Source: Natrinema marinum (lineage in GTDB: Archaea > Halobacteriota > Halobacteria > Halobacteriales > Natrialbaceae). Taken from it: DNA of 64,000 nucleotides. Below the pieces are notes generated by a model. That model saw only the letters and a list, made by a program, of their open reading frames with translations, was not told the DNA's origin and searched no databases. The position numbers and the translations under genes are program-made. Below are positions 1-64,000 of this stretch, piece after piece. Every line of letters begins with the position of its first letter. Position 1 is the first letter of the stretch. The DNA lies in NCBI RefSeq assembly GCF_024296685.1, contig NZ_CP100763.1, positions 2,232,001 to 2,296,000 on the forward strand. Reading direction: 5' to 3'.

Positions 1-1595
1 AGCATCATGAAGAACCGCTCGTAGCTGCCGTAGAGCGCGCGGTGGATCATGACGGGGCGGTGTTCCTCGTTGTCCTCGCCGACGTAAGAGAGGTCGAACC
101 GCTCGGGCATGTTGAAGTCGAGTTGGACCGTCGGGCCGTCCCACGAGCGGCCGATGGCGTCCTCGAACGCGAAGTCGATCTTCGGCCCGTAGAACGCGCC
201 GTCGCCCTCCTCGATCTCGTACTCGTGGGCTCGGTTCTCGAGCACGTTCTCGAGTTGTTCCTCGGCGCGGTCCCAGATTTCGTCGGAACCAACCGACTTC
301 TCGGGACGCGTGGCGAGTGCCATCTCGTAGTCGAGGTCGAACGTCTCGAGCACGTCGGTGATCATGTCCATGATCTCCTCGACCTCCTGTCGGATCTGGT
401 CGGGGCGGATGAACAGGTGGCCGTCGTCGATCGTAAAGGCCCAGACCCGCGAGAGGCCGGAGAGTTCGCCGCGCTGCTCTTTGCGGTAGACTTTCCCGTT
501 CTCCGCGTAGCGGATCGGCAGGTCGCGGTAGCTCCAGGAGTGATCCTGGAAGATGGCGGCGTGGCCGGGGCAGTTCATCGGCTTCAGGCCGAACTCGTCG
601 TCGCCGACGTCGAAGATGAACATGTCGTCGGCGTAGTTCTCGTAGTGACCCGACCGGTGCCAGAGGTCCGTCTTGAAGACGTGGGGCGTCTCGACGTAGT
701 CGTAGCCCGCGTCCTCGTTGAGGTCCTTGACGAACTCCTCGAGTTCGGAGAGGACCGTCTTCCCGGCGGGGTGATACAGCGGCAGGCCCGGCCCCGTCAC
801 GTCCTGAATCGAGAAGAGATCCATCTCGTTGCCGATCCGGCGGTGGTCGCGCTTTTCGGCTTCCTGCTTGCGCTCTAAGAAGTCCTCGAGATCGCTCTCG
901 TCCTCGAAGGCCGTGCCGTAGATGCGCGTCTGCATCGTATTCTCCTCGTCGCCGCGCCAGTACGCGCCGGCGATCTCGAGCAGGTCGATCGCGCCGATCT
1001 CGCCCGTCGAGTCGACGTGCGGGCCGGCACAGAGGTCCTCCCACTCGCCCTGGCTGTAGAACGTGACCGTGTCGTTCTCCTCGGCGAACTCCGCGAGAAG
1101 TTCGAGTTTGTAGGGCTCGTCGGCCAGACGCTCCTCGGCCTCCTCGATCGAGACCTCCTCGCGTTCGATCTCGTAGTCTGCGGCGATGATCTCTTCCATC
1201 TCGGCCTCGAGGTCCGCGAGGTCCTCCTCGTCGATATCGAGGTTGTCGAAGTCGTAGTAGAAGCCCTCGTCCGTCGGCGGGCCGATCGCGAGCTTGACCT
1301 CCTCGGCGTCGTACAGACGCTCGACGGCCTGAGCGAGACAGTGAGCCGCGGAGTGGCGCATGACCTCGAGGGACTCCTCGGAGCCGTCGGTGACGATCTC
1401 GAGTTCGGCACCGTCGTAGACGGGCTGTTCCTTGGCGACTAAGTCGCCGTCGAGTTTGCCGGCGACCGTGTCGCTGCCGAGGCCGGGGCCGATCTCGTAG
1501 GCGCAGTCCTCGACCGTCGCGCCGGCGTCGACCGCGAGTTCCGAGCCGTCGGGCAGTACGACCGCTACCTGTTCCTGTGAATCTTGTTCTGACAT
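1..1595 (-). CDS. thrS: Threonyl-tRNA synthetase (3' end outside window)
   Basis: Charges tRNA-Thr with threonine in the cytoplasm. The 531 residues visible begin [10 protein letters not shown] and show an N-terminal TGS-like domain (about 1-65), then the second additional domain with its HxxxH motif (HSAAH, residues 81-85) and a downstream CAGPHVD segment. The class II catalytic core follows, with the zinc-binding MNCPGH motif and the [12 protein letters not shown] segment near the window edge. The anticodon-binding domain lies beyond base 1. The ATG at 1595 is the only start that gives the full TGS domain. A TATA-like AGTTAAAAGC lies about 90 bases upstream, suggesting a short leader. Identification is very secure. 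Confidence 0.96.
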
Positions 1596-1929
1596 GGCTG
1601 TGAGTGTGGTGAAAATCCCGGTGGCGCGTCCGCGTCCGCACGCTGGTCGACCGTGGCCGACGCAACACGCGGTAGGTGGGAGTTAAAAGCGGGCAAACGC
1701 CCCTGTAAAGCGGACACCTACCATCGTGGATACGCGTAGTCTCGAGCGGGATAAAAGCATTGTGATGGGCAGCGACAGCGGCGTCGCTCCTCGAGCGAAC
1801 GGGCGGCGTGACCGTGAAATCACAGTCGAGACGCCGCCCGCGTCGGTCCGTTCTTCGTTCCGTGCGACACGAAGATCGGACTATCGGCTATAGAACAGCT
1901 AATGTGTCACGAGCCGATAGCTGCCGACG
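1596..1929. other. Divergent intergenic region between thrS and the exchanger gene
   Basis: About 330 bases without a gene. A TATA-like stretch (AGTTAAAAGC on the + strand, read as GCTTTTAACT for thrS) is at 1680-1690. A second (GGGATAAAAGC) at about 1749-1760 could serve the + strand gene. I see no repeats or RNA structure of note. Confidence 0.4.
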
Positions 1930-2967
1930 ATGGTCCTCGGAGGCTTCCTTCCGGACACGCCCCTCGTCAACGTGCTCGTCATCGTCGCAGCGACGGGCTT
2001 CATCTGGCTCGGCAGCGGCTGGCTCGAGGAATCGGCGGAACACCTCTCGTCGTACTACGGGCTGCCGGCGGTCGTCCAGGGGTCGATCGTCGTCGCCGTC
2101 GGCTCGAGCTTTCCGGAACTCTCCAGCGTCGTGTTCACGGCGCTCGAGGGGACGTTCGACATGGGCGTCGGCGCAGTCGTCGGCTCCGCGATCTTCAACA
2201 TCCTCGTGATCCCGGCGCTGTCCGGACTGGTGACGGACGGCGATTTGGATACGAACCGCACCATCGTGTATAAAGAGGCGCAGTTCTACATGATCGCCGT
2301 CTCCGCGCTGGTCGTCACCCTCGCGCTGGCCGTCATCTACGTCCCCGTCCCCGGCGGCCCGGAGCTCGCCGGTCAGTTGACGCGCCCCCTGGCGATGATA
2401 CCGCTGCTCCTGTACGGGCTCTATCTCTTCATCCAGTGGCAAGACGTCAGCGACTACGAGGGGAAGAACGAAACCGACGGGATCGACATCGGCCGCGAGT
2501 GGGGGAGACTCGCGGGCGGACTCGTCGTGATCCTGCTGGCCGTCGAACAGCTCGTCGGCAGCGTCGAATCGCTCGGCCACACCTTCGGCATCCCCGAGTT
2601 CCTCGCCGGCGTCACCATCATCGCGGCGGCGACGAGCCTGCCCGACACGCTGGTGAGCGTGCGGTCGGCCCAGACCGGCAAGGGAATTACGAGCATCGGG
2701 AACGTCCTCGGATCGAACACGTTCGACCTCCTGGTGGCGATTCCGATCGGCGTGCTCATCGTCGGGAGCGTTCCCGTGGACTTCGCCGTCGCCGTCCCGA
2801 TGCTCGGCGTGCTCACGCTCGCGACCGTCCTCCTGTTCTCGTTTCTGCGCACCGACCTCTCGGTCACCACACTCGAGTCGTACGTGCTCCTCGCCGCCTA
2901 CGGGCTGTTCGTCGCGTGGGTGATCGCCGAAACCATCGGCGCGACCCATCTCATCAAGGGCGCCTGA
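1930..2967 (+). CDS. CaCA-family sodium/calcium exchanger
   Basis: A polytopic membrane antiporter of 345 residues, the usual length for YrbG/MaX1-type prokaryotic exchangers. Two inverted repeat halves are visible. The first alpha-repeat carries GSSFPELSS followed by GSAIFNIL (about residues 57-100). The second carries AATSLPDTL followed by GSNTFDLL (about 237-275). These segments form the ion-binding centre in the family. A hydrophilic loop (SDYEGKNETDG) separates the halves. The family exchanges Ca2+ for Na+, but the ion cannot be read from sequence. It is divergent from thrS and convergent with pyrE. Confidence 0.9.
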   Translation: MVLGGFLPDTPLVNVLVIVAATGFIWLGSGWLEESAEHLSSYYGLPAVVQGSIVVAVGSSFPELSSVVFTALEGTFDMGVGAVVGSAIFNILVIPALSGLVTDGDLDTNRTIVYKEAQFYMIAVSALVVTLALAVIYVPVPGGPELAGQLTRPLAMIPLLLYGLYLFIQWQDVSDYEGKNETDGIDIGREWGRLAGGLVVILLAVEQLVGSVESLGHTFGIPEFLAGVTIIAAATSLPDTLVSVRSAQTGKGITSIGNVLGSNTFDLLVAIPIGVLIVGSVPVDFAVAVPMLGVLTLATVLLFSFLRTDLSVTTLESYVLLAAYGLFVAWVIAETIGATHLIKGA

Positions 2968-3001
2968 CTCGAACGCGGCCGCCCCCGCGATCGGCCGCTG
3001 A

Positions 3002-3526
3002 TTACTGACTCTCGAGTAACTCGCTCGCGGTGACCAGCGATTCCATCTCGAGTCCGGCCTCCTCGACGTTCTCGCGGCCGCCCTCCTCGCGGTCGACGAC
3101 GACGAGCGCGCGCTCGACGGTCGCGCCGGCCTCCCGAAGCGCCTCGACGGCCTCGACGAGGCTCGTCCCCGTCGTCACGATGTCCTCGACGACGACGACC
3201 TCCTCGCCCTCGGCGAGGCGACCCTCGATCAGGTTCCCGGTCCCGTACTCCTTGCGCTGCTTGCGCGCGATGACGTAGGGGACGCCGGCCGCCACGCTCG
3301 TCGCGGCCGCGAGGGGCACGCCGCCCAGCGCGACGCCGCCGAGTTTGTCGTCCGAATCGAGACGGTCGGCAAAGGCCTCGGCGATCTGCTCGAGGCAGTC
3401 GGGATCGGTCTCGAAGAGGTACTTGTCGACGTAGTACTCGCTCGTGCCGCCGTGGGAGAGTTCGAACTCGCCGAACTGAACGGCGTCGGCCGCGCGCAGG
3501 GCGTCGATGAGGTCCTGATTGGGCAT
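3002..3526 (-). CDS. pyrE: Orotate phosphoribosyltransferase
   Basis: Converts orotate and PRPP to OMP in pyrimidine synthesis. The 174 residues match short archaeal PyrE. The PRPP-binding signature [13 protein letters not shown] is at about residues 110-122. The flexible-loop region with K89 and the RKEYG segment precedes it. The substrate-side YYVDKY is near residue 31. The start [10 protein letters not shown] fits the family N-terminus. It is transcribed divergently from the esterase gene across about 160 bases. This is the gene widely used as a uracil-auxotrophy marker in haloarchaea. Confidence 0.95.
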
Positions 3527-3689
3527 GCTCGAGAGGGCGCACCGAACCGAAATAAGCGGTGTGGAACGGGACGCCGGAGGACGCGCGGTCGGGTGCCGCG
3601 ATCCGGTCGAAACGGCCGAGAGAGACCGGTTCCCCTACGGACTTCCGCTGCAGGTAGCTTTTTGTCCTCGCCAGGATGTGTGCCGTACG

Positions 3690-4649
3690 ATGACACCATC
3701 CAGAGCGGACGAACCCCATCCGGACGTACAGGCGTTTCTCGAGCTCTACGAGTCGCTGGATACGCCGGAGTTCAGCGAGATCACACCCCAGGAAGCCCGG
3801 CGGAACTTCGAGAAGATGCGCGTCACCGAAGAGCCCGATATCGAACTTCCGTCCGTCGAGGACCACACTATCGACGGGCCACACGGCGACCTCGCGGTCC
3901 GGAGCTACGATCCCGGTACCGAGGGCGAGGACCGGCCGCTGATTCTGTACTTCCACGGGGGTGGGTGGGTTGTCGGGAGCATCGATACGCACGACGGCGT
4001 CTGCCGGAAGCTGGCCGAGGACACCGGCTATCCCGTCGTCAGCGTCGACTACGGGCTCGCACCGGAACACCCCTTCCCCGAGGGCTTGCAGGGCTGTTAT
4101 GCCGCCCTCGAGTGGGCCGCCGCGGAGGCCGACGCGCTGAACGCGGACCCCGACACGATCGTCGTCGGTGGCGACAGCGCCGGCGGCGGTCTCGCGGCGG
4201 GGCTGTCGCTGCTCGCCCGGGACCGGGGCGGCCCCGAAATCGCCTATCAGCTACTGATCTACCCCAGCGTCGGCGACGCGACGGTGACCGAGGCCTACGA
4301 GCAGAACAGCGAGGGCTACTTCCTCACGGAAGAGGACATGGAGTGGTTCCGCAGCCACCTCTACGACTCCGAGATCGACCTCGGAAACGTCTACGCGCTG
4401 CCACTTCGCGCGAACGATCTCTCCGGACTCCCGCCCGCGACGATCATCACCGCCGGCTTCGATCCACTTCGGGACATCGGTGCGACGTACGCAGACCGAC
4501 TCGCGGACGCCGGCGTCCCCGTCGAGTATCACAACTACGACGACATGATCCACGGCTTCTTCAGCATGATCTCGGATCCGATGGATCTGGATCGCGCCCA
4601 CGAGGCCCACGCCGCTGCCGTCGAAGACATGGAAGCGACGCTCGAGTGA
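3690..4649 (+). CDS. Alpha/beta hydrolase of the hormone-sensitive-lipase family
   Basis: A soluble carboxylesterase of 319 residues. The oxyanion-hole motif HGGG is at residues 89-92. The nucleophile elbow GDSAGG places Ser at about 163. The acid (GFDPLRD) and the catalytic His (MIHGFF) follow in the expected order for HSL-type esterases. I chose the ATG at 3690 because the protein from there (MTPSRADEPH) has normal family length. The longer frame upstream runs through the pyrE promoter region. Natural substrate is unknown. Confidence 0.88.
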   Translation: MTPSRADEPHPDVQAFLELYESLDTPEFSEITPQEARRNFEKMRVTEEPDIELPSVEDHTIDGPHGDLAVRSYDPGTEGEDRPLILYFHGGGWVVGSIDTHDGVCRKLAEDTGYPVVSVDYGLAPEHPFPEGLQGCYAALEWAAAEADALNADPDTIVVGGDSAGGGLAAGLSLLARDRGGPEIAYQLLIYPSVGDATVTEAYEQNSEGYFLTEEDMEWFRSHLYDSEIDLGNVYALPLRANDLSGLPPATIITAGFDPLRDIGATYADRLADAGVPVEYHNYDDMIHGFFSMISDPMDLDRAHEAHAAAVEDMEATLE

Positions 4650-4688
4650 ACGAGACGCCGCGAGGCGGCGACGGAGAGGGTCAGTTAG

Positions 4689-5234
4689 CTACCACGGCTC
4701 GTTTTTCAGCCCGAGTTTGTACGCGATCACGTTCGTCGTCACGTGGAGGATCGGCGTGAGCACGACGACGACGAAGAGCACCTCGAGCGTGAACCACTCG
4801 GTGAACCACTCGAAGTCGAGCAGGGCGACCAGCGGGAGGGAGACGACGACGAAATCGAGCTGGTCGAGACCAGGGAACATCGCGCCGCGCTGGCGGCCCG
4901 AGCGGCGCTTGAGGAAGGAAGCGAGGATGTCGCCGAGCATCGCGCCGCCGGCGAGGCCGAGCGCCGCGAGCGGCGTGAATTCGGGGAGCGCGAAGCCGAG
5001 TACGTCGCCGACGGACGGCTCGATGACGGTGAGGACGGCCGCGAGCGCGAGGCCCGCGACGATTCCCATCGCCGTTCCGCGCCACGTTTTCCCGTCGCCG
5101 AGCACCCGTCTGTCGCCCCACGTCCGGCCGCCGTCGATCGGCCGGCCGCCACCGGCCAGCACCGCGGCGTTGTTGGGGACGTAGGCGGGCAACATCGCCC
5201 AGAACGCGATCGCGATAGTCTCGAGTACTGCCAT
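4689..5234 (-). CDS. carS: CDP-archaeol synthase
   Basis: Integral membrane enzyme that activates digeranylgeranylglyceryl phosphate with CTP to give CDP-archaeol, the branch point of archaeal phospholipid synthesis. The 181 residues are predicted to form about five membrane segments. Recognisable features are LPAYVPNNAAVLAGGG near the N-terminus and the cytoplasmic GDGKTWRG loop, typical of this family. A later loop carries KRRSGRQRG. The ATG at 5234 (MAVLETIAIAF) starts directly at the first hydrophobic segment; an in-frame upstream extension is unlikely. Confidence 0.9.
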   Translation of the reverse strand: MAVLETIAIAFWAMLPAYVPNNAAVLAGGGRPIDGGRTWGDRRVLGDGKTWRGTAMGIVAGLALAAVLTVIEPSVGDVLGFALPEFTPLAALGLAGGAMLGDILASFLKRRSGRQRGAMFPGLDQLDFVVVSLPLVALLDFEWFTEWFTLEVLFVVVVLTPILHVTTNVIAYKLGLKNEPW

Positions 5235-5331
5235 GTCAGCGGGGACGAACCGGCGTGTCTTAACCGCCGGTGGTTCGTCGCCGACCCGCCGAATCACTGC
5301 CCGCCGATAGGGCCGCCTCACCGACCCATAA

Positions 5332-5375
5332 CGTACACACTATCTGTTTTCCACATACACGAAAAGGTTTTATCG
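5332..5375 (+). promoter_or_regulatory. Promoter region of the DoeA-like operon with GTACACA motif
   Basis: CGTACACAC at 5332-5340 and CCACATACACG at 5351-5361 flank CTATCTG. An AT-rich GAAAAGGTTTTATC (about 5361-5374) resembles a BRE/TATA element about 40 bases before the ATG at 5411. The GTACACA core recurs upstream of other genes of this island. Confidence 0.45.
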
Positions 5376-5410
5376 TTCCTGATGGATGGCTCACTAGAGG
5401 CCCTGGTACG

Positions 5411-6592
5411 ATGCCACGAGAGCATATTTTCGACGAGGCCGAGTACGAGCGACGGGTCGATCGGACCAAAGCGCGACTGCGCGAGGAGGACCTCGACGCG
5501 ATCGTCGTCGCCGACCCGGCGAACATGAACTACCTGACGGGGTACGACGGCTGGTCGTTTTACGTCCATCAGGCCGTCGTCGTCACGCCCGACCGGGACG
5601 AACCCGTCTGGATCGGCCGCGGGATGGACGCCAACGGCGCGCGGGCGACGACCCACCTCGGCGAGGACAGCATCCGCGCGTACAGCGACGACCACGTCCA
5701 CTCGCCCCACGACCTCCACCCGATGGACTACGTCGCGGGCGTGCTCGAGGAACTCGAGGTGGCCGACGGCCGGATCGGCCTCGAGATGGACGCCTCTTAC
5801 TTCACGGCCAAATCGTACACGCGGCTCCAGCAGAACCTCCCCGAGGCCGAGTTCGAGGACGCGACGCTGCTGGTCGGCTGGGTCCGCATCAAGAAGTCCG
5901 AACAGGAACTCGAGTACATGCGCGAGGCGGCCCGGATCTCCGAGAACGCGATGCGGGCGGGGCTCGACGTCATCGAAGAGGGCGTGCCGGAGTACGAGGC
6001 CGCGGCCGCGATCTACGAGCAACTCGTCACGGGCACCGAAGACTACGGCGGCGACTACCCGTCGATCGTCCCGCTGATGCCCTCGGGCGATCACACCGGC
6101 ACGCCGCACCTGACCTGGACCGATCGGCCGTTCGAGGACGGCGATCCGGTCATCATCGAACTCTCCGGCTGTCGCCACCGGTATCACTCCCCGCTCGCTC
6201 GCACGACGTTCGTCGGGGATCCGCCTGACGAACTCCAGGAGACCGCCGACATCGTCGTCGAGGGGATCGAGGCCGCACTCGACACGGTCGAGCCCGGCGT
6301 CACCTGCGAGGAGGTCGAGACGGCCTGGCGCGAGACCATCGCGCAGTACGGCCTCGAGAAGGAGGACCGTATCGGCTACTCGATGGGGCTGGGCTACCCG
6401 CCGGACTGGGGCGAGCACACCGCGAGCCTGCGCCCGGGCGACGAGACGGTCCTCGAGGAGGACATGACCTTCCACATGATCCCGGGCATCTGGACGGACG
6501 AGATCGGCATGGAGATAAGCGAGACGTTCCACGTTACCGATAGCGGTGCAGAGACGCTGGCTGACTTCCCGCGAAAACTGTTCACTGCATAA
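5411..6592 (+). CDS. doeA: M24-family hydrolase of ectoine hydrolase (DoeA/EutD) type
   Basis: A 393-residue creatinase/prolidase-fold protein. The N-terminal half has NMNYLTGYDGWSFYV, typical of the ectoine hydrolase/creatinase branch. The C-terminal pita-bread domain has the branch-typical GCRHRYHSPLART, where metallopeptidases have their second metal Asp (YxSDxTRT); here Pro occupies that place. Known family members DoeA/EutD open the ectoine ring without metal, giving N-acetyl-2,4-diaminobutyrate. It lies 10 bases from glutamate dehydrogenase and within 20 kb of a diaminobutyrate-type aminotransferase. Alternative: another metal-free M24 amidohydrolase, such as a creatinase relative. ATG at 5411 (MPREHIFDEA) follows the promoter elements. 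Confidence 0.7.
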   Translation: MPREHIFDEAEYERRVDRTKARLREEDLDAIVVADPANMNYLTGYDGWSFYVHQAVVVTPDRDEPVWIGRGMDANGARATTHLGEDSIRAYSDDHVHSPHDLHPMDYVAGVLEELEVADGRIGLEMDASYFTAKSYTRLQQNLPEAEFEDATLLVGWVRIKKSEQELEYMREAARISENAMRAGLDVIEEGVPEYEAAAAIYEQLVTGTEDYGGDYPSIVPLMPSGDHTGTPHLTWTDRPFEDGDPVIIELSGCRHRYHSPLARTTFVGDPPDELQETADIVVEGIEAALDTVEPGVTCEEVETAWRETIAQYGLEKEDRIGYSMGLGYPPDWGEHTASLRPGDETVLEEDMTFHMIPGIWTDEIGMEISETFHVTDSGAETLADFPRKLFTA

Positions 6593-6602
6593 CCCGACCT
6601 AA

Positions 6603-7889
6603 ATGACGACAACACCACCTGCGGCCGAATCCGAGGCGACGGACGAACCCGACTCAGCGCTGACTACCGCCCGCCGACAGCTCGAGCGCGCGGCGGCTCA
6701 CGTCGACGTCGATCCCGGCGTCGTCGAGCGCCTGAAGTACCCGACGCGGGTCGAGCAGGTGTCGGTCCCGCTCGAGCGCGAGGACGGCTCCGTCGAGGTC
6801 TTCACCGGCTACCGCGCCCAGCACGACGACGTGCGCGGCCCCTACAAGGGCGGCCTGCGCTACCATCCCGACGTGAACGCCGAAGAGTGTACCGGCCTCT
6901 CGATGTGGATGACCTGGAAGTGCGCCGTGATGGACCTCCCCTTCGGCGGCGGGAAAGGCGGCGTCGCCGTCGATCCGAAGGGGTTGACCGACGACGAGAC
7001 CGAGCGGCTCACTCGCCGCTTCGCCGAGGAACTGCGCGACGCCGTCGGGCCGACGAAAGACGTGCCCGCACCCGACATGGGCACCGACGCCCAGACGATG
7101 GCCTGGTTCATGGACGCCTACTCGATGCAACAGGGCGAGACCATCCCCGGCGTCGTCACTGGTAAACCGCCGGTCATCGGCGGCTCCTACGGCCGCGAGG
7201 AGGCCCCCGGCCGCTCGACCGCGATCGCCGCCCGCGAGGCCGTCAGCTACTACGACCGCGATCTCAGCGAGACGACCGTCGCCGTCCAGGGCTTCGGCAG
7301 CGTCGGTGCCAACGCCGCCCGCCTGCTCGAGGACTGGGGTGCGACCGTCGTCGCCGTCAGCGACGTCAACGGCGCGATCTACGACCCCGACGGCCTCGAG
7401 ACGCACGCGGTGCCGACCCACGAAGAGGAGCCGGAGGCGGTACTCGCCCACGACGCGCCGGAGACGCTGTCCAACGAGGAAGTCCTCGAACTCGATGTCG
7501 ACGTGCTGATCCCGGCAGCAGTCGGTAACGTCATCACAGCTGACAACGCCGACGCCATCCGGGCCGATATCGTCGTCGAGGGCGCGAACGGCCCGACGAC
7601 GTTCGCCGCCGACGCCATCCTCGAGGAGCGCGACGTGCCGGTGATCCCGGACATCCTCGCGAACGCCGGCGGCGTCACGGTCTCGTACTTCGAGTGGCTG
7701 CAGGACATCAACCGCCGGCAGTGGTCCCTCGAGCGCGTCAACGAGGAGCTCGAAGACCACATGCTCGACGCCTGGAACGACGTTCGCGCCGAGGTCGACG
7801 ACCAAGGACTGACCTGGCGCGACGCGGCGTACGTGGTGGCGCTCTCCCGAATCGCGGAGGCGAAGGCGACCCGCGGCCTCTGGCCGTAG
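6603..7889 (+). CDS. Glutamate dehydrogenase
   Basis: Hexameric enzyme interconverting glutamate and 2-oxoglutarate plus ammonium; 428 residues. The substrate region has [13 protein letters not shown] and the catalytic-lysine segment PFGGGKGGV. The Rossmann half has VQGFGSVG, and [11 protein letters not shown] is near the C-terminus. The gene starts 10 bases after the DoeA-like hydrolase, so they are probably co-transcribed. This supports a catabolic role, regenerating 2-oxoglutarate for the nearby aminotransferases and releasing ammonium. Coenzyme preference cannot be decided here. Confidence 0.95.
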
Positions 7890-8009
7890 GTCCGTCGTCG
7901 ACAGCCGCCACCGCTATCGTCCGCCTGGCGGGCGTTCGACGGGAACCCGACCCGTCCCCGGAGCGAGAGAAGGGAAGCGCTCATGTCCCGCCGGCCACAT
8001 GCACCGATT

Positions 8010-8669
8010 ATGTCGACGTGGAAGCGGGAGTTCGCGAGCGGGCTGATCGTCGTCGGTCCGATCCTCGTCACGCTGTACGTGATCTACCGGCTCTACGCGA
8101 TCGTCACCGGTCTCACGCCGGTGTCCGTGGTCGACGCGGCCGCGTTGCGGGGCTGGATCGATCACGGGCCGACCCGCGAACTCGTCGCCCGCGTCCTCCA
8201 CATCGCCGTCTCGCTGTCGTTTTTCGCGCTGGTGACGATCGTCGTCGGCTCGCTGACCCGGACGACGGTCGGCGACCTCTTCTCGGACGGTATCGACGGC
8301 ATCGTCAACCGCCTCCCCGGACTGCGCGTCGTCTACAACGCGTCCAAAGTCGCCGCCGAGACCACGCTCGGCGATGAGCAGGCGCTGCAGGAGCCGGTCA
8401 AGGTCACGAGCTGGGACAACAAACAGATGACCGCGTTCAAGACCGGCCATCTCACCCCCGACGGGAGGGAGGTGCTGTTCATCCCGACGGCACCGAACAT
8501 CTCCTCGGGGTTCGTCGTCGAGGCCGATCCAGAGCGCATCACCGAGACCGACGAGACCATCGAAGAGGCGCTGGCCAGAGTCCTCAGCGGCGGTTTCGGC
8601 GACAGCGGCAAGGGGCCGAGCACGACGCCGTTCGCCACGTCCGGGACTCGAGGAGCCGACGACGAGTAA
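8010..8669 (+). CDS. DUF502 membrane protein
   Basis: A 219-residue membrane protein of the DUF502 family, function unknown. Two hydrophobic segments (residues about 9-33 and 62-85) are followed by a soluble domain with NRLPGLRVVYNASK and VLFIPTAPNISSGFV. The last two match the conserved family core, with a conserved pattern before the acidic tail. I chose the ATG at 8010 (MSTWKREFASGL); an upstream in-frame ATG at 7983 adds only nine residues. It is downstream of glutamate dehydrogenase but about 120 bases away, so it may have its own promoter. Confidence 0.85.
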   Translation: MSTWKREFASGLIVVGPILVTLYVIYRLYAIVTGLTPVSVVDAAALRGWIDHGPTRELVARVLHIAVSLSFFALVTIVVGSLTRTTVGDLFSDGIDGIVNRLPGLRVVYNASKVAAETTLGDEQALQEPVKVTSWDNKQMTAFKTGHLTPDGREVLFIPTAPNISSGFVVEADPERITETDETIEEALARVLSGGFGDSGKGPSTTPFATSGTRGADDE

Positions 8670-8705
8670 CGAGCGAGACCGACCGCAGACCGAGCGCGGG
8701 CGGGC

Positions 8706-11700
8706 TTATCGCGAGAGCGCGGCCGCGACTTTCTCGATCGGATGCGGCGGCTCGTCGGCTCCCTCGCGACTCGAGAGCTGCGACCGACACGACGCCCCGG
8801 GCGCGACGACCGTCTCGCCGTCGCTGTCGTCGACCTGCTCGAAGAGGATCTCGCCGATCGTCCGGCTCAGCGAGTAGTGTTCGGCCTCGTAGCCGAAGGA
8901 GCCGGCCATGCCACAGCAGCCCGAATCGAGCGCGTCGACGGCGTAGCCGGTCGTCCGCAAGACGGCGGCCGCGTGGCCGTCTTTCTTCGTCGCCTTCTGG
9001 TGGCAGTGACCGTGGTAGGTCAGCCGCTCGTCGGGCGCGGCGGTCGGCAGCCCGGCCGCCAGGTCGAACCGGTCTACGTACTCCATGACGCCGTACGTGT
9101 TCGCCGCGACCCGCTCGGCGTCGCGCCCCGAGAGCAGGTCGAGGTAGTCCGACTGGAACATGACCGCATCGGAGGGCTCGACGAGGACGACCTCCCAGCC
9201 GTCTTCGATTCGCGGTGCGAGCGCCTCGACGTTCGTCCGCGCCCGCTCGCGCGACTTGTCGAGGAAGCCCTTCGAGTGCGCCGGCCGCCCCGTCGAGGTC
9301 ACGCCGTCGGGGATCTCGACGCGGACGCCGGCCGTCTCGAGCACCTGCACGGCCGCCTTGCCCGCCCGCGGGTGGTTGTAGTTCGTGTACGTGTCGGGAA
9401 AGAGTAGGGCCTTTCGGGAGGCCTCCTCGAGCGGGATTCGGGAGCCGCCGCGGGCCTCGAACCAGTCCTCGAAGCTCTGGCTCGCGAAGGCCGGCAGGTC
9501 GCGCTCGCGAGCGATACCGACGGTCTTCTCCGCGATCGTGCCCGCGCCGGGCAGGGAGGCGGCCCGGTTCGAGAGCGGCGCGAGCGCGGAGCCGACGGCG
9601 TTGAGTCGGTCGACGTTCGCGAAGAGGCGATCGCGGAGGGTCGCGCCGTTCTCCTGGTGGTTCGCGTGTTCGACCTCGGCTTTGAGCTTCGCCATGTCGA
9701 CCTCGCTCGGGCAGTCCCGCGCACAGCCCTTGCAGCCGATACAGAGGTCCATCACCTCGGCTAAGAACTCGGGGTCGGTGTGCTCCGCGTCGAGTTCGCC
9801 GTTCATCGCCCCGCGGAGCATGTTCGCGCGCCCGCGGGTGCTCAGGCTCTCCTCTTCGGCCGCCCGATAGGTCGGACACATCACGCCGCCGGTCGTCTCC
9901 TGGGAGCCCCGACAGCCGCCACAGCCGTGACAGAGCTCGACCATGCCCTGGAAGCCGTTGTCGTTCTCCCAGTGCAGCGCGGGCTCGAAGCCGGCCTCGA
10001 ACTCGTAGTCCGGCGAGAACCGCAGGTGTTCGGTCATGTCGTGATCGCCGCAGACGTTCCCCGGATTGAGCAGCCAGTCGGGGTCGAACGCCGTCTTCAG
10101 GTCGCGAAAGAGCGACCAGACCGCGTCGCCGTAGAGCTTGCGGTTCCACTGGGTGCGGGCGCGGCCGTCGCCGTGTTCGCCCGAGACCGAGCCGTCGTAC
10201 CGGACGACGAGATCGGTGACGGCGTCCGAGATGGCCTCGAACTGGTTCAGCCCGGCCGGGCTCTTGGTGTCGACCAGCGGCCGCATGTGCATACAGCCCG
10301 GTCCCGCGTGGGCGTAGAAGCTTGCGAACGTGTCCTGCTCCTCGAGTACGTCCTGAAAGTCGTCAACGTAGTCCGCGAGGTGCTCGGTCGGGACGGCCGT
10401 GTCCTCGATGAAGGAAATGTGCTTGGCGTCGGAGGTCCGCGAGAGCAAGATGGGAGCCGCGCTCTTGCGGAGCTTCCAGAGTTCGGCGCGGTCGGCGGGG
10501 TCGTAGGCCTCGAGGGCGTCGAACGCGCGGACGGGGTCCGACCCGGTGGCCGACTCGTCCGCGGTCGCGCCGCCGTCCGAGTCGGCGTCGGAACCGGCCA
10601 TACCGGTCCCACCATCGGATTCCGGCGCGCTCGAGTCGGGCAACCGATCCGCGAGCATCGCTTCGACTTTCCGCCGGGCGTCTTCCTCGCTCTCGCCGTA
10701 GAACTCGACCAACAGCGCCGTCTCGGTCCCCGCGGGGAGGTTCGCGGCCACGTCGGCGAACTCCTCGGTGTCGCGGGCGAGGTCGAGCAACACGTCGTCG
10801 ATCGCTTCGACGGCCGCCGGGTCGTGGGTCCGGACGATGGTATCCACGTCGGCCATCGCCTCGAGCAGATCTTCGTAGGTGAGCAAGGCGACGGCCGTGG
10901 TTTCGGGGATCGGCTCGAGCGAGACGGTGGCTTCGGTGATCACGCCCAGCGTGCCCTCGCTGCCGGCGAAGACGCGGGCGAGGTTGACCGTCGCGTCAGG
11001 ATCGGGCTCGCCGTCGATCTCGACCGTCTCCTCGGTGTTCTCGTCGAAGGCGTCGGGCTCCCCGTAGGCCTCGCCGACGAGCCGATCGAGGTTGTAGCCG
11101 GAGACGTTGCGCTTCAGTTGCGGGTAGACCTCGGCGATCGCGTCGGCCTCCTCGTCGATAACCCGTCGCAGCGCCTCGTAGATCCGCTCGAGGAGGACGC
11201 CGTCCGGATCGGCCCGCTCCCGGAGGTCGCCGACCGTCACCTCGCCGAAGCGCTCGACGGAGCCGTCGGCGAGGACGACCTCGACCGCCTCGACGTAGGC
11301 GTCGGTCTTACCGTACTGCAGCGAGTGCGCTCCCGTCGAGTTGTTGCCGATCGCGCCGCCGACCGTGCTGCGATTGCCCGCCGCGGGGTCGGGCGCGAAC
11401 TTCAGGCCGTGGGGCTCGAGCGCGTCGTTTACGTCCGCGAGGACGGCCCCCGCCTGGACGGTCGCCCGGCGCACGTCTGGCGCGACCTCGACGGCGTCGC
11501 CCATGTGGGCGGTGAAATCGAGGACGACGGCCTCGTTGACCGCCTGTCCCGCGAGGCTCGTCCCGCCGCCGCGGGGGAGGACCGGGATGCCATTTTCGGC
11601 GCAGTACGCGACGACGTTCGCGACGTCCGCCGTCGAGCGCGGGAGGACGACGCCGACCGGCGTCACCTCGTAGGCGCTGGCGTCGGTCGCGTACAGTCGT

Positions 11701-11921
11701 CGGCTGTACTCGTCGAATCGAACCTCGCCGTCGATTCGCTCTCGCAGGGCCGAGACGAGTTCGGGACGGGCGATATCGCCACCCACGTAGTCGTACTCGG
11801 CCCGCGAGTCGGCCGCCGGATCGTCCGCCCGCCGTTCCGACGGCGACCCGAGGTCGGTCTCGTCGGGGCTCGCGGTCTGGTCGCTGTGATCGGTCGTGGA
11901 TCGGTGGTCTTCCGTCGCCAT
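8706..11921 (-). CDS. Fused FAD-linked oxidase / Fe-S (GlcD-GlcF or D-lactate dehydrogenase type)
   Basis: A 1071-residue fusion. The FAD-binding domain (about 80-300) has LPRGGGTSLAGQAV and GNNSTGAHSLQYGKTD. An FAD-oxidase C-terminal domain follows. Two 4Fe-4S clusters come next (CHGCGGC and CIGCKGCARDCP). Two CCG-type domains close it (GHCHQKATKK, DSGCCGMAGSFGYE). The family oxidises D-lactate, glycolate or other 2-hydroxyacids and passes electrons to the respiratory chain. A Gly/Asp/Ser-rich linker around 440-475 (ESDGGTGMAGSDADSDGG) is inserted. Start ATG 11921 is one base after the stop of the upstream 2-hydroxyacid dehydrogenase, so the two are an operon. Confidence 0.9.
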   Translation of the reverse strand: MATEDHRSTTDHSDQTASPDETDLGSPSERRADDPAADSRAEYDYVGGDIARPELVSALRERIDGEVRFDEYSRRLYATDASAYEVTPVGVVLPRSTADVANVVAYCAENGIPVLPRGGGTSLAGQAVNEAVVLDFTAHMGDAVEVAPDVRRATVQAGAVLADVNDALEPHGLKFAPDPAAGNRSTVGGAIGNNSTGAHSLQYGKTDAYVEAVEVVLADGSVERFGEVTVGDLRERADPDGVLLERIYEALRRVIDEEADAIAEVYPQLKRNVSGYNLDRLVGEAYGEPDAFDENTEETVEIDGEPDPDATVNLARVFAGSEGTLGVITEATVSLEPIPETTAVALLTYEDLLEAMADVDTIVRTHDPAAVEAIDDVLLDLARDTEEFADVAANLPAGTETALLVEFYGESEEDARRKVEAMLADRLPDSSAPESDGGTGMAGSDADSDGGATADESATGSDPVRAFDALEAYDPADRAELWKLRKSAAPILLSRTSDAKHISFIEDTAVPTEHLADYVDDFQDVLEEQDTFASFYAHAGPGCMHMRPLVDTKSPAGLNQFEAISDAVTDLVVRYDGSVSGEHGDGRARTQWNRKLYGDAVWSLFRDLKTAFDPDWLLNPGNVCGDHDMTEHLRFSPDYEFEAGFEPALHWENDNGFQGMVELCHGCGGCRGSQETTGGVMCPTYRAAEEESLSTRGRANMLRGAMNGELDAEHTDPEFLAEVMDLCIGCKGCARDCPSEVDMAKLKAEVEHANHQENGATLRDRLFANVDRLNAVGSALAPLSNRAASLPGAGTIAEKTVGIARERDLPAFASQSFEDWFEARGGSRIPLEEASRKALLFPDTYTNYNHPRAGKAAVQVLETAGVRVEIPDGVTSTGRPAHSKGFLDKSRERARTNVEALAPRIEDGWEVVLVEPSDAVMFQSDYLDLLSGRDAERVAANTYGVMEYVDRFDLAAGLPTAAPDERLTYHGHCHQKATKKDGHAAAVLRTTGYAVDALDSGCCGMAGSFGYEAEHYSLSRTIGEILFEQVDDSDGETVVAPGASCRSQLSSREGADEPPHPIEKVAAALSR

Positions 11922-11922
11922 G

Positions 11923-12891
11923 TTAGCTCTCGGGTCGGTAGACGGCGTTCTCCAGTTCGCCGCCGGTCTCGAGGGCCTCGACGTTGTGCGCCACGATGTC
12001 GGCCAGCCGGTCCCAGTGTTTCGGCGTGTGGCCACCCGTGTGGGGCGTGATCAGACAGTTCTCGAGGTCCCAGAGCGGGTGGTCGGCCGGCAGCGGCTCG
12101 GGATCGGTCACGTCGAGCGCGGCACCTCGAATCCCCTCGAACTGCAGCGCGGAGACGAGCGCGTCGGTGTCGACGATGCCGCCGCGGGCCGCGTTGACGA
12201 CCACCGCGTTCGGCGGGAGCGTCGCCAGTTCCGCCTCGCCGACCAGTCCGCGGGTCAGGTCGTTGAGCGGACAGGCGAGGACGACGTAGTCGCTTCGGGA
12301 GAAGGCCTCGTGGATATCGTCCTCCTCGAAGCCGAGCACCTCGTCGGTCGGGCCGCCCTTCGCGGGCGTGTAGCGGACCCCGATCGTCTCGACCTCGAAC
12401 CCCTCGAGTCGTTGGGCAATCTCCTGGCCGATCGAGCCGAGGCCGACGATCGTGACCGTGCTGTCGGTGAACTCGAACGACTGGAAGTGGCGCCACTCGT
12501 CGTTCGCCTTGCGCCGCCAGCCCTCGTGGAGTCGGCGCGCGAAGACGAGCATGTTGCCGATGGACTGCTCGGCGATGCCAGGGGCGTGGATCCCGCCGGC
12601 GTTGGTGACGGCGACGCCGTGGTCCGCCAGCGCGTCCATCGGGACGTGATCGGTACCGGCGAAGGTACACGCGAACAGCTCGAGCCGATCGGCGCGCTCG
12701 AGCAGGTCTTCGTCGATCGAGATTCCCGTCACGACCCGCGCCTGCGGGACGAGTTCGCGTTCCTCTTTCGGCGTCCGCGCGAGCGCGACAGTGTATTCGG
12801 GCAGCCGCTCGCGCAGGGTTTCGGCGTACGATTCCATCGACAGCCCTTCCGTTCCCTCTCGCAAAACGACGACGTCTGGGTTCGTGCTCAT
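11923..12891 (-). CDS. D-isomer-specific 2-hydroxyacid dehydrogenase
   Basis: A 322-residue NAD(P)-dependent enzyme. The N-terminal catalytic part has LFACTFAGTDHVPMDAL. The nucleotide-binding domain has VGLGSIGQEIAQRL. The catalytic Arg is in VVNAARGGIVD, the Glu in TDPEPLP, and the His in ITPHTGGHTP. It is the first gene of an operon with the fused FAD/Fe-S oxidase one base downstream. Both enzymes act on 2-hydroxyacids, one with NAD(P) and one with the electron-transport chain. The substrate is not visible; glyoxylate/hydroxypyruvate or phenylpyruvate are possible. Confidence 0.92.
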   Translation of the reverse strand: MSTNPDVVVLREGTEGLSMESYAETLRERLPEYTVALARTPKEERELVPQARVVTGISIDEDLLERADRLELFACTFAGTDHVPMDALADHGVAVTNAGGIHAPGIAEQSIGNMLVFARRLHEGWRRKANDEWRHFQSFEFTDSTVTIVGLGSIGQEIAQRLEGFEVETIGVRYTPAKGGPTDEVLGFEEDDIHEAFSRSDYVVLACPLNDLTRGLVGEAELATLPPNAVVVNAARGGIVDTDALVSALQFEGIRGAALDVTDPEPLPADHPLWDLENCLITPHTGGHTPKHWDRLADIVAHNVEALETGGELENAVYRPES

Positions 12892-13027
12892 GGTGAGTAG
12901 GATGCGTCGCGGTGACGCGGCTTGCGGTCTATCCTATCATTGTCATCGGCTCTCTTATCCTTTTTGTGTAGTCGTCGTTAACAGCAATTGTGTATAATTA
13001 AGGGGGTGGGGGTCGTCATCCCCTAGC
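12892..13027. promoter_or_regulatory. Divergent promoter between hydroxyacid dehydrogenase and M20 operons
   Basis: AT-rich interval in a GC-rich context. Elements seen are CTTATCCTTTTTGTGTAG at about 12954-12971 and TTGTGTATAATTAA at 12988-13001. The latter could be a TATA box for the + strand operon starting at 13028. It also contains a GTATA/TATACACAA motif like those at other promoters of this island. Confidence 0.45.
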
Positions 13028-14335
13028 ATGCCCGAACCGATACAGGAGCGACTCGAGACGGTTCGTCGCAGCTTCCACCGCCACCCCGAGCCCGCGTGGC
13101 GCGAGTTCTTCACCACGACACAGCTCGTCGCGGAGATTCAGGAGATCGGCGTCGACGAGCTGGCCGTCGGCCCGGACGCCTACGATCCCGACGACCGGAT
13201 GGCCGTCCCCGACGAGGACCTCGAGCCGTGGCGCGAGCGCGCCCGCGAGCGCGGCGCGGACGAGGACCTGCTGGCGAAACTCGAAGGCGGCACCACCGGC
13301 GCGGTCGCGGTGCTCGAGCGCGGCGAGGGACCGGCGATCGGCCTGCGCGTCGATATCGACGGCCTGTTCATCGAGGAATCGACCGACGGAGAGCACGTCC
13401 CCGCCGCGGAGGAGTTCCGCTCGGAGATCGACGGGACGATGCACGCCTGCGGCCACGACGCCCACATGACGTGGGGACTGGCCGCGCTCGAGCGAATCGC
13501 CGAGAGCGACTTCTCGGGACGATTGGTCGTCTTTTTCCAGCCCGCCGAGGAGACGGGCGGCGGCGGCTGTCCGATGGCGAAAAGCGAGTACGCGGACGAG
13601 CTGGACTACCTGCTGGCGATCCACGTCGGGCTGGACCACCCGACCGGCGAAGTCGTCGCGGGGATCGAGAAACCCCTGGCGATGGCCCACGTCGACGCGA
13701 CGATCGAGGGCACCTCCGCACACGCCGGGAAGGCGCCGAACGAGGGCGACAACGCCATGCACGCCATGGGTACTGCGATCGAGAACGCCTACGGCATCCC
13801 CCGCCACAGCGACGGGATGACCCGCGTGAACATCGGGAAAGCTGAGGCCGGGACCGCGAGCAACGTCATCGCCGAGGAGGCACACATGGAGGCCGAGGCC
13901 CGCGGGGAGACCACCGAACTGATGGAGTACATGAAACGCCGGCTCGAGCGCACCGTGAAATCCGCGGCGCGGATGCACGGCTGCGAGGCCGCGGTCGACG
14001 TGGTCAGCGAGTCGCCGCGTGCCGACAGCGACCCGGAGATGCAGGAGATCGTGAGCGAGGTCGCCGGCGGCGTCGACGGGATCGAGCGCGTGCTGCCGGC
14101 CGCGGACTTCGGTGCGAGCGAGGACGCCACCTTCCTCATGGAGCGCGTCCAGGAAGACGGCGGGCTGGCGACGTACATGATCGTCGGGACGGATCACCCG
14201 ACGAGCCACCACACGCCCACGTTCGACGTCGACGAGCGCAGCCTCGAGCACGGGGTCGACGTGCTCGTCGAGACGATTCACGAACTCGAGCGGCGCCACC
14301 CAGTTTCGCGCGCGGGCAGTGAGAACGACGAATGA
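13028..14335 (+). CDS. M20 amidohydrolase of AbgA type
   Basis: Predicted metal-dependent amidohydrolase of 435 residues. The metal-binding [11 protein letters not shown] and the [11 protein letters not shown] catalytic-Glu segment are present. Also present are the dimerisation-domain [17 protein letters not shown] and the late metal His in SHHTPTFD. The N-terminal insert with WRERARERG and [12 protein letters not shown] is characteristic of AbgA, the p-aminobenzoyl-glutamate hydrolase subunit, rather than of carboxypeptidase G2. The stop overlaps the start of the threonine ammonia-lyase gene (ATGA), so they are translationally coupled. A close paralogue is at 20353-21633. In this island it is a candidate N-acetyl-diaminobutyrate deacetylase (inference). 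Confidence 0.88.
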
Positions 14336-15582
14336 GCGGGAACCGGTCCGCGAGCGAGCCGCGAGTCACGGGAGCGGACATCGAGGCTGCACGGGAGCGC
14401 ATCGCCGACGTGGTCCACCGCACGCCGCTCGATACCTCGCGGACGTTCGCCGAGATGAGCGGCGCGGCCTCGGTGGGGCTCAAACTCGAGAACGTCCAAC
14501 GGACGGGGTCGTTCAAGATCCGCGGGGCGTACAACACGATGGCCCAGCTCTCGCCCGCGGAGCGCGAGGCGGGCGTCATCGCCTCGAGCGCGGGCAACCA
14601 CGCCCAGGGCGTCGCGCTGGCCGGTCAGTTGCTCGATATCGAGACGACGATCGTCGTCCCCGAGGTGACCCCCGCCGCGAAAATCGAGGCCACCCGCGGC
14701 TACGGGGCCGAGGTCGTCGTCGAGGGCGACATCTACGAGCGCTCCTACGAGTACGCCACAGAGCGGGCCGACGAGACCGGCGAGACGTTCGTCCACCCCT
14801 TCGACGACGAGGCCATCGTCGCCGGCCAGGGGACGGTCGGCCTCGAGTTGCGCGAGCAATACCCCGAGATCGACACCGTCCTCGTTTCGATCGGCGGCGG
14901 CGGGCTCATCTCGGGCATCGGGACGGCGCTAAAAGCTCGCGAGCCGGACGTGCGCGTGATCGGCGTCCAGCCTGAGGGCGCCGCCCACGCCAAGCCGTCG
15001 CTCGAGGCCGGCGAGATCCGCGAACTTCCGGACGTCGACACCGTCGCGGAGGGGATCGCGGACACCCGGCTGCTCGAGACCACCTTCGCGATCGCCCGCG
15101 AGGTCGTCGACGACGTGGTCAGCGTGAGCGACCGGGAGATCGCCGCCGCCGTGACCCTGCTGGCCGAGCGCGCGAAGACAGTCGCCGAGAGCGCCGGAGC
15201 CGCCCCGCTCGCCGCGGCGCTGTCGGACGAACTGGAGCTCGGAGGTGAGCACGTCGGCGTCGTGATCTCCGGCGGCAACGTCAATCTCACCGAACACGCC
15301 GAACTGACGCGGGCGGGGTTACACGAACTCGAGCGCTACGCCGAAGCGCGACTCGCGGTCGCGGGCTGGCCGACGACGGTCGGCGACGTGGTCGAGACCG
15401 TCGAATCGGAGGGCGCCGAACTGGACGTCCTCGAGCGCGCCCGTCGAACGTCGGTCGACGAGCCGAATCGGGTGCCGGTCACCGTCGGCCTCGAGGGGAG
15501 TGGTCCCGCCCATCTCGAGGGAGTGCTCGAGGCGCTAGCGGGGCTCGAAGGGGTGTCGGTCGTGGAACGCTCGCTCGAGTAG
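14332..15582 (+). CDS. Threonine ammonia-lyase (threonine dehydratase) paralogue 1
   Basis: PLP-dependent fold-type II enzyme, 416 residues, deaminating threonine/serine to 2-oxobutyrate/pyruvate. The Schiff-base lysine is in SFKIRGAYN (K62). [13 protein letters not shown] and the phosphate-binding GGGGLISG follow. The C-terminal 80 residues form an ACT-like regulatory domain. It overlaps the upstream M20 gene by four bases. A second copy is at 48084-49295. EutB of the hydroxyectoine pathway belongs to the same superfamily, so a non-threonine substrate in this island is possible but unproven. Confidence 0.88.
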
Positions 15583-15680
15583 CCGCCGGCCGTAGTTCGG
15601 TTCGTCCGATGAGGAGGACCGACCGGCGACCCGACGAATGTCAACGAAACGTTTTCTACACCGTGTAGACAAGTCCGGAT

Positions 15681-15962
15681 GTGAATCGACCGTTCGTCTA
15701 TCACGTCTCACAGATGGTCGTCGGCGTCGGTCTCGCCCTGATCGCGGTTTCGAACGTCGTGACCGACGATCTCGACGGGTTCGTGATGCCCGTTAGCACG
15801 GCGTTGCTGATCGTCGGCGGCGTCGGGATCTTACTCGGTAACGGCTACCACATTCTGAACGAGAACGCCGACCGCGTCGACGTCGGCCCCGTGAGTTTTT
15901 GGCTCTCGGTCGTCGCCGCGGTGCTTGTTCTGCTCGCGGGCGTGTTGTCGCTCGCGGTCTGA
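15681..15962 (+). CDS. Small three-helix membrane protein
   Basis: 93 residues with GTG start (MNRPFVYHVSQ). Three hydrophobic segments lie at about 10-27, 34-52 and 71-92, with short acidic loops such as TDDLDG. No motif that I recognise. Just upstream is GTTTTCTACACCGTGTAG, containing a CTACAC...GTGTAG inverted repeat, at about 15650-15668. Confidence 0.65.
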   Translation: MNRPFVYHVSQMVVGVGLALIAVSNVVTDDLDGFVMPVSTALLIVGGVGILLGNGYHILNENADRVDVGPVSFWLSVVAAVLVLLAGVLSLAV

Positions 15963-16096
15963 CGTGGAACGCCGGAGTCCGAGAAGCGACTCCGGTGAAT
16001 TCGGCAGATCAGTATTCGTGTATCAGGCTGGCGAAAGGGGAACAGCGGACGCCGGTGGAGCGCTCGGCGAAACGAAAATCGATCGGCGGACGGGAG

Positions 16097-17458
16097 TCAG
16101 GCCACCTTCGCGCTCGGCCCGACGGCCTCGATCGCCTCGAGGAAGATACCGATCCCGAGATCGATCTCGCGTGCGGTCGAGTCCAGCGGCGGGAGCAGGC
16201 GGATAGTCTTCTTGCCACAGCCAAGCGTCAGGAGGCCGCGCTCGAGGGCCGCCTGGACGACGTTCGTCCGGCGCTCGGGGGTGTCGAACTCGACGGCGAG
16301 CATCAGGCCCTTGCCGCGGACGTCCTCGACGTAGTCGGGCGCGTCGTCGCGCAGGAGCTCTTTGGCCTGCTCGCCGCGTCTGGTGGCGTTGTCGAGGAGG
16401 TCGTGTTCCTCGATCGCCTCGAGGGTGAACGCGCCCATCATCGAGCCGAGCAGGTCACCGCCGCCGAAGGTGGAGCCCAGCCGGTTCTTCTGGTCGGGGA
16501 AGATCTCGGAGCGAGAGATGGTCGCGCCGACGCGCAGAGCCTTCGCGCTGGCGATCACGTCGGGTTCGATCGGGTAGTGGTCGGAGGCCCAGATCTCGCC
16601 GGTGCGGCCGACGCCGGCCTGAATCTCGTCGACGACCAGCGGGATGTCGTACTCGTCGGTGACGGCCGCGACCTCCCCCATGAACTCCTCGCTGGGGAAG
16701 CGGTAGCCGCCGACGCCCTGGATCGGCTCGAGCGTCAGGAAGGCGATCTCGTCGGGATCGACGTAGCCGCCTTCGGGCGCGAGCATGTTACGGAGCTGCG
16801 AGCCGCCGCCGCTGAAGAAGCCGCAGTCACAGCTCGCGGCGTCACAGCCCCGGTCGTCACAGAACGGGACCGTCTCGATCCCGCTGATCTCGGGGTAGTG
16901 GCGCGTGTAGACGTCCTTGGACTTCGTGATCGACAGCGTCCCGAGGGTCCGACCGTGAAAGCTCCCGGAGAAGGCCACGCCGTACTTCGACGGGGCACGG
17001 TAGTCGTTCGTGATCTTCATCGCGTTCTCCATCGCCTCCGCGCCGGAGTTCGAGAGGAAGACGGTGTCCATTCCATACTGGCTCGAGACCTCGGTCAGTT
17101 TCTCCATAAGGTGGCTCGAGCCGGGGAAGTCGGCCTCGTCGGGGCTGGGGCCGGAGCCGAAGTACATGTCCTGGCCGGCGATCTTCATCGGTTCGACGAG
17201 GTCGAACTCGCGGACCTTCGAGAGGACCGTCTCGTTGTTGTAGCCGAGCGGTGCCGCGCCGATGTGACAGGTAAAATCGAGCAGGACGTTGCCGTCGACG
17301 TCCGTGACGAACGGGCCGTCGGCCTCTCGGGTTACGTCCCAGACGAATTCGTGGGAGTACTCGCTGGGGGCCGAGTACTCCTGGTGGAAGTCCACCCACT
17401 GCTGGGCGTTCGGACCCGGAAGCGCGTCCGCGTCGGGTTCCGCCGTGTCCCTATCCAT
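16097..17458 (-). CDS. Class III aminotransferase with a Cys-rich insert
   Basis: A 453-residue PLP-dependent omega/4-aminobutyrate-type transaminase. The cofactor region has NSGAEAMENAMK. The aromatic clamp follows as SFHGRTLGTLS. The Asp is in VVDEIQAGVGRTG, and the Schiff-base lysine in SAKALRVGATI. Between residues about 195 and 215 there is an insertion with CDDRGCDAASCDCGFF, four or five cysteines that could bind a metal. Class III enzymes usually lack this. Acceptor and donor are unknown; context suggests amino-acid or diamine catabolism. The start ATG sits directly after an ACACA-N5-TGTGT inverted repeat. Confidence 0.88.
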   Translation of the reverse strand: MDRDTAEPDADALPGPNAQQWVDFHQEYSAPSEYSHEFVWDVTREADGPFVTDVDGNVLLDFTCHIGAAPLGYNNETVLSKVREFDLVEPMKIAGQDMYFGSGPSPDEADFPGSSHLMEKLTEVSSQYGMDTVFLSNSGAEAMENAMKITNDYRAPSKYGVAFSGSFHGRTLGTLSITKSKDVYTRHYPEISGIETVPFCDDRGCDAASCDCGFFSGGGSQLRNMLAPEGGYVDPDEIAFLTLEPIQGVGGYRFPSEEFMGEVAAVTDEYDIPLVVDEIQAGVGRTGEIWASDHYPIEPDVIASAKALRVGATISRSEIFPDQKNRLGSTFGGGDLLGSMMGAFTLEAIEEHDLLDNATRRGEQAKELLRDDAPDYVEDVRGKGLMLAVEFDTPERRTNVVQAALERGLLTLGCGKKTIRLLPPLDSTAREIDLGIGIFLEAIEAVGPSAKVA

Positions 17459-17490
17459 ACACAGATTATGTGTACCTCGTACATTAAAAC
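17459..17490 (-). promoter_or_regulatory. Promoter and putative operator of the 16097-17458 aminotransferase
   Basis: An inverted repeat ACACA-N5-TGTGT at 17459-17473 abuts the start codon. Overlapping it is GTAC-N3-GTAC at 17472-17482. Farther upstream TTTTAATG (17483-17490 region, minus strand) looks like a TATA box. The repeat would overlap the transcription start, the position expected for a repressor site. Confidence 0.5.
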
Positions 17491-17602
17491 TTGTTATAGC
17501 TTGGCGTAGACCCAGCGTGACGGGACGACGCGACGACGCGAAAAACGAACAGCATGACGGCCGAAGCGCGTCGGCCAGCGAGGGGGGCGGATGGAAGGCG
17601 AT

Positions 17603-19234
17603 TCAGTCGTCGTCCGATTCGACGGGGCCACCGGGCGGCGATTCGGGTTCGGCCTTCCTGCTCGAGCCGATGAGGACGGTTTCGTCCTGCAGTAGCAGAC
17701 GGCCTTCGGTCGAACTGAAGTGTTTGATCAGTCCGAGCATCGCGAAGAAGCAGACGAAGGCGAACGGCGCGCCGGTGATGATCGCCGCCGACTGCAATGC
17801 GCTGACGCCGCCGATGATCATCAGGACCGCGGCAGTCATCCCGAGGACGACGCCCCAGAAGATCCGGTTGATGTTCGACGGATGTGCCTTCCCGCCGGTC
17901 GTCATCATCGAAACGGCGAGCGTCGACGAGTCCGCCGACGTGATGAAGAACGTCGTGACGAGGAGCATGAACGAGACCATGAACACCGTCCCGAGCGGGA
18001 ACGCGTCGAACATGATGAAGCCGGTCGTTTCGGGCCCGAGTTCGCCCGCCATCACCTGACTGAAGTCGGCGATCCCGTTGTGCTGCATCCAGACGGCCGT
18101 TCCGCCGAGCGAAACGAACCACGGAATCGTCGCTGCCGAGGTCGCGACGATACCGGTGAATGCGACCTCACGAACGGTTCGGCCGCGGGAGATCCGTGCG
18201 ATGAACAGTCCCGCGAACGGCGACCACGAGAGCGCCCAGGCCCAGTAGAAGACGGTCCAAGCGTTCGCCCACTCGGTTCCTCCTTCGACACCGGCACCGG
18301 TGAAGAGGCTCATCGAGACGAAGTCAGTGATCATCCCGCCGATGGCCTGCGTTCCGAGCAGGACCAGAAAGATCGACGGACCAACAACGAAGGTCGCGAC
18401 CAGCAGGGTGACGAAGAGGATCATGTTGAAGTTCGAGAGCCGCCGGATCCCCTTGTCGACCCCCAGCACCATCGAGAGAGTGAACAGGAGCGTCATCGTC
18501 GTCACCACGACGATGATCCCGGCGTTCCCCAAGTCGACTCCCCACTGGTAGTTGAGACCGCTGATGAACTGGCTCCCGATGAAGCCAAGCGACGTCGCGA
18601 CGCCACCGATGGTCGCAAAGACGGCGAGGATGTCGATGACTTTCGCGACCGGCCCGTCCAGGTTCTCCTTTCCGAGGATCGGCGTGAGTGCCGAGGACAC
18701 CCGGAGGGGAACGTTGTCGTAGTTGTACGTGAAGTAGCCGATCGCGATCCCCATGATCGTGAACACGGCCAGCTGCGGTAGCGCCCAGTGGAAGAGCGTC
18801 TGCTGGATGGCGATGCTCATCGCCGCGCCCGATTGGCTACCGACATCGAACAGCGGCGATGGGTTGTCGTAGTAGAACAGTGCCTCCGTCGGCCCCCAGA
18901 ACACGACACCTGCCGCGAAGCCTGCAGAGTACAGCATCGCGAAGAACGAGAGGAAGCTGTACTCGGGTGGATCGTCACCGAAACGGAGCTTGCCCCATGG
19001 ACTGAAGATCAAGAACAAGAGGAAGAGAACGATCAGGAACACGATCGCCAGCAGTGCCCAGTTCAGGTACTCGAGCATCACAGTGTTGAGCGTCGAGATC
19101 GTCCCTCGGACGAGGCTCCGGTTGACGAAGAACATCCCGATCACCCCGACGGTCAACAACGCACCGAACGCGAAGACGATCGGATCGATCTCCTCGAGGA
19201 ACTCGTCGACCATCCCTTGGTCGGCGCTGCTCAT
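17603..19234 (-). CDS. BCCT-family osmolyte/carnitine-type transporter
   Basis: A 543-residue secondary transporter with about 12 membrane segments, as in BetP, OpuD and EctM. The family signature around helix 8 is seen in FYWAWALSWSPFAGLF followed by IARISRGRTVRE. The segment after it continues with TGIVATSAATIPWF. Members import glycine betaine, choline, carnitine or ectoine with Na+ or H+. I chose the ATG at 19234 (MSSADQGMVDEF) because GGAGGTGA lies seven bases upstream, a strong Shine-Dalgarno site. It sits inside the ectoine-type catabolic island, so it may import the island's substrate. Confidence 0.93.
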   Translation of the reverse strand: MSSADQGMVDEFLEEIDPIVFAFGALLTVGVIGMFFVNRSLVRGTISTLNTVMLEYLNWALLAIVFLIVLFLLFLIFSPWGKLRFGDDPPEYSFLSFFAMLYSAGFAAGVVFWGPTEALFYYDNPSPLFDVGSQSGAAMSIAIQQTLFHWALPQLAVFTIMGIAIGYFTYNYDNVPLRVSSALTPILGKENLDGPVAKVIDILAVFATIGGVATSLGFIGSQFISGLNYQWGVDLGNAGIIVVVTTMTLLFTLSMVLGVDKGIRRLSNFNMILFVTLLVATFVVGPSIFLVLLGTQAIGGMITDFVSMSLFTGAGVEGGTEWANAWTVFYWAWALSWSPFAGLFIARISRGRTVREVAFTGIVATSAATIPWFVSLGGTAVWMQHNGIADFSQVMAGELGPETTGFIMFDAFPLGTVFMVSFMLLVTTFFITSADSSTLAVSMMTTGGKAHPSNINRIFWGVVLGMTAAVLMIIGGVSALQSAAIITGAPFAFVCFFAMLGLIKHFSSTEGRLLLQDETVLIGSSRKAEPESPPGGPVESDDD

Positions 19235-19617
19235 CGTCTCACCTCCCGAATCGAGCCACAGGTCGTTGCTTGCCCGAGTCTCCACCTACCATTCGCCATG
19301 CTGCGTGATGGCATACCGCTACCATTGACACCGTATACAATAAGTGTTTCTCACTCTCCGAGATTGTCAACAGTTTGTATTGGGTGTAAAACCTCTAAGA
19401 ACGCCCCATTAAGCCGATATTCATAATTCTAAGTCCAATTATATGGGCTATTTGAGCCCATTCTTGGTATTTATTGGGTGAGTGGCTGCTTTTAGCCAGT
19501 TTTCGAGTGAGTCAGTAATTGAGTATCGATAGTCTCCGTTCTACGGTGATGACGTAGCTGGCCCGCTACCGAGTCCCGAGCGCCGGCGACCGAAAACGGA
19601 ATCCGAAGGCGACCGTC
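19235..19617. promoter_or_regulatory. Long AT-rich leader/promoter region of the BCCT gene
   Basis: About 380 bases without a gene and with much lower GC than its surroundings. It holds a Shine-Dalgarno site (GGAGGT, minus strand, 19241-19246). It holds a CCGTATACAATAAG motif at 19331-19344, like other promoters of the island. It also holds a perfect hairpin ATGGGCT-N5-AGCCCAT at 19443-19461, and GGCT-N6-AGCC near 19487. The hairpin could end the upstream minus-strand gene (19618-20265) or be an element of the BCCT leader. Confidence 0.5.
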
Positions 19618-20265
19618 TCAGTTCGTCAGTTCCTCGAGCGTGCGCTCCCGATCGTCGGCGCTTTCGGCCACCTGCTCGGAGAACTCGTCGACGCGATCCT
19701 TGATCTCCTCGCGGGAGTCTGCCGGCGAAAAGCCGTCCGACATCGTTAGCAGGCGAACGAACGCGCGGAGTTCCTCGTCGGTGAGCTGGGCGAACTCCTC
19801 GTTCTCGAGCTTTTCGATGACCTCGTCGACGTCGATCTGGCCGACCGGTTCGACGCTGAACTCGACGTTGACCATCCGGTAGTTCGAGCCGGCTAGCTGC
19901 TGTTCGGCCTTGCCGACGCCCTCGGAGAGCATGTCCTTGAACGGGGTGTGATACCCCATCGTCCCGAGGTGGAGGAAGGCGAGCATGTCGGTGATCCCCT
20001 GCGTGTAGGCGTCGCGGTCCTCCGCATCGGGATCGAAGACCGTCTCCCGGTCGCGTTCCTCCATATACTCGAAAAGAATGCTGAAATCGAGGATCGCGTT
20101 ACGGACTCGGCGTCGGATGCGGTTTCGCTTCTGTTTTTTCGAGTGGTCGGTGTAGTCGGTTTTCCGGCCGAGCAGAAAGTCGCGGTCGGAGGGCGTGAGA
20201 ATCCCACGCGGGCGATCCGAATCCGCAGCCGTCTGGAGCGACTCCGGTACGTCGTCCTGACTCAT
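19618..20265 (-). CDS. Haloarchaeal protein of unknown function
   Basis: 215 residues, soluble and charged. The N-terminal half has GILTPSDRDFLLGRK followed by a very basic stretch (KKQKRNRIRRRVR). It then has LDFSILFEYMEERDRE, a pattern seen in a haloarchaea-specific protein group of unknown role. The C-terminal half is acidic and helical (EEIKDRVDEFSEQV). I chose ATG 20265 (MSQDDVPESL) because a GTACACAGG motif and TATA-like bases lie immediately upstream. No catalytic motif seen. Confidence 0.75.
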   Translation of the reverse strand: MSQDDVPESLQTAADSDRPRGILTPSDRDFLLGRKTDYTDHSKKQKRNRIRRRVRNAILDFSILFEYMEERDRETVFDPDAEDRDAYTQGITDMLAFLHLGTMGYHTPFKDMLSEGVGKAEQQLAGSNYRMVNVEFSVEPVGQIDVDEVIEKLENEEFAQLTDEELRAFVRLLTMSDGFSPADSREEIKDRVDEFSEQVAESADDRERTLEELTN

Positions 20266-20352
20266 ACAGAGTACACAGGTAGCGTCCGAATTAACGTTTC
20301 TGATCCGCCGAACGTGATTCCGTGCGAACAATTTCGCGGACGGAGACTGAGG

Positions 20353-21633
20353 TCACGGCCGCCGTCGCGAGAGTTCCACCGCGGTCTCGGACAGCAACGC
20401 CACACCGATCTCGAGGCTCTCCTCGTCGACGTCGAACGTGGGCGTGTGGTGGCTCGTCGGGTGGTCGGTCCCGATCAGAACGTAGGAGGCGAGGCCACCA
20501 TTGTCCTGAACCCGCTGCATGAGGTAGGTGACGTCCTCGCTCACGCCGAACTCCTCGCTCGGAATGACTCGGTCGACGCCTTCGAGTTCCCACGCGACGT
20601 TCCCGACGAGGTCCCGTAAGGCGGGGTGGCTGTCGACGCGGGGCGATTCGCTGATCACCCGCGGCGTCACGTCGCAGTCGTGTAGCTCCGCGGCGGCGTA
20701 GAGCACCCGCTCGAGTTCGGTGCGCATGTACTCCATCAGGGCCGTCGTCTCGCCGCGGACCTCGGCCTCCATGGTGACCTCCTCGGCGATGACGTTGCTC
20801 GCGGTACCGCCCTCGATGTGGCCGACGTTCACCCGCGTCAGGCCGTCGCTGTGGCGCGGAATGCCGTAGGCGTTCTGGATGGCGGTCGCCGCCGCTTGCA
20901 TGGCGTTTGCCCCCTCGTTGGGCGCCTTCCCCGCGTGGGCGCTCGCCCCCTCGAAGGTCGCGGTCAGGTGGGCCATCGCCAGGGGTTTCTCGATTCCGGC
21001 GACGATCTCGCCGGTCGGGTGATCGAGGCCGATATGAAGCGCGAGCAGGTAGTCGACATCGTCGAGGTAGCCGCTCTCGGCCATCGCCTTCCCCCCGCCG
21101 GAGATCTCCTCTGCGGGCTGGAAGAAGACCTTTAACGTCCCGGAAAAGTCGCTTCGCTTGACCGTCTCGAGCGTGCCGAGGGCCATCGCGAGGTGGGCGT
21201 CGTGGCCGCAGGCGTGCATGTAGCCGTCGTGTTCGGAGCGAAAGCCCTCGGCGGCCGGCCGGTGGTCGCCCTCGGTCGACTCCCGCATCGAGATCGCGTC
21301 GAGGTCGACGCGCAGACCGAGACACGGCCCCTCGCCCTGCTCGAGGACCGCGATCACGCCGGTGTGTCCGTCGGCGGTACGCTCTAAGATGTCCGGCCTG
21401 ACGCCCGCCTCGCGCGCTCGTTCGCGCCATGGCTCGAGTTCCGACTCTGGAGGGACCGCCATGCGCTCGTCGGTCGCCAGCGCCTCGCGGCCGACGACGA
21501 TCTCGTCGACGCCGATCCGCTCGAGCTCCTCGACGACGCGGGCCGTCGTCCGAAACTCGCGCCAGCCGGGTTCGGGGTGGCGGTGAAACGCCCGCCGTAG
21601 CTCGCTCAGTCTGGTGCGTGCCTCGTGAGACAT
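20353..21633 (-). CDS. M20 amidohydrolase of AbgA type, paralogue 2
   Basis: 426 residues, closely similar throughout to the protein at 13028-14335. The zinc ligands are in [12 protein letters not shown] and the catalytic Glu in FFQPAEEISGG. The dimerisation domain has [17 protein letters not shown], and the final metal His is in [10 protein letters not shown]. The AbgA-type insert WRERAREAGV is present. Start ATG 21633 (MSHEARTRLSE) follows GGGAGA; an ATG 12 bases upstream is possible. Family members hydrolyse p-aminobenzoyl-glutamate and N-acyl amino acids. In this setting it is another candidate N-acetyl-diaminobutyrate deacetylase. Confidence 0.88.
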   Translation of the reverse strand: MSHEARTRLSELRRAFHRHPEPGWREFRTTARVVEELERIGVDEIVVGREALATDERMAVPPESELEPWRERAREAGVRPDILERTADGHTGVIAVLEQGEGPCLGLRVDLDAISMRESTEGDHRPAAEGFRSEHDGYMHACGHDAHLAMALGTLETVKRSDFSGTLKVFFQPAEEISGGGKAMAESGYLDDVDYLLALHIGLDHPTGEIVAGIEKPLAMAHLTATFEGASAHAGKAPNEGANAMQAAATAIQNAYGIPRHSDGLTRVNVGHIEGGTASNVIAEEVTMEAEVRGETTALMEYMRTELERVLYAAAELHDCDVTPRVISESPRVDSHPALRDLVGNVAWELEGVDRVIPSEEFGVSEDVTYLMQRVQDNGGLASYVLIGTDHPTSHHTPTFDVDEESLEIGVALLSETAVELSRRRP

Positions 21634-21673
21634 TCTCTCCCGCAAAGTAGGGCGAGCAGCTACTTAACGGTAG

Positions 21674-21690
21674 TCAATAATCGTACACAG
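21674..21690 (-). promoter_or_regulatory. Putative operator upstream of M20 paralogue 2
   Basis: TCAATAATCGTACACAG matches, at 14 of 17 positions, the sequence found at 23651-23667 in the next promoter (TCAATAACTGTATACAG on the opposite strand). It lies about 45 bases before the M20 start and next to AT-rich sequence. Confidence 0.5.
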
Positions 21691-21811
21691 TCTCTACGCC
21701 GGTAGTGTAACAGGCTGTCGGATCGAACCCGAGGTCCGTTCGATCGACGACCGGTCACCCGACCGCGCTATCGTCGCGATGGACGCCCGAAAGACCGGCT
21801 TCGACCGGCGC

Positions 21812-22201
21812 TCAGCCGAGGTACGCGATCGCGTCCATCTCCACGCGGACATCCTCCGGCAGCCGCGCGACCTCGACGCAGACTCTCGCGGGCGGCTCGT
21901 CGTCGAACCGCGCGTCGTAGGCCGCGTTGACCCGCTCGTAGTCCTCGAGGTCGGTCAGGTAGACGGTGACCTTGACCACGTCCGCGAGGCCGTCGCCGCC
22001 GGCTTCCTCGACGACGGCGGCGATGTTGTCGAGCACGCGGTCGGTCTGTGCTTCGATGTCGCCCTCGACGGGCTCGCCGGTGTCGGGATCGACCGGACCG
22101 TAGCCGGAGACGTAGCACGTGTCGCCGGCGCGGACGCCCTGGGAGTAGGGGTTGTCGTTGCTCGGCGTGCCGTCGGTCTCGATGGGGGTAGTGTCGGACA
22201 T
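21812..22201 (-). CDS. RidA-family enamine/imine deaminase 1
   Basis: A 129-residue trimeric-type RidA/YjgF protein. Conserved elements are NPYSQGVRAGDTCYVSG near the N-terminus and KVTVYLTDLEDYERVNAAY. The active-site Arg is in PPARVCVEVARLP. RidA hydrolyses reactive enamines and imines released by PLP enzymes. It starts 12 bases after the stop of the diaminobutyrate-type aminotransferase, in one operon, so it probably detoxifies imine by-products there and of the nearby ammonia-lyase. Confidence 0.92.
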   Translation of the reverse strand: MSDTTPIETDGTPSNDNPYSQGVRAGDTCYVSGYGPVDPDTGEPVEGDIEAQTDRVLDNIAAVVEEAGGDGLADVVKVTVYLTDLEDYERVNAAYDARFDDEPPARVCVEVARLPEDVRVEMDAIAYLG

Positions 22202-22213
22202 CGTTCGTACGTC

Positions 22214-23596
22214 TCAGGCCGTCTGAGCCGCTTCGGCGGTCACGGCCTCGATCGCCTCGACGACGATGTCGAGGGCCGTTTCGGCCAGCTCGTGGGTGAG
22301 CACGAGCGGCGGGAGGAACCGGAGCACGTTGCCGTGGCGGCCGGCCGTCCAGACGAGGACGCCGCGCTCGAAACAGTACTGCTGGATCGCGTCGACGAGG
22401 TCGCCGTCGGGGGTCCCGTCTTCGTCGACGAACTCCGCGCCGATGAACAGGCCCTTCCCGCGGATATCGGCGAGCCGGTCGGTCTCGTCTGCGGCCTCGT
22501 GAAGGCGACCCCGGATGTACTCGCCGAGGTCGCGGGCGTGGGCCAGCAGGTCGTGGTCCTGGATATACTCGATGGCGCGGGTGCCGGCGCGCATGCCGAC
22601 GACGTGGCCGCGGTAGGTGCCGGCGTGGTCGCCCGACCCCCACGTGTCCAGGTCCTCGTGGTACATCGTCGCCGAGAGCGGGAAGCCGACGCCGCCCAGC
22701 GCCTTCGCGGAGGTCATGGCGTCGGGCGTGACGCCCGCCCAGTCACTGGCCCACCACTGGCCCGAGCGGCCGAGTCCGCTCTGGATCTCGTCGAAGACGA
22801 GCGTCACGTCGTTGTCGTCGGCGATGTCGCGCAGCCCCTGCAAGAACCCCTCCGGCGGCGTGACGATGCCACCCTCGCCTTGGATCGGCTCGACGATGAT
22901 GCCGGCCGGATTGGCGAGGCCGCCGTAGGGGTCCTCGACGATGGCCTGGACCTCCTCGAGCGCGTGATCGACCGCCTCCTCGGGCGACTTGTCCTGTCGG
23001 AACGGGTGGGGATAGGGCGCGTGGACGACATCGGGAAGCAGGGGCGTGTAGTGGCCCTTGAACTTCTTGTTCGACGTGACGCTCATCGCGCCGGTCGTCG
23101 CGCCGTGGTAGGCCCCGCGGAACGCGATCAGCCCGTCGCCGCCGGTGTTGTACTTGGCGAGTTTGATCGACGCCTCGATGGCGTCGCTGCCGGTCGGGCC
23201 GCCGAAGACGACCTTGTTCTGTCCCTGCAAGCCGTCGGGGGCGATCTCGTCGAGTTTCTCGATCAGTTCGAGCCGGGCTTCCGTCGGGAAGTCGACCGTG
23301 TGAACGAACTTGTCGGCCTGCTCGTGGACCGCCTCGAGCACGTACGGGTTCGAGTGACCGACGTTGAGCACGCCGATCCCCGCGAAAAGGTCGATGTAGG
23401 TGTTACCGTCGGCATCGCGGACCGTCGCGCCCTTCCCCTCCTCGAATGCGATCGGGATGTCTTCGGGGTAGGCGACCGCGCTACTGTCGATCTCGCGCTG
23501 TTTCTCGAGCAGCGCCCGGGTGTTCGGACCGGGAACGTCGTCGACGGTCGGTGCATCCTCGAAGTGGAGTTCGTCTATCGGCGGTCCTGCCGTCAT
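22214..23596 (-). CDS. Class III aminotransferase, diaminobutyrate-2-oxoglutarate type
   Basis: 460 residues. The cofactor segment [17 protein letters not shown] and the following [16 protein letters not shown] resemble the 2,4-diaminobutyrate aminotransferases (Dat/EctB) and the catabolic DoeD. In other class III enzymes the segment is usually NSGxEAxExA. The Asp is in [14 protein letters not shown] and the PLP lysine in [13 protein letters not shown]. In ectoine breakdown such an enzyme converts 2,4-diaminobutyrate to aspartate semialdehyde. RidA follows in the same operon. The alternative is 4-aminobutyrate or another omega-amino donor. It is not the EctB of a synthesis operon, since no ectA or ectC is nearby. 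Confidence 0.85.
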
Positions 23597-23650
23597 ACGT
23601 ATGGGCAGGTGGAACGATCATAAATAACTTGTCCACAATATCCATGAAAG

Positions 23651-23667
23651 CTGTATACAGTTATTGA
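23651..23667. promoter_or_regulatory. Palindromic putative operator between aminotransferase and proline dehydrogenase
   Basis: CTGTATACAG at 23651-23660 is a perfect 10-base palindrome, followed by TTATTGA and then AACACAG. The 17-base unit resembles 21674-21690. It lies 55 bases before the minus-strand aminotransferase start and about 100 before proline dehydrogenase, so it could control both. Confidence 0.5.
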
Positions 23668-23768
23668 ACACAGAGGGCGTATCGGACCTCGAGCCAGCGT
23701 GCCTCGCGTGGAGACAGGCGTCGAAAATCGGAGGAACACCCTTACCGCTGGCGTGCTTTCTGCGTCCT

Positions 23769-24605
23769 ATGATCCCGCCGATCGCGAGCCGGTTCGTCGC
23801 GGGGGAGTCGCCGGCGACGGCGCTCGAGCACGTCCGCCGGCTGAACGACCGCGACGTGAAGGCGATCCTCAACCTGCTGGGCGAACACTACGACGACCGC
23901 GACGATGCGACCGCCGACGCAGCCGAATACCGGCAACTGGTCGACGATATCGCGGGCTCGGGCCTCGAGGCCTGCATTTCGGTCAAACCGTCCCAGTTGG
24001 GGTTAGACATCGGCGAGGATGTCTTCCGAGAGGAACTGGCCGCGATCGTCGACGCCGCGGCCGACCACGGGGTCTTCGTCTGGATCGACATGGAAGATCA
24101 CACGACGACCGACGCGACGCTGGACGCCTTCGAAAACGTCGCCCGCGAACACGGAGGCGGCGTCGGCGTCTGCGTACAGGCGAACCTCAGGCGCACGCGG
24201 GCGGACGTGCGCCGGCTCGCCGACGTGCCGGGCAAGGTCCGATTCGTCAAGGGCGCCTACGATCCGCCGGCCGACGTGGCCTACGCGGACGGCACACGGG
24301 TCGACCAGGAGTATCGGACGCTGCTCGAGTACGCCTTCGAGCACTACGACGGCGGCATCGCGGTCGGGAGCCACGATCCGGCGATGATCGAGCACGCGAA
24401 AGCGCTCCACGACCGATACGGCACCGACTTCGAGTTCCAGTTGCTCATGGGCGTGCGCGAGAACGTCCAGGAGGAACTGGCCGCGGAGTACGAGGTCTGG
24501 CAGTACGTCCCCTACGGCGACCAGTGGAAGTCGTACTTCTACCGGCGGGTTACCGAGCGGACGGACAACCTCCGCTTTGCGCTACGGGCCGTCCTGACCG
24601 GGTAG
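23769..24605 (+). CDS. Proline dehydrogenase
   Basis: FAD enzyme of 278 residues oxidising proline to pyrroline-5-carboxylate. The TIM-barrel family motifs include ISVKPSQLGLD, FVWIDMED, and KVRFVKGAYDPP. The C-terminal substrate motif is YVPYGDQWKSYFYRRVTER. Length fits monofunctional archaeal/Gram-positive ProDH rather than PutA. I chose the ATG at 23769 (MIPPIASRFVAG); 35 residues of an upstream in-frame extension run through the promoter. No P5C dehydrogenase is adjacent. Proline joins ectoine as a compatible solute that this island could use. Confidence 0.92.
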   Translation: MIPPIASRFVAGESPATALEHVRRLNDRDVKAILNLLGEHYDDRDDATADAAEYRQLVDDIAGSGLEACISVKPSQLGLDIGEDVFREELAAIVDAAADHGVFVWIDMEDHTTTDATLDAFENVAREHGGGVGVCVQANLRRTRADVRRLADVPGKVRFVKGAYDPPADVAYADGTRVDQEYRTLLEYAFEHYDGGIAVGSHDPAMIEHAKALHDRYGTDFEFQLLMGVRENVQEELAAEYEVWQYVPYGDQWKSYFYRRVTERTDNLRFALRAVLTG

Positions 24606-24651
24606 CAAGACGGACGACGGACACTTGATCCCGCGGCCCGTTTGCTCGACC

Positions 24652-25383
24652 ATGTGCGGTCGCTACACGCTCACCGTCGCGCAGGACGACCTCGAGGCGC
24701 GGTTCGACGCCCGGTTTCGGGACGCGTCCGACCCCGACTCGGGCTCGGATCCGTCGTTCGCTCCTCGCTACAACATGGCCCCCGGCCAGGAGCTGCCGGT
24801 TATCACCGACGCCGAGCCGGAGACGATCCAGCACCTCGAGTGGGGGCTGGTGCCGTCGTGGGCCGACGACGACAGCGGCGGGCTGATCAACGCGCGAGCG
24901 GAGTCCGTCGCCGAGAAGCCGAGCTTTCGGGAGGCCTACCAGCGGCGTCGCTGTCTGGTTCCGGCGGACGGCTTCTACGAGTGGGTCGAGACCGACGACG
25001 GGAAACAGCCCTACCGAGTCAGTTTCGAGGACGAGCGCGTGTTCGCGCTGGCCGGTCTCTGGGAGCGCTGGGAACCGAAAACGACCCAGACCGGGCTGGA
25101 CGCGTTCGGCGGCGGGGTCGACGAGGAAACCGAGAGCGGCCCGCTCGAGACCTTTACTATCGTGACGACGGAACCGAACGACCTCGTCGCGGATCTTCAC
25201 CACCGAATGGCGGTGATCCTCGAGCCGGACGACGAGCGCCGGTGGCTGACGGCCGACGATCCGCGCGCGTTACTCGAGCCGCATCCGGCCGAGGAGATGC
25301 GGACGTACCCGGTGTCGACGGCTATGAACGATCCGTCGGTCGACGAGCCGTCGCTGCTCGAGCCGTTCGAGCCGGCGGGGTAG
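24652..25383 (+). CDS. SRAP (HMCES/YedK) family DNA-crosslink protein
   Basis: 243 residues starting MCGRYTL, so Cys2 becomes the N-terminal nucleophile after Met removal. SRAP proteins form a covalent thiazolidine link to abasic sites in single-stranded DNA. Other family landmarks are present: PRYNMAPGQ, LEWGLVPSWA, INARAES, CLVPADGFYEW with the catalytic Glu, and HHRMAVIL with the active-site His. The ATG at 24652 is fixed by the Cys2 requirement, so the nine-residue upstream extension is not real. Confidence 0.95.
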   Translation: MCGRYTLTVAQDDLEARFDARFRDASDPDSGSDPSFAPRYNMAPGQELPVITDAEPETIQHLEWGLVPSWADDDSGGLINARAESVAEKPSFREAYQRRRCLVPADGFYEWVETDDGKQPYRVSFEDERVFALAGLWERWEPKTTQTGLDAFGGGVDEETESGPLETFTIVTTEPNDLVADLHHRMAVILEPDDERRWLTADDPRALLEPHPAEEMRTYPVSTAMNDPSVDEPSLLEPFEPAG

Positions 25384-25417
25384 CGAAACGCAGTCGACTC
25401 GTTCCAACGAATATATG

Positions 25418-25433
25418 TTTTAGGTCTGCCTAA
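25418..25433 (+). promoter_or_regulatory. Iron-box-like operator 1 (GMC oxidoreductase operon)
   Basis: TTTTAGG-TCTG-CCTAA, an inverted repeat, lies between a TATA-like AATATATG (25410-25417) and the ATG at 25443. It belongs to the set of five near-identical boxes in this cluster. The half-sites match the type bound by haloarchaeal DtxR/SirR (Idr) iron repressors (known family; binding here is inferred). Confidence 0.75.
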
Positions 25434-25442
25434 TCTCGCCGC

Positions 25443-25961
25443 ATGGAGCTGACCAGACGGGACGCGGTCGCCGCGCTGACGGCCCTCGGCGTCGGTGGGA
25501 CGCTCTCGGGCTGTGTCGCCCCGCCGGGCACCGAGCCGGTCGACACCGAACGACTCCGCGAGGGGCTGGCCGCGGCCGCCGAAGTCGTCTACCCGAGCGA
25601 GGTCACCGGGACGGCGACGTTCGTCGAGGCGTTCCTCGAGGGCCGGCTCGAGGATCGATCGCACGCCGAGGGGATGGAAGCGGCGGTCGCGGAACTGGAC
25701 GAGAACGCGTCAGTGTGGTACGACGACCGGTTCGCGGCGCTGTCGAGAGACGACCGCGAGCAGGTCCTTCGGAACCTACACGCCGACAGCGCCAACGAAC
25801 ACCCCGAGGGGACGACATCCGAGCGAGTGCGCTACTACGTGGTGAACGAACTGCTGCTCGCGCTGTACGCCTCGCCGGCCGGCGGGGAACTCGTCGGGCT
25901 CGAGAACCCGCAGGGCCATCCCGGCGGACTCGGAAGCTACCAGCGGGGGCCCGAGGCGTGA
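25443..25961 (+). CDS. Gluconate 2-dehydrogenase subunit 3-like lipoprotein
   Basis: 172 residues. A twin-arginine signal (LTRRDAVAAL) and lipobox (LSGC, Cys at about 21) predict Tat export and lipid anchoring outside the cell. The mature part resembles the small subunit of membrane-bound gluconate 2-dehydrogenase (AAEVVYPSEVTGTATFVEAF, split across its helices). Its stop overlaps the GTG start of the GMC flavoprotein gene by four bases. Together they form a two-subunit dehydrogenase. The subunit also resembles the Tat escort role of the family. It has an iron-box operator. Confidence 0.8.
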   Translation: MELTRRDAVAALTALGVGGTLSGCVAPPGTEPVDTERLREGLAAAAEVVYPSEVTGTATFVEAFLEGRLEDRSHAEGMEAAVAELDENASVWYDDRFAALSRDDREQVLRNLHADSANEHPEGTTSERVRYYVVNELLLALYASPAGGELVGLENPQGHPGGLGSYQRGPEA

Positions 25962-27595
25962 GCGGGGGGCGACCGCCGGCCGAGTCGGCCGAGCCCGTAC
26001 GCGACGGGGCCACGGATCGCACGCCGGTCGCGGACGCCGACGTCTGCGTGATCGGCGCGGGTCCGGCTGGCGGCATCGTCGCGGACCGGCTCGCCGAGAC
26101 CGGCCGCGAGGTCGTGATCCTCGAGGCCGGGCCGCGCTTTGACGACGCCGACAGGCTCGCCAGACAGGAGCGGGCGATTCGCCCGTACTACGACCGCCCC
26201 GCGGTCTGGGACGGCGACCCTGAGCGCGACGCCTACTCGTCGACAGGCGAGCGATTCTACCCGCTGAATCACGCGCGCGCTCGAGGCGTCGGCGGCTCGA
26301 CGCTCCACTGGCAGGGGATGGTGATGCGGCTCCACGAGGCCGATTTCGACTCCCGGAGCGTCCGCGGCGTCGGCGCGGACTGGCCGATCGACTACGACGA
26401 TCTCCGGCCGTACTACGCCGCCGCGGAGCGCGAACTCGGCGTCGCCGGTTCGCAGGACAACCCCTTCGCGCCGCCCCGCGAGGAGCCACACCCGATGCCG
26501 GCGTTTCCGCCCTCCTATAGCGACTCGCTGTTCGCCGAGGCCTGTGAGGAACTCGAGATCGCGATGCACTCCGTCCCCAACGCGCGTAACTCCGAGCCCC
26601 ACGACGGTCGGAGCGCCTGCGTCGGTTACGGCACCTGTCAGCCGGTCTGTCCCTCCGGCGCGAAGTACGACGCGACGGTCCACGTCGAGCGCGCCGAACG
26701 GCGGGGGACGACGGTGATCGACCGCGCACCCGTCCAGCGCCTCGAGCACACCGCCGACGAGATTACGGCGGCGGTCTACGCCACCCCCGACGGCGAGGAG
26801 CACCGACAGGCGGCCGACGCCTTCGTGATCGCCTGCGGCGGCGTCGAGACGCCCCGCCTGCTGCTGCTCTCCGAGTCGAGCCGCTACCCCGACGGGCTGG
26901 CCAACTCGAGCGGCCTCGTTGGCAAATTCTTCATGGACCACTGCTTTGCGGGCACGGGCGGCGTACTCGACGAGCCGACGCGACAGAACCACGTCGGCTT
27001 CCTCACGAGCGAGTCCCACCAGTTCTACGACGAGGCCGACGCGGAGTACGCGCCGTTCAAGCTCGAATTCTTCAACTACGACGGCCCGTCGCCCATCGAG
27101 ATGGCCCTGACCGGCGACGACTGGGGCGACGCCCTGCTCGAGCGCCTGCGCGAAGGCTACGGTAACCACATCGGGATGGGCGGGCTGGTCGAACAACTCC
27201 CGAGAGAGGACAGCTACGTTGCGCTCGATCCCGACCGGATCGACGACCGCGGGAATCCAGTCCCGGACGTCCACTGGACGGTCGGCGATCGGGCACTGCG
27301 CACCATCGAGCGCGTCAACGAGATTCAAGAGCGGATCCTCGCGGAACTCGGCGCGGAGCTCACCTGGCAGGTCGGCCCCGACAACACCGGCCCGGCTTAC
27401 CACCACATGGGGACGACTCGGATGGGCGACGATCCCGCCGAAAGCGTCGTCGGGCCCGACCTGCGGACCCACGACCTCGAGAACTGCTGGATCGCCTCGA
27501 GCAGCGTCTTCCCGACCGGCGGCGCGATGAACCCGACGCTGACGATCGCGGCGCTCGCGCTGAAGGCGGCCGATCACCTGCTCGAAGCGCTGTAA
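25958..27595 (+). CDS. GMC-family FAD oxidoreductase (gluconate dehydrogenase large-subunit type)
   Basis: 545 residues with GTG start at 25958, inside the preceding stop (GTGA). The Rossmann motif is VCVIGAGPAGGIVAD. Other landmarks are GGSTLHWQGM, a C-terminal YHHMGTTRMGDDP and SVFPTGGAMNPTLT with the active-site region. A short cysteine motif, CVGYGTCQPVCPSG, could hold a 3Fe-4S cluster as in gluconate and fructose dehydrogenases. It has no signal of its own, so it may travel with the Tat lipoprotein. The substrate is a sugar or sugar acid by family. No cytochrome subunit follows. Confidence 0.87.
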   Translation: MSGGRPPAESAEPVRDGATDRTPVADADVCVIGAGPAGGIVADRLAETGREVVILEAGPRFDDADRLARQERAIRPYYDRPAVWDGDPERDAYSSTGERFYPLNHARARGVGGSTLHWQGMVMRLHEADFDSRSVRGVGADWPIDYDDLRPYYAAAERELGVAGSQDNPFAPPREEPHPMPAFPPSYSDSLFAEACEELEIAMHSVPNARNSEPHDGRSACVGYGTCQPVCPSGAKYDATVHVERAERRGTTVIDRAPVQRLEHTADEITAAVYATPDGEEHRQAADAFVIACGGVETPRLLLLSESSRYPDGLANSSGLVGKFFMDHCFAGTGGVLDEPTRQNHVGFLTSESHQFYDEADAEYAPFKLEFFNYDGPSPIEMALTGDDWGDALLERLREGYGNHIGMGGLVEQLPREDSYVALDPDRIDDRGNPVPDVHWTVGDRALRTIERVNEIQERILAELGAELTWQVGPDNTGPAYHHMGTTRMGDDPAESVVGPDLRTHDLENCWIASSSVFPTGGAMNPTLTIAALALKAADHLLEAL

Positions 27596-27609
27596 CGGCC
27601 AGCCACTAG

Positions 27610-27626
27610 TTTAGGCAAACCTAAAA
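27610..27626 (+). promoter_or_regulatory. Iron-box-like operator 2 (GT2 glycosyltransferase)
   Basis: TTTAGG-CAAA-CCTAAAA, an almost perfect inverted repeat, lies 32 bases before the ATG at 27658. An AT-rich AGAATAAG follows. Same box as upstream of the iron ABC binding protein. Confidence 0.78.
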
Positions 27627-27657
27627 GAATAAGTGCGATGGGCGGCGAGTACCGCCA

Positions 27658-28401
27658 ATGACCAGCGGGGAACGAACGGCGGCGACGGACGGTGGGGACG
27701 AGTACACGTTCGACGACGTCAGCGTCGTCATGGGGACGTACAACGAAGAGGAAGCGATCGCGAAAGTCATCTCGGACGTCGAGGACGTGACCGACGGGAA
27801 CGCCGAGGTCGTCTGCGTCGACGGCTCGTCGGATCGCACGCCCGAGATCGCCCGCGAACACGGCGCGACGGTGATCGAGCAGGACCCGCAGGGGTACGGC
27901 GTCGCCGTCCGCGCGGCGATTCTCGAGCCCGACCGGCCGATCGTCGTCACCACCGACTGCGACGATACCTACCCGATGGAGCAGCTCCCGGAGTTCCTCG
28001 AGTTGATCAACGCGGGCTACGACGTGGTCAGTGGCGACCGACTCTACCACGGGGCCGACGCGATGCCGGCGTTCAACCGCTTCGGCAACCACGCCTTCGC
28101 CGCGCTCGCGAGCGTCCTCATGGGGACCCGGGTCCACGATACGACGACCGGGATGCGCGCCTACCGGCGCGACGTAGTCGAATCGATCGAGTGGTCCGAG
28201 AACACGGGCCTCTCGGCCGAACTGCTGATCCGGCCGCTGCTGCGCGGCTACGACGTGCGCGAACACCCGATCGCCTACCGCGAGCGCGCCGGCGAGACGA
28301 AACTCGATCCGATTCAGGGCGGAGCGGAGATCGCGAAATCGATCGTCAAGGTCTGTCTCGAGGAGCGACTCAGAGAACTGCCACACGAACCGACGCAGTG
28401 A
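27658..28401 (+). CDS. GT2 glycosyltransferase (dolichyl-phosphate hexose synthase type)
   Basis: 247 residues. A GT-A fold nucleotide-sugar transferase with VVMGTYNEEEAI at the start and VCVDGSSDRTPEIA. The metal-binding acidic motif follows as TTDCDDTYPM, and acceptor-side TTTGMRAYRRDV is also seen. Such enzymes move a hexose from a nucleotide sugar to dolichyl phosphate on the cytoplasmic face. No membrane anchor is seen. The preceding iron box makes it iron-regulated by inference. An ATG at 27638 is out of frame and followed by a stop after seven codons. Confidence 0.85.
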   Translation: MTSGERTAATDGGDEYTFDDVSVVMGTYNEEEAIAKVISDVEDVTDGNAEVVCVDGSSDRTPEIAREHGATVIEQDPQGYGVAVRAAILEPDRPIVVTTDCDDTYPMEQLPEFLELINAGYDVVSGDRLYHGADAMPAFNRFGNHAFAALASVLMGTRVHDTTTGMRAYRRDVVESIEWSENTGLSAELLIRPLLRGYDVREHPIAYRERAGETKLDPIQGGAEIAKSIVKVCLEERLRELPHEPTQ

Positions 28402-28437
28402 GAGCGGCGTCGATGGCCGCCGGCCGCGGTCAGCGCG

Positions 28438-28843
28438 TCAGTATCGGACGCTCCGCGCGAGCACGAAGATTAACACCGCGACTCGCAGCGAGCCGAGTAG
28501 CGTCTCGACGACGCGCCACGGACTCGTCCCGTAGCGCATGACCCACCGCGAACCCGCGAGCGCGATCGGCCGCCAGTAGTCGCCGTCTCGCCAGACCTGT
28601 CGTCGCCGGAAATGTTGCTCATGCAGGTAGAAGTCGGAGACCTGGTTCGGACGTTCTCCCGGCAGAGACGCTGCAGTTCGCGGGAGACCCACTATGTGGC
28701 TTCTGCGCGTTCCGTCACGCCGTCGATCGAGGGGACCTCCGTCTCGTACACCGGCCGCTCGCCGAAGGTGGTCTCGACGTTGAGTCGTATGTCGGTCAGT
28801 CTCGCCCGGTAGCGCCGTGCCCCCTCGCGACTGGCAGAGGAAG
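28438..28843 (-). pseudogene. Frame-disrupted remnant of a membrane protein
   Basis: No intact gene here. Two coding-like stretches in different minus-strand frames follow one another. The first (about 28694-28830) reads REGARRYRARLTDIRLNV then FGERPVYETEVPSIDGV and ends at a TAG. The second (28438 to about 28650) reads SDFYLHEQHFRRRQVW, then GSRWVMRYGTSPWRVV and a hydrophobic LRVAVLIFVLARSVRY. Composition and the YGTSPWRVV pattern suggest the C-terminal part of a membrane or ion-channel-like protein. Family unrecognised; it could also be two overlapping short genes. Confidence 0.4.
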
Positions 28844-30862
28844 TCAAGATCGATCGGTCCCGTCGACGGCCTCGAGGTGCGTCCGGACCGAGACGCCGCT
28901 GGGTGCACGACCGGGGACGTACGCCGCCGCGCCGCCGCAGTCGCGGATCCCGCTGCAGCGCTCGACGCGGGGCGTCAGCGCACGGACGGTCTCGCCATCG
29001 GTCGTAGTGGGGAACTCGAGCCGGTAGCTGAAACTGCCTCCGGGCCCGCGGTCGACGAACACGGTCACGACCACGTCGTCCCGGTCATCGACGGGAAGCG
29101 AGTCGGTGTCGTTCCACGCCGCCCCGTGGAGGCGCACGGCCCCGTCGGCGACGGTCAGCCGAACGGCCGTCTCGCCCGAGGCGTTTTCCGCGACGTAGGT
29201 CGCGCTGGCCTCGTCGGTCGTAACCGTCGCGGTGGCGCCGTCGGCCGCCGCCGGAACGCCGACGGTGGCGTTCAGTTCGACCGCGGAGCCGGCGACGTGC
29301 GTGACTCGCTGGAGTCGTGCGGCCCGCGGCGACTCAGCGTGGGGTGCCCACGCGCCCCGGTAGGCGAACCGGTAGAACGAGCGGTCGGGATACGCGTCGA
29401 CGACGGCAAAGGGGCGCTCGTCCATGGCGTACACCGTCGGTCCGTCGAAGTCCGGGTCGTTCCGAAACGCCTGAAACGGATGTGCGAGCCAATCGCCGTA
29501 CGGCGTCGGGAGGAAGACGACGGCCGGCTCGGCGGGTGGATCCTCGAGGGGCCCGTAGACCCGCTCGTAGGTCTCGGTCGCCGCCGCGTTTCGGTCGAGT
29601 CGCTCGTCGAAATTCGTCGCCGTCACGCCGCCGACCGCGAGCGCGCTCACGAGCAACGCGGCGACGAGCGTCGCCCGTGCGGCCTCCCGCGAGAGGTTCC
29701 GGTCGGCCGCCCGTTTGCCGGCAGCCGCCAGCGCGAGCGCGCCGACGGCGGCGAAGGCCGCGAACGGCACCAGGAGATCGAAGTGGTAGTACGGCCCGTG
29801 GGTGGCGATCAGCCCGTCGCCGGCCCGCTCGAGATCGCCGAGGAGGTTGTAGTTCCCCCAGAAGTAGACGTTGCCGACGGCGATGGTGGCGATCTGGCCG
29901 GCCACAATCGCCTGACGGGGCGAGAGTCCGCGCTGGACGGCGACGCCGAACCCGACTGCGGCCACGGCCGCGCCGAGGACGCCGCCCGCGATCCACCCCG
30001 TCACGAACGTTTCCAGCACCAGCGCGTTCGATCGCAGCGCCAGTTCGACGGTGTAGTCGACATCGTGGGCGAGGAGTTCCCGGTGTCCGAAGCCGAGTCC
30101 GTCCAGCGGGGCGAACGCCTCGTAGGGGAACACCAGCGCCGAGCCGGTCACGACGGCGTTGTACGCCATCGCGAGCGAGACGCCGACGAGCCCGAGCGCC
30201 GCCGTCGCGGTCTGTCTGGGAAGCGCTCGCCGCCGCTCGCGATAGAGGGTCCAGCACGCGTGGACGATAAACGGCGCGGCGAACAGCACCGCGGTGTAGG
30301 GCCGCGAGAAGAAGGCCAGTCCGATCGCCGCGCCGGCCGCCCCCGCGACGCGCAGCTCTCCCGTTCGGTCGGCCCGAAGGTAGCCGTAGGCGAAGGCCAG
30401 ATTCAGCATCGTCGTCGGCGCGTAGGGCAGGAAGACGGCCGACTCGATGAGAAACAGGGGCGAACAGAGCACGATCACGGCGGCCGCGAGGCCGGTCCGA
30501 CGGTCGAAGGCCTCGCGGACGACCAGCGCGACGAGCGCGAGTATCGCGGCGGCGATTCCCGGCAGCGCAAGCCGATAGCCGCCCGCCACTTCGCCGAGCG
30601 CGAAGATCGCCGCCGGAACGGGCGCGTACTTCGGATAGAGGCGGTCGCCGTCCTCGACGAAGAACCACGGCCGGAAGACATCCTCGACGGGCGGCCGGAC
30701 GAACAGTTGCCCGTCCAGCAGCATCGCCGCCTGCTGGAGGTAGACGCCCTCGTCGTGGTTAAGCGAATTGTAGTGAAAGAGGTGCGTCGCGAGCAGCCAG
30801 ACGGCGACCGCACCGGCGAGGGCCACGACGGCGACCGCCGCCCGCCACGTTCGGCGTCTCAT
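28844..30862 (-). CDS. GT39-like (ArnT/PMT-type) membrane glycosyltransferase
   Basis: 672 residues. The N-terminal two thirds hold about ten membrane segments. The first external loop has the acidic motif NHDEGVYLQQA, where ArnT/PMT enzymes carry their catalytic Asp/Glu. The C-terminal third is an external beta-rich domain (residues about 440-672). Such enzymes use polyprenyl-phosphate sugars as donors. It starts 42 bases after the iron permease gene and is probably the last gene of that iron-boxed operon, in the place where the ABC ATPase is normally found. A GT2 dolichyl-phosphate hexose synthase nearby could make its donor. Confidence 0.78.
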   Translation of the reverse strand: MRRRTWRAAVAVVALAGAVAVWLLATHLFHYNSLNHDEGVYLQQAAMLLDGQLFVRPPVEDVFRPWFFVEDGDRLYPKYAPVPAAIFALGEVAGGYRLALPGIAAAILALVALVVREAFDRRTGLAAAVIVLCSPLFLIESAVFLPYAPTTMLNLAFAYGYLRADRTGELRVAGAAGAAIGLAFFSRPYTAVLFAAPFIVHACWTLYRERRRALPRQTATAALGLVGVSLAMAYNAVVTGSALVFPYEAFAPLDGLGFGHRELLAHDVDYTVELALRSNALVLETFVTGWIAGGVLGAAVAAVGFGVAVQRGLSPRQAIVAGQIATIAVGNVYFWGNYNLLGDLERAGDGLIATHGPYYHFDLLVPFAAFAAVGALALAAAGKRAADRNLSREAARATLVAALLVSALAVGGVTATNFDERLDRNAAATETYERVYGPLEDPPAEPAVVFLPTPYGDWLAHPFQAFRNDPDFDGPTVYAMDERPFAVVDAYPDRSFYRFAYRGAWAPHAESPRAARLQRVTHVAGSAVELNATVGVPAAADGATATVTTDEASATYVAENASGETAVRLTVADGAVRLHGAAWNDTDSLPVDDRDDVVVTVFVDRGPGGSFSYRLEFPTTTDGETVRALTPRVERCSGIRDCGGAAAYVPGRAPSGVSVRTHLEAVDGTDRS

Positions 30863-30904
30863 CGGTCGGCCAGTGGGGTGGAACCGCTGCCTGTCACGTT
30901 CGGA

Positions 30905-32518
30905 TCACCGTCCCTCCTGGACGAGTATCACGGCCATCGACAGCCCGGAGATCCCGATCAGGACGAGCGCCGGGACCGCCGCCTGTCCGTACATGCCAGC
31001 TTCCTCGACGCTCCAAATGTAGGTCACCAGCGTGTCGAACCCGAGCGGGCGCAACATCAGGGTCGCCGGCAGTTCCTTCATCGTCGTGAGGAAGACGAGC
31101 GCGGCCCCGGCCGCCACGCCCGGCAGAATCAGCGGTAGCGTCACCTTTCGGAAGGTGGCCAACCGCGACCGGCCCAGCGTGCGAGACGCCTCGACGAGTT
31201 CCCGATCCACCTGCAGCGTCGAGGTTCGGATCGAGCCGATCGCCTGGGGCATGAATCGGACGACGTAGGCGAACACCAGCAACGGGATGGTCTTGTAGAC
31301 CGACGGCAACACGTCGAGGGTGAAGCTGAGCAACGCGATCGCGAGGACGATTCCCGGCGTCGCATAGCCGACGTAAGGTGCGCGATCGGCCAGCGCCGCC
31401 AGCCGCGAACTCGAGGTCGCCGACGCGATCGCGATCGGCAGCGCCACGAGGATCGACGCGGCGGCGGCCAGTAAGGCGACGTACGCCGAGTTGAAGCCGT
31501 ACTCCCACTCGAACGTGAGCTGGCCGCCCTCGTAGCCGGGGCCGCCCGCCGTCAGCCACATCGCGAAGATACCGATCGGGAGTGCGATCGCCAGCAGGGC
31601 GACGGCGGTCGGCAATACCAGCGCCGCATACCGCCAGCGGCCGAGTTCGAGGTCGGCGCTGTCGCGGTGACCGCCGCTCTCGTAGGCCCCCGACTCGTCG
31701 ACGCCGATGCGGGACTCGAGGGCGAGGATAACCGCCGTCACGGTCAGCAACTGCAACGACAGCAACGCGGCGTAATCGCGGGCGAACGCGTTGTATCGGG
31801 CGTAAATGAACTGCGTGAACACCTCGACGCGCATGATATTCGGTGTGCCGAAGTCCGCAAGCGCGTACAGCGCCACGAGCAACGCTCCGGCGGTGATCCC
31901 CGGCAGGATCTGCGGGAGCGTGATCCGGCGAAACGCCTCCCACCGACCCGCGTTGAGCGTCCGCGCCGCCTCCACGAGCGAGCCGTCGAGCGAGAGCAGC
32001 GATGCGCGCGTCGTCAGAAACACGTACGGATACGTATACAGCGTCAGCACGAACGCGGCCCCGGCGAACCCGTAGACCGACGGGATGGACTCGACGCCCA
32101 GCGGCGCGAGAAGGTCGGCGAGTTCGCCGCGCGGGCCGAACGCGGAGACGAACGCGAAGGCACCGAGGTAGCTGGGAACCGCAAGCGGCAACGCGGCGAG
32201 GACGGTCCAGAAGCGTGGAAACGGAATCCCGCCCTGAACCGTCAACAGCGCCAGCGGGACGCCGAGCAGGATGCTCGCGCCGGTGACCACCGCGACCAGG
32301 GCGACGCTCCGGACCAGCACCTCGAGCGTCTGTGGGGCGACGGCGAGTTCGAGCGCACGCACGCCGAGCCCGGCTGCGTCGACGGCCAGCCAGACGAGCG
32401 GGAGGACGAGTACGGCCGCGATGGCCGCGGCGAGCAGGGTGAGCCCGACGTCGGCGGCGGAGTCGTCTCCGTCCGCCCCTCGCGCGAGCGTGCGAGCGAC
32501 CTGCTCTCGAATGCTCAT
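30905..32518 (-). CDS. Iron(III)-type ABC transporter permease
   Basis: 537 residues with a duplicated binding-protein-dependent permease domain, about 12 membrane segments, as in FbpB/HitB/ThiP. EAA-loop motifs are seen twice: VEAARTLNAGRWEAFRRITL in the first half and VEASRTLGRSRLATFRKVTL in the second. These contact the ATPase. The start overlaps the stop of the binding-protein gene (ATGA). No ATPase gene follows; the next gene in the operon is a membrane glycosyltransferase. The ATPase must be encoded elsewhere. Confidence 0.92.
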   Translation of the reverse strand: MSIREQVARTLARGADGDDSAADVGLTLLAAAIAAVLVLPLVWLAVDAAGLGVRALELAVAPQTLEVLVRSVALVAVVTGASILLGVPLALLTVQGGIPFPRFWTVLAALPLAVPSYLGAFAFVSAFGPRGELADLLAPLGVESIPSVYGFAGAAFVLTLYTYPYVFLTTRASLLSLDGSLVEAARTLNAGRWEAFRRITLPQILPGITAGALLVALYALADFGTPNIMRVEVFTQFIYARYNAFARDYAALLSLQLLTVTAVILALESRIGVDESGAYESGGHRDSADLELGRWRYAALVLPTAVALLAIALPIGIFAMWLTAGGPGYEGGQLTFEWEYGFNSAYVALLAAAASILVALPIAIASATSSSRLAALADRAPYVGYATPGIVLAIALLSFTLDVLPSVYKTIPLLVFAYVVRFMPQAIGSIRTSTLQVDRELVEASRTLGRSRLATFRKVTLPLILPGVAAGAALVFLTTMKELPATLMLRPLGFDTLVTYIWSVEEAGMYGQAAVPALVLIGISGLSMAVILVQEGR

Positions 32519-33678
32519 CCCGAGACGCCGGCCTCGTCCATCAGCTCGAGGGTCGGCTCGAGGTTCGAGAGCTTCGAGAGATCGATGTCCGGCGGGCTCA
32601 GTTCGTCGACCGTTGGCAGGCCACCAACCGGGGCGACGCCCTCGATCATCGGGTAGGCGAAACTCTGCGTCGCGAAGAACTCCTGGGCCTCCGCGGAGAG
32701 GAGGTGGCGGACGAAGTCGTCGACGAGGTCGCCCCGCTGGGTGCCTTTGACCTTCAGCGCACCGGCGACGTTAATCAGCGCACCGGCATCGCCGCTCGTA
32801 AAGGCCAGATCGATCGGCGCGTCCGGCCGCCCGTTTTTGACCCGCATCGCGTAGTAGTGGTTGGCGAAGCCGGCCGTCAGGGCACCGTCGGCGACGGCCT
32901 GCGAGACGGCGAACTCGTTCCCGTACCGCTCGGTACCGGCTTCGCGCATGGAGACCAACCAGTTTCGGGTCGCCTCCTCGCCCTCGAGCAGCCGCATGGC
33001 CGTGACGAACGATTTGAACGCGCCGTAGGTCGGTGCCCACCCCATCGTTCCCTGCAGCGCCCCGGTGTCGGGGAACTCCTGAACGGTGCTCGGGATGTCC
33101 GACGCGCTCAGTTCGTCGGTGTTGTACGGGACGGCACGCGCACGGCCGGCGACGCCGGCCCACGCATTGTCGTCACCGACGTACTGACTGTTGGCGACGG
33201 GCTCGACCGCCGCGTCCGACAGCGGTTCGTACGCGTCGTTGTCCGCGACGAATCCCAGCGAACTGGCGTCGATCGACCAGAACACGTCCGCCTGAGCCGC
33301 GCCGGCGTCGACCTCTTCGACGATGGTCTGGGCCAGCGCCGCCGAGCTGTTGTCGCTCGCGTGGACCTCGAAATCGGGATAGATCCGCTCGAGCATCTCG
33401 ACGAACTGGTAGTAGATCCCACCCTCACCGCCGCCGATATACAGCGCGAGATCGCCCGAGAGGTTCGGGAGGTCCTCGATGGAGGTCCCCCCCGGTGCTG
33501 TCCGTCCTTCGACCAGCGAGCCGGAGCCGCGGAACTCGGCGAGCGACGGGATTTCTGCATTCTGTTCGTTGTCGTTGAAAAATCCGAGGCAGCCAGCGAC
33601 CGACGCGAGACCGAACGTGGAGCCCACCTGCAGTGCTCGTCGCCGAGACAATCCCCGAAAGTCCCTGTTTTCGTCCAT
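32515..33678 (-). CDS. Iron(III)-type ABC transporter substrate-binding lipoprotein
   Basis: 387 residues. A Tat signal (SRRRALQV) with a lipobox (SVAGC, Cys at about 29) predicts export and lipid anchoring at the outer membrane face. The mature part is a type II periplasmic-binding fold of the ferric iron/thiamine group. Segments include LALYIGGGEGGIYYQFVEML, ADVFWSIDASSLGFV and FANHYYAMRVKNG, where the Tyr pair is a typical Fe(III) ligand site of FbpA. A near-perfect iron box lies six bases upstream of the ATG. Confidence 0.9.
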   Translation of the reverse strand: MDENRDFRGLSRRRALQVGSTFGLASVAGCLGFFNDNEQNAEIPSLAEFRGSGSLVEGRTAPGGTSIEDLPNLSGDLALYIGGGEGGIYYQFVEMLERIYPDFEVHASDNSSAALAQTIVEEVDAGAAQADVFWSIDASSLGFVADNDAYEPLSDAAVEPVANSQYVGDDNAWAGVAGRARAVPYNTDELSASDIPSTVQEFPDTGALQGTMGWAPTYGAFKSFVTAMRLLEGEEATRNWLVSMREAGTERYGNEFAVSQAVADGALTAGFANHYYAMRVKNGRPDAPIDLAFTSGDAGALINVAGALKVKGTQRGDLVDDFVRHLLSAEAQEFFATQSFAYPMIEGVAPVGGLPTVDELSPPDIDLSKLSNLEPTLELMDEAGVSG

Positions 33679-33684
33679 ACGCGG

Positions 33685-33701
33685 TTTAGGCCCACCTAAA
33701 A
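33685..33701 (-). promoter_or_regulatory. Iron-box-like operator 3 (iron ABC operon)
   Basis: TTTAGG-CCCA-CCTAAAA lies six bases before the ATG at 33678. A TATA-like CTATAAGG sits just upstream (33702-33711). It would overlap the transcription start and block initiation if bound. Confidence 0.82.
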
Positions 33702-33717
33702 CCTTATAGCTAACGAT

Positions 33718-34899
33718 TCAGTCGTCGGCGGTGATCCGACCCCGTTCGGCCTCGAGGCCGGCCTGAGGGCGGAGTTCCGCCAGACACTCGAGCCAGTCGC
33801 GCATGTGCTCGCCGACGTGGTTGAAGAACGCGCCGTTGTTGTAGTCCGACCAGTCGCCCTCGGCGAGTTCGTCGGCCATCGCCGCGAAGACCGCGGCGTA
33901 AGAGTCGGCGTCCGAACCCGAATCGTCGATCACGCGCCAGAGGTGCTCGTTGAGTTCGAGGCCGGGCACCTCGTTGTTGAGGTCGTCGAAGGTGCTGCGC
34001 GGGGCCTTGTTGTGCTCACACAGCGGCGCGCCGTTGTAGATCCGTTTACCGAGCACGTCACAGGCTCGTTTGAGGAAGACGCCCGACCAGATGTCGTCGA
34101 ACCGGCCGACGTCCCACTCGTTGTCGTCCATCGGGAGCTGGTAGAACGCGGGGATCACCTCGCGTCGGAAGGCGAGGTTCATCGAGCAGACGGTGAGGTA
34201 GTTGCTCCGCGCCGCGACGAAGTCCTCGCCGAAATCGTCCTCGGTCGTGCGGGTCTGGGCCTGCCCCTCCAAGTCGCCGTCCATCAGGATGCGGACGGCG
34301 TCTAAGTCGGGGACGTTCGTCCACAGCCCCTGCGAGGCGACGACGCTCCCCTCGTCGACCTCGGTCGTCCCGGTTCCGACGGTCTCTCCCATCGCCGAGT
34401 AGGGGTAGCCCCGCGGGTAGAGGCCGTGTTCGTCGGCGTTCTGGTAGAGCACGTTGACCCACTGCTCGTCGGACGAAACGGACTCGATCTCGCCCTCGAA
34501 CGCGAGATTCTCCATGTGCGTGCCGAAGAAGTCCTCGTCGGGATGTGGCAGTGTATCGTCGTCGATGAAGAAGCCGTAGTCGAACTCGTCGTGGGCCCAC
34601 ATGTAGAGCAGCCCGAAGCTCGTCTCGGCATGGCTCGCCGCCGGGACGACGTGACCGTACTCCGCCACGTCGTGGGCGGCGTACCACTCCTCGCGGCGGC
34701 TACCGTCGAAGACCTCGCCCGAGACGCCTTCGTCCTCGAGCATCGCTTCCATCTCGTCGGTCTCACAGAAGTCCTCGGTGACGAGCACGACGTGGAGTCG
34801 CTCGAGGTCGAAACCGTGCTCGCGTGCGTTCCCGAAGTACGAGCGCATACACTCGTATTCCCTGATCGTCGGCACGATTACACAGATGTCCTGACTCAT
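33718..34899 (-). CDS. RGP-family (reversibly glycosylated polypeptide) glycosyltransferase
   Basis: 393 residues. N-terminal CVIVPTIREYECMRSYF and the acidic FFIDDDTLPHPDEDFF give a GT-A-like nucleotide-sugar site. The layout resembles RGP/UDP-arabinopyranose mutase proteins, of which haloarchaea have homologues. In plants the family self-glycosylates and interconverts UDP-arabinose ring forms. The reaction here is unknown. ATG at 34899 (MSQDICVIVPT) is preferred; the GTG at 34923 lies inside iron box 4, so it cannot be the start if the box acts as an operator. The gene follows the AglD-like gene on the same strand. Confidence 0.78.
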   Translation of the reverse strand: MSQDICVIVPTIREYECMRSYFGNAREHGFDLERLHVVLVTEDFCETDEMEAMLEDEGVSGEVFDGSRREEWYAAHDVAEYGHVVPAASHAETSFGLLYMWAHDEFDYGFFIDDDTLPHPDEDFFGTHMENLAFEGEIESVSSDEQWVNVLYQNADEHGLYPRGYPYSAMGETVGTGTTEVDEGSVVASQGLWTNVPDLDAVRILMDGDLEGQAQTRTTEDDFGEDFVAARSNYLTVCSMNLAFRREVIPAFYQLPMDDNEWDVGRFDDIWSGVFLKRACDVLGKRIYNGAPLCEHNKAPRSTFDDLNNEVPGLELNEHLWRVIDDSGSDADSYAAVFAAMADELAEGDWSDYNNGAFFNHVGEHMRDWLECLAELRPQAGLEAERGRITADD

Positions 34900-34906
34900 T
34901 GCCTCG

Positions 34907-36091
34907 CTATCTTTTAGGCTCACCTAAAACACTACCGGTTTCCCGCGTCGTCTCGGGCGTCGACCCGGTGGCATCCGAAAGCGAGACCCCGAGCGCGGCG
35001 ACGGCGCCGGCACCGCCGACCAGCGTGACGCCGTTTTTCAGCGCGTGATCGACGATAGCGGCCGCCAATGCGGTGCTCGCGCCGATAGGAGTGAGTCCGA
35101 CGATCAGCGCGGTGAAGGCGGCCTCGTAGAGCCCGACGCCGCCCTGCGAGAGCGGCAGGACCTTCGCGAGGTTGCCGACGCTGACCGCCAGCGTCCCGAC
35201 CGTCACCAGGGTGGCGAACGCGAGCCCACTTCCCAGCGCCGCGAGAACGAGGACCGCGGTGAGTACGTCGAGCGACCACACCAGCAGACTGCCGACCCCG
35301 ATCCGTCCGAGCGCCCGCGGTCGGCGCGCGACCGTCTGTACGTCGCCCGCGAAACGGAGGCCGGCCTCGAGCGCTCCCTCGAGCCGCGGTCGGCCCGCGA
35401 CTCGCGACCGAAGCCGCGCGCCGAGTCCGTGATTCGCCCGCGCCGAGGTGACGACCGCGAGGCCGACACCCGCAGTCGTCGCGCTCACGGCCGCTGCGGC
35501 CAGCGCAGCGGTTCGCGCACCGTCGCTCGAAAAGGCGGCCTCGAGCGGGCCTGCCGCGCCTCCCAGCGCGAGCCACGCGGTCGCGAGCCCCGCCAAGACG
35601 GCGATGGTCGCCAGGTCGAACACGCGCTCGACGGCCAGCGACGCGAAGCCCGCAGCATAGGGAACGTTCCGGCGAGTTCGCATCACGTGGGCGCGCGCCG
35701 CGTCGCCGGCCCGCGCCGGAATCGCGAGGTTCGCCGTCTGACTGACAAAAACAGCCGCCGTGGCCACGAGGGTGTCGCTGCGGTGGTCCATCGCGGCCAG
35801 CACGTCGCGGTACCGGCGGCCCCGAAGCGGCCACGAGACCGCGTAGACGGCGACCGCGGCCCCAAGTAATCGAGGATCGGCGCTCGAGACTTGGGCGACC
35901 ACGGTCCCGATATCGAGTTCCCGGAGGGCGACGGCCAGTCCGAGCAGTACGAGGAGCGTCCCGGCGACCGTCAATCGGCGGCGAGTCAGAACGGTGGCGA
36001 GCCCGCGGCTCGTCGATTCGCTCTCGGTCTCCCCACCGTCGGGCTCGATGCTGCCGTCCCGTGAGCCCGACTGCACACCCCCGTCGTTCAC
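34907..36091 (-). CDS. AglD-like lysylphosphatidylglycerol synthase-type membrane protein
   Basis: 394 residues of the UPF0104/LPG-synthase transmembrane family, with about eight membrane segments. A conserved central motif is seen as SQTANLAIPARAGDAARA. Near the end is VLPLSQGGVGLYEAAFTALI. In haloarchaea such domains occur in AglD-type proteins linked to glycan assembly or lipid-linked sugar transfer. GTG start at 36091 (MNDGGVQSG); the N-terminal 30 residues are acidic and disordered. Iron box 5 lies 25 bases upstream. Its 3' end contains iron box 4. Confidence 0.8.
   Translation of the reverse strand: MNDGGVQSGSRDGSIEPDGGETESESTSRGLATVLTRRRLTVAGTLLVLLGLAVALRELDIGTVVAQVSSADPRLLGAAVAVYAVSWPLRGRRYRDVLAAMDHRSDTLVATAAVFVSQTANLAIPARAGDAARAHVMRTRRNVPYAAGFASLAVERVFDLATIAVLAGLATAWLALGGAAGPLEAAFSSDGARTAALAAAAVSATTAGVGLAVVTSARANHGLGARLRSRVAGRPRLEGALEAGLRFAGDVQTVARRPRALGRIGVGSLLVWSLDVLTAVLVLAALGSGLAFATLVTVGTLAVSVGNLAKVLPLSQGGVGLYEAAFTALIVGLTPIGASTALAAAIVDHALKNGVTLVGGAGAVAALGVSLSDATGSTPETTRETGSVLGEPKR
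34912..34929 (-). promoter_or_regulatory. Iron-box-like operator 4 (RGP gene)
   Basis: TTTTAGG-CTCA-CCTAAAA lies 13 bases before the ATG at 34899. It overlaps the last codons of the upstream AglD-like gene (34907-36091), so the operator is embedded in coding sequence. Confidence 0.8.
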
Positions 36092-36115
36092 GTCCAGGTC
36101 CTTGGCGCCCAGATA

Positions 36116-36132
36116 TTTAAGCCCACCTAAAA
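36116..36132 (-). promoter_or_regulatory. Iron-box-like operator 5 (AglD-like gene)
   Basis: TTTAAG-CCCA-CCTAAAA, one mismatch from the other four boxes, lies 25 bases before the GTG at 36091. It supports iron control of this unit as well. Confidence 0.68.
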
Positions 36133-36200
36133 CGCCGGCGGGCGGGCTCGACGGTCGTTCTCGAGCGGATTTCCCCAGCCGACGCGTCGGTCCGCGCCGT

Positions 36201-37130
36201 TCAGCGGAGTTCGTCGACGAGTTCGCGCGTCGCGCGACGAACCGCTTCGTCGCTCGAGAGGCGCGGCTCCCAGCCCAGCGCCGAGAGCTTCTCGATCGAG
36301 AGGCGCATCTTCGGCACGTCGCCGGTCCAGCCCCGTTCGCCGCCGGTGTACTCCCGGGCGGGGTCGACGCCGAGTTCCTCGGCGACGATGGCCGCGATCC
36401 GGTCGACCGACGTCGTCGTGCGCGTCCCGAGATTGTACGTGTTCATGGCATCGTCGGCGTGCTCGACGACGTGGAACATGGCGTCGAGACAGTCCTCGAC
36501 GTGGAGGTAGGACTTCTCCTGACGGCCGTCACCGAGAATCGTCAGCGTTTCGGGATCGTCCAGCAACTTCTCGATGAAGTCGGGAATCACCGCGCCGCGC
36601 AGGCGCGGCCCCACGACGTTCGCGAAGCGGAAGTTCCAGACGGTCAGGTCGTGGCTGTGGGCCCGCGCGGAGAGCAGCCCCTCGTCGGCCAGTTTGCTCG
36701 CCCCGTAGGCGCTGATCGGCTCGAGGGGCGCGTAATCCTCGGGCGTCGGCCGCGGGGCCTCGCCGTAGACCGTCGAGGTGGAGGTGTAGGCGATCTCGGT
36801 GACGTCCGCGTCGGCCATCGCCTCGAGGATGGTGCGGGTCATCCGCGTGTTGTCGTCGAACTGGCCGTGGGGGCGGTCCGTGTCGACGTGTTTCGAGGCC
36901 GCGAGGTGGAAGACGAGATCAACGCCGTCGAGGCGGCCGTCGAGGGCGTCTGGGTCGGTGAGGTCGGCCTCGAGGAAGTCGGCGTCGTCGGGAACGCGGT
37001 CGCGGTCGCCGTTCGAAAGGTCGTCGACGGCGAGGACGTCCGCGCCGTCGGCGAGCAGGCGCTCGGTGAGGTGCGATCCGATGAAGCCGGCTCCGCCGGT
37101 GACGAGCACACGTCGGCTCGAGAGAGTCAT
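36201..37130 (-). CDS. NAD-dependent sugar epimerase/dehydratase
   Basis: 309 residues of the extended short-chain dehydrogenase family. The NAD motif is TGGAGFIGSHL (residues 11-20). The catalytic Ser/Tyr/Lys set is seen in TSTSTVYGE and SAYGASK. Family members act as UDP-glucose 4-epimerase or related nucleotide-sugar enzymes. It starts about 110 bases downstream of the AglD-like unit's promoter region but lacks an iron box. It may supply a nucleotide sugar for the neighbouring glycosyltransferases (inference). The exact sugar is unknown. Confidence 0.9.
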   Translation of the reverse strand: MTLSSRRVLVTGGAGFIGSHLTERLLADGADVLAVDDLSNGDRDRVPDDADFLEADLTDPDALDGRLDGVDLVFHLAASKHVDTDRPHGQFDDNTRMTRTILEAMADADVTEIAYTSTSTVYGEAPRPTPEDYAPLEPISAYGASKLADEGLLSARAHSHDLTVWNFRFANVVGPRLRGAVIPDFIEKLLDDPETLTILGDGRQEKSYLHVEDCLDAMFHVVEHADDAMNTYNLGTRTTTSVDRIAAIVAEELGVDPAREYTGGERGWTGDVPKMRLSIEKLSALGWEPRLSSDEAVRRATRELVDELR

Positions 37131-37281
37131 AGCAGACGGTTCACCGACGAGGCGTTAATCTTCTTGGATTTCGTCCCCGCCGGGATCGAACCGTCTGAGC
37201 CGACGTGGCTCGGGACAGATTCGAGGACCCCCGATTATTTATCAGATGGATGCGTCGAAATAGAATCGTCCAAATGGTCAG

Positions 37282-37587
37282 ATGATAGACTTTCAACCGA
37301 TAGGAATGGAGAGAGGTGAACTGGCGACGGTCGTCACGGTCGGTTTCGTCGGCGGAATGCGAGTGGAAGAAATCGCAATTACGGTTCTGGCGGCGGCCGC
37401 GGTTTTTGGGATTCCGACAGGGGCGATGTATCGACGAACGAAGGCAGACGAGGTCTCCAGTCCACAGACATGGACCGGCGTAATGCTCGCCCTTTCGGTC
37501 TTCCTCCCGATTTTAGGGCCGGTTCTCCTCTGGATCGTCTACGCAGTTTCGGTCGGAGAAGGACGTACGGGTAACGGATCGCCCTGA
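37282..37587 (+). CDS. Small two-helix membrane protein
   Basis: 101 residues with hydrophobic segments at about 33-48 and 69-88 (VMLALSVFLPILGPVLLW), and a charged loop between. GC is lower than its neighbours. No known motif. The ATG at 37282 follows a TATA-like TTATTTATC about 45 bases upstream; a second start at 37306 (MERGELATV) is equally possible. Confidence 0.6.
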   Translation: MIDFQPIGMERGELATVVTVGFVGGMRVEEIAITVLAAAAVFGIPTGAMYRRTKADEVSSPQTWTGVMLALSVFLPILGPVLLWIVYAVSVGEGRTGNGSP

Positions 37588-37612
37588 ACCTCGAGCGCCG
37601 AAATGACCCCGT

Positions 37613-38872
37613 TTAGACCCCGGTCGAGTACCGCAGAATACCGGCGAAACCGCCGAATGCGTTGAGGAGCTGTTCGCCCTTCTCGAAGTCCGTCGAGATG
37701 AATTTCGTCTCGGTGCCGCGCTGTTCGGCGATCTCGATGAGGTGGTCGATGGCGTCCTCGCGGTCCTCCTCGGTCGCTTCGACCTCGGTGTCGCACTCGG
37801 TGCAGGTGTGAGTCGGCGTCGACTTGCGGCGGTCGACGACCTCGCGCTCGGTGGTACCGCATTCGGGACAGTCGTAGGTGATGACGTCCTTCCGGAGGTC
37901 CTCGCTGATCAGTAGGCGGTCGACCGCGCCCATCATGAGATTCCGGCGGGTCTGCTCGAAGCCGTACGTGGCCTTATCGCCCGCGTTGAGTTCCTTGAAG
38001 AACTCCTCCATCACCTTCTTGTCCTTCATCACCTCGGCGTCGGCCAGCGCGTCTTCGGCGTTGTCGACCAGATCTTTCAGGCCGGACTCGTCGGTGTAGG
38101 CCACGTCGAATTTCCCGATGACGTTGTCCTGAATCTCGTGATGGAGGTAGTCGCCGTCCAAGAACTCGTCTTTGGTCGGCGAGGGACCGCCGACGAGGAT
38201 ACCGTCGAGTTCGTGGCGCTTCGGGACGAACAGGTCGTTTGCCATTCCCGCAACCTCCTGATAGAAGTTGTCGATGGCCTCGAGGCGCAGGCGGGCGAAT
38301 CGTTGGGCGGACTGGCCACCTTTGCGCTGCTTGCCGGGGACGAGCGAGGAGGCGGACTTGACCGGTTCGATGCGTTTGCCCTTCAGCCAGCCGACGTTGG
38401 CCTCGCGGCGGTCCAAGACGATCAGGCCGTAGAGGCCCTTATCGGCGAGCATCTCCTCTAAGGGCTCGGTCAAGAAGTCGGAGTCGCAGTGATACCGGAA
38501 GGATTCGATCGGTTGTGGCGGACTCTCCAAGACCTTCGTGACCATGTCGGTGCGGCCGCCGCCGGAGTCGACGGCACCGGAGAACAGCACGATGCCGTTG
38601 TCCGGCGGATAGGTATCGTAGTAGCGCAGTCGATCCTTGATGCTCGTCAGCGCGTCCTGGACGGCCGTCCGGGTCTGCTTGGACTTGATGTTGGCCGCCT
38701 CGCTGTGTTCCTGGGTGACGTGCTGGACGACGTCACTGATCTGACGGTCGTCGGGAACGTAGATCGTCACGAGTTGGGTCCCGGAGCCGTCGTAATCCTT
38801 GAGATCCTCGATCACCTTCCGGAACTCGTACTTTTTCCGGTCGGATTGCTCCTGCTCGCCCTCCTGGCTCAT
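37613..38872 (-). CDS. prf1: Peptide chain release factor aRF1
   Basis: 419 residues, an archaeal/eukaryotic-type class I release factor reading all three stop codons. The NIKS decoding motif is at residues 61-64. GGQ, which triggers peptide release, is at about 185-187, in KQRKGGQSAQR. A C-terminal zinc site is formed by CPECG and CTECD. I chose ATG 38872 (MSQEGEQEQS); an upstream extension of 14 residues is not needed. It is the only release factor gene in the window. Confidence 0.97.
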   Translation of the reverse strand: MSQEGEQEQSDRKKYEFRKVIEDLKDYDGSGTQLVTIYVPDDRQISDVVQHVTQEHSEAANIKSKQTRTAVQDALTSIKDRLRYYDTYPPDNGIVLFSGAVDSGGGRTDMVTKVLESPPQPIESFRYHCDSDFLTEPLEEMLADKGLYGLIVLDRREANVGWLKGKRIEPVKSASSLVPGKQRKGGQSAQRFARLRLEAIDNFYQEVAGMANDLFVPKRHELDGILVGGPSPTKDEFLDGDYLHHEIQDNVIGKFDVAYTDESGLKDLVDNAEDALADAEVMKDKKVMEEFFKELNAGDKATYGFEQTRRNLMMGAVDRLLISEDLRKDVITYDCPECGTTEREVVDRRKSTPTHTCTECDTEVEATEEDREDAIDHLIEIAEQRGTETKFISTDFEKGEQLLNAFGGFAGILRYSTGV

Positions 38873-39065
38873 TAGCCGTAAAAAACGGGGCTGTGGGTAA
38901 GAATCCTTTGACACACCTGCCGACGTGGCAGTGATTGCCGGTGTAACCCGTGTGCATCGTAGCTACGGGGGCGATCAGCACGATGTGTTGGCTGCACACA
39001 ACGACTCGGGAAGCGTGGTCACGATTTAAGGTGATGCCGTTCTACTGTCCGGACAGTACCCGAGT

Positions 39066-39950
39066 ATGTCTCACGAGACGGTCTACGCCATAGCGAGCGG
39101 GAAAGGCGGCGTCGGAAAGACGACGACGACGGTAAACCTCGGCACGGCCCTCGCGGAGGCCGGGGAACGCGTCGCCATCGTCGACGCCGACCTCGGTATG
39201 GCGAACCTCGCCGGGTTCGTCAGCCTCTCTCCCGACTCGACCACCCTGTACGACGTATTAGCCGGCGACGCATCGATCGACGACGCCACCTACCGACTGG
39301 CGGACAACATCGTCGCGGTCCCGAGCGGGACCAGCCTCGACGAGTACGCCGAAACCTCTCCCGAGGGGCTCCGCGAGGTCGTCGCGGAGCTTCGCTCACA
39401 GTTCGACTACGTCTTTCTCGATGTCGGCGCGGGGATCAGCCACGAGACCGTCCTCCCGCTGGGGCTGGCCGACGCCGTCGTTCTGGTCTCGACGCCCGAA
39501 CCCGCAGCCGTCCACGACACGCGGAAGACGATCGAGTTGACCGACCGCGCCGGCGGCGAGATCGCCGGCATCGTCCTCACCCGAACCCGTCCCGACGGCG
39601 ATGTCTCGCCCGAGGAGATCGCCGACCGCCTCGAGGTGGCCCTGCTCGGGACGATTCCGGAAGATCCCACCGCGCGAGAGAGTGTCTACGCCGGGACTCC
39701 GCTGGTCGTCTTCGAACCCAGGGGACCCGCCGCTCTCGCGTACCGCCGACTGGCCAGCGACCTGACCGGCGTCGACGTCGGGTCGCCGACTGCCGGCGAC
39801 GGCGGCACGAGCGAGGAGATCAAAGCCCGCAACGCCACGCGAACCCAGTCCGCCGACGCGACGGACGAGGAAAGCGGAACCGCCGACGGACGCGAGGCCG
39901 CACACGACGACGTCTCGAGCGCGATTACGGAAGCCGAAACGGACGGCTGA
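39066..39950 (+). CDS. MinD/ParA-type P-loop ATPase
   Basis: 294 residues. Deviant Walker A motif with the signature Lys: SGKGGVGKTTTT (about 11-22). Switch I has VDADLGMANLAG and Walker B-like LDVGAGISHET. In haloarchaea MinD-like proteins help position cell structures such as the archaellum and chemoreceptor arrays. The last 50 residues are an acidic disordered tail rich in Asp/Glu/Ala with TDEESGTADG. It has no MinC/E or ParB partner next to it, so its target is unknown. Confidence 0.88.
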   Translation: MSHETVYAIASGKGGVGKTTTTVNLGTALAEAGERVAIVDADLGMANLAGFVSLSPDSTTLYDVLAGDASIDDATYRLADNIVAVPSGTSLDEYAETSPEGLREVVAELRSQFDYVFLDVGAGISHETVLPLGLADAVVLVSTPEPAAVHDTRKTIELTDRAGGEIAGIVLTRTRPDGDVSPEEIADRLEVALLGTIPEDPTARESVYAGTPLVVFEPRGPAALAYRRLASDLTGVDVGSPTAGDGGTSEEIKARNATRTQSADATDEESGTADGREAAHDDVSSAITEAETDG

Positions 39951-40265
39951 ACGGCCGTTCGCCCGACTCGGCATCGAAAACCTCGTACGCGGTCGGTAAG
40001 AGGTGCTTTCTCCCACGGACACATCGTTTCTCGCTCTCGGACCGTTCGAATGCAGTGATTACCACCGAACGCATACGTTCACTCGCCGATGACCGTCACG
40101 CGTACAGTACCGTTCGGTTCGCGCAGGTGAGTGCTCGGTCCGAAACGGTTTGTCGGTCGTTTCCGGCACGCGGTTGTGACTGCTTACATCCTGAATTCAC
40201 CGCCGTTTCGGGCAGAAACGGTAACGAACTGATTACTAATCATGGCGGTTCTCGATGGCTCGCCC
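39951..40265. other. Intergenic region upstream of a lipoprotein gene
   Basis: About 315 bases without a gene. It holds an inverted repeat CCGTTTC-N5-GAAACGG at 40203-40221, about 45 bases before the ATG at 40266, and AT-rich GATTACTAATC just after it. A related CCGAAACGG occurs at about 40140. No other structure seen. Confidence 0.4.
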
Positions 40266-40787
40266 ATGGAGCGACGAAAGATCCTCCTCGGCAGTGGCGC
40301 AGCGATCGCAACCGTCCTCGCCGGTTGCTCGAGCGACGAGACCGGCGACGACACGGATTCGAACGACGACGATTCCGACGACTCGCTCAACGGCGACGGC
40401 AACGGCGAGAGCGACGGCTCCGACGACAAAGCGGAGATTCCCGGTCTCGATCGAGACAAGCTGAAAATCGACAGCGAGAAAGTGTCCATCGAGGACATGA
40501 ACAAGGACGGCAAAACGGTCAATGTCGTCGCCACGACGACCACCACCGACCCCGACACGCTGTTCGCGGAACTGGACTCGCTGGGCGAGGATATGAGCGC
40601 CGCGATCACCGACCCCGATGCGTTCGCGGCCGCGGTCGACAGCGTCGCGTGGATCCTCGAGAAAGACGGCGCGAAGGTGATGTCGTTCTACGTCGACGTC
40701 GAGTGGGCGATCAAGTACAGGAACGGCGAGCTGAGTCAGGACGCCTTCGTCGATCGCGTCCTCGAGACGACGGACGAGACCCAGTAA
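40266..40787 (+). CDS. Exported lipoprotein of unknown function
   Basis: 173 residues. The N-terminus MERRKILLGSGAAIATVLAGC has a signal with twin-basic residues and a lipobox (LAGC, Cys at 21). It suggests a lipid-anchored extracellular protein. A very acidic Asp/Ser/Asn-rich linker follows (about 25-65), as in halophilic surface proteins. The globular part (about 70-173) has VVATTTTTDPDTLFAELD and no motif I recognise. The 24 bases upstream of this ATG contain another in-frame ATG at 40242; the signal peptide favours 40266. Confidence 0.72.
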   Translation: MERRKILLGSGAAIATVLAGCSSDETGDDTDSNDDDSDDSLNGDGNGESDGSDDKAEIPGLDRDKLKIDSEKVSIEDMNKDGKTVNVVATTTTTDPDTLFAELDSLGEDMSAAITDPDAFAAAVDSVAWILEKDGAKVMSFYVDVEWAIKYRNGELSQDAFVDRVLETTDETQ

Positions 40788-40894
40788 CGTCGGTGTTCGA
40801 CGGCACAGGGAGCAGTCGTTCTTTTAGCGAGCAACGGGTGTGACGAACGGTGAGTACCGTCAATCGCACGGCGAACGGCCGGTCCGTCGGCCGC

Positions 40895-42673
40895 TCACAT
40901 CGAGCGCGGCGCGGCCACGCCCAGAATCGACAGGGCGTTCGCAACCGCGTGTTTCGAGGCCGCGACGAGCGCCAGTCGCGCCTCGCGGACGTCGGGGTCG
41001 ACGTCGTCGGCCAGCACCGGACACTCCCGGTAGAAGGCGTTGAACCGGTCGGCGAACTCGCGGGTGTAGGTCGCGACCTGGTGGGGTTCGAGGTCGTCCG
41101 CGGCCTCCTCTATGACCGCCGGGAACCGCGCGATCGTCTCGAGGAGGTCGCGTTCGGCCTGGGTCTCGAGCAGGTCTGCGTCGACGGCCGTCTCGATGTC
41201 GTCCATGCCGGTTTCGGGGTCGACCCCCGCCTCTTCCAGAATGCCACAGCAGCGCGCGTGGACGTACTGGACGTAGGGCGCGGACTGGGCCTCGAAGTCG
41301 AGCGCGCGGTCCCACTCGAAGGTGATCGCCTTCGTCGGTTGCTTGGAGACGATGTCGTAGCGGACCGCGCCGATCCCGACCTGGTGGGCGATGCGCTCGA
41401 TGTCGTCGTCGTCCAGATCGTCGTCGCGGATGCGGTCGTCCAGTCGGTCCTCAACCTCCTCTCGCGCGCGATCGATCGCCTCGTCGAGCAGGTCGTCGAG
41501 GTCGACGCCGGTACCCCGGCGCGTGCTCATCTTCCCTTCGGGGAGATTGACGTACGAGTAGAGCACCTGTTGGAGGCCCTCGGTGTCGTTGCCGAGCAGT
41601 TCGAGCGTCGCCCGGACCTGCTTCGCCTGGAGCTTGTGGTCCTCGCCGAGCACCGTCACCGCGCGGTCGTAGTTGTCGAACTTCCACTCGTGGTGGGCCA
41701 GATCGCGGGTCGCATACAGTGAGGTATCGTCCGAGCGCAGGAAGACGAGGTTCTTGTCGATTCCGTGGTCGTCGAGTTCGAGTTGCCAGGCGTCTTCCTC
41801 GTAGACGGCCTCATCGAGTTCTTTGAGCCGGGAAACGAGATCGTCCGTGTCGCCGTTGCGCATGAACCGCGTCTCCTTGACGAACTCGTCGAACTCGGCG
41901 GGCAGGCGCGCGAGACACTCGGTCATCCCGCCGAGCACCTGATCGACGACCTCGCTGACTCGGTCGTAGGCCTCGTCGTCGCCGGCTTCGAGACCCTGCA
42001 TGATCGACTCGATCTCGGCCTCGGCGGCCTCGACCTCGTCCTCGGGGGCGTTCTCGAGGACAGCGTTCCCCTTGCGGTAGTAGCGCACGAGGTCGTACTC
42101 GATGCGGTCGCGCTCGGGTTCTTCCTCGAGATCCGCCTCGTCGAAGGTCTCGTAGGCCCAGGTGAAGACGGCCATCTGCCGGCCGGCGTCGTTGACGTAG
42201 TAGTGGCGGTCGACATCGTAGCCTGCGAACGCGAGAACGTTCGCGACCGCGTCGCCGATGATCGGGTTCCGCGCGCGTCCGACGTGGACCGGGCCCGTCG
42301 GGTTCGCGCTCGTGTGCTCGACGACGATGCTGGTGTCCCGATCCGGCAGGGTGCCGTAGGAGTCGTCGGTCGCCTCCTCGAGCGTCGCCGCGAAGTAGGC
42401 GTCACTCGGCAGGAAGTTGAGGTAGGGGCCCTGCGCCCGAATCTCGGAGACGTAGGTCAGGTCGTCAGCGTCGATCTCGTCGGCGACCTGCCCGGCGACC
42501 TGCGGCGGCGGCGCGCCCGCCTCGCTCGCGAGTCGGAAAGCGACGCTCGAGGCCAGCACGCTGTCGACGCCGTCCGGCGGTTCTTCGATCCCGAGGTCGT
42601 CCGTCGGAAAGTCGAGTGCGGAGAGCGCCCCCTCGAGGGCGTCCTCGACCTCCGCGCGTAGGGAGAGGAACAT
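40895..42673 (-). CDS. argS: Arginyl-tRNA synthetase
   Basis: 592 residues, class I synthetase. The HIGH-type motif is in [15 protein letters not shown] (about 122-136). The KMSK-type loop is in [17 protein letters not shown]. An N-terminal Add-1-type domain and a C-terminal all-helical DALR anticodon domain ending [11 protein letters not shown] complete the family layout. It charges tRNA-Arg. Start [10 protein letters not shown] fits archaeal orthologues. Confidence 0.97.
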
Positions 42674-42916
42674 ACCCGCCCGTATTCAGGGCCGGAGTAA
42701 AGGAATGTCGGGTTCCGTCTCGAAGGCGGTACCCGGACCGAGGAGGATGAGTGGGTTCGTCGTCGCTACTGAACACGATATTCAGTTATGCCCCATTTCA
42801 ACCGGCTCGTTCGACCAACGTGCCGTGGCGCGTGCTGTCGGTCGACCGAACGAGAGTGAGGGCGACCGATACCTTCGCGCGAGGGATGAGCGAGTGACCG
42901 GAGGAACGAGCGTTAG

Positions 42917-42937
42917 CGCGGGACCGTCGGTCCCGCG
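42917..42937. other. Perfect hairpin A (9-base stem)
   Basis: CGCGGGACC pairs with GGTCCCGCG across GTC. It lacks a following T-run, so it is unlike a simple intrinsic terminator. A second hairpin follows within 10 bases. Confidence 0.5.
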
Positions 42938-42947
42938 AACCATACGA

Positions 42948-42964
42948 ACGGGGCTTCGCCCCGT
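42948..42964. other. Perfect hairpin B (7-base stem)
   Basis: ACGGGGC pairs with GCCCCGT across TTC. It lies 10 bases after hairpin A, giving a two-stem structure in a gene-free interval. Confidence 0.45.
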
Positions 42965-43096
42965 GAGTAGAAATCGGCTGGGGAGGACGTGGAGATCCCG
43001 TGTGGCTACGATAGCAAGGCGGCTTCGTTCCGCTCGACCGGACTCGAGCGATCCGTGCGATACGCGGCCATCTCGACATCTCCGACCGGCACCGAC

Positions 43097-43168
43097 GACT
43101 CCACGTCTCGGCACGACTCCACGTCACGATACAACTCCACGTCTCGGCACGACTCCGCGTCTCTCCGT
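43097..43168. repeat. Four-copy 18-base tandem repeat next to the Nudix stop codon
   Basis: Four consecutive 18-base units (43097, 43115, 43133, 43151) based on GACTCCACGTCTCGGCAC. Copies 1 and 3 differ by one base; copies 2 and 4 are degenerate. The array ends immediately before the Nudix stop codon at 43170. The period is a multiple of three, but no gene reads through it. It is too short and has no spacers, so it is not a CRISPR array. Confidence 0.75.
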
Positions 43169-43169
43169 C

Positions 43170-43706
43170 TCACTCGAGCAGCGACGCGGCCTCGCGAAAC
43201 CGCCCCTCGTGGACCGGGCGAAACGTCTCCCCGGAGGCGTCGAACTCGTCGGGCGTCCAGAAGCGAGCGGCCGTCGCGTCGCTCCCCGCGATCGGCTCGC
43301 CCGCCGCGTCGGCCCGATCGGCCACGTAGTGGACCGTCACGACGTGTTTGCCCCCTCGAGGGGGTATCGCCGACGCGGCCAGAATCTCGAGGTCGGCCGG
43401 ATCGACGGCGACGCCCGTCTCCTCGCGGAGTTCGCGGGCGGCCGCTTCGGGCGGCTCCTCGCCGGTCTCGATGTGGCCGCCGGGGATCGTCCACTCGCCG
43501 ACACCCGGCGGGACGCCGCGTTCGACACAGAGGACGGCCGGTTCTCGGCCGGAGCGGTCGACTACGGCGACGCCGGCACAGGGCACCGGATTGTGCCAGA
43601 CGACGGCGCGACAGTCGGGACAGCGCATCCGCTCGCGGTCGTCGATCGTCGTCTGCTCGAGGTGCGTGCCACAATCAGGACAGAACGTCGGCGGTCGACT
43701 GACCAT
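43170..43706 (-). CDS. Nudix hydrolase with N-terminal zinc ribbon
   Basis: 178 residues. The N-terminus FCPDCGTHLEQ and MRCPDCRAVVWHNP form a zinc ribbon like that of NudC-type NADH pyrophosphatases. The Nudix box follows as GGHIETGEEPPEAAARELREETG (split around residue 77-99), with the expected REELREE pattern. It hydrolyses nucleoside diphosphate derivatives linked to X. The zinc ribbon plus Nudix domain layout points to ADP-ribose/NADH-type substrates, but the NudC SQPWPFPxS motif is absent, so NAD capping activity is not indicated. Confidence 0.85.
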   Translation of the reverse strand: MVSRPPTFCPDCGTHLEQTTIDDRERMRCPDCRAVVWHNPVPCAGVAVVDRSGREPAVLCVERGVPPGVGEWTIPGGHIETGEEPPEAAARELREETGVAVDPADLEILAASAIPPRGGKHVVTVHYVADRADAAGEPIAGSDATAARFWTPDEFDASGETFRPVHEGRFREAASLLE

Positions 43707-43730
43707 CTATCGGATTCTTGGGCCGGTGGT

Positions 43731-44888
43731 TCAAAGGGTTTTCAGTCCGCTGCCGGTCAGCGGGACGACGACGTCCTCGTCGTCGTCGATATCGCCGCGC
43801 TCGCGATACTGCTCTAAGGCGGCCGGCGCGACCGCACAGGTCGGCTCGACGTAGAACCCGTTTCGGTGGAGGCGATCGAGCGTGGTCTCGATCGGGTCGC
43901 CGCCGACCGCGATCGCGTCGCCGCCGGTCTCGCCGATCGCCTGCAAGATCTCCGTTCCGCGAGCGGGTTCGTTGATCTGAATGCCGTCGGCGATGGTCGT
44001 CCCCTCGCCGTCCTCGTCGGTCGTCTCCCCGCCGAGCGCGGCGACGATGGGGGCGTAGCCGGCCGCCTGCGCGCCGAGTAGCCGGGGCATTCCGTCGACG
44101 ATTCCGGCCTCGTTGAGCAGCGAGAAGCCCCGATACGCGCCGAGGAAGAGCGTCCCGTGGCCGATCGGGAGGACGACGGCGTCGGGGACGGACCACCCCT
44201 GCTGGGCGGCCACCTCGAACGCGAACGTCATCGTCCCGGCGTAGAAGGCCGGATTCCAGGCGTGGCTGGCGTACCAGCCCTCGCCGGTCTGGTACGGTGC
44301 GCCGCGCTCGCCGGCCGTCGTCTCGTCTCCCCTCGAGTCGCCTTCCACCGCTTGGAGGCAAGCCGCCGTTACGTCGGTGCGGGACCCTTCGATGCGAACC
44401 GGACGGGCGTCGGCCCGCTGGATCGTCATCAGTTTCGACTGCTTGACGTCGGCCGGGACGTAGATGTCCGCCTCGAGCCCCGCCCGCGCGGCGTAGGTCG
44501 CGATCGACGCGCCGGCGTTGCCCGAGGAGTCCTCGATGACCTTCTCGACGCCGAGTTCGACGGCTCGCGAGAGGGTCGTCGTCGCGCCGCGGTCCTTGAA
44601 CGAACCCGTCGGAAAGACGTACTCGAGTTTGAACTCGGCGTCCCAGTCGGGAGCGTCGACCATCGGGGTGAAGCCCTCGTAGAAGGTGACGTGCTGTTCG
44701 ATCGGGAGGAACTCGAAGAACGTCCACAGCCCCTCGCTCGTGTCGAGGCTGTGCAGCGGAAGCGGATCGCCCTGCGGGTGGGGCCGCTCGGTGAACTCGA
44801 GCGCGTGGCCGCAGCCACAGCGCCACGGCTCGTCGGAGCCGGCCTCGTAGACGGTTCCGCACTCGGGGCAGGTGAGGTCGGAGGCCAT
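43731..44888 (-). CDS. thrC: Threonine synthase
   Basis: 385 residues, PLP fold type II, converting O-phosphohomoserine to threonine. N-terminal zinc ribbon CPECG...CGCGH (about 7-27) is common in archaeal ThrC. The Schiff-base lysine is K98 in TGSFKDRGATTT. The PLP-binding DSSGNAGASIATYA follows. The start codon ATG 44888 comes one base after the stop of the upstream AspA/ASTE-type gene, so they are an operon. Confidence 0.9.
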   Translation of the reverse strand: MASDLTCPECGTVYEAGSDEPWRCGCGHALEFTERPHPQGDPLPLHSLDTSEGLWTFFEFLPIEQHVTFYEGFTPMVDAPDWDAEFKLEYVFPTGSFKDRGATTTLSRAVELGVEKVIEDSSGNAGASIATYAARAGLEADIYVPADVKQSKLMTIQRADARPVRIEGSRTDVTAACLQAVEGDSRGDETTAGERGAPYQTGEGWYASHAWNPAFYAGTMTFAFEVAAQQGWSVPDAVVLPIGHGTLFLGAYRGFSLLNEAGIVDGMPRLLGAQAAGYAPIVAALGGETTDEDGEGTTIADGIQINEPARGTEILQAIGETGGDAIAVGGDPIETTLDRLHRNGFYVEPTCAVAPAALEQYRERGDIDDDEDVVVPLTGSGLKTL

Positions 44889-44889
44889 C

Positions 44890-45849
44890 TTAGTACTCCC
44901 CGATGTCGGTGCCGACCGAGCAGACGTACTCGCCGGTCGCGACCTGCGGTAATCGCCGCGCCCGCCAGAAGATTCCGTCGCTGTCGGCGGTCACCTCTGC
45001 TTTTGACTCGCCAAAGGGCGTCGTCACCTCGAACAACACCTCGCCGGGTCGAACCCGGTCGCCGAGGTCCTTCTCGAGCGTTACGAGCCCGCCCGCGGGC
45101 GCACCATACTGTTCGAAGCCGCTGGCGCGGGTCTGGGTCTCGAGGCGCTGGTCGCCCTCGAGGAAGCCGTAGTACCGGAGGACGTTGCAGACGCCCTCGA
45201 CGCCCTTCCGGATGCTCGTCTCGTCCCAGCCGACGGCCCCGCCGAGTTCGGGGTCGACGGTCGGAATCCCCTCGTCGGGGGCCGCGCGGGCCAACTGGCC
45301 GTCCGGTCCCTTCTGGTCGAGGACGTAGCCACAGCCGAATGCCTTCGCAAGTTCGAGACACTGGTCGTGGAGCCGGTGGCGCGTCCCACAGCGGACGCGG
45401 ACCTCGTTTAGCATTCGGCTGGTCGAGCCCTGGTGGAGGTCGAGGACCAGATCGGCTCGAGTCGCGGCGTCGAACGTCGCGGCCGCGATCCGCTCGCTCG
45501 AGGTACCGTTCTCGTTGCCCGGATAGGCCCGGTTCATCTTCGTGTCGTCGATCGGGTTTCGGTGTTCGGCGACCTGAAACGCGTGGTAGTTGACGATCCC
45601 GACGATCAGGATCGTCCCCGAGATCTCGGCGGGATCGAGCCGCGGCACGACGCGCTGGAGGACGCCCACGCCGTTGAGTTCGTCGCCGTCGCTCGCCGCC
45701 TGCATGTAGAGGGTCTTCCCGCGAGCTGCGCCGTTGATCACGGCGACTGGGAGCCCGAACGGACTTCCGTCCCGCGTCTCGCCGACCTCGAGACGGCCCG
45801 TATCCATCTCGCCGGGCCCCGCGCTCGCCGTTCCGAGCGTCGTCGTCAT
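44890..45849 (-). CDS. AspA/ASTE-family (succinylglutamate desuccinylase/aspartoacylase) hydrolase
   Basis: 319 residues of the M14-like zinc hydrolase family. The second-zinc-site His is seen in LDLHQGSTS and the substrate segment in MNRAYPGNEN. The usual HGxE zinc motif reads SDGDELNG, so an Asp takes the His position. A C-terminal domain carries VTLEKDLGDRVRPGEVLFEV, a biotinyl/lipoyl-like fold. The family includes DoeB/EutE, which deacetylates N-acetyl-diaminobutyrate, but also many haloarchaeal proteins of unknown role. It is 20 kb from the ectoine-type island and is co-transcribed with thrC. A TATA-like AGTATAAAGG lies 35 bases upstream of ATG 45849. Confidence 0.72.
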   Translation of the reverse strand: MTTTLGTASAGPGEMDTGRLEVGETRDGSPFGLPVAVINGAARGKTLYMQAASDGDELNGVGVLQRVVPRLDPAEISGTILIVGIVNYHAFQVAEHRNPIDDTKMNRAYPGNENGTSSERIAAATFDAATRADLVLDLHQGSTSRMLNEVRVRCGTRHRLHDQCLELAKAFGCGYVLDQKGPDGQLARAAPDEGIPTVDPELGGAVGWDETSIRKGVEGVCNVLRYYGFLEGDQRLETQTRASGFEQYGAPAGGLVTLEKDLGDRVRPGEVLFEVTTPFGESKAEVTADSDGIFWRARRLPQVATGEYVCSVGTDIGEY

Positions 45850-46101
45850 GTCCCTCACGATGAACCCGCCGGCCTTTATACTATCCTTTGACCGCCGGTA
45901 TTCTGCCACCAGCGGCGGCGGTCGGGCGATCCGAGGCCATCGGAACGCTGCCACCGCGATCGAACGGGACCAGCCGCGGGATCACGACGGTCGGTTCGCG
46001 ACGGCGTATTCGGACGGTATGGAGTCCCTACTCCTGGCCGATCGACCGGTACGAGCCACGTTACGATATCCGATCCCGCACGAGTTGGCGATGGGGTCAT
46101 C

Positions 46102-46215
46102 ATGGACGATCGATACGAACTGGTGGTGTGTCAAAGCGGCAGTCTTCGGCTTCGAGATCCGGATGATCCCGACTGCTGGATCGCAACCGACTCTCCCGCA
46201 GAGATCACGCGCTAA
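46102..46215 (+). CDS. Tiny haloarchaeal protein (37 residues)
   Basis: ATG 46102 opens a frame reading MDDRYELVVCQSGSLRLRD then PDDPDCWIATDSPAEITR. The charged pattern and the WIATDSPAEI ending resemble a group of very small haloarchaeal proteins, possibly DUF7331-like; that link is from memory and unverified. A TATA-like TACGATATCC lies about 40 bases upstream. Function unknown. It lies between the AspA/ASTE promoter and the tRNA-Ser repeat zone. Confidence 0.55.
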   Translation: MDDRYELVVCQSGSLRLRDPDDPDCWIATDSPAEITR

Positions 46216-46298
46216 TCCAGCCTCCTTCCGTACCCCTACCCAGTACACAGCCGCTCGAGCCACAGCGACGCCGCAGACGAGTCGTCGGCTCGATAGAA

Positions 46299-46521
46299 CG
46301 CCAGGACAGAAATTTGAACAGTTGCGAGACGGTCGGTCTCACTTCGTTCGACCGTGTGCAACTCGCGTGTTCAAATCCCCTCGTTCGGTTCCTGTCGCTC
46401 ACGGGCTTGTTCGCGACAGATATACTGCCACTGTAATGGTTACACGCAGTCGCCGCGTCAGCGCAGCGACTGCGCTCACTGACTTACAGAGACAGTATAC
46501 GCCAGGACAGGGATTTGAACC
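46299..46521. repeat. Extra copies of the tRNA-Ser 3' end and flanking unit
   Basis: The 22 bases forming the 3' end of tRNA-Ser (CGCCAGGACAGGGATTTGAACC on the + strand, in two parts) recur exactly at 46500-46521 and, with changes, at 46299-46320. Each copy is followed by about 115 bases that end in a shared segment around TTCCTGTCGCTCACGG and TTGTTCGCGACAG. The segment can form a CTGTCGC/GCGACAG hairpin. Between the copies is a CGCAGTCGC/GCGACTGCG inverted repeat. This is the pattern left when elements insert at a tRNA 3' end and rebuild it (inference). Confidence 0.65.
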
Positions 46522-46615
46522 ACGGTCGGACGTGCTCGCTCGCTGTGCGCGACCTCTCTGATTCAAATCCCTTCGTCGGGTTCCTGTCGCTCACGGATTT
46601 GTTCGCGACAGAAAA

Positions 46616-46697
46616 CGCCAGGACAGGGATTTGAACCCTGAATCCCGAAAGGGAACACGCTTTCCAGGCGTGCGCCTTACCGTTCGGCCATCCTGGC
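46616..46697 (-). tRNA. tRNA-Ser(GGA)
   Basis: Cloverleaf of 82 bases, with acceptor GCCAGGA pairing with TCCTGGC and discriminator G. The anticodon stem CACGC/GCGTG encloses CTGGAAA, giving anticodon GGA (Ser, UCC codons). A long variable arm typical of Ser is present. The T arm contains GGTTCAAATCC. CCA is not encoded. No intron. Its 3' end is the source of the repeats at 46299-46521. Confidence 0.95.
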
Positions 46698-46744
46698 TCA
46701 CGTGATGGTAGCCGGGTCCGTCGTTTAACCCTTACGAGATGCGG

Positions 46745-46966
46745 TCACTCAGTCGTGCGATCCGCCGCCCACGCTGCGAGTCGTGGCTCGAGCGCGTACG
46801 CCCCGATACTCACACTACTGCCGACCGCCAGCGCGATCGCGATCGTGCCGGGGATCGACACGATCGGCTCGAGCGCCAGCGCGTAGCCGAAGACGAGCAC
46901 CAGCACGGAGAGCACGCCGACGAGCCCCCACAGCAGGGCCGACATGAGGCGCGGATCGAGCCCCAT
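46745..46966 (-). CDS. Small two-helix membrane protein
   Basis: 73 residues from ATG 46966 (MGLDPRLMSALLW). Two hydrophobic segments (about 8-26 and 34-54) are separated by a short loop. It has no motif that I recognise. It lies about 60 bases downstream of RidA 2 on the same strand and is probably in that operon. A GTG 24 bases upstream is an alternative start. Confidence 0.65.
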   Translation of the reverse strand: MGLDPRLMSALLWGLVGVLSVLVLVFGYALALEPIVSIPGTIAIALAVGSSVSIGAYALEPRLAAWAADRTTE

Positions 46967-47024
46967 CTTGCCGGATGGATACCCGCTCACGGCCGGATCA
47001 CCGCCCTCGAGTCGCTCATGGCGC

Positions 47025-47405
47025 TCACTCGAGGCTCGCAACCGCCTCGATCTCGACGCCAACACCCTTCGGCAGCGCAGCGACCTCGACGGCGCTTCTG
47101 GCCGGCGGCTCGTCGTCGAAGTAAGCGGCGTAGGCTTCGTTCATCGCCTCGAAGTCGTCGATGTCCTCGAGGAAGACGGTCACCTTGAGGATATCTGCGG
47201 ACGTGGCGTCCGCTTCATCGAGGATGGAATCGAGGTTGTAGAGGGCCTGCTCGGTCTGGGCTTCGATCGGTTCGTCGTCGAGCAGTTCCCCGTCGGACGT
47301 CAGCGGGATCTGGCCGGCGGTAAACAGTAGTTCGCCGTTACTGGTCGCTTGGCTATACGCACCGACCGCAGCAGGGGCGTCATCAGTCTCGATAATCCGC
47401 TTCAT
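47025..47405 (-). CDS. RidA-family enamine/imine deaminase 2
   Basis: 126 residues, trimeric RidA type. N-terminal VGAYSQATSNGELLFTAGQ and the catalytic Arg in PPARSAVEVAALP are present, with KVTVFLEDIDDFEAMN between. ATG 47405 gives the exact family length. It lies between the tRNA-Ser zone and the second threonine ammonia-lyase gene (48084-49295), mirroring the first RidA/ammonia-lyase pairing. It would hydrolyse reactive enamines from such dehydratases. Confidence 0.93.
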   Translation of the reverse strand: MKRIIETDDAPAAVGAYSQATSNGELLFTAGQIPLTSDGELLDDEPIEAQTEQALYNLDSILDEADATSADILKVTVFLEDIDDFEAMNEAYAAYFDDEPPARSAVEVAALPKGVGVEIEAVASLE

Positions 47406-47587
47406 AGCACACGTCTCGCTGCGGACGGGCTTAAAGGCGGGCGAAGTCAGTTCCGTTTCCCGGCTAGAGAAATCACACACCAGATGATGATAATTCTGTA
47501 CAAACAAGAATCGAGACGCGAATTTCAGCCAAATTACCAACAGAATTGATTATGATACACCCCGGATGTTCGTATGGGGTTACAACG

Positions 47588-47725
47588 ATGGGGTTGCTCA
47601 AAACATTCCGTAAAGTTCCCAAAGTGGAGCTCTACGAGTGTCGAAACTGTGGCGAAAAGTCTGGGGAAAGCGTTGACAACTGCCCCAACTGTAACTGTCG
47701 TGAGATTGCCTACTACGAGATTTGA
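47588..47725 (+). CDS. Small zinc-ribbon protein (45 residues)
   Basis: ATG 47588 opens a 45-residue frame. It reads LYECRNCGEKSG and then CPNCNCREIAYYEI, two CxxC pairs that form a zinc ribbon. A basic N-terminus (LLKTFRKVPK) precedes it. The pattern is that of small haloarchaeal zinc-ribbon or rubrerythrin-like proteins of unknown function. GC is lower than in neighbours. A TATA-like TTGATTATGATAC lies about 45 bases upstream. It shares the disturbed zone around 46-48 kb. Confidence 0.7.
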   Translation: MGLLKTFRKVPKVELYECRNCGEKSGESVDNCPNCNCREIAYYEI

Positions 47726-47833
47726 ACGTTCGAAGTAGGCAGTGTCGCGCGTACGTATTTCTTCATCGACTTCAGTAGCTGATATCACAATCATCCACGC
47801 ACGACACAGAGCAGTTTGACGCGAGTGAACAGG

Positions 47834-47990
47834 CTATTTCACAGCGATTGCGCCGCGCGATGCATACCGTTGTCGGCGGGTTAATGTTTGAATCGTAGAT
47901 GCTGCACTCCGTTCCCGAGTGAGGTTCTCCAAGTCAATCTGGCCGAAGCGATCGTTGAAGCAGCCATGTTCTTTCAGTGATACGCAAAAA
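47834..47990 (-). pseudogene. Possible transposase N-terminal remnant
   Basis: A low-GC interval (47726-48083) without an intact gene. Its minus strand can read SLKEHGCFNDRFGQIDLE then NLTRERSAASTIQ. That resembles the N-terminus of haloarchaeal IS6-type transposases, which carry a QIDLEF/L-like core near the start (family knowledge from memory). It ends at a stop after about 50 residues, and no downstream transposase domains or terminal inverted repeats are seen. It could also be a chance frame. Confidence 0.3.
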
Positions 47991-48083
47991 CCGCGACGGC
48001 TCACTCTCCAATCCGAATCTGAACACCGCCACACAGAGCCAGTAACCGACTGCAATAACGCTTCTCGAGCCCGCATTCACCAG

Positions 48084-49295
48084 TCAAGCCAGCACGTCGA
48101 CCACATAACCCGCCTCGCGAAGATCCGAGAGGAAGGCATCGACGTGATCGGGACCGCGCATCTCGAGTTCGATCTCGACCTCGGTGTCGCTCATCTCGAC
48201 CTCGCGGGAGGTCCGATCGTGGTGGATCGCGTAGATGTTCGCCCGGTGGGCGGTAAATATCTCGAGGAGGTCCTCGAGCGCGCCCGGCCGGTCTCTGAGG
48301 ACGGTCCGGATCTTCAGATAGCGGCCGGTCTCGACCAGTCCACGGATGATGACGTTGGTGAGCGTGTTCAGATCGATGTTGCCGCCACAGAGTGCGGGGA
48401 CGATCACCTCGTCCTCGACATAGTCGAATTTCTCGAACAGCACCGCGGCCAGCGGCACCGCGCCCGCACCCTCCACGAGCGTCTTCGAGCGCTCGAGTAA
48501 GTAGACCAGCGCGACGGCGATCTCGGGGTCCGAGACGGTGACGACCTCGTCGACGTACTCCTCGATGTAGGGAAAGGTCTGCTCGCCGATGCTGCGGGTG
48601 GCGATCCCGTCGGCGATCGTGTCCACCTCGTCGATCGAGACGCGCTCGCCCTTCGCGAGGGATTCGGCGGCGCTCGAGGCTCCCTCGGCCTGGACGCCGA
48701 TCACGCGCACGTCGGGGTTTTGCTCCTTGATCGCGACGGCGATACCGCTGATGAGCCCGCCGCCACCGATAGGGACGACGACGGTTTCGACGTCGGGACA
48801 GTCCTCTAAGATCTCGAGGCCGATCGTCCCCTGCCCGGCCATCACGTACTCGTCGTCGAAGGCGTGGACGTAGGTCCGGCCCTCCTCGCGTTCGATCTCG
48901 TGGGCGCGCTCGGCGGCCGCGTCGTAGTCCCGGCCCGCGAGAACGACCGCCGCACCGTAGTTTTGCGTGGCTTTGATCTTCGAGATCGGCGCGTGTTCGG
49001 GCATGACGATCTTCGAGTCGACGCCCGATCGGGTGGCCGCGAGCGCGACGCCCTGAGCGTGGTTGCCCGCGCTCGCCGTGACGACGCCCGCCCCCTTTTG
49101 CGCCGCGGAGAGCGTCGCGATCCGGTTGGTCGCCCCGCGAATCTTGAACGCCCCCGTCCGCTGGAAGTTCTCCAGTTTGAGCCGAACGTCGGCCCCGGTC
49201 ATCGCGCAGTAGGTATGTGAGCGCTCGAGCGGCGTCTGTCGGGAGGTCTCCCGGACCCGCTCGCGCGCCTCGAGAATATCAGAGAGTTCGAGCAT
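48084..49295 (-). CDS. ilvA: Threonine ammonia-lyase (threonine dehydratase) paralogue 2
   Basis: 403 residues. The PLP lysine is in GAFKIRGATN (K51), followed by [23 protein letters not shown], and a C-terminal ACT domain (about 325-403). The ATG at 49295 (MLELSDILEA) gives the normal family length. The enzyme deaminates threonine to 2-oxobutyrate for isoleucine synthesis or catabolism. The ACT domain suggests allosteric control. A perfect inverted repeat sits about 88 bases upstream. It has a close relative at 14332-15582. Confidence 0.92.
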   Translation of the reverse strand: MLELSDILEARERVRETSRQTPLERSHTYCAMTGADVRLKLENFQRTGAFKIRGATNRIATLSAAQKGAGVVTASAGNHAQGVALAATRSGVDSKIVMPEHAPISKIKATQNYGAAVVLAGRDYDAAAERAHEIEREEGRTYVHAFDDEYVMAGQGTIGLEILEDCPDVETVVVPIGGGGLISGIAVAIKEQNPDVRVIGVQAEGASSAAESLAKGERVSIDEVDTIADGIATRSIGEQTFPYIEEYVDEVVTVSDPEIAVALVYLLERSKTLVEGAGAVPLAAVLFEKFDYVEDEVIVPALCGGNIDLNTLTNVIIRGLVETGRYLKIRTVLRDRPGALEDLLEIFTAHRANIYAIHHDRTSREVEMSDTEVEIELEMRGPDHVDAFLSDLREAGYVVDVLA

Positions 49296-49382
49296 ACGCC
49301 CGTCTACTCGGCGTGAGGTGTAAGGATTACTGTCGGAGGACGGGAGAGCCGTTGCGGGCCCGCGCCGTCGCTCCACAGAACC

Positions 49383-49404
49383 GTGCTGTCACACCTGACA
49401 GCAC
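49383..49404. promoter_or_regulatory. Perfect 9-base inverted repeat upstream of ilvA
   Basis: GTGCTGTCA and TGACAGCAC surround a 4-base loop (CACC). It lies 88 bases before the ilvA start. A related GTGACGTGCAC follows at about 49434-49444. It could be an operator or the stem of an RNA leader. Confidence 0.5.
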
Positions 49405-49550
49405 GACAGGGAATACAGGGAATGCACGGCGTGTGACGTGCACGTAGAGAAGGGAACCGGTACCATATAAATCTCATGCACCCGCGGCGAAAGTGAAATC
49501 GCACGACAGCGACGGGGTTCGAACCGTGTCAGACGGGGGGCAGACGGGCG

Positions 49551-49967
49551 TCATTCGTTACTGCGTACCACGACATCGGTCCGGGAGACGACCTGTCGAA
49601 CGCGGTCGCGAAACGCCCCGTCTCCGGGCCAGGTTGCGTCGACGCCGAGTCGCTTTGGCTCCCCGACGTAGACGAAACACCGATCAGCGGGCCCGCTCGA
49701 GGCGATCGGGACCGCGACGCGGACGTACAGCCCAGTGTCGACCCCCTCGTACTCGTCGAGCGTCGCCAGCCCCGTCTCGTCGATCGCGAGCAGTCGGCCG
49801 TCGGCGCTGCCGCCCGGCACGAGCGTCGGATACCGGCCCGCGACGCGGCAGAGCCCCTCGAGCGTCGCGCGGCCGGCGAACGCGTCCGCCGCGTCGGCGG
49901 GGTCGCGCTCGAGGACGGTCGCGACTCGCTCCGGCTCGATCAACGTACCATACACGAAGACGAGCAC
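49551..49967 (-). CDS. Gamma-glutamylcyclotransferase-like protein
   Basis: 138 residues of the GGCT/AIG2-like fold. N-terminal FVYGTLIEPE gives the YGTL phosphate/substrate loop, and the catalytic Glu is in LDEYEGVD. These proteins release 5-oxoproline from gamma-glutamyl peptides. Haloarchaea use gamma-glutamylcysteine as their main thiol, so that molecule is a plausible substrate (inference). Confidence 0.85.
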   Translation of the reverse strand: MLVFVYGTLIEPERVATVLERDPADAADAFAGRATLEGLCRVAGRYPTLVPGGSADGRLLAIDETGLATLDEYEGVDTGLYVRVAVPIASSGPADRCFVYVGEPKRLGVDATWPGDGAFRDRVRQVVSRTDVVVRSNE

Positions 49968-50239
49968 GAGAGGGGGTACCGACTCTACCCTCTTGCGCGT
50001 ACTGCTCCGGGTCGCGGCGCCGGTTTTCTTCGCGACTACCCATACGAATTATGAATACGATTGATCCGAGCGCGTTGATATGAAACGCGAGTCCCTCCCG
50101 GCCGTTGCGGCGCGGTCTCCGACCCCGACCAGGCGAAGACGGCCGGCGCTGTCGAGAACACCGGTCGGGTGTCGCCGGTCATCGCGAACTGAACCGACTG
50201 CCCGTCGACGGGGGTTCGTCCGGGGTACCGATCGACGCG

Positions 50240-50896
50240 TTAGGACTCACCGCCGGAGAACATGCTCCGTAATATCGCTCTGTGTCCGCGACGGAGGAGC
50301 GCGGAGAGCGCCTGACTCGAGATGTCGAACTCCTCGGCCAGTTCTTCCGTCGATATCTCGCGCGGGACCTCGAAGTAGCCCGCTTCCAATGCGCGGCGTA
50401 ACACGTCCCGCTGGCGGGGGGTGAGCCCGTGCCGTTCCGTCGCGTCCGCATTGCTCCGATAGAGGCGACGAAGGTCGAACGAGAGGCCGCGTTCTTCGCA
50501 CCGCTGTCGGTACTGCGAGAGCGCGTTCCGGCTCGGGACCTGCGCGCGGTACCTCGTTTCGTTTCCGCTCGCTTCGATATCGAGGAGCGTGACACCGACG
50601 TCGATCGCGTCGACGTACGTCAGACCGCGTTCACCTTCGGGGGACAGCGTGACGCGAAAGAGGCGTCGCTCGGGAAGCGTCGAGAGGATCTCGAACGACC
50701 GCAGGGACGGGTCGTTCGGCAGTTCGTGAAAGAAGCGTTCGAGGCGGTCCTTCGGCCCAGTCGCCCAGAAGATCAACTTCGATTTCCCGTTCTGGCCCGG
50801 CTGTTCGTCTTCCACCTCGACCGTGACTTCGGGGATCGCCCGTCTGGTCGACTGCATGATCGGATTCGAAACCGTGAACTCCGCGATGAAGCTCAT
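50240..50896 (-). CDS. Bat-type HTH_10 transcription regulator 1
   Basis: 218 residues. The C-terminal HTH_10 domain carries LTPRQRDVLRRALEAGYFEV and TEELAEEFDISSQALS, typical of bacterio-opsin-activator-like (Bat) regulators. The N-terminal part (1-140) is a beta-rich sensor-like module with no known ligand. ATG at 50896 (MSFIAEFTVSN) matches the family start. One of three such regulators in the last 14 kb. Its target genes are not visible. Confidence 0.88.
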   Translation of the reverse strand: MSFIAEFTVSNPIMQSTRRAIPEVTVEVEDEQPGQNGKSKLIFWATGPKDRLERFFHELPNDPSLRSFEILSTLPERRLFRVTLSPEGERGLTYVDAIDVGVTLLDIEASGNETRYRAQVPSRNALSQYRQRCEERGLSFDLRRLYRSNADATERHGLTPRQRDVLRRALEAGYFEVPREISTEELAEEFDISSQALSALLRRGHRAILRSMFSGGES

Positions 50897-51166
50897 CGCT
50901 CGCTCCCCCGGAAGACGGTCGCTTCTCGTCCCGTCGCTTCGAGCGCGCCGGTCGCCGTCGGTGGCGCCGTTCGCTCGTCCGCGCTGCCCCGCTCGAGCCG
51001 TCTCCAACTCGGTATCTGCGGGTCGACGACGACCATACGTTGACCTCGGTATGGCTATTGTTAACTGTTGTCTGATGACCGCGAAACGCAGAGCACGGAC
51101 GGGATCGCCTCGAAACGATACCTGACGAACACGTGTTACGGCCGACTCGACGGTCGGTTCGGGCCG

Positions 51167-52315
51167 TTATCGGTCCTCGAGCGGGACGAACTCCTGATCC
51201 TGCGGGCCGGTGTAGCGGGCGCGCGGGCGGATGAGGCGGTTGTCCTCCTGGTACTCGAGGACGTGGGCGATCCAGCCGCCGACGCGGCTCATCGCGAAGA
51301 TGGGCGTGTACATGTCGATCGGGATGCCGAGCTGGTAGTAGACGGAGCCCGAGTAGAAGTCGACGTTCGGCGCGATACCTTTGTCGGTGAGGCCCTTCTC
51401 GTCGGAGAGGTACTGCTCGATGGTGGTCGTGTAGTCGTACCACTTGCTCTCGCCCGTCTCGGCGAGTTCCTCGCTGCGCTCCTGCAGGATCTTCGCGCGC
51501 GGATCTTTGACGTTGTAGACGCGGTGACCGAAGCCGGGGATGCGTCGGCCCTCTTCGGTGGCCTGCTCGACCCACTCGCGGTGGTCTAAGTCGCTCTCGT
51601 CGATCTCGATCAGGACTTCCATGACATCCTGGTTCGCGCCGCCGTGGAGCGGCCCCGAGAGCGCGCTGATGCCGCCGGTGACGGCGCTGTAAATGTCGGC
51701 CATCGTCGAGCCGATGACCATCGAAGTAAAGGTCGAGGCGTTCAGGCCGTGGTCAGCGTGGAGGATGAGCGCCTGATCGAACGTCTCGGCCGCGATGTCG
51801 TCGGGTTCCTCGCCGGAGAGCATGTAGAGGAAGTTCGCCGCCAGACCGAGATCCGGGTGAGGATCGATCGGCTCCTCGCCGAGTCGATAGCGCTCGAAGG
51901 CCGCGAGCGCGGTCGGGATCTTGGCCGTGATCCGGCGCCCCTTCCGGAGCGTCGCCTCGAGATCCTCGGGGTCGGCGTCGTCTTCGGGCTCGTAAGCGGA
52001 GAACATCGACACGGCGGTGCGCAGCGCCGCCATCGGCTGCTCGTCGGCGGCGGCGAGTTTCTCCATCGTCTCGAGGACGTCGTCGTCGACCTCGCGCTCG
52101 TCCATGAGCGCGTCGGTGAACGGCTCGAGTTCGTCTTCGGTGGGGAGGTGCCCGTTCCAGAGGAGATAGAGGACTTCCTCGTAGCTCGCGCCGCGAGCCA
52201 GGTCTTCGATCGTGTAGCCGCGGTAGATCAGCCGGCCGGCATCGCCGTCGATCGAACTGAGTTCCGATTCGGCAACCAACACACCCTCGAGCCCTTTCTT
52301 GAGGTCGTCAGACAT
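51167..52315 (-). CDS. Citrate synthase
   Basis: 382 residues condensing acetyl-CoA and oxaloacetate in the citric acid cycle. Family signatures include LYLLWNGHLPTEDEL and MVIGSTMADIYSAVTGGI. The catalytic His is in SGPLHGGANQDVM, another His in GFGHRVYNVKDPRA, and the catalytic Asp in PNVDFYSG. The ATG at 52315 (MSDDLKKGLEGV) matches archaeal orthologues; the 26-residue in-frame extension is not supported. It is not allosteric-type (no long N-terminus). Confidence 0.96.
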   Translation of the reverse strand: MSDDLKKGLEGVLVAESELSSIDGDAGRLIYRGYTIEDLARGASYEEVLYLLWNGHLPTEDELEPFTDALMDEREVDDDVLETMEKLAAADEQPMAALRTAVSMFSAYEPEDDADPEDLEATLRKGRRITAKIPTALAAFERYRLGEEPIDPHPDLGLAANFLYMLSGEEPDDIAAETFDQALILHADHGLNASTFTSMVIGSTMADIYSAVTGGISALSGPLHGGANQDVMEVLIEIDESDLDHREWVEQATEEGRRIPGFGHRVYNVKDPRAKILQERSEELAETGESKWYDYTTTIEQYLSDEKGLTDKGIAPNVDFYSGSVYYQLGIPIDMYTPIFAMSRVGGWIAHVLEYQEDNRLIRPRARYTGPQDQEFVPLEDR

Positions 52316-52593
52316 ACTCAGGGATTTCGGACCCCAATGGAAAAGTATTATCGTTTGCCCAGTGACGGCTCTCGACACCCCGATTGTCCTCATTTTGCCG
52401 CTTTTACGACTACAGACGAAGGGTTGTTTCGTGATCGAACGAACAGATAGTCAGTCGATACCACGGACGGGGTGCTGGACTCGGTTTTCGGCTCGGATCC
52501 GGCCGCGCGTCAGGCTCGATTCGTCGGCACTGTTGAGCGCGACGCGCTACCGAAAAAGGAACGGACGGCAGCGATGGAACCGCGCCGACTCCG

Positions 52594-54660
52594 TCAAGGC
52601 TGACCGTCGCCGGCTTCGGAGATCGGTTCGGCCGGTTCCGACTGGCCGAGCGTCATCTGGATGCCGTAGAGGATGACGACGAGGCCGAGCGCGCCGAGCT
52701 GGATCATCTGGTCCGGGTAGACCATGGCGACGATACCGGCACCGGCGAACACGGCTCGCAGACCGGCAGTCGGTCCGCGGCCGAACGGGAACCAGTAGTT
52801 GATCCCGTGGATAATCGCGACCGCGCCCAGCAGCGCAATGACGCCGGCGGTCAGCGCGGCCGTACTGAACTCGCCGGAGACCATCTCGGGGTGGTAGACG
52901 AACGCGAACGGGAGGACGAACAGCGGCGCGGAGATCTTGATCGCCTCGACGCACGTCCGCCAGAAGTTCCCGCCGGCGATCCCGGTCGCGACGGCGACGC
53001 AGGTCGCGATCGGCGGCGTCAGGCCCGCGAGGATCGCCGCGTAGAAGACGAAGTAGTGCGCGGCGAGGTCGGGGACGAGGAACTGGTTGATCAGCGTCGG
53101 CGCGATCAGCAGCGCCACGACGGTGTAGGACGCGGTCGTCGGCATACCGAGGCCCAGCAGGATACAGATGACCATCGCGAGGAAGAACGCGATAAGCGGA
53201 ACGCCCCCGGAGAGGTCCATCAGCGTCAACGAAATCGCCGTCGGGACGCCGGTGGCCATCAGGAGGTCGACGACGCCGTTGATCGCCGCCAGGATGATCG
53301 TGATCGGGGCGACGACGATCACGCCCTGTCGGAAGCCTTCGATCGTCTGTTTGAACGTGTGAACGAGCGTCCCGACGAGGTCGTCGCCGTCGAGCCCGGC
53401 CTTGACCAGCGGAATGAGGACTCCGAGCACGATCATGGCGACGGCCGTCTGCAGCGCCGCGGTCATCACCGTCACCTGCACGTAGCCGAGCTGGTAAACG
53501 AGGATGACGAGGGGAACGCCGTACTTGATCGACTCGAGGACGGTGTCCTGCCGACTGAGCTTCTCGTCGAACAGGCCGCTCATCGAGGGGTCGTCGATCT
53601 GGGGGGCCGCCACGTAGTGGACGGCGATGAAGATCGAGACCACGAGGATCGCGGCGGGGATGAGTCCGGCGATGATGACGTCACCGTACGTGAGGCCGGT
53701 GATCAGCGAGGCCATGATGAACGCGCCGGCCCCCATGACCGGGGGCAGCACCTGCCCGGACGTCGAGGCGACCGCTTCGATTCCGCCGGCGGTCTCGGGC
53801 TTGATGCCGCTCTTTTTCATCAGCGGGATGGTGAACGAACCGGTCATGCCGGCGTTCGCGGTCTGACTCCCGTTGACCGAGCCGATGACGGCGCTCGAGA
53901 GGACCGCGGTCTGTGCGATCCCGGAATCGAGGTACTTCGCGGACCGTACGGCGATCCGGAGGATGAGGTCGAACGCCCCGTAGGCCTTCAGCAGGCCGGC
54001 GTACAGCAGGAACAGCGCGATCCAGGCCGCGACGAGTTGGGTCAGGAAGCCGTAGAAGCCGTCGCCGCTGATCGCGAGGATTCGCAACGTCCGCTCGGGT
54101 GTGAGCCCGCCGTGGCTGAGCGTTCCCGCGAGGTACGGGCCGGCGAATCCGTACCCGATGCCACCGAGGACGACGGTCAGGAAGGTGATCCCGAACGACC
54201 GCCACGTGAGGTAGATCATCACGAGCGAGATCGCCAGCGCGAGCGCGATCTCGTAGCCGTAGGCCTGGCCGGCGCGGGTGTAGACCAGATTCTGGAACTG
54301 CGTGAACAGATACACCGTGGCGATCGTGACGACCACGCCCGATACGGCCAACATCCCCGTCTCGAGCCAGTTCTTCTCCTCGATCGTGTCCGGTAGCTCG
54401 ATCAACAGATACAGCAGGAGGACGCCGCCGAGGAAGAGCGTCCCGTACCGGGGTCGGTCCATCATCTGCGTCTCGGAGTACCAGAAGACGAGCAGCCAGA
54501 ACGGGATCGAACCCAGAATCACGGCCCACTCGAACTTGCCGCGGAGTCCCTCGGCGACGGACAGCGGGTCATCGGTGTCGAGGACATCCGCGCCGGCAGG
54601 CGAGTCGTCTCCCACCCCGTCGGCAGTATCGTCAGTACTCGAATCGTCGTTTATTACCAT
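52594..54660 (-). CDS. Fused TRAP transporter permease (DctQM type)
   Basis: 688 residues. It joins the small DctQ-like and large DctM-like membrane subunits, about 16-18 membrane segments. The N-terminus (50 residues) is acidic and disordered. DctM-family features include VNGSQTANAGMTGSFTIPLM and GLGMPTTASYTVVALL. Such fused permeases work with TAXI-type binding proteins. The TAXI gene is 41 bases upstream and forms one operon. The substrate is an organic anion, possibly glutamate or 2-oxoglutarate-like by family; unknown here. Confidence 0.93.
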   Translation of the reverse strand: MVINDDSSTDDTADGVGDDSPAGADVLDTDDPLSVAEGLRGKFEWAVILGSIPFWLLVFWYSETQMMDRPRYGTLFLGGVLLLYLLIELPDTIEEKNWLETGMLAVSGVVVTIATVYLFTQFQNLVYTRAGQAYGYEIALALAISLVMIYLTWRSFGITFLTVVLGGIGYGFAGPYLAGTLSHGGLTPERTLRILAISGDGFYGFLTQLVAAWIALFLLYAGLLKAYGAFDLILRIAVRSAKYLDSGIAQTAVLSSAVIGSVNGSQTANAGMTGSFTIPLMKKSGIKPETAGGIEAVASTSGQVLPPVMGAGAFIMASLITGLTYGDVIIAGLIPAAILVVSIFIAVHYVAAPQIDDPSMSGLFDEKLSRQDTVLESIKYGVPLVILVYQLGYVQVTVMTAALQTAVAMIVLGVLIPLVKAGLDGDDLVGTLVHTFKQTIEGFRQGVIVVAPITIILAAINGVVDLLMATGVPTAISLTLMDLSGGVPLIAFFLAMVICILLGLGMPTTASYTVVALLIAPTLINQFLVPDLAAHYFVFYAAILAGLTPPIATCVAVATGIAGGNFWRTCVEAIKISAPLFVLPFAFVYHPEMVSGEFSTAALTAGVIALLGAVAIIHGINYWFPFGRGPTAGLRAVFAGAGIVAMVYPDQMIQLGALGLVVILYGIQMTLGQSEPAEPISEAGDGQP

Positions 54661-54701
54661 TTGTCTGGTTTACGAAAGGGAATTAGAGTTTCGAACGGCG
54701 A

Positions 54702-55757
54702 TCAGTTGTCGGCCTCGGCGGCGTCGCCACGCGTCCAGGCGTCGTCCCAGGCGTCGTTCTCTTCCAAGTACTCGGCGACGCCCTCGTGGACCTCGAGGTC
54801 CTCCATGATCGTCTGGGTCATGATCTCAGGGGTGAACTCGAGGGTCGTCGAGTCGGACTCGCGGAGCGTTTCGTGGTGCTCGTTCGCGATGCGGGCGATC
54901 TCCTTGGTCGCCTTCGCGGGGATGTCGGGGCTGAACGCCCACTGGGCCGCGAGCGACCACGAGGTGACCGTGTCGGTGACCTGGGTCACGTCCTGCTGAT
55001 AGCCGTAGGGCTCGAACTCCTCGAGCAGCGCGCCGGGGTGGTTCTCGATGACCTGCTTGAACTCGTCGTCGACCTCGAGCAGGTAGAGCCCCTCGCTGCT
55101 CCGAACGTCGACTTCCTGGCACCAGCCGGAGAGTTCGACGCCGTTCGCGCCGTACAGACAGAGTGCGTCGACGTTCCCCTCTTCGACCTGACCGGGAATG
55201 TCGCCCGTGTCGGAGTTGTTGATCTCGTTAGGGCCCCAGACGCCGGCTTCCTTGAGGATCTCCTCGGTCAGCAGTCGCGTCCCGAAGCCGGGCTGGATCG
55301 GATAGATCGTGTAGCCTCCTTCCTTCAGGTCCGAGGTCGACTCGAGGCCGCTGCCCTCGAGGCCGACCATGTGGATCTGCAGTGACGTGAACATGAATCC
55401 CTGGTGGGGGAGGGAGTCGACCGGGTTCTCCGCGAACGGTCCCTCATCGTTCATCGCCTTCGCGATCGAGTTGTTGTCGACGCCCATCGCGGGGATGTTC
55501 CCGTCGTCGTATTCGCGGAGGTTCGCCGTCCACCCCTCCGTCTCCTGAACGGAGACGTTGATGACGTCGCTGTGCTGCTGTGCGGCGCGAGCGAGCGCCT
55601 GTCCGGCCGCCTGGGTCGAACTGCCGGTCGACGTGCCGCCGATCGTTACGGTGATCTTGTCATCGCCGCCGCTGAGACAGCCCGCGAGTCCGATGACGCC
55701 GGCCGTGGCCGCACCTTTCAGAACGTTTCGCCTACTGTGATCTCTTTTGGCACACAT
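54702..55757 (-). CDS. TAXI-family TRAP transporter substrate-binding lipoprotein
   Basis: 351 residues. Tat signal (SRRNVLKGAA) and lipobox (LAGC, Cys at about 27) predict export and lipid anchoring. The mature protein has TAXI-type segments: TVTIGGTSTGSSTQAAGQAL at the N-terminus, NSIAKAMNDEGPF and IYPIQPGFGTRLLTEEIL. The partner permease starts 41 bases downstream. ATG 55757 (MCAKRDHSR) is chosen because the signal peptide follows directly. Organic-acid substrate unknown. Confidence 0.92.
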   Translation of the reverse strand: MCAKRDHSRRNVLKGAATAGVIGLAGCLSGGDDKITVTIGGTSTGSSTQAAGQALARAAQQHSDVINVSVQETEGWTANLREYDDGNIPAMGVDNNSIAKAMNDEGPFAENPVDSLPHQGFMFTSLQIHMVGLEGSGLESTSDLKEGGYTIYPIQPGFGTRLLTEEILKEAGVWGPNEINNSDTGDIPGQVEEGNVDALCLYGANGVELSGWCQEVDVRSSEGLYLLEVDDEFKQVIENHPGALLEEFEPYGYQQDVTQVTDTVTSWSLAAQWAFSPDIPAKATKEIARIANEHHETLRESDSTTLEFTPEIMTQTIMEDLEVHEGVAEYLEENDAWDDAWTRGDAAEADN

Positions 55758-56031
55758 TACCGCTCCACTTTCAATCACCGATATAAAAAACTATTGTTAT
55801 CCTCGAAAATGTCCGTGTAGTTTTCTTACTGACATTTGGTCGAATCCCGTGATAGTCATTACTGGATAATATCTTGTGAAACCGCCCCTAGCCGGCTAAT
55901 TTGGACATATATTGGAACAACCCCAGACGTGAATGATTATAAAAATAGTATGATAGTTGGGGAAGAATTCGCGTCGGAGAAAAGCAATAACGGTACTCTT
56001 TTTTAAGGAGTTTTCCAAGAACCACCGTCGA
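55758..56031. promoter_or_regulatory. AT-rich divergent promoter region (TAXI operon and MFS gene)
   Basis: About 270 bases of markedly low GC between divergent genes. TATA-like elements are GATATAAAAAAC at about 55782-55793 (for the minus operon) and CTTTTTTAAGGAG at about 56000-56012 (for the MFS gene). No clear inverted repeat. Confidence 0.45.
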
Positions 56032-57231
56032 ATGAACCGGTCGTACTGGCGGACAGTCCTGCTCGTCACGACGTGGCAGATCTCGGCGAGTATCTGTTAC
56101 TACACGGTCTTCGCCGCGACGCCGTTCTTCCGGGACGCGTTCGGCCTCTCCCGGTTTCAGGTCGGCATCGTGGTCACGACACTCACCCTGGGCTACGCCG
56201 TCTTCCTGTTGCCGCTGGGCGCGCTGACCGATCGATTCGGCGAACGATCGGCGCTGACGCTGGGTCTCGTCGGGTTGGCCGGCGGCGTCGTTCTCGTCGC
56301 GGGCGCGCCGACGTACCCGGTGTTACTCGCGGCGGTGTTCGTCCTCGGCTCGACCTACGGGACCGCGATGCCCGGGACGAATAAAGCGATCTTCGACGCC
56401 ATCGAGCCGGGCCGCCAGAACCTCGCGATGGGGATCAAGCAGGTCGGCGTCACCGGCGGCAGCGGCATCAGCGCGCTGTTGATCACCGGCCTCGCGGGCG
56501 CGCTGTTCTGGCAGGCCGGCTTCCTCGTCGCCGCGGCTCTCGGCGCGGTCGTCGCCGTCGCCTTCGCGTGGACCTACTCGAGCGCCGGTGGCGGAGGCGA
56601 CGGCGGGTATCCCGACTTCGGCGCGCTGCGCGCGAACCGGCCGTACGTGGTGTTGCTGACCGCCGGCTTCTTCCTCGGCGCGGCGCTGTTCACGACGACC
56701 GGCTACACGGTCCTCTACGTCGACGAGGCGATCGGTGCGTCCGTCGCCGTCGGCGGCGTCGTCCTCGCGCTGGTCCAGTTGTTCGGTAGCGTCGGCCGCG
56801 TGCTGGCGGGCTGGCTGAGCGACGTGCTGCCCGGGAAACCGCGCGTCAGGATCGGGCTGTTGCTCGTCGTCCAGTCACTGGGCAGCGCCGTCATGTTCGT
56901 CGTCGTCGCGTCGACGGCGAGCACACGCGCCGCCGCGATCGCGTTCGCCGTTCTCGGCTTCTTCGTGCTCGGCTATACCGGCGTCTACTACTCCGCCATG
57001 GCGACCCTCGTCCGAGCCGACGAGATGGGCGGTGCCACCGCCGGCGGCCAGCTCGCGCTCACCTGCGGCGCACTGGTCGCCCCGCCTTCGTTCGGCTATC
57101 TGGCGGACACCGTCGGCTACCGGACCGCCTGGCTCTTCCTCGCCGGCATCGCGGTGGTCGCGGCCGTCCTCGTCGTGCAGGTCATCCGGACGCAACCGGC
57201 CGTCACGGAACCCGCCGCGACCGACGCGTAG
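56032..57231 (+). CDS. Major facilitator superfamily transporter
   Basis: 399 residues with 12 predicted membrane segments. The helix 2-3 loop has LPLGALTDRFGERSAL, the MFS A-motif. A conserved GTAMPGTNKAIFDAI precedes TM5. The pattern is like the oxalate/nitrate-type or general efflux MFS groups, but the substrate is not clear. ATG at 56032 (MNRSYWRTVLLV) starts at the first membrane segment; the ORF upstream has no support. Near-centre glycine-rich GGGGDGG loop separates the halves. Confidence 0.88.
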   Translation: MNRSYWRTVLLVTTWQISASICYYTVFAATPFFRDAFGLSRFQVGIVVTTLTLGYAVFLLPLGALTDRFGERSALTLGLVGLAGGVVLVAGAPTYPVLLAAVFVLGSTYGTAMPGTNKAIFDAIEPGRQNLAMGIKQVGVTGGSGISALLITGLAGALFWQAGFLVAAALGAVVAVAFAWTYSSAGGGGDGGYPDFGALRANRPYVVLLTAGFFLGAALFTTTGYTVLYVDEAIGASVAVGGVVLALVQLFGSVGRVLAGWLSDVLPGKPRVRIGLLLVVQSLGSAVMFVVVASTASTRAAAIAFAVLGFFVLGYTGVYYSAMATLVRADEMGGATAGGQLALTCGALVAPPSFGYLADTVGYRTAWLFLAGIAVVAAVLVVQVIRTQPAVTEPAATDA

Positions 57232-57273
57232 CAGCGGGCGTCGAGTTCGTCGGCCCTCGACTCACGGCTCGCG

Positions 57274-57648
57274 TCAGTCGAGTGCTTCGACCAGCTCGAC
57301 CTCGTAGCCGTCGGGGTCTTCGACGAAGGCGACGCGAACGCCGATCTCGTCCATCGTCGTCGGCTCCATCTCGACCGGCGGCTCCGCGCGCTCGAGCAGT
57401 CGCTCAAACGTCTCGTCGGTGCTGTCGACGCCGACCGCGACGTGAGCCATCGACCCCGAGTCGATTTCCGGATTGTCGTCGGGGTCGTGTTTGAACTGGA
57501 ACTCGGCGTTTTCGCCGCCGATGTAGACGTTCTCGACGCCGTCGTCGCCCGTGAACGACCAGTTCTCCGTCAGTCCGAGCGCGTCGACGTAGAAATTCCG
57601 CGTCTGCTCGATGTCCGATACCCACAGCGCCGTGTGAATGACGTCCAT
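57274..57648 (-). CDS. VOC (glyoxalase/bleomycin resistance) family protein
   Basis: 124 residues with one vicinal-oxygen-chelate domain made of two beta-alpha-beta repeats. N-terminal MDVIHTALWVSD gives the first metal-ligand His; a later His is in AHVAVGVD and a Glu in DPDGYEVELVE. Family members include glyoxalase I and dioxygenases. The exact reaction is unknown. ATG at 57648 matches the usual VOC start. Confidence 0.85.
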   Translation of the reverse strand: MDVIHTALWVSDIEQTRNFYVDALGLTENWSFTGDDGVENVYIGGENAEFQFKHDPDDNPEIDSGSMAHVAVGVDSTDETFERLLERAEPPVEMEPTTMDEIGVRVAFVEDPDGYEVELVEALD

Positions 57649-57789
57649 GTCCGCGGGAAAGATGCCGCCGGTGAAAGCGTTACTGGGATGGGATTCGTTC
57701 CGTCCGGAGTGTAGCCATCCCACGGCCGGCGGTACCGGCTTCCCAGCGCCGTGTCCCTCCCTGCTCTCCATCCCACGTCAGGACGGATC

Positions 57790-58011
57790 ATGAGTAGCGG
57801 TGCTCGAGAAGGGGACTATATGGGCACCAGCTGGGGTATCCTACTGGCGGCGGTACTACTCGTTACTGGCTTCCTCGCCGCGCTGGAGTTGGCCGCCCGG
57901 TATCGGGAACTGGGGTTCGACTCGCCCGGTCCGCTGCTCGTGTTGTTGTCGTCGACCCTGGGGGTAACCGTTCTCTATCAGGCCCGCCGGCTCGAGAAGC
58001 GCGACGATTAG
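57790..58011 (+). CDS. Small two-helix membrane protein
   Basis: 73 residues. Hydrophobic segments at about 13-30 and 45-62 (PGPLLVLLSSTLGVTVLYQA). A basic/acidic tail (RRLEKRDD) ends it. ATG 57790 or ATG 57820 are possible; the latter leaves 63 residues. No recognised family. Confidence 0.55.
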   Translation: MSSGAREGDYMGTSWGILLAAVLLVTGFLAALELAARYRELGFDSPGPLLVLLSSTLGVTVLYQARRLEKRDD

Positions 58012-58069
58012 ACGGTCATCAGCGGCGGGTACGCTACGGTCGCAACCGAGGACGCCGCCTCCGATCGGC

Positions 58070-58717
58070 TCACTTCTCGAGGATCGCGTCCATGAGCTTC
58101 GTCTGGGCCGCCGCGAGGTGCTCGGTGAACGTCGAGCGAGCGACACCGAGTTCCTCGGCCACGTCGGTCGCGTTCGCGCCCTTGGGGTAGTCGAAGTAGC
58201 CCATTTCGTGGGCCGTCCCGACGATCTCTCGCTGGCGCGCCGTGAGTTCGTCACGGTCGACGACGACCGGATCGGCGGAGATATCCTCGTGGTCCTGGGA
58301 GAGTTCCTCGACCAGAACGCCGTCGAAGTACGCCCGGAGCTCGTCGACGATTTCGGCGACCGCCGCGAGCTCGAGCGTGCGAAACGAGACCAGCAACGCG
58401 CCGTCCTGTGCGCGAACCGACGAGACTGGCGTCCCCGTCGTCTCGACGATCTCGCAGGCGCAGTCGGCAGCCTCGTCGCGTTCGAACCGGTATATCGCTT
58501 CCCGATCATTGGACTGGACCGGCGTGATGTCGACCTCGGCACCGCCGTCGACCGCGGCGTCCGCGGCGACGCCGAACTCCTCGACGACCGTTCCGTCCGC
58601 GGTCACTTGCGACGACCGGGAGACGGAATCGACCGGCTCCTCGGCGTGGGCCGAGACGTCGGCGACCGGGCAGCCGTCCGGATCTCGGATGACGACCGTT
58701 GCACGAAAACCCGTCAT
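58070..58717 (-). CDS. Bat-type HTH_10 transcription regulator 2
   Basis: 215 residues. C-terminal HTH_10 with LTARQREIVGTAHEMGYFDY and ATDVAEELGVARSTFTEHL. The N-terminal 140 residues are a beta-rich module with VSSVRAQDGALLVSF and acidic patches, a probable sensor. ATG 58717 (MTGFRATVVIRD). The next gene downstream on the same strand is small and unrelated, so its targets are unknown. Confidence 0.87.
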   Translation of the reverse strand: MTGFRATVVIRDPDGCPVADVSAHAEEPVDSVSRSSQVTADGTVVEEFGVAADAAVDGGAEVDITPVQSNDREAIYRFERDEAADCACEIVETTGTPVSSVRAQDGALLVSFRTLELAAVAEIVDELRAYFDGVLVEELSQDHEDISADPVVVDRDELTARQREIVGTAHEMGYFDYPKGANATDVAEELGVARSTFTEHLAAAQTKLMDAILEK

Positions 58718-58862
58718 ATGCGCTAGTCCGGTCACGGACGCCATAACCGGACCCGGCAATTCCCGCGCGGTGGAAATTCTTGCCGCGAGTCGAACGACGC
58801 TCGAGCGGAGAAGCAGACGACGGTCACGAGCGCGACCCGATCGCGAACGGCGGCGATCGGCG

Positions 58863-59225
58863 TCAGCGTTTCTGGCCGAGTTTCTCGCGGCTGATCCGGA
58901 TGCCGGTCGGCGTGATGATCATCTGGTCGTCGCCCTTGCGGACGATGTCGCCGTCGACCTCCTGAGCGACTTGCCGGAGTTCGTCGACGATGTGCTCGAC
59001 GGTGCTGTCCTCGGTTCGCAGGCGCGTGATATCCGCGATGACAATATCGCCGTCGTAGACGGCGTCTTTGATGTCGATCGCGTCGGCCTTGCCGTTTACT
59101 TCCGCGATGTGGACCTGCATCGTCGCCGCTGCCGACTCCGTCGAGACGTCCTCGAGGTTCAGTTCGGCGTAATCCTCGACGGTTCGCGACTGACTGCCGC
59201 CGAGAATTTTGCTCATGAGTCCCAT
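58863..59225 (-). CDS. sepF: Cell division protein SepF (archaeal)
   Basis: 120 residues. Archaeal SepF, which anchors FtsZ to the membrane at the division site. The N-terminal MGLMSKILGG is a short amphipathic membrane-binding helix. The core (about 40-115) has VHIAEVNGKADAIDIKDAVY and IVDELRQVAQEVDGDIV, which form the dimeric FtsZ-binding beta/alpha domain. Length matches haloarchaeal SepF, which is essential in species studied. Starting at the ATG at 59225 keeps the amphipathic helix. Confidence 0.92.
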   Translation of the reverse strand: MGLMSKILGGSQSRTVEDYAELNLEDVSTESAAATMQVHIAEVNGKADAIDIKDAVYDGDIVIADITRLRTEDSTVEHIVDELRQVAQEVDGDIVRKGDDQMIITPTGIRISREKLGQKR

Positions 59226-59379
59226 TGGCGGTATCCACCGCCGCCGCCAGTATAGTTCTTACGTCAGACACACTCCCCGCGGCAGAACCGTCACGGTCGG
59301 TGACGAGCGACCGACGGACTCCCCGAGAGCCGCGGGTGCACCGACGAGTCGGTGTCGGTTGCCGTCCCTGCCGATCCCT

Positions 59380-59589
59380 CGCTCCGACGTGCTCGAGGCG
59401 GCCGCCGAGACCTACGAGGCGAGCGCGATCCACGACGTGGTGGAGCCGTCGGCCGTGACCGAGACGCCGATCGCGGATCTCTGAGACACGTACGATCTCG
59501 CGGTGCGGGGCTATCGAGACACGCTTGCGCAGTACGAGGGGGCGTTCGAAGCGGGCTCGCTGGACGAGGCCGGCACGGAGTCGGGCTAG
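59380..59589 (+). pseudogene. Broken gene with an in-frame TGA
   Basis: A plus-strand frame reads PRSDVLEAAAETYEASAIHD then VVEPSAVTETPIADL, meets TGA at 59482-59484, and continues in the same frame with DTYDLAVRGYRDTLAQYEG and FEAGSLDEAGTESG to TAG at 59587. Both parts look like real helical protein, acidic like its neighbours, so one stop codon has disrupted a former gene. Selenocysteine use is not known in haloarchaea. The 5' end is unclear. Family unrecognised. Confidence 0.45.
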
Positions 59590-59626
59590 GGCGGGGACGG
59601 AGACCGCTCTACGAGCACGGCCGCGA

Positions 59627-60076
59627 TCAGTCGTCCGCGGTGATCTCCCGACCGTCGACCGACTCGAGTGACATCGGCTCGTCCGCCCACTCTATCTCGA
59701 GGCGGTGTCGCGGGAGGTACGGAGCGAGCGTCGCCGCCGACAGCAGCCCGCGGTAGACGCCGTTGCCGATGACGGGAAGCTGTTTGACGCCGGCGGTTCG
59801 CATCGTTTCGGCGGCCTCGGCCAACGTCGCGGCCGGCGCGACCGTGGTCACCGGCGACGACATGATCTCGCCCACGACCGGCCGGTCGTCGGTTTCGGCG
59901 ACCAGCGCGACGATATCCGACTCGGTAACGATGCCGACGACGGACTCGTCCTCGAGCACGGGGAGCGCGGGCACGTCGGTTCGGCGGAGGTACTGAGCGG
60001 CTTCGGTGACGGGCGTTTTCGTGGTAACCGTCCGCGGCGAGCGGACCTCAACGGCGTCGACTGTCGTTTCAATCAT
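59627..60076 (-). CDS. Two-CBS-domain protein
   Basis: 149 residues composed of two tandem CBS domains. The first spans about 10-65 (VTTKTPVTEAAQYLRRTDV, IVTESDIVALV); the second 70-125 (IMSSPVTTVAPAATLAEAAE, LPVIGNGVYRGLLSAATL). CBS pairs bind adenosyl ligands such as AMP, ATP or SAM and regulate partner proteins. No fused effector domain, so it works as a stand-alone regulator. Start MIETTVDAVEV at 60076. Confidence 0.92.
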   Translation of the reverse strand: MIETTVDAVEVRSPRTVTTKTPVTEAAQYLRRTDVPALPVLEDESVVGIVTESDIVALVAETDDRPVVGEIMSSPVTTVAPAATLAEAAETMRTAGVKQLPVIGNGVYRGLLSAATLAPYLPRHRLEIEWADEPMSLESVDGREITADD

Positions 60077-60299
60077 TGCTATGCCGTGCTACCACGAACC
60101 AATATATAGGCTCCATGGACATACGACCCATAAGACCTAGTATTGCTAGCACAGTTTGTCCCTCCACTCTCGATCGTGGCCATATCCTTCTCGAGTTCGA
60201 AGAGTTAGCCCGACATTCGGGCAGAAATAGAGTCGAGAGTGGCGATACGATCTTCGTCGGCGACACGGGACTCGCGCGGCTGACCGCGCCCGTCGGCGA

Positions 60300-60779
60300 C
60301 TACCCCGTGAACTCGTAGAGTTCGTCGCCGACGTGGTGCAGCGAGTCGACGACCTTCCCCTCGTTGCCGGCCATGTCCGCGCCCTCGACGCGGGCGCGGC
60401 CGACGGCGAGCACCTTTCCGTGGGACTCCTCGGCAATTACGACTAAATCGTCCGGCGAGATGTCGTCGGTCGCCTCCGTGATGCCGGGGCGCATCACGTC
60501 TGCCCCGTCGCTCACGAAGGAGATCGCGCCAGCGTCGACGGTGACGAGCCGCTTTTCCGGTTCGTAGGCGTTGGCCCCGCGCACGGTGAGAAACGGCTCC
60601 TCGTCGAAGTACGCGACCTGGGGTTCGCCGTCGATGAGGACGACCTCCCAGTCGGTGTCCTCGAACTCGACGCGCTCGTAGGCGTCGCCGTCGGGCGAGA
60701 CGCCGAGGTGGTCCTCGAGCGCCGTCTCGAGGTCGGAGACGGCGTCACTGCGGAGATGGTGTCGCGATTTGACCTGCAT
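60300..60779 (-). CDS. PUA-domain RNA-binding protein
   Basis: 159 residues. An N-terminal domain (1-75) has MQVKSRHHLRSDAVSDLE. The C-terminal PUA domain (about 80-157) has VTVDAGAISFVSDGADVM and VIAEESHGKVLAVGRA. This layout resembles the small archaeal PUA proteins related to MCT-1/eIF2D C-terminal parts, which bind RNA or tRNA. ATG at 60779 is chosen because MQVKSRHHL is the conserved family start. Partner RNA unknown. Confidence 0.88.
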   Translation of the reverse strand: MQVKSRHHLRSDAVSDLETALEDHLGVSPDGDAYERVEFEDTDWEVVLIDGEPQVAYFDEEPFLTVRGANAYEPEKRLVTVDAGAISFVSDGADVMRPGITEATDDISPDDLVVIAEESHGKVLAVGRARVEGADMAGNEGKVVDSLHHVGDELYEFTG

Positions 60780-60936
60780 ACTCGCGCTACCGCCCGGACG
60801 CATTTAATAGGTTAGATTCGCCGCGGGTTGCGGATCGACGAGTCGTACCGCCGTGGTCTGACTCGGGGAGACAACCGCAGTCGATCCGGGGAAACCACTA
60901 TCCCGTCGGGGCTGGTAGGACGACGGACTCGGTCCG

Positions 60937-62355
60937 ATGGCCAGCGAGTACGTCTTCATCAGCGACCTCCACATGGGCGGCGACGAACAGCTGACGGCGC
61001 TGGATTTCGAGGACGAACTCTGTGACTTCCTCGCGGAACTCGCAGAGCGCGGCGGCGACGTCGAGTTGATCATCAACGGCGACGCGTTCGGGCTGTGGGA
61101 GTACGCCGAAGTGACGGGACCGGCGAAGCTCGAGCGGGTGATCGACGACCATTCACGCGTGTTCGAGCAGCTTCGCGCGACCGGTGCCGAGATCGACGTA
61201 ACCCTCATTCCGGGCAACCACGACTACGATCTCGCCTGTTACGACGCCCACGTCGATCGCCTCGCGGCGTTCAACGTCTCGCTCGAGCAGGAGATCGCGA
61301 TCACCCGCGAGGTCGGCGACGCCCGGATCTGGATCGAGCACGGCCAGCAACACGACGCGAACAACCGGCTGCCAGACTGGGGGAACCCCGACGCGCTCCC
61401 GGTCGGCTACTTCATCGTCCAGCGAATCGTTGCCGCGGCCGGCCGCTACTCCGGCCAGGCGAGAGGCGACTGGCTGCGCGACATTCAGTCCGTCGCCCCG
61501 ATGGAGGAGATCCCGCGCTGGCTCCTCTCGAACTACTTCTATCGGGAGATGAGTCCCTACCTGCGTGCGGTCGTCATCCCGCTGTTGCTCTTTTTTAACT
61601 TCACGCTCGTCTACCTGTTTGGCACCGTCCTCGAGACGGTCGGGATCCTCCCCCCACAGTTTTTCACCGACAATCCGATCGTCAACGCGCTCGGCGTCGG
61701 CGCGTACGTCCTCGAACTCATCGTCGCGATCAACGCGGTGATCATCGTCATCCTACTGTTGCTCGCGATTCCGCTGTGGTTTTTCAGACGCGATCTCGAG
61801 CGAACCCTCGAGCGTTTCGGCGTCGTGCTCTCGGGCGTTCGCGTCGGCCAGGGTGACGAACCCTTCCTGAACGCGGCCAGAGAGGTCTTCGAGGCACACT
61901 CCGATGTCGCCGTCTTCGTCTACGGACACACCCACCGCGCGTCGGTCGCCGAGTGGGGCGATCGGGTCGTCGTCAACACGGGCACCTGGCTGAAGAAATT
62001 GCAGCACGTCGAGACGTGGTTCTCGCGGCTGCCGGGCGTGTACTACCCCTCGTTTCGACTGAACTACGTTCGGATATTCGCCGACGGCGATCGGATCGTC
62101 GTCGAGTACGAGGAGATCGACACCGAGCGGTCGGTCGACCTCACGCGCTTTCAGCGACTCGTCGCGCGCCGGCCACCGGAGCCGGACCCGATTCCAACGC
62201 GGACGGTGATCGATCCGGACGGGTCGCTCGAGCTCCCCGCCTCGGAGTCGGATCTCGATGCCGACCTCGAGCGGCGAGTCGCTGCCGGCAGCACCGACGC
62301 CGCGGACTCGAGCGCGGGAGAACGTGCGGACGACGAGCGCGACCGCACTCGGTGA
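60937..62355 (+). CDS. Membrane-anchored calcineurin-like metallophosphoesterase
   Basis: 472 residues. Metal-binding blocks appear in order: FISDLHMGGD (8-17), IINGDAFGLWE (about 45-55), LIPGNHDYDLACYD (about 90), and GHTHRASVAEWGD (about 330). Between the third and fourth blocks are two membrane segments (about 205-232 and 250-285). The catalytic domain is thus split by a membrane insert, unlike most soluble phosphoesterases. The C-terminal 60 residues are acidic. Similar to UDP-2,3-diacylglucosamine hydrolase-like folds by motif (GDAFG), but the substrate is unknown. Confidence 0.88.
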   Translation: MASEYVFISDLHMGGDEQLTALDFEDELCDFLAELAERGGDVELIINGDAFGLWEYAEVTGPAKLERVIDDHSRVFEQLRATGAEIDVTLIPGNHDYDLACYDAHVDRLAAFNVSLEQEIAITREVGDARIWIEHGQQHDANNRLPDWGNPDALPVGYFIVQRIVAAAGRYSGQARGDWLRDIQSVAPMEEIPRWLLSNYFYREMSPYLRAVVIPLLLFFNFTLVYLFGTVLETVGILPPQFFTDNPIVNALGVGAYVLELIVAINAVIIVILLLLAIPLWFFRRDLERTLERFGVVLSGVRVGQGDEPFLNAAREVFEAHSDVAVFVYGHTHRASVAEWGDRVVVNTGTWLKKLQHVETWFSRLPGVYYPSFRLNYVRIFADGDRIVVEYEEIDTERSVDLTRFQRLVARRPPEPDPIPTRTVIDPDGSLELPASESDLDADLERRVAAGSTDAADSSAGERADDERDRTR

Positions 62356-62480
62356 GTCGCTCCGATGGACGCCGAGCGGCCCCGTTCGTTCGGAGGTGGT
62401 GGATCGGGCGGGTGACCTCCGTGCCAGCACGCTCACGACGTGTGCCAATCGCTAAGTAGTCCCACGCCCATGGGGCGTGT

Positions 62481-62774
62481 ATGTGGTTCTCCCGGAACCG
62501 CACGGAGATGGTGACCTGCCTCGCCTGTGGCGCCGAGCGCCCGCGCGACGAGGCCCGCGAGTACGACAAGTACGGCGACCGCTGGGACCGCGCTGACAAG
62601 ACGTTCGAACACCTCTGTAAGTCCTGCCACCGCGAGCTCTGTCACCACCCGCGCGACGAACTCGAGGCGCTGCTCGTCGATCTCGAGGCCGGCGAGCGAA
62701 GCCGAGACGCGTTTCTCGCGAGCTATCTCGCGGCGGTCGAAGAACGGTACGGCACGCTCGAGGAGGAGTACTGA
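62481..62774 (+). CDS. Small zinc-finger protein
   Basis: 97 residues. Two metal-binding pairs: CLACG near residue 13 and CKSCHRELCHH near 46. The N-terminal MWFSRNRTEM and the all-helical C-terminus (residues 55-97: ELEALLVDLEAGERSRDAFL) resemble a haloarchaeal zinc-binding group (DUF7562-like; unverified). It may bind nucleic acid. The ATG 62481 is 125 bases after the phosphoesterase stop, with a possible own promoter. Confidence 0.75.
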   Translation: MWFSRNRTEMVTCLACGAERPRDEAREYDKYGDRWDRADKTFEHLCKSCHRELCHHPRDELEALLVDLEAGERSRDAFLASYLAAVEERYGTLEEEY

Positions 62775-62828
62775 CGAGCAAACCGGTAGCCTCGAACCGA
62801 CCCGCCGACGACCGACCGGCCTCTGGCT

Positions 62829-63479
62829 TCAATCGCCGCCACCGTCGATCATCGACGTGACCAGCGCCGACTCCGCGTTCCGCAGCAACTCGCCGGCCGT
62901 GCTACTGGCACAGCCGAGTTCGTCGGCGACCGCGGCGACACCGCCGGTGCGGGGCACCTCGTAGTAGCCGACGGCGACGGCAGTCTCGAGGGCCTCCCGC
63001 TGGCGGTCGGTCACCGTCGCCGGCGGCAAGCGGCGTTCGAAATCGCCGACCCGCTCGATGGTGCCATCGGCCAGGCGCGTCAGGCCGTCGTAGAACTCAG
63101 TCAACGCGTCTGCCCGGCCGACGGCCTCGAACCGCACCGTTCCGTCGTCGCGAAACGTGATCGGCGGCAGGAAGACGACCCTCGAGTCCGAGACGAGCGC
63201 CAGAATCGATTCCTCGAACTCGTAGGCTATCTGATGGACGAACACGTACGTCCCGTCGTCGCCCACGACGAAATCGGCGGTCTCGACGCTGTCGACGGCG
63301 GTCAGCACCTCGGCGGCGGCCGCTCGCCCGGCGTCGAACCAGAGCAGCGTCGTCACGGTCCCCATCGGTCCCCACATCAGTAGTTCGGCGGAGGACACGC
63401 CGTCTACCGTTGCGAGCCGGCGATGCAGGGGATGCGTCATCGTATCCGGGTACGTAACGCCGAACGTCACCTGCTTCAT
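62829..63479 (-). CDS. Bat-type HTH_10 transcription regulator 3
   Basis: 216 residues. C-terminal HTH_10 domain has VTDRQREALETAVAVGYYEV and VADELGCASSTAGELL. The N-terminal beta-rich module has VFLPPITFRDDGTVRFEA. ATG 63479 (MKQVTFGVTYPD) is used; a longer frame has no support. It is divergent from the partial alpha/beta hydrolase gene at 63566, which it could control (inference). Confidence 0.87.
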   Translation of the reverse strand: MKQVTFGVTYPDTMTHPLHRRLATVDGVSSAELLMWGPMGTVTTLLWFDAGRAAAAEVLTAVDSVETADFVVGDDGTYVFVHQIAYEFEESILALVSDSRVVFLPPITFRDDGTVRFEAVGRADALTEFYDGLTRLADGTIERVGDFERRLPPATVTDRQREALETAVAVGYYEVPRTGGVAAVADELGCASSTAGELLRNAESALVTSMIDGGGD

Positions 63480-63565
63480 CGTCCGGCGGTTTCTCGTATC
63501 TGCACTTAAAGAACCGCACTCATCCGGGAAAACGCCCTCCGTAGAGCGGGACCAATCACGGACCG

Positions 63566-64000
63566 ATGGCACGCACGCGCTTCGATCGATCGGACCACCG
63601 ATCGTCGCTCGAGGAGGACGCGGCGGAGACGGGTTCAGCGAAAACGGATTCGGTGTCGACCGTGACGGTCGGCGACCGAGGGAAGGTCACGTACGCGACG
63701 TACGGCGACCCCGACGGAGCGCCGGTCGTCGTCCTCCACGGCACCCCCGGGTCGCTCGTCTTCGGACAGTTGTTCGACGACTGCGCGCGGGAATACGGCG
63801 TCCGGGTCCTCGCGCCGGAGCGACCCGGATACGGACGGACGCCGCCGTGGCCCGACCGAGAGCTGACCGATACCGGCCCGATCATCGCCGCGGTGCTCGC
63901 GGACGCCGAGGTCGAGCGCGCCGGCCTGATCGGTTTCTCCGGCGGCGGGCCACACGCGCTCGCGACCGCCGCGACGCACGGTGACCTCGTCGAGTCGATC
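63566..64000 (+). CDS. Alpha/beta hydrolase (3' end outside window)
   Basis: The visible 145 residues from MARTRFDRSDHR show VVLHGTPGSLVFGQLFDD, with the oxyanion HG motif, then PERPGYGRTPPW. The nucleophile elbow is GFSGGGPHAL, with the Ser at about 129. The acid and His of the triad lie beyond base 64000. The first 35 residues are acidic and probably disordered; a later start is possible. Esterase, epoxide hydrolase or dehalogenase groups all fit. Confidence 0.8.
   Translation, partial: MARTRFDRSDHRSSLEEDAAETGSAKTDSVSTVTVGDRGKVTYATYGDPDGAPVVVLHGTPGSLVFGQLFDDCAREYGVRVLAPERPGYGRTPPWPDRELTDTGPIIAAVLADAEVERAGLIGFSGGGPHALATAATHGDLVESI

Follow-up and report, generated by a model that had tools for sequence, protein, structure and literature searches.

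Ferric uptake genes and predicted sugar-chain enzymes of haloarchaea appear to share an iron-responsive operator

The window analysed here, a stretch of 64,000 nt from the genome of Natrinema marinum (contig NZ_CP100763.1), contains a cluster in which genes of a ferric-type ABC transporter, of predicted glycan enzymes and of a putative sugar dehydrogenase are preceded by palindromic sites, referred to as iron boxes (Table 1).

Table 1. Features of the cluster and its neighbours (positions within the window)
Feature	Position	Strand	Evidence or remark
Iron box 1	25419..25434	+	TTTAGGTCTGCCTAAT, 1 mismatch; before Gluconate_2-dh3 small subunit gene
Gluconate_2-dh3 small subunit (GDH3), 172 aa	25443..25961	+	PF13618 E 9e-10
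GMC oxidoreductase large subunit, FAD-glucose/fructose dehydrogenase type	25958..27595	+	8hdd E 1.5e-90
Iron box 2	27610..27625	+	TTTAGGCAAACCTAAA, exact; before GT2
GT2, predicted dolichyl-phosphate hexose transferase, 247 aa	27658..28401	+	NF041391, PF00535
Pentapeptide-repeat membrane protein remnant, decayed, non-functional here	28441..28823	-	tblastn pieces, broken frames
GT-C (PMT/ArnT-like), predicted polyprenyl-phosphate-sugar transferase, C-terminal DUF7846, 672 aa	28844..30862	-	PF13231, PF25230
Fused ABC permease, FbpB-like layout, 537 aa	30905..32518	-	PF00528 twice
FbpA-like ferric-binding lipoprotein (SBP), 387 aa	32515..33678	-	7w3w E 1e-45, other FbpA structures
Iron box 3	33685..33700	-	exact; before SBP (FbpA-like) start
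GT75, predicted NDP-pyranose mutase ("RGP-like"), 393 aa	33718..34899	-	PF03214; MtdL 7xpr E 1.7e-21
Flippase-like membrane protein (LPG_synthase_TM / UPF0104), 394 aa	34907..36091	-	PF03706 E 2.5e-41, TIGR00374
Iron box 4	34913..34928	-	exact; before GT75 start
Iron box 5	36116..36131	-	1 mismatch; before flippase-like start
NDP-sugar epimerase/dehydratase, adjoining cluster	36201..37130	-	PF01370

Scanning for the pattern TTTAGG-N4-CCTAAA with mismatches counted recovered all five boxes that an earlier note on this DNA had placed here, two of its coordinates (25418 and 34912) being off by one. Measured from their edge, boxes 1 to 5 lie 8, 32, 6, 13 and 24 nt from the probable start codon, in agreement with the former estimate of about 35 bases at most, and the window indeed holds no sixth copy, every other site having at least three mismatches. 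In 300 dinucleotide shuffles of the window no site with one mismatch or fewer was detected. Among related loci totalling 2.77 Mb, the two half-sites were separated by a spacer of 4 in 404 cases and by a spacer of 0-3 or 5-12 in none. A TATA-like A/T-rich stretch adjoins the left edge of box 1, and the variant half CTTAAATAT of box 5 may also be a TATA element; according to the upstream consensus, A/T-rich promoter elements adjoin the boxes class-wide. The boxes thus combine the palindromic structure, the fixed spacing and the position at promoters of a DtxR-type operator.

The association of iron and glycan genes is kept throughout the class together with its boxes. A box was found before 114 of 115 GT2 orthologues, 137 of 140 GT75 orthologues and 77 of 83 flippase-like orthologues, as well as before the ferric-binding protein (122/138) and the Gluconate_2-dh3 subunit (80/97), while the controls yielded none for operon-internal genes and 3% for other genes. 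Furthermore, the GT75 and GT2 genes occur in an identical set of 305 of 391 haloarchaeal genomes, and GT75, GT2 and the GT-C enzyme in an identical set of 57 of the 125 family genomes. Block gain or loss accounts for part of this co-occurrence where the genes are linked. In six sampled genomes GT2 lies far from GT75 and has retained its box; genomes G342, G199, G208 and G224, with GT2 and GT75 near contig ends, were left out of this count.

The binding protein was confirmed as FbpA-like by its match to solved structures, as the earlier note had assumed for an Fe(III) ABC system, and its tyrosine pair NHYY aligns with the NNYY/NHYY of solved ferric-binding proteins. Together with the fused two-domain permease and a candidate ABC ATPase it may form a system like bacterial FbpABC, from which it differs in that the operon includes the GT-C gene as its third gene and that the candidate ATPase is encoded outside the cluster, at 464.5 kb, 1.8 Mb away, with a box of its own. 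In other genera the ATPase gene is located inside the transporter operon. Ferric-binding relatives are also encoded in genomes without the glycan genes, which indicates that the transporter is independent of them. The linker GSG...PGG of the binding protein is present in 131 of 138 module-positive and in none of 20 module-negative cases; it was rejected as a proven glycan acceptor, since this distribution is confounded by phylogeny and the linker may be structural.

For the proposed GMC oxidoreductase pair the GMC identity was retained, and profile and structure matches refined the assignment to subunits resembling those of FAD-glucose/fructose dehydrogenases. In line with this enzyme type, a C-x6-C-x3-C motif of the large subunit is found in 90 of 91 orthologues and the small subunit, presumably exported, carries a twin-Arg/lipobox-like N-terminus. 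No candidate for a cytochrome c subunit was detected among the annotated cluster genes.

The GT2 protein scores 409 bits against the NF041391 equivalog model (curated cut-off 375), and unlinked orthologues reach 401 and 405 bits, so that it is predicted to be a dolichyl-phosphate (DolP) hexose transferase. It may be compared with two haloarchaeal DolP transferases, AepG and HVO_1613, the latter described as a DolP glycosyltransferase without use in N-glycosylation and likened here on that description; neither has been tied to iron in the literature examined.

The 393-aa protein previously taken for an RGP-like glycosyltransferase is instead predicted to be a GT75 NDP-pyranose/furanose mutase with an intact active site. 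It matches MtdL, grouped with plant UAM/RGP among the GT75 NDP-pyranose mutases, in sequence and in fold (Foldseek with the AF2 model, E 9e-13), and the catalytic residues are present, which led us to reject the transferase role. D113-D115, R163, D198, R266, D269 and H296 are invariant in 14 orthologues and comprise the DDD metal motif (DXD) as well as the equivalents of Arg159, Asp195, Arg257, Asp260 and His287 (the metal ligand) of MtdL, with the conserved Arg and the base Asp among them. However, the two proteins share only about 20% identity in the structural alignment, and Gln229 and Asp87 of MtdL are replaced by Met and His, respectively.

The 672-aa protein encoded in the transporter operon is, according to its model (AF2, pLDDT 85), a predicted ArnT-like GT-C enzyme (GT39/GT83-like), assigned at the level of the fold. 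ArnT (5f15) was the best Foldseek match, Emb/Aft arabinosyltransferases were among the further fold matches, and the invariant Asp-Glu pair near the N-terminus is shared with ArnT and the protein O-mannosyltransferases, from which it is distinguished by an identity of 13% and by its C-terminal DUF7846 domain. The UPF0104 gene examined in genome G322 has no box nearby. For this reason, and because orthology is unproven, the increase of HVO_1859 (UPF0104) and HVO_0655 (GalE-like) published for iron starvation was dropped as support.

A scan of the whole genome (3.77 Mb) revealed 10 exact boxes and 7 with one mismatch, 5 of the 17 being located in this cluster. The remaining boxes precede siderophore ABC genes (FecCD/Peripla_BP_2 systems), the FbpC-like candidate ATPase of the ferric transporter and other genes, and therefore point to a DtxR regulon of the iron type. 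In another genus the box precedes many ABC binding proteins and one siderophore-type operon, and exact boxes were found in all 125 family genomes (1-23 each; mostly 0 or 1 for the reversed control). The suggestion of an iron regulon is supported by the presence of the same box before siderophore and ferric ABC genes both here and in other genera. Three full-length DtxR-family proteins (PF01325 matches) are encoded in the genome; their upstream regions contain no box with up to two mismatches that would indicate autoregulation. Idr1 and Idr2 are DtxR-family iron regulators of Halobacterium. In H. volcanii a "ferR regulon signal", attributed to Leyn and Rodionov 2015 by the citing article, was reported at all fhu operons, and five FhuD proteins increased more than 4-fold during iron starvation (PMC11349517). 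Like these haloarchaeal regulons, the Natrinema system has a palindromic operator ahead of ABC genes for iron and siderophores, and DtxR-family proteins are encoded in the genome. In contrast to them, the operator is here also found at the GT75 mutase, the DolP hexose transferase, the flippase-like protein and the FAD sugar dehydrogenase, and the GT-C transferase is included through the operon structure.

Ferric uptake and sugar-chain enzymes thus appear, as judged from the sequence, to be turned on under one iron-responsive switch. We consider it fairly probable that iron starvation derepresses FbpA/B uptake, a dolichol-phosphate glycan branch and the sugar dehydrogenase via the five putative DtxR operators. 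An iron-loaded DtxR-family repressor would occupy the boxes at the core promoter of each of five transcription units, blocking TATA and start site as long as iron is sufficient, and all five units would be derepressed together once it becomes scarce. The lipoprotein and the permease would then work with the ATPase from the distant, separately boxed promoter. The mutase would convert an NDP-hexopyranose to the NDP-hexofuranose, the GT2 enzyme would put a hexose on dolichyl phosphate, and the UPF0104 protein would aid its passage across the membrane. There the GT-C enzyme would move the sugar onto an extracytoplasmic acceptor. The sugar dehydrogenase pair would likewise be secreted under iron scarcity.

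The most probable acceptor would be one of the surface proteins for iron uptake, foremost the co-transcribed ferric-binding lipoprotein; the S-layer remodelling and the glycosylated ligand mentioned in the earlier note are two among several options for the glycan target. That iron starvation induces, in most of the class, a DolP glycosylation with its own NDP-furanose supply which modifies the ferric receptor or another extracytoplasmic uptake component is a tentative proposal, and we regard it as rather unlikely in this full form. The glycan could possibly be an extracellular polysaccharide or glycolipid made at low iron, such as an anionic or furanose-rich polymer holding Fe(III) near the importer: the DolP glucuronosyltransferase AepG of Haloarcula makes an acidic polysaccharide while the S-layer N- and O-glycans are unaffected, and furanose donors from GT75 together with a GT-C enzyme with Emb/Aft fold matches would fit. 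However, the conserved core lacks a polymerase, an exporter and a multi-glycosyltransferase operon, and the GT-C gene is located in an ABC transporter operon.

The glycan enzymes could also modify a secreted siderophore or another small molecule that binds iron, comparable to the glycosylated siderophores of bacteria, but this seems improbable even though siderophore ABC genes are co-regulated in the same genome. The cluster contains no recognised siderophore synthesis gene, and a boxed diaminobutyrate aminotransferase of the siderophore-operon type is truncated here while the glycan module is intact. Siderophore glucosyltransferases are, moreover, cytosolic enzymes, unlike the predicted membrane-bound DolP-type GT-C transferase. 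Least probable is a response to another metal through a Mn- or Zn-responsive DtxR paralogue (SirR/TroR type), since the boxed genes encode FbpA-like ferric and siderophore-type ABC systems and the ZnuB-type operon has no box nearby, although three DtxR-family proteins are encoded, one of them beside that ZnuB-type permease, and GT75 mutases use Mn2+ (PMC9937993).

The occurrence of the box together with the sugar-enzyme module in most haloarchaea suggests that iron shortage and the cell-surface glycans are linked in a way not described before. Searching the literature for haloarchaeal glycosyltransferases with a link to iron returned nothing relevant, and no description of an iron-controlled glycan branch was found, the published FerR/Idr regulon lists lying outside that comparison. 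Throughout the class, the proposed switch gives a testable role to three enzymes that lack a known pathway, namely the GT75 mutase, the DolP hexose transferase and the GT-C/DUF7846 protein, which are jointly present or absent in many genomes and share the iron operator. Its confirmation would make this the first iron-controlled archaeal glycan pathway as far as the literature searches showed, and it could explain a DolP sugar without use in N-glycosylation.

In public records the GT75 mutase is annotated as "alpha-1,4-glucan-protein synthase". The pentapeptide-repeat membrane protein, decayed in this strain, is intact in relatives. The NDP-sugar epimerase/dehydratase adjoining the cluster is probably outside the iron control, since a box was found before none of its 63 orthologues.

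The earlier note had described five iron boxes in the window, i.e. palindromes of the type TTTAGG-N4-CCTAAA taken as operators of a DtxR-family iron repressor, and all of them were recovered by a pattern scan with two coordinates moved by one. As also claimed, no further copy was present in the window, where the next best sites have at least three mismatches, and the measured distances of 8-32 nt agree with a position within about 35 bases of the starts. Shuffling the window 300 times by dinucleotides produced no site with up to one mismatch. Related loci totalling 2.77 Mb contained 404 half-site pairs at a spacer of 4, compared to none at spacers of 0-3 or 5-12.

Positions of the iron boxes and of further features in the window and in extracted loci (L numbers); distance is from box edge to likely start codon
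Feature	Position	Strand	Mismatches	Distance (nt)
Box	window 25419		1	8
Box	window 27610		0	32
Box	window 33685		0	6
Box	window 34913		0	13
Box	window 36116		1	24
Pentapeptide-repeat protein remnant	window 28441-28823	-		
Intact counterpart	L096 15557-16597			
Rieske-domain/98-aa protein genes	L022 4620-5603			
Truncated aminotransferase	L023 4579-5031 (genome about 2837.1-2837.5 kb)			
DUF7552/DUF7551 protein	L024 5231-6160			
Protein with similar N-terminus	L259 3099-4079			

Exact boxes were found in all 125 genomes of the family (1-23 each), the reversed control giving mostly 0 or 1. The class-wide set comprised 140 neighbourhoods of the GT75 gene, in which genes were predicted by a codon-usage script and boxes with at most one mismatch near a gene start were counted. 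On this basis the genes encoding GT2 (114/115), GT75 (137/140), the flippase-like protein (77/83), the ferric-binding protein (122/138) and the Gluconate_2-dh3 small subunit GDH3 (80/97) were boxed, while no box was located near the start of GT-C (0/138), GMC (0/88), the epimerase (0/63) or the permease of the window's type (0/43). Other neighbourhood genes were boxed in 40 of 1298 cases, some of them as divergent partners of boxed genes. The class-wide conserved iron-type regulon is very probably real. In the consensus of upstream sequences A/T-rich TATA-like stretches adjoin or overlap the boxes, which fits repression through core-promoter occlusion. The spacer favours Y at position 1 and R at position 4; the half-site base frequencies are biased since the sites were chosen by pattern.

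The GT75 protein, previously termed an RGP-like glycosyltransferase, falls in Pfam RGP, yet its closest solved relative is the GT75 GDP-pyranose mutase MtdL. The metal-binding and catalytic residues of MtdL (DDD 109-111, Arg159, Asp195, Arg257, Asp260, His287; PMC9937993) correspond to D113-D115, R163, D198, R266, D269 and H296, all invariant among 14 orthologues (alignment A1), whereas Gln229 and Asp87 of MtdL are not conserved. MtdL was also the top structural match (E 9e-13) of an AlphaFold2 model of only moderate quality (mean pLDDT 63). Based on this kinship, the retained residues and the structural match, GT75 should produce an NDP-furanose donor and not act as a transferase that places a sugar on an acceptor.

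GT2 scores above the cut-off of the NCBIfam equivalog model of dolichyl-phosphate hexose transferases, and the flippase-like protein belongs to LPG_synthase_TM/UPF0104. The 672-aa protein is assigned to the GT-C enzymes; a structure search with its model (pLDDT 85) returned ArnT first, followed by oligosaccharyltransferases and arabinosyltransferases. GDH3 and GMC match subunits of FAD-dependent glucose/fructose dehydrogenase, and 90 of 91 GMC orthologues carry a C-x6-C-x3-C motif. The cluster also contains the remnant, in broken frames, of a pentapeptide-repeat protein with C-terminal transmembrane segments that is intact at the same place in relatives.

GT75, GT2 and the GT-C protein are present in the same 57 of 125 family genomes, and nine genera include genomes with and without them; block gain or loss partly explains this pattern because the genes are usually linked. 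Across the class GT75 and GT2 each occur in 305 of 391 genomes, the two genome lists being identical on comparison by eye. In genus g46 (G308, G322) about 77 and 105 kb separate GT2 from the GT75 cluster, yet GT2 has kept its box 32 nt upstream of the start. In G139, G171, G237 and G317 (three further genera) a boxed GT2 is located at least 45 kb away or deep within another contig. All 16 additional GT2 genes examined have a box, in some cases at a distance of 120-200 nt from the first codon in the alignment, for which longer N-termini would account. Shared regulation and co-occurrence thus outlast linkage. With moderate confidence, the DolP glycan branch is a functional unit.

The identification of an Fe(III) ABC binding protein was borne out by matches to solved FbpA ferric-binding proteins (7w3w, E 1e-45) that extend to the NHYY tyrosine pair. 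The window's ABC operon encodes this protein and a fused permease without an ATPase, the gene for which is located within the operon in other genera. A boxed FbpC/PotA-type ATPase 1.8 Mb away is presumably the natural partner. A conserved GSG...PGG linker between lipobox and ferric-binding domain occurs in 131 of 138 binding proteins accompanied by the glycan genes versus none of 20 without them, but is only a lead as to the glycan acceptor, since phylogeny confounds the comparison and some relatives without the glycan genes retain the GSG part. The cluster architecture in L069-L108 includes two permease/binding-protein subtypes that substitute for each other; one subtype has its permease gene arranged divergently to GDH3, with one box common to both.

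The operator, its conservation, the gene families and their co-occurrence are shown by the data; beyond these, we infer that an iron-loaded DtxR-family repressor (three candidates are encoded) would keep the five promoters off until iron starvation releases them. The products would then be a ferric importer, an NDP-furanose source, a DolP-hexose synthase, the flippase-like protein, the GT-C transferase and a secreted FAD sugar dehydrogenase, which might, speculatively, provide electrons or acidic sugars for mobilising iron. The assignment of an acceptor for the glycan has low confidence, and the main rival explanation regards the product as EPS or a glycolipid. The glycan branch of the iron-type regulon is apparently undescribed: a search of the haloarchaeal literature revealed no paper tying glycosyltransferases to iron, although some genes may have been listed earlier as predicted regulon targets.

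A genome-wide scan yielded 17 sites in the single 3.77 Mb contig (10 exact, 7 with one mismatch), five of them in the cluster. All others are no more than about 110 bp away from a predicted start, except one halfway between two divergent genes. Besides the ATPase, boxed genes elsewhere encode a FecCD-type siderophore ABC system with two binding proteins, one more Peripla_BP_2 binding protein, a Rieske protein, a DUF7551/DUF7552 protein and a truncated diaminobutyrate aminotransferase. The Rieske-domain protein gene shares a pair of boxes with the divergent gene for the 98-aa protein. The aminotransferase, cut to 150 aa and carrying two boxes, is apparently what is left of a siderophore operon, the operators having survived longer than the genes. 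The DUF7552/DUF7551 protein, to which a boxed protein from a different family is similar at the N-terminus, may be a conserved component of the iron regulon that is as yet uncharacterised. In G322 (contig 7) the same divergent pair of ABC binding-protein genes with three boxes in between is present twice (L266, L267), in opposite orientation and about 51 kb apart on one replicon.
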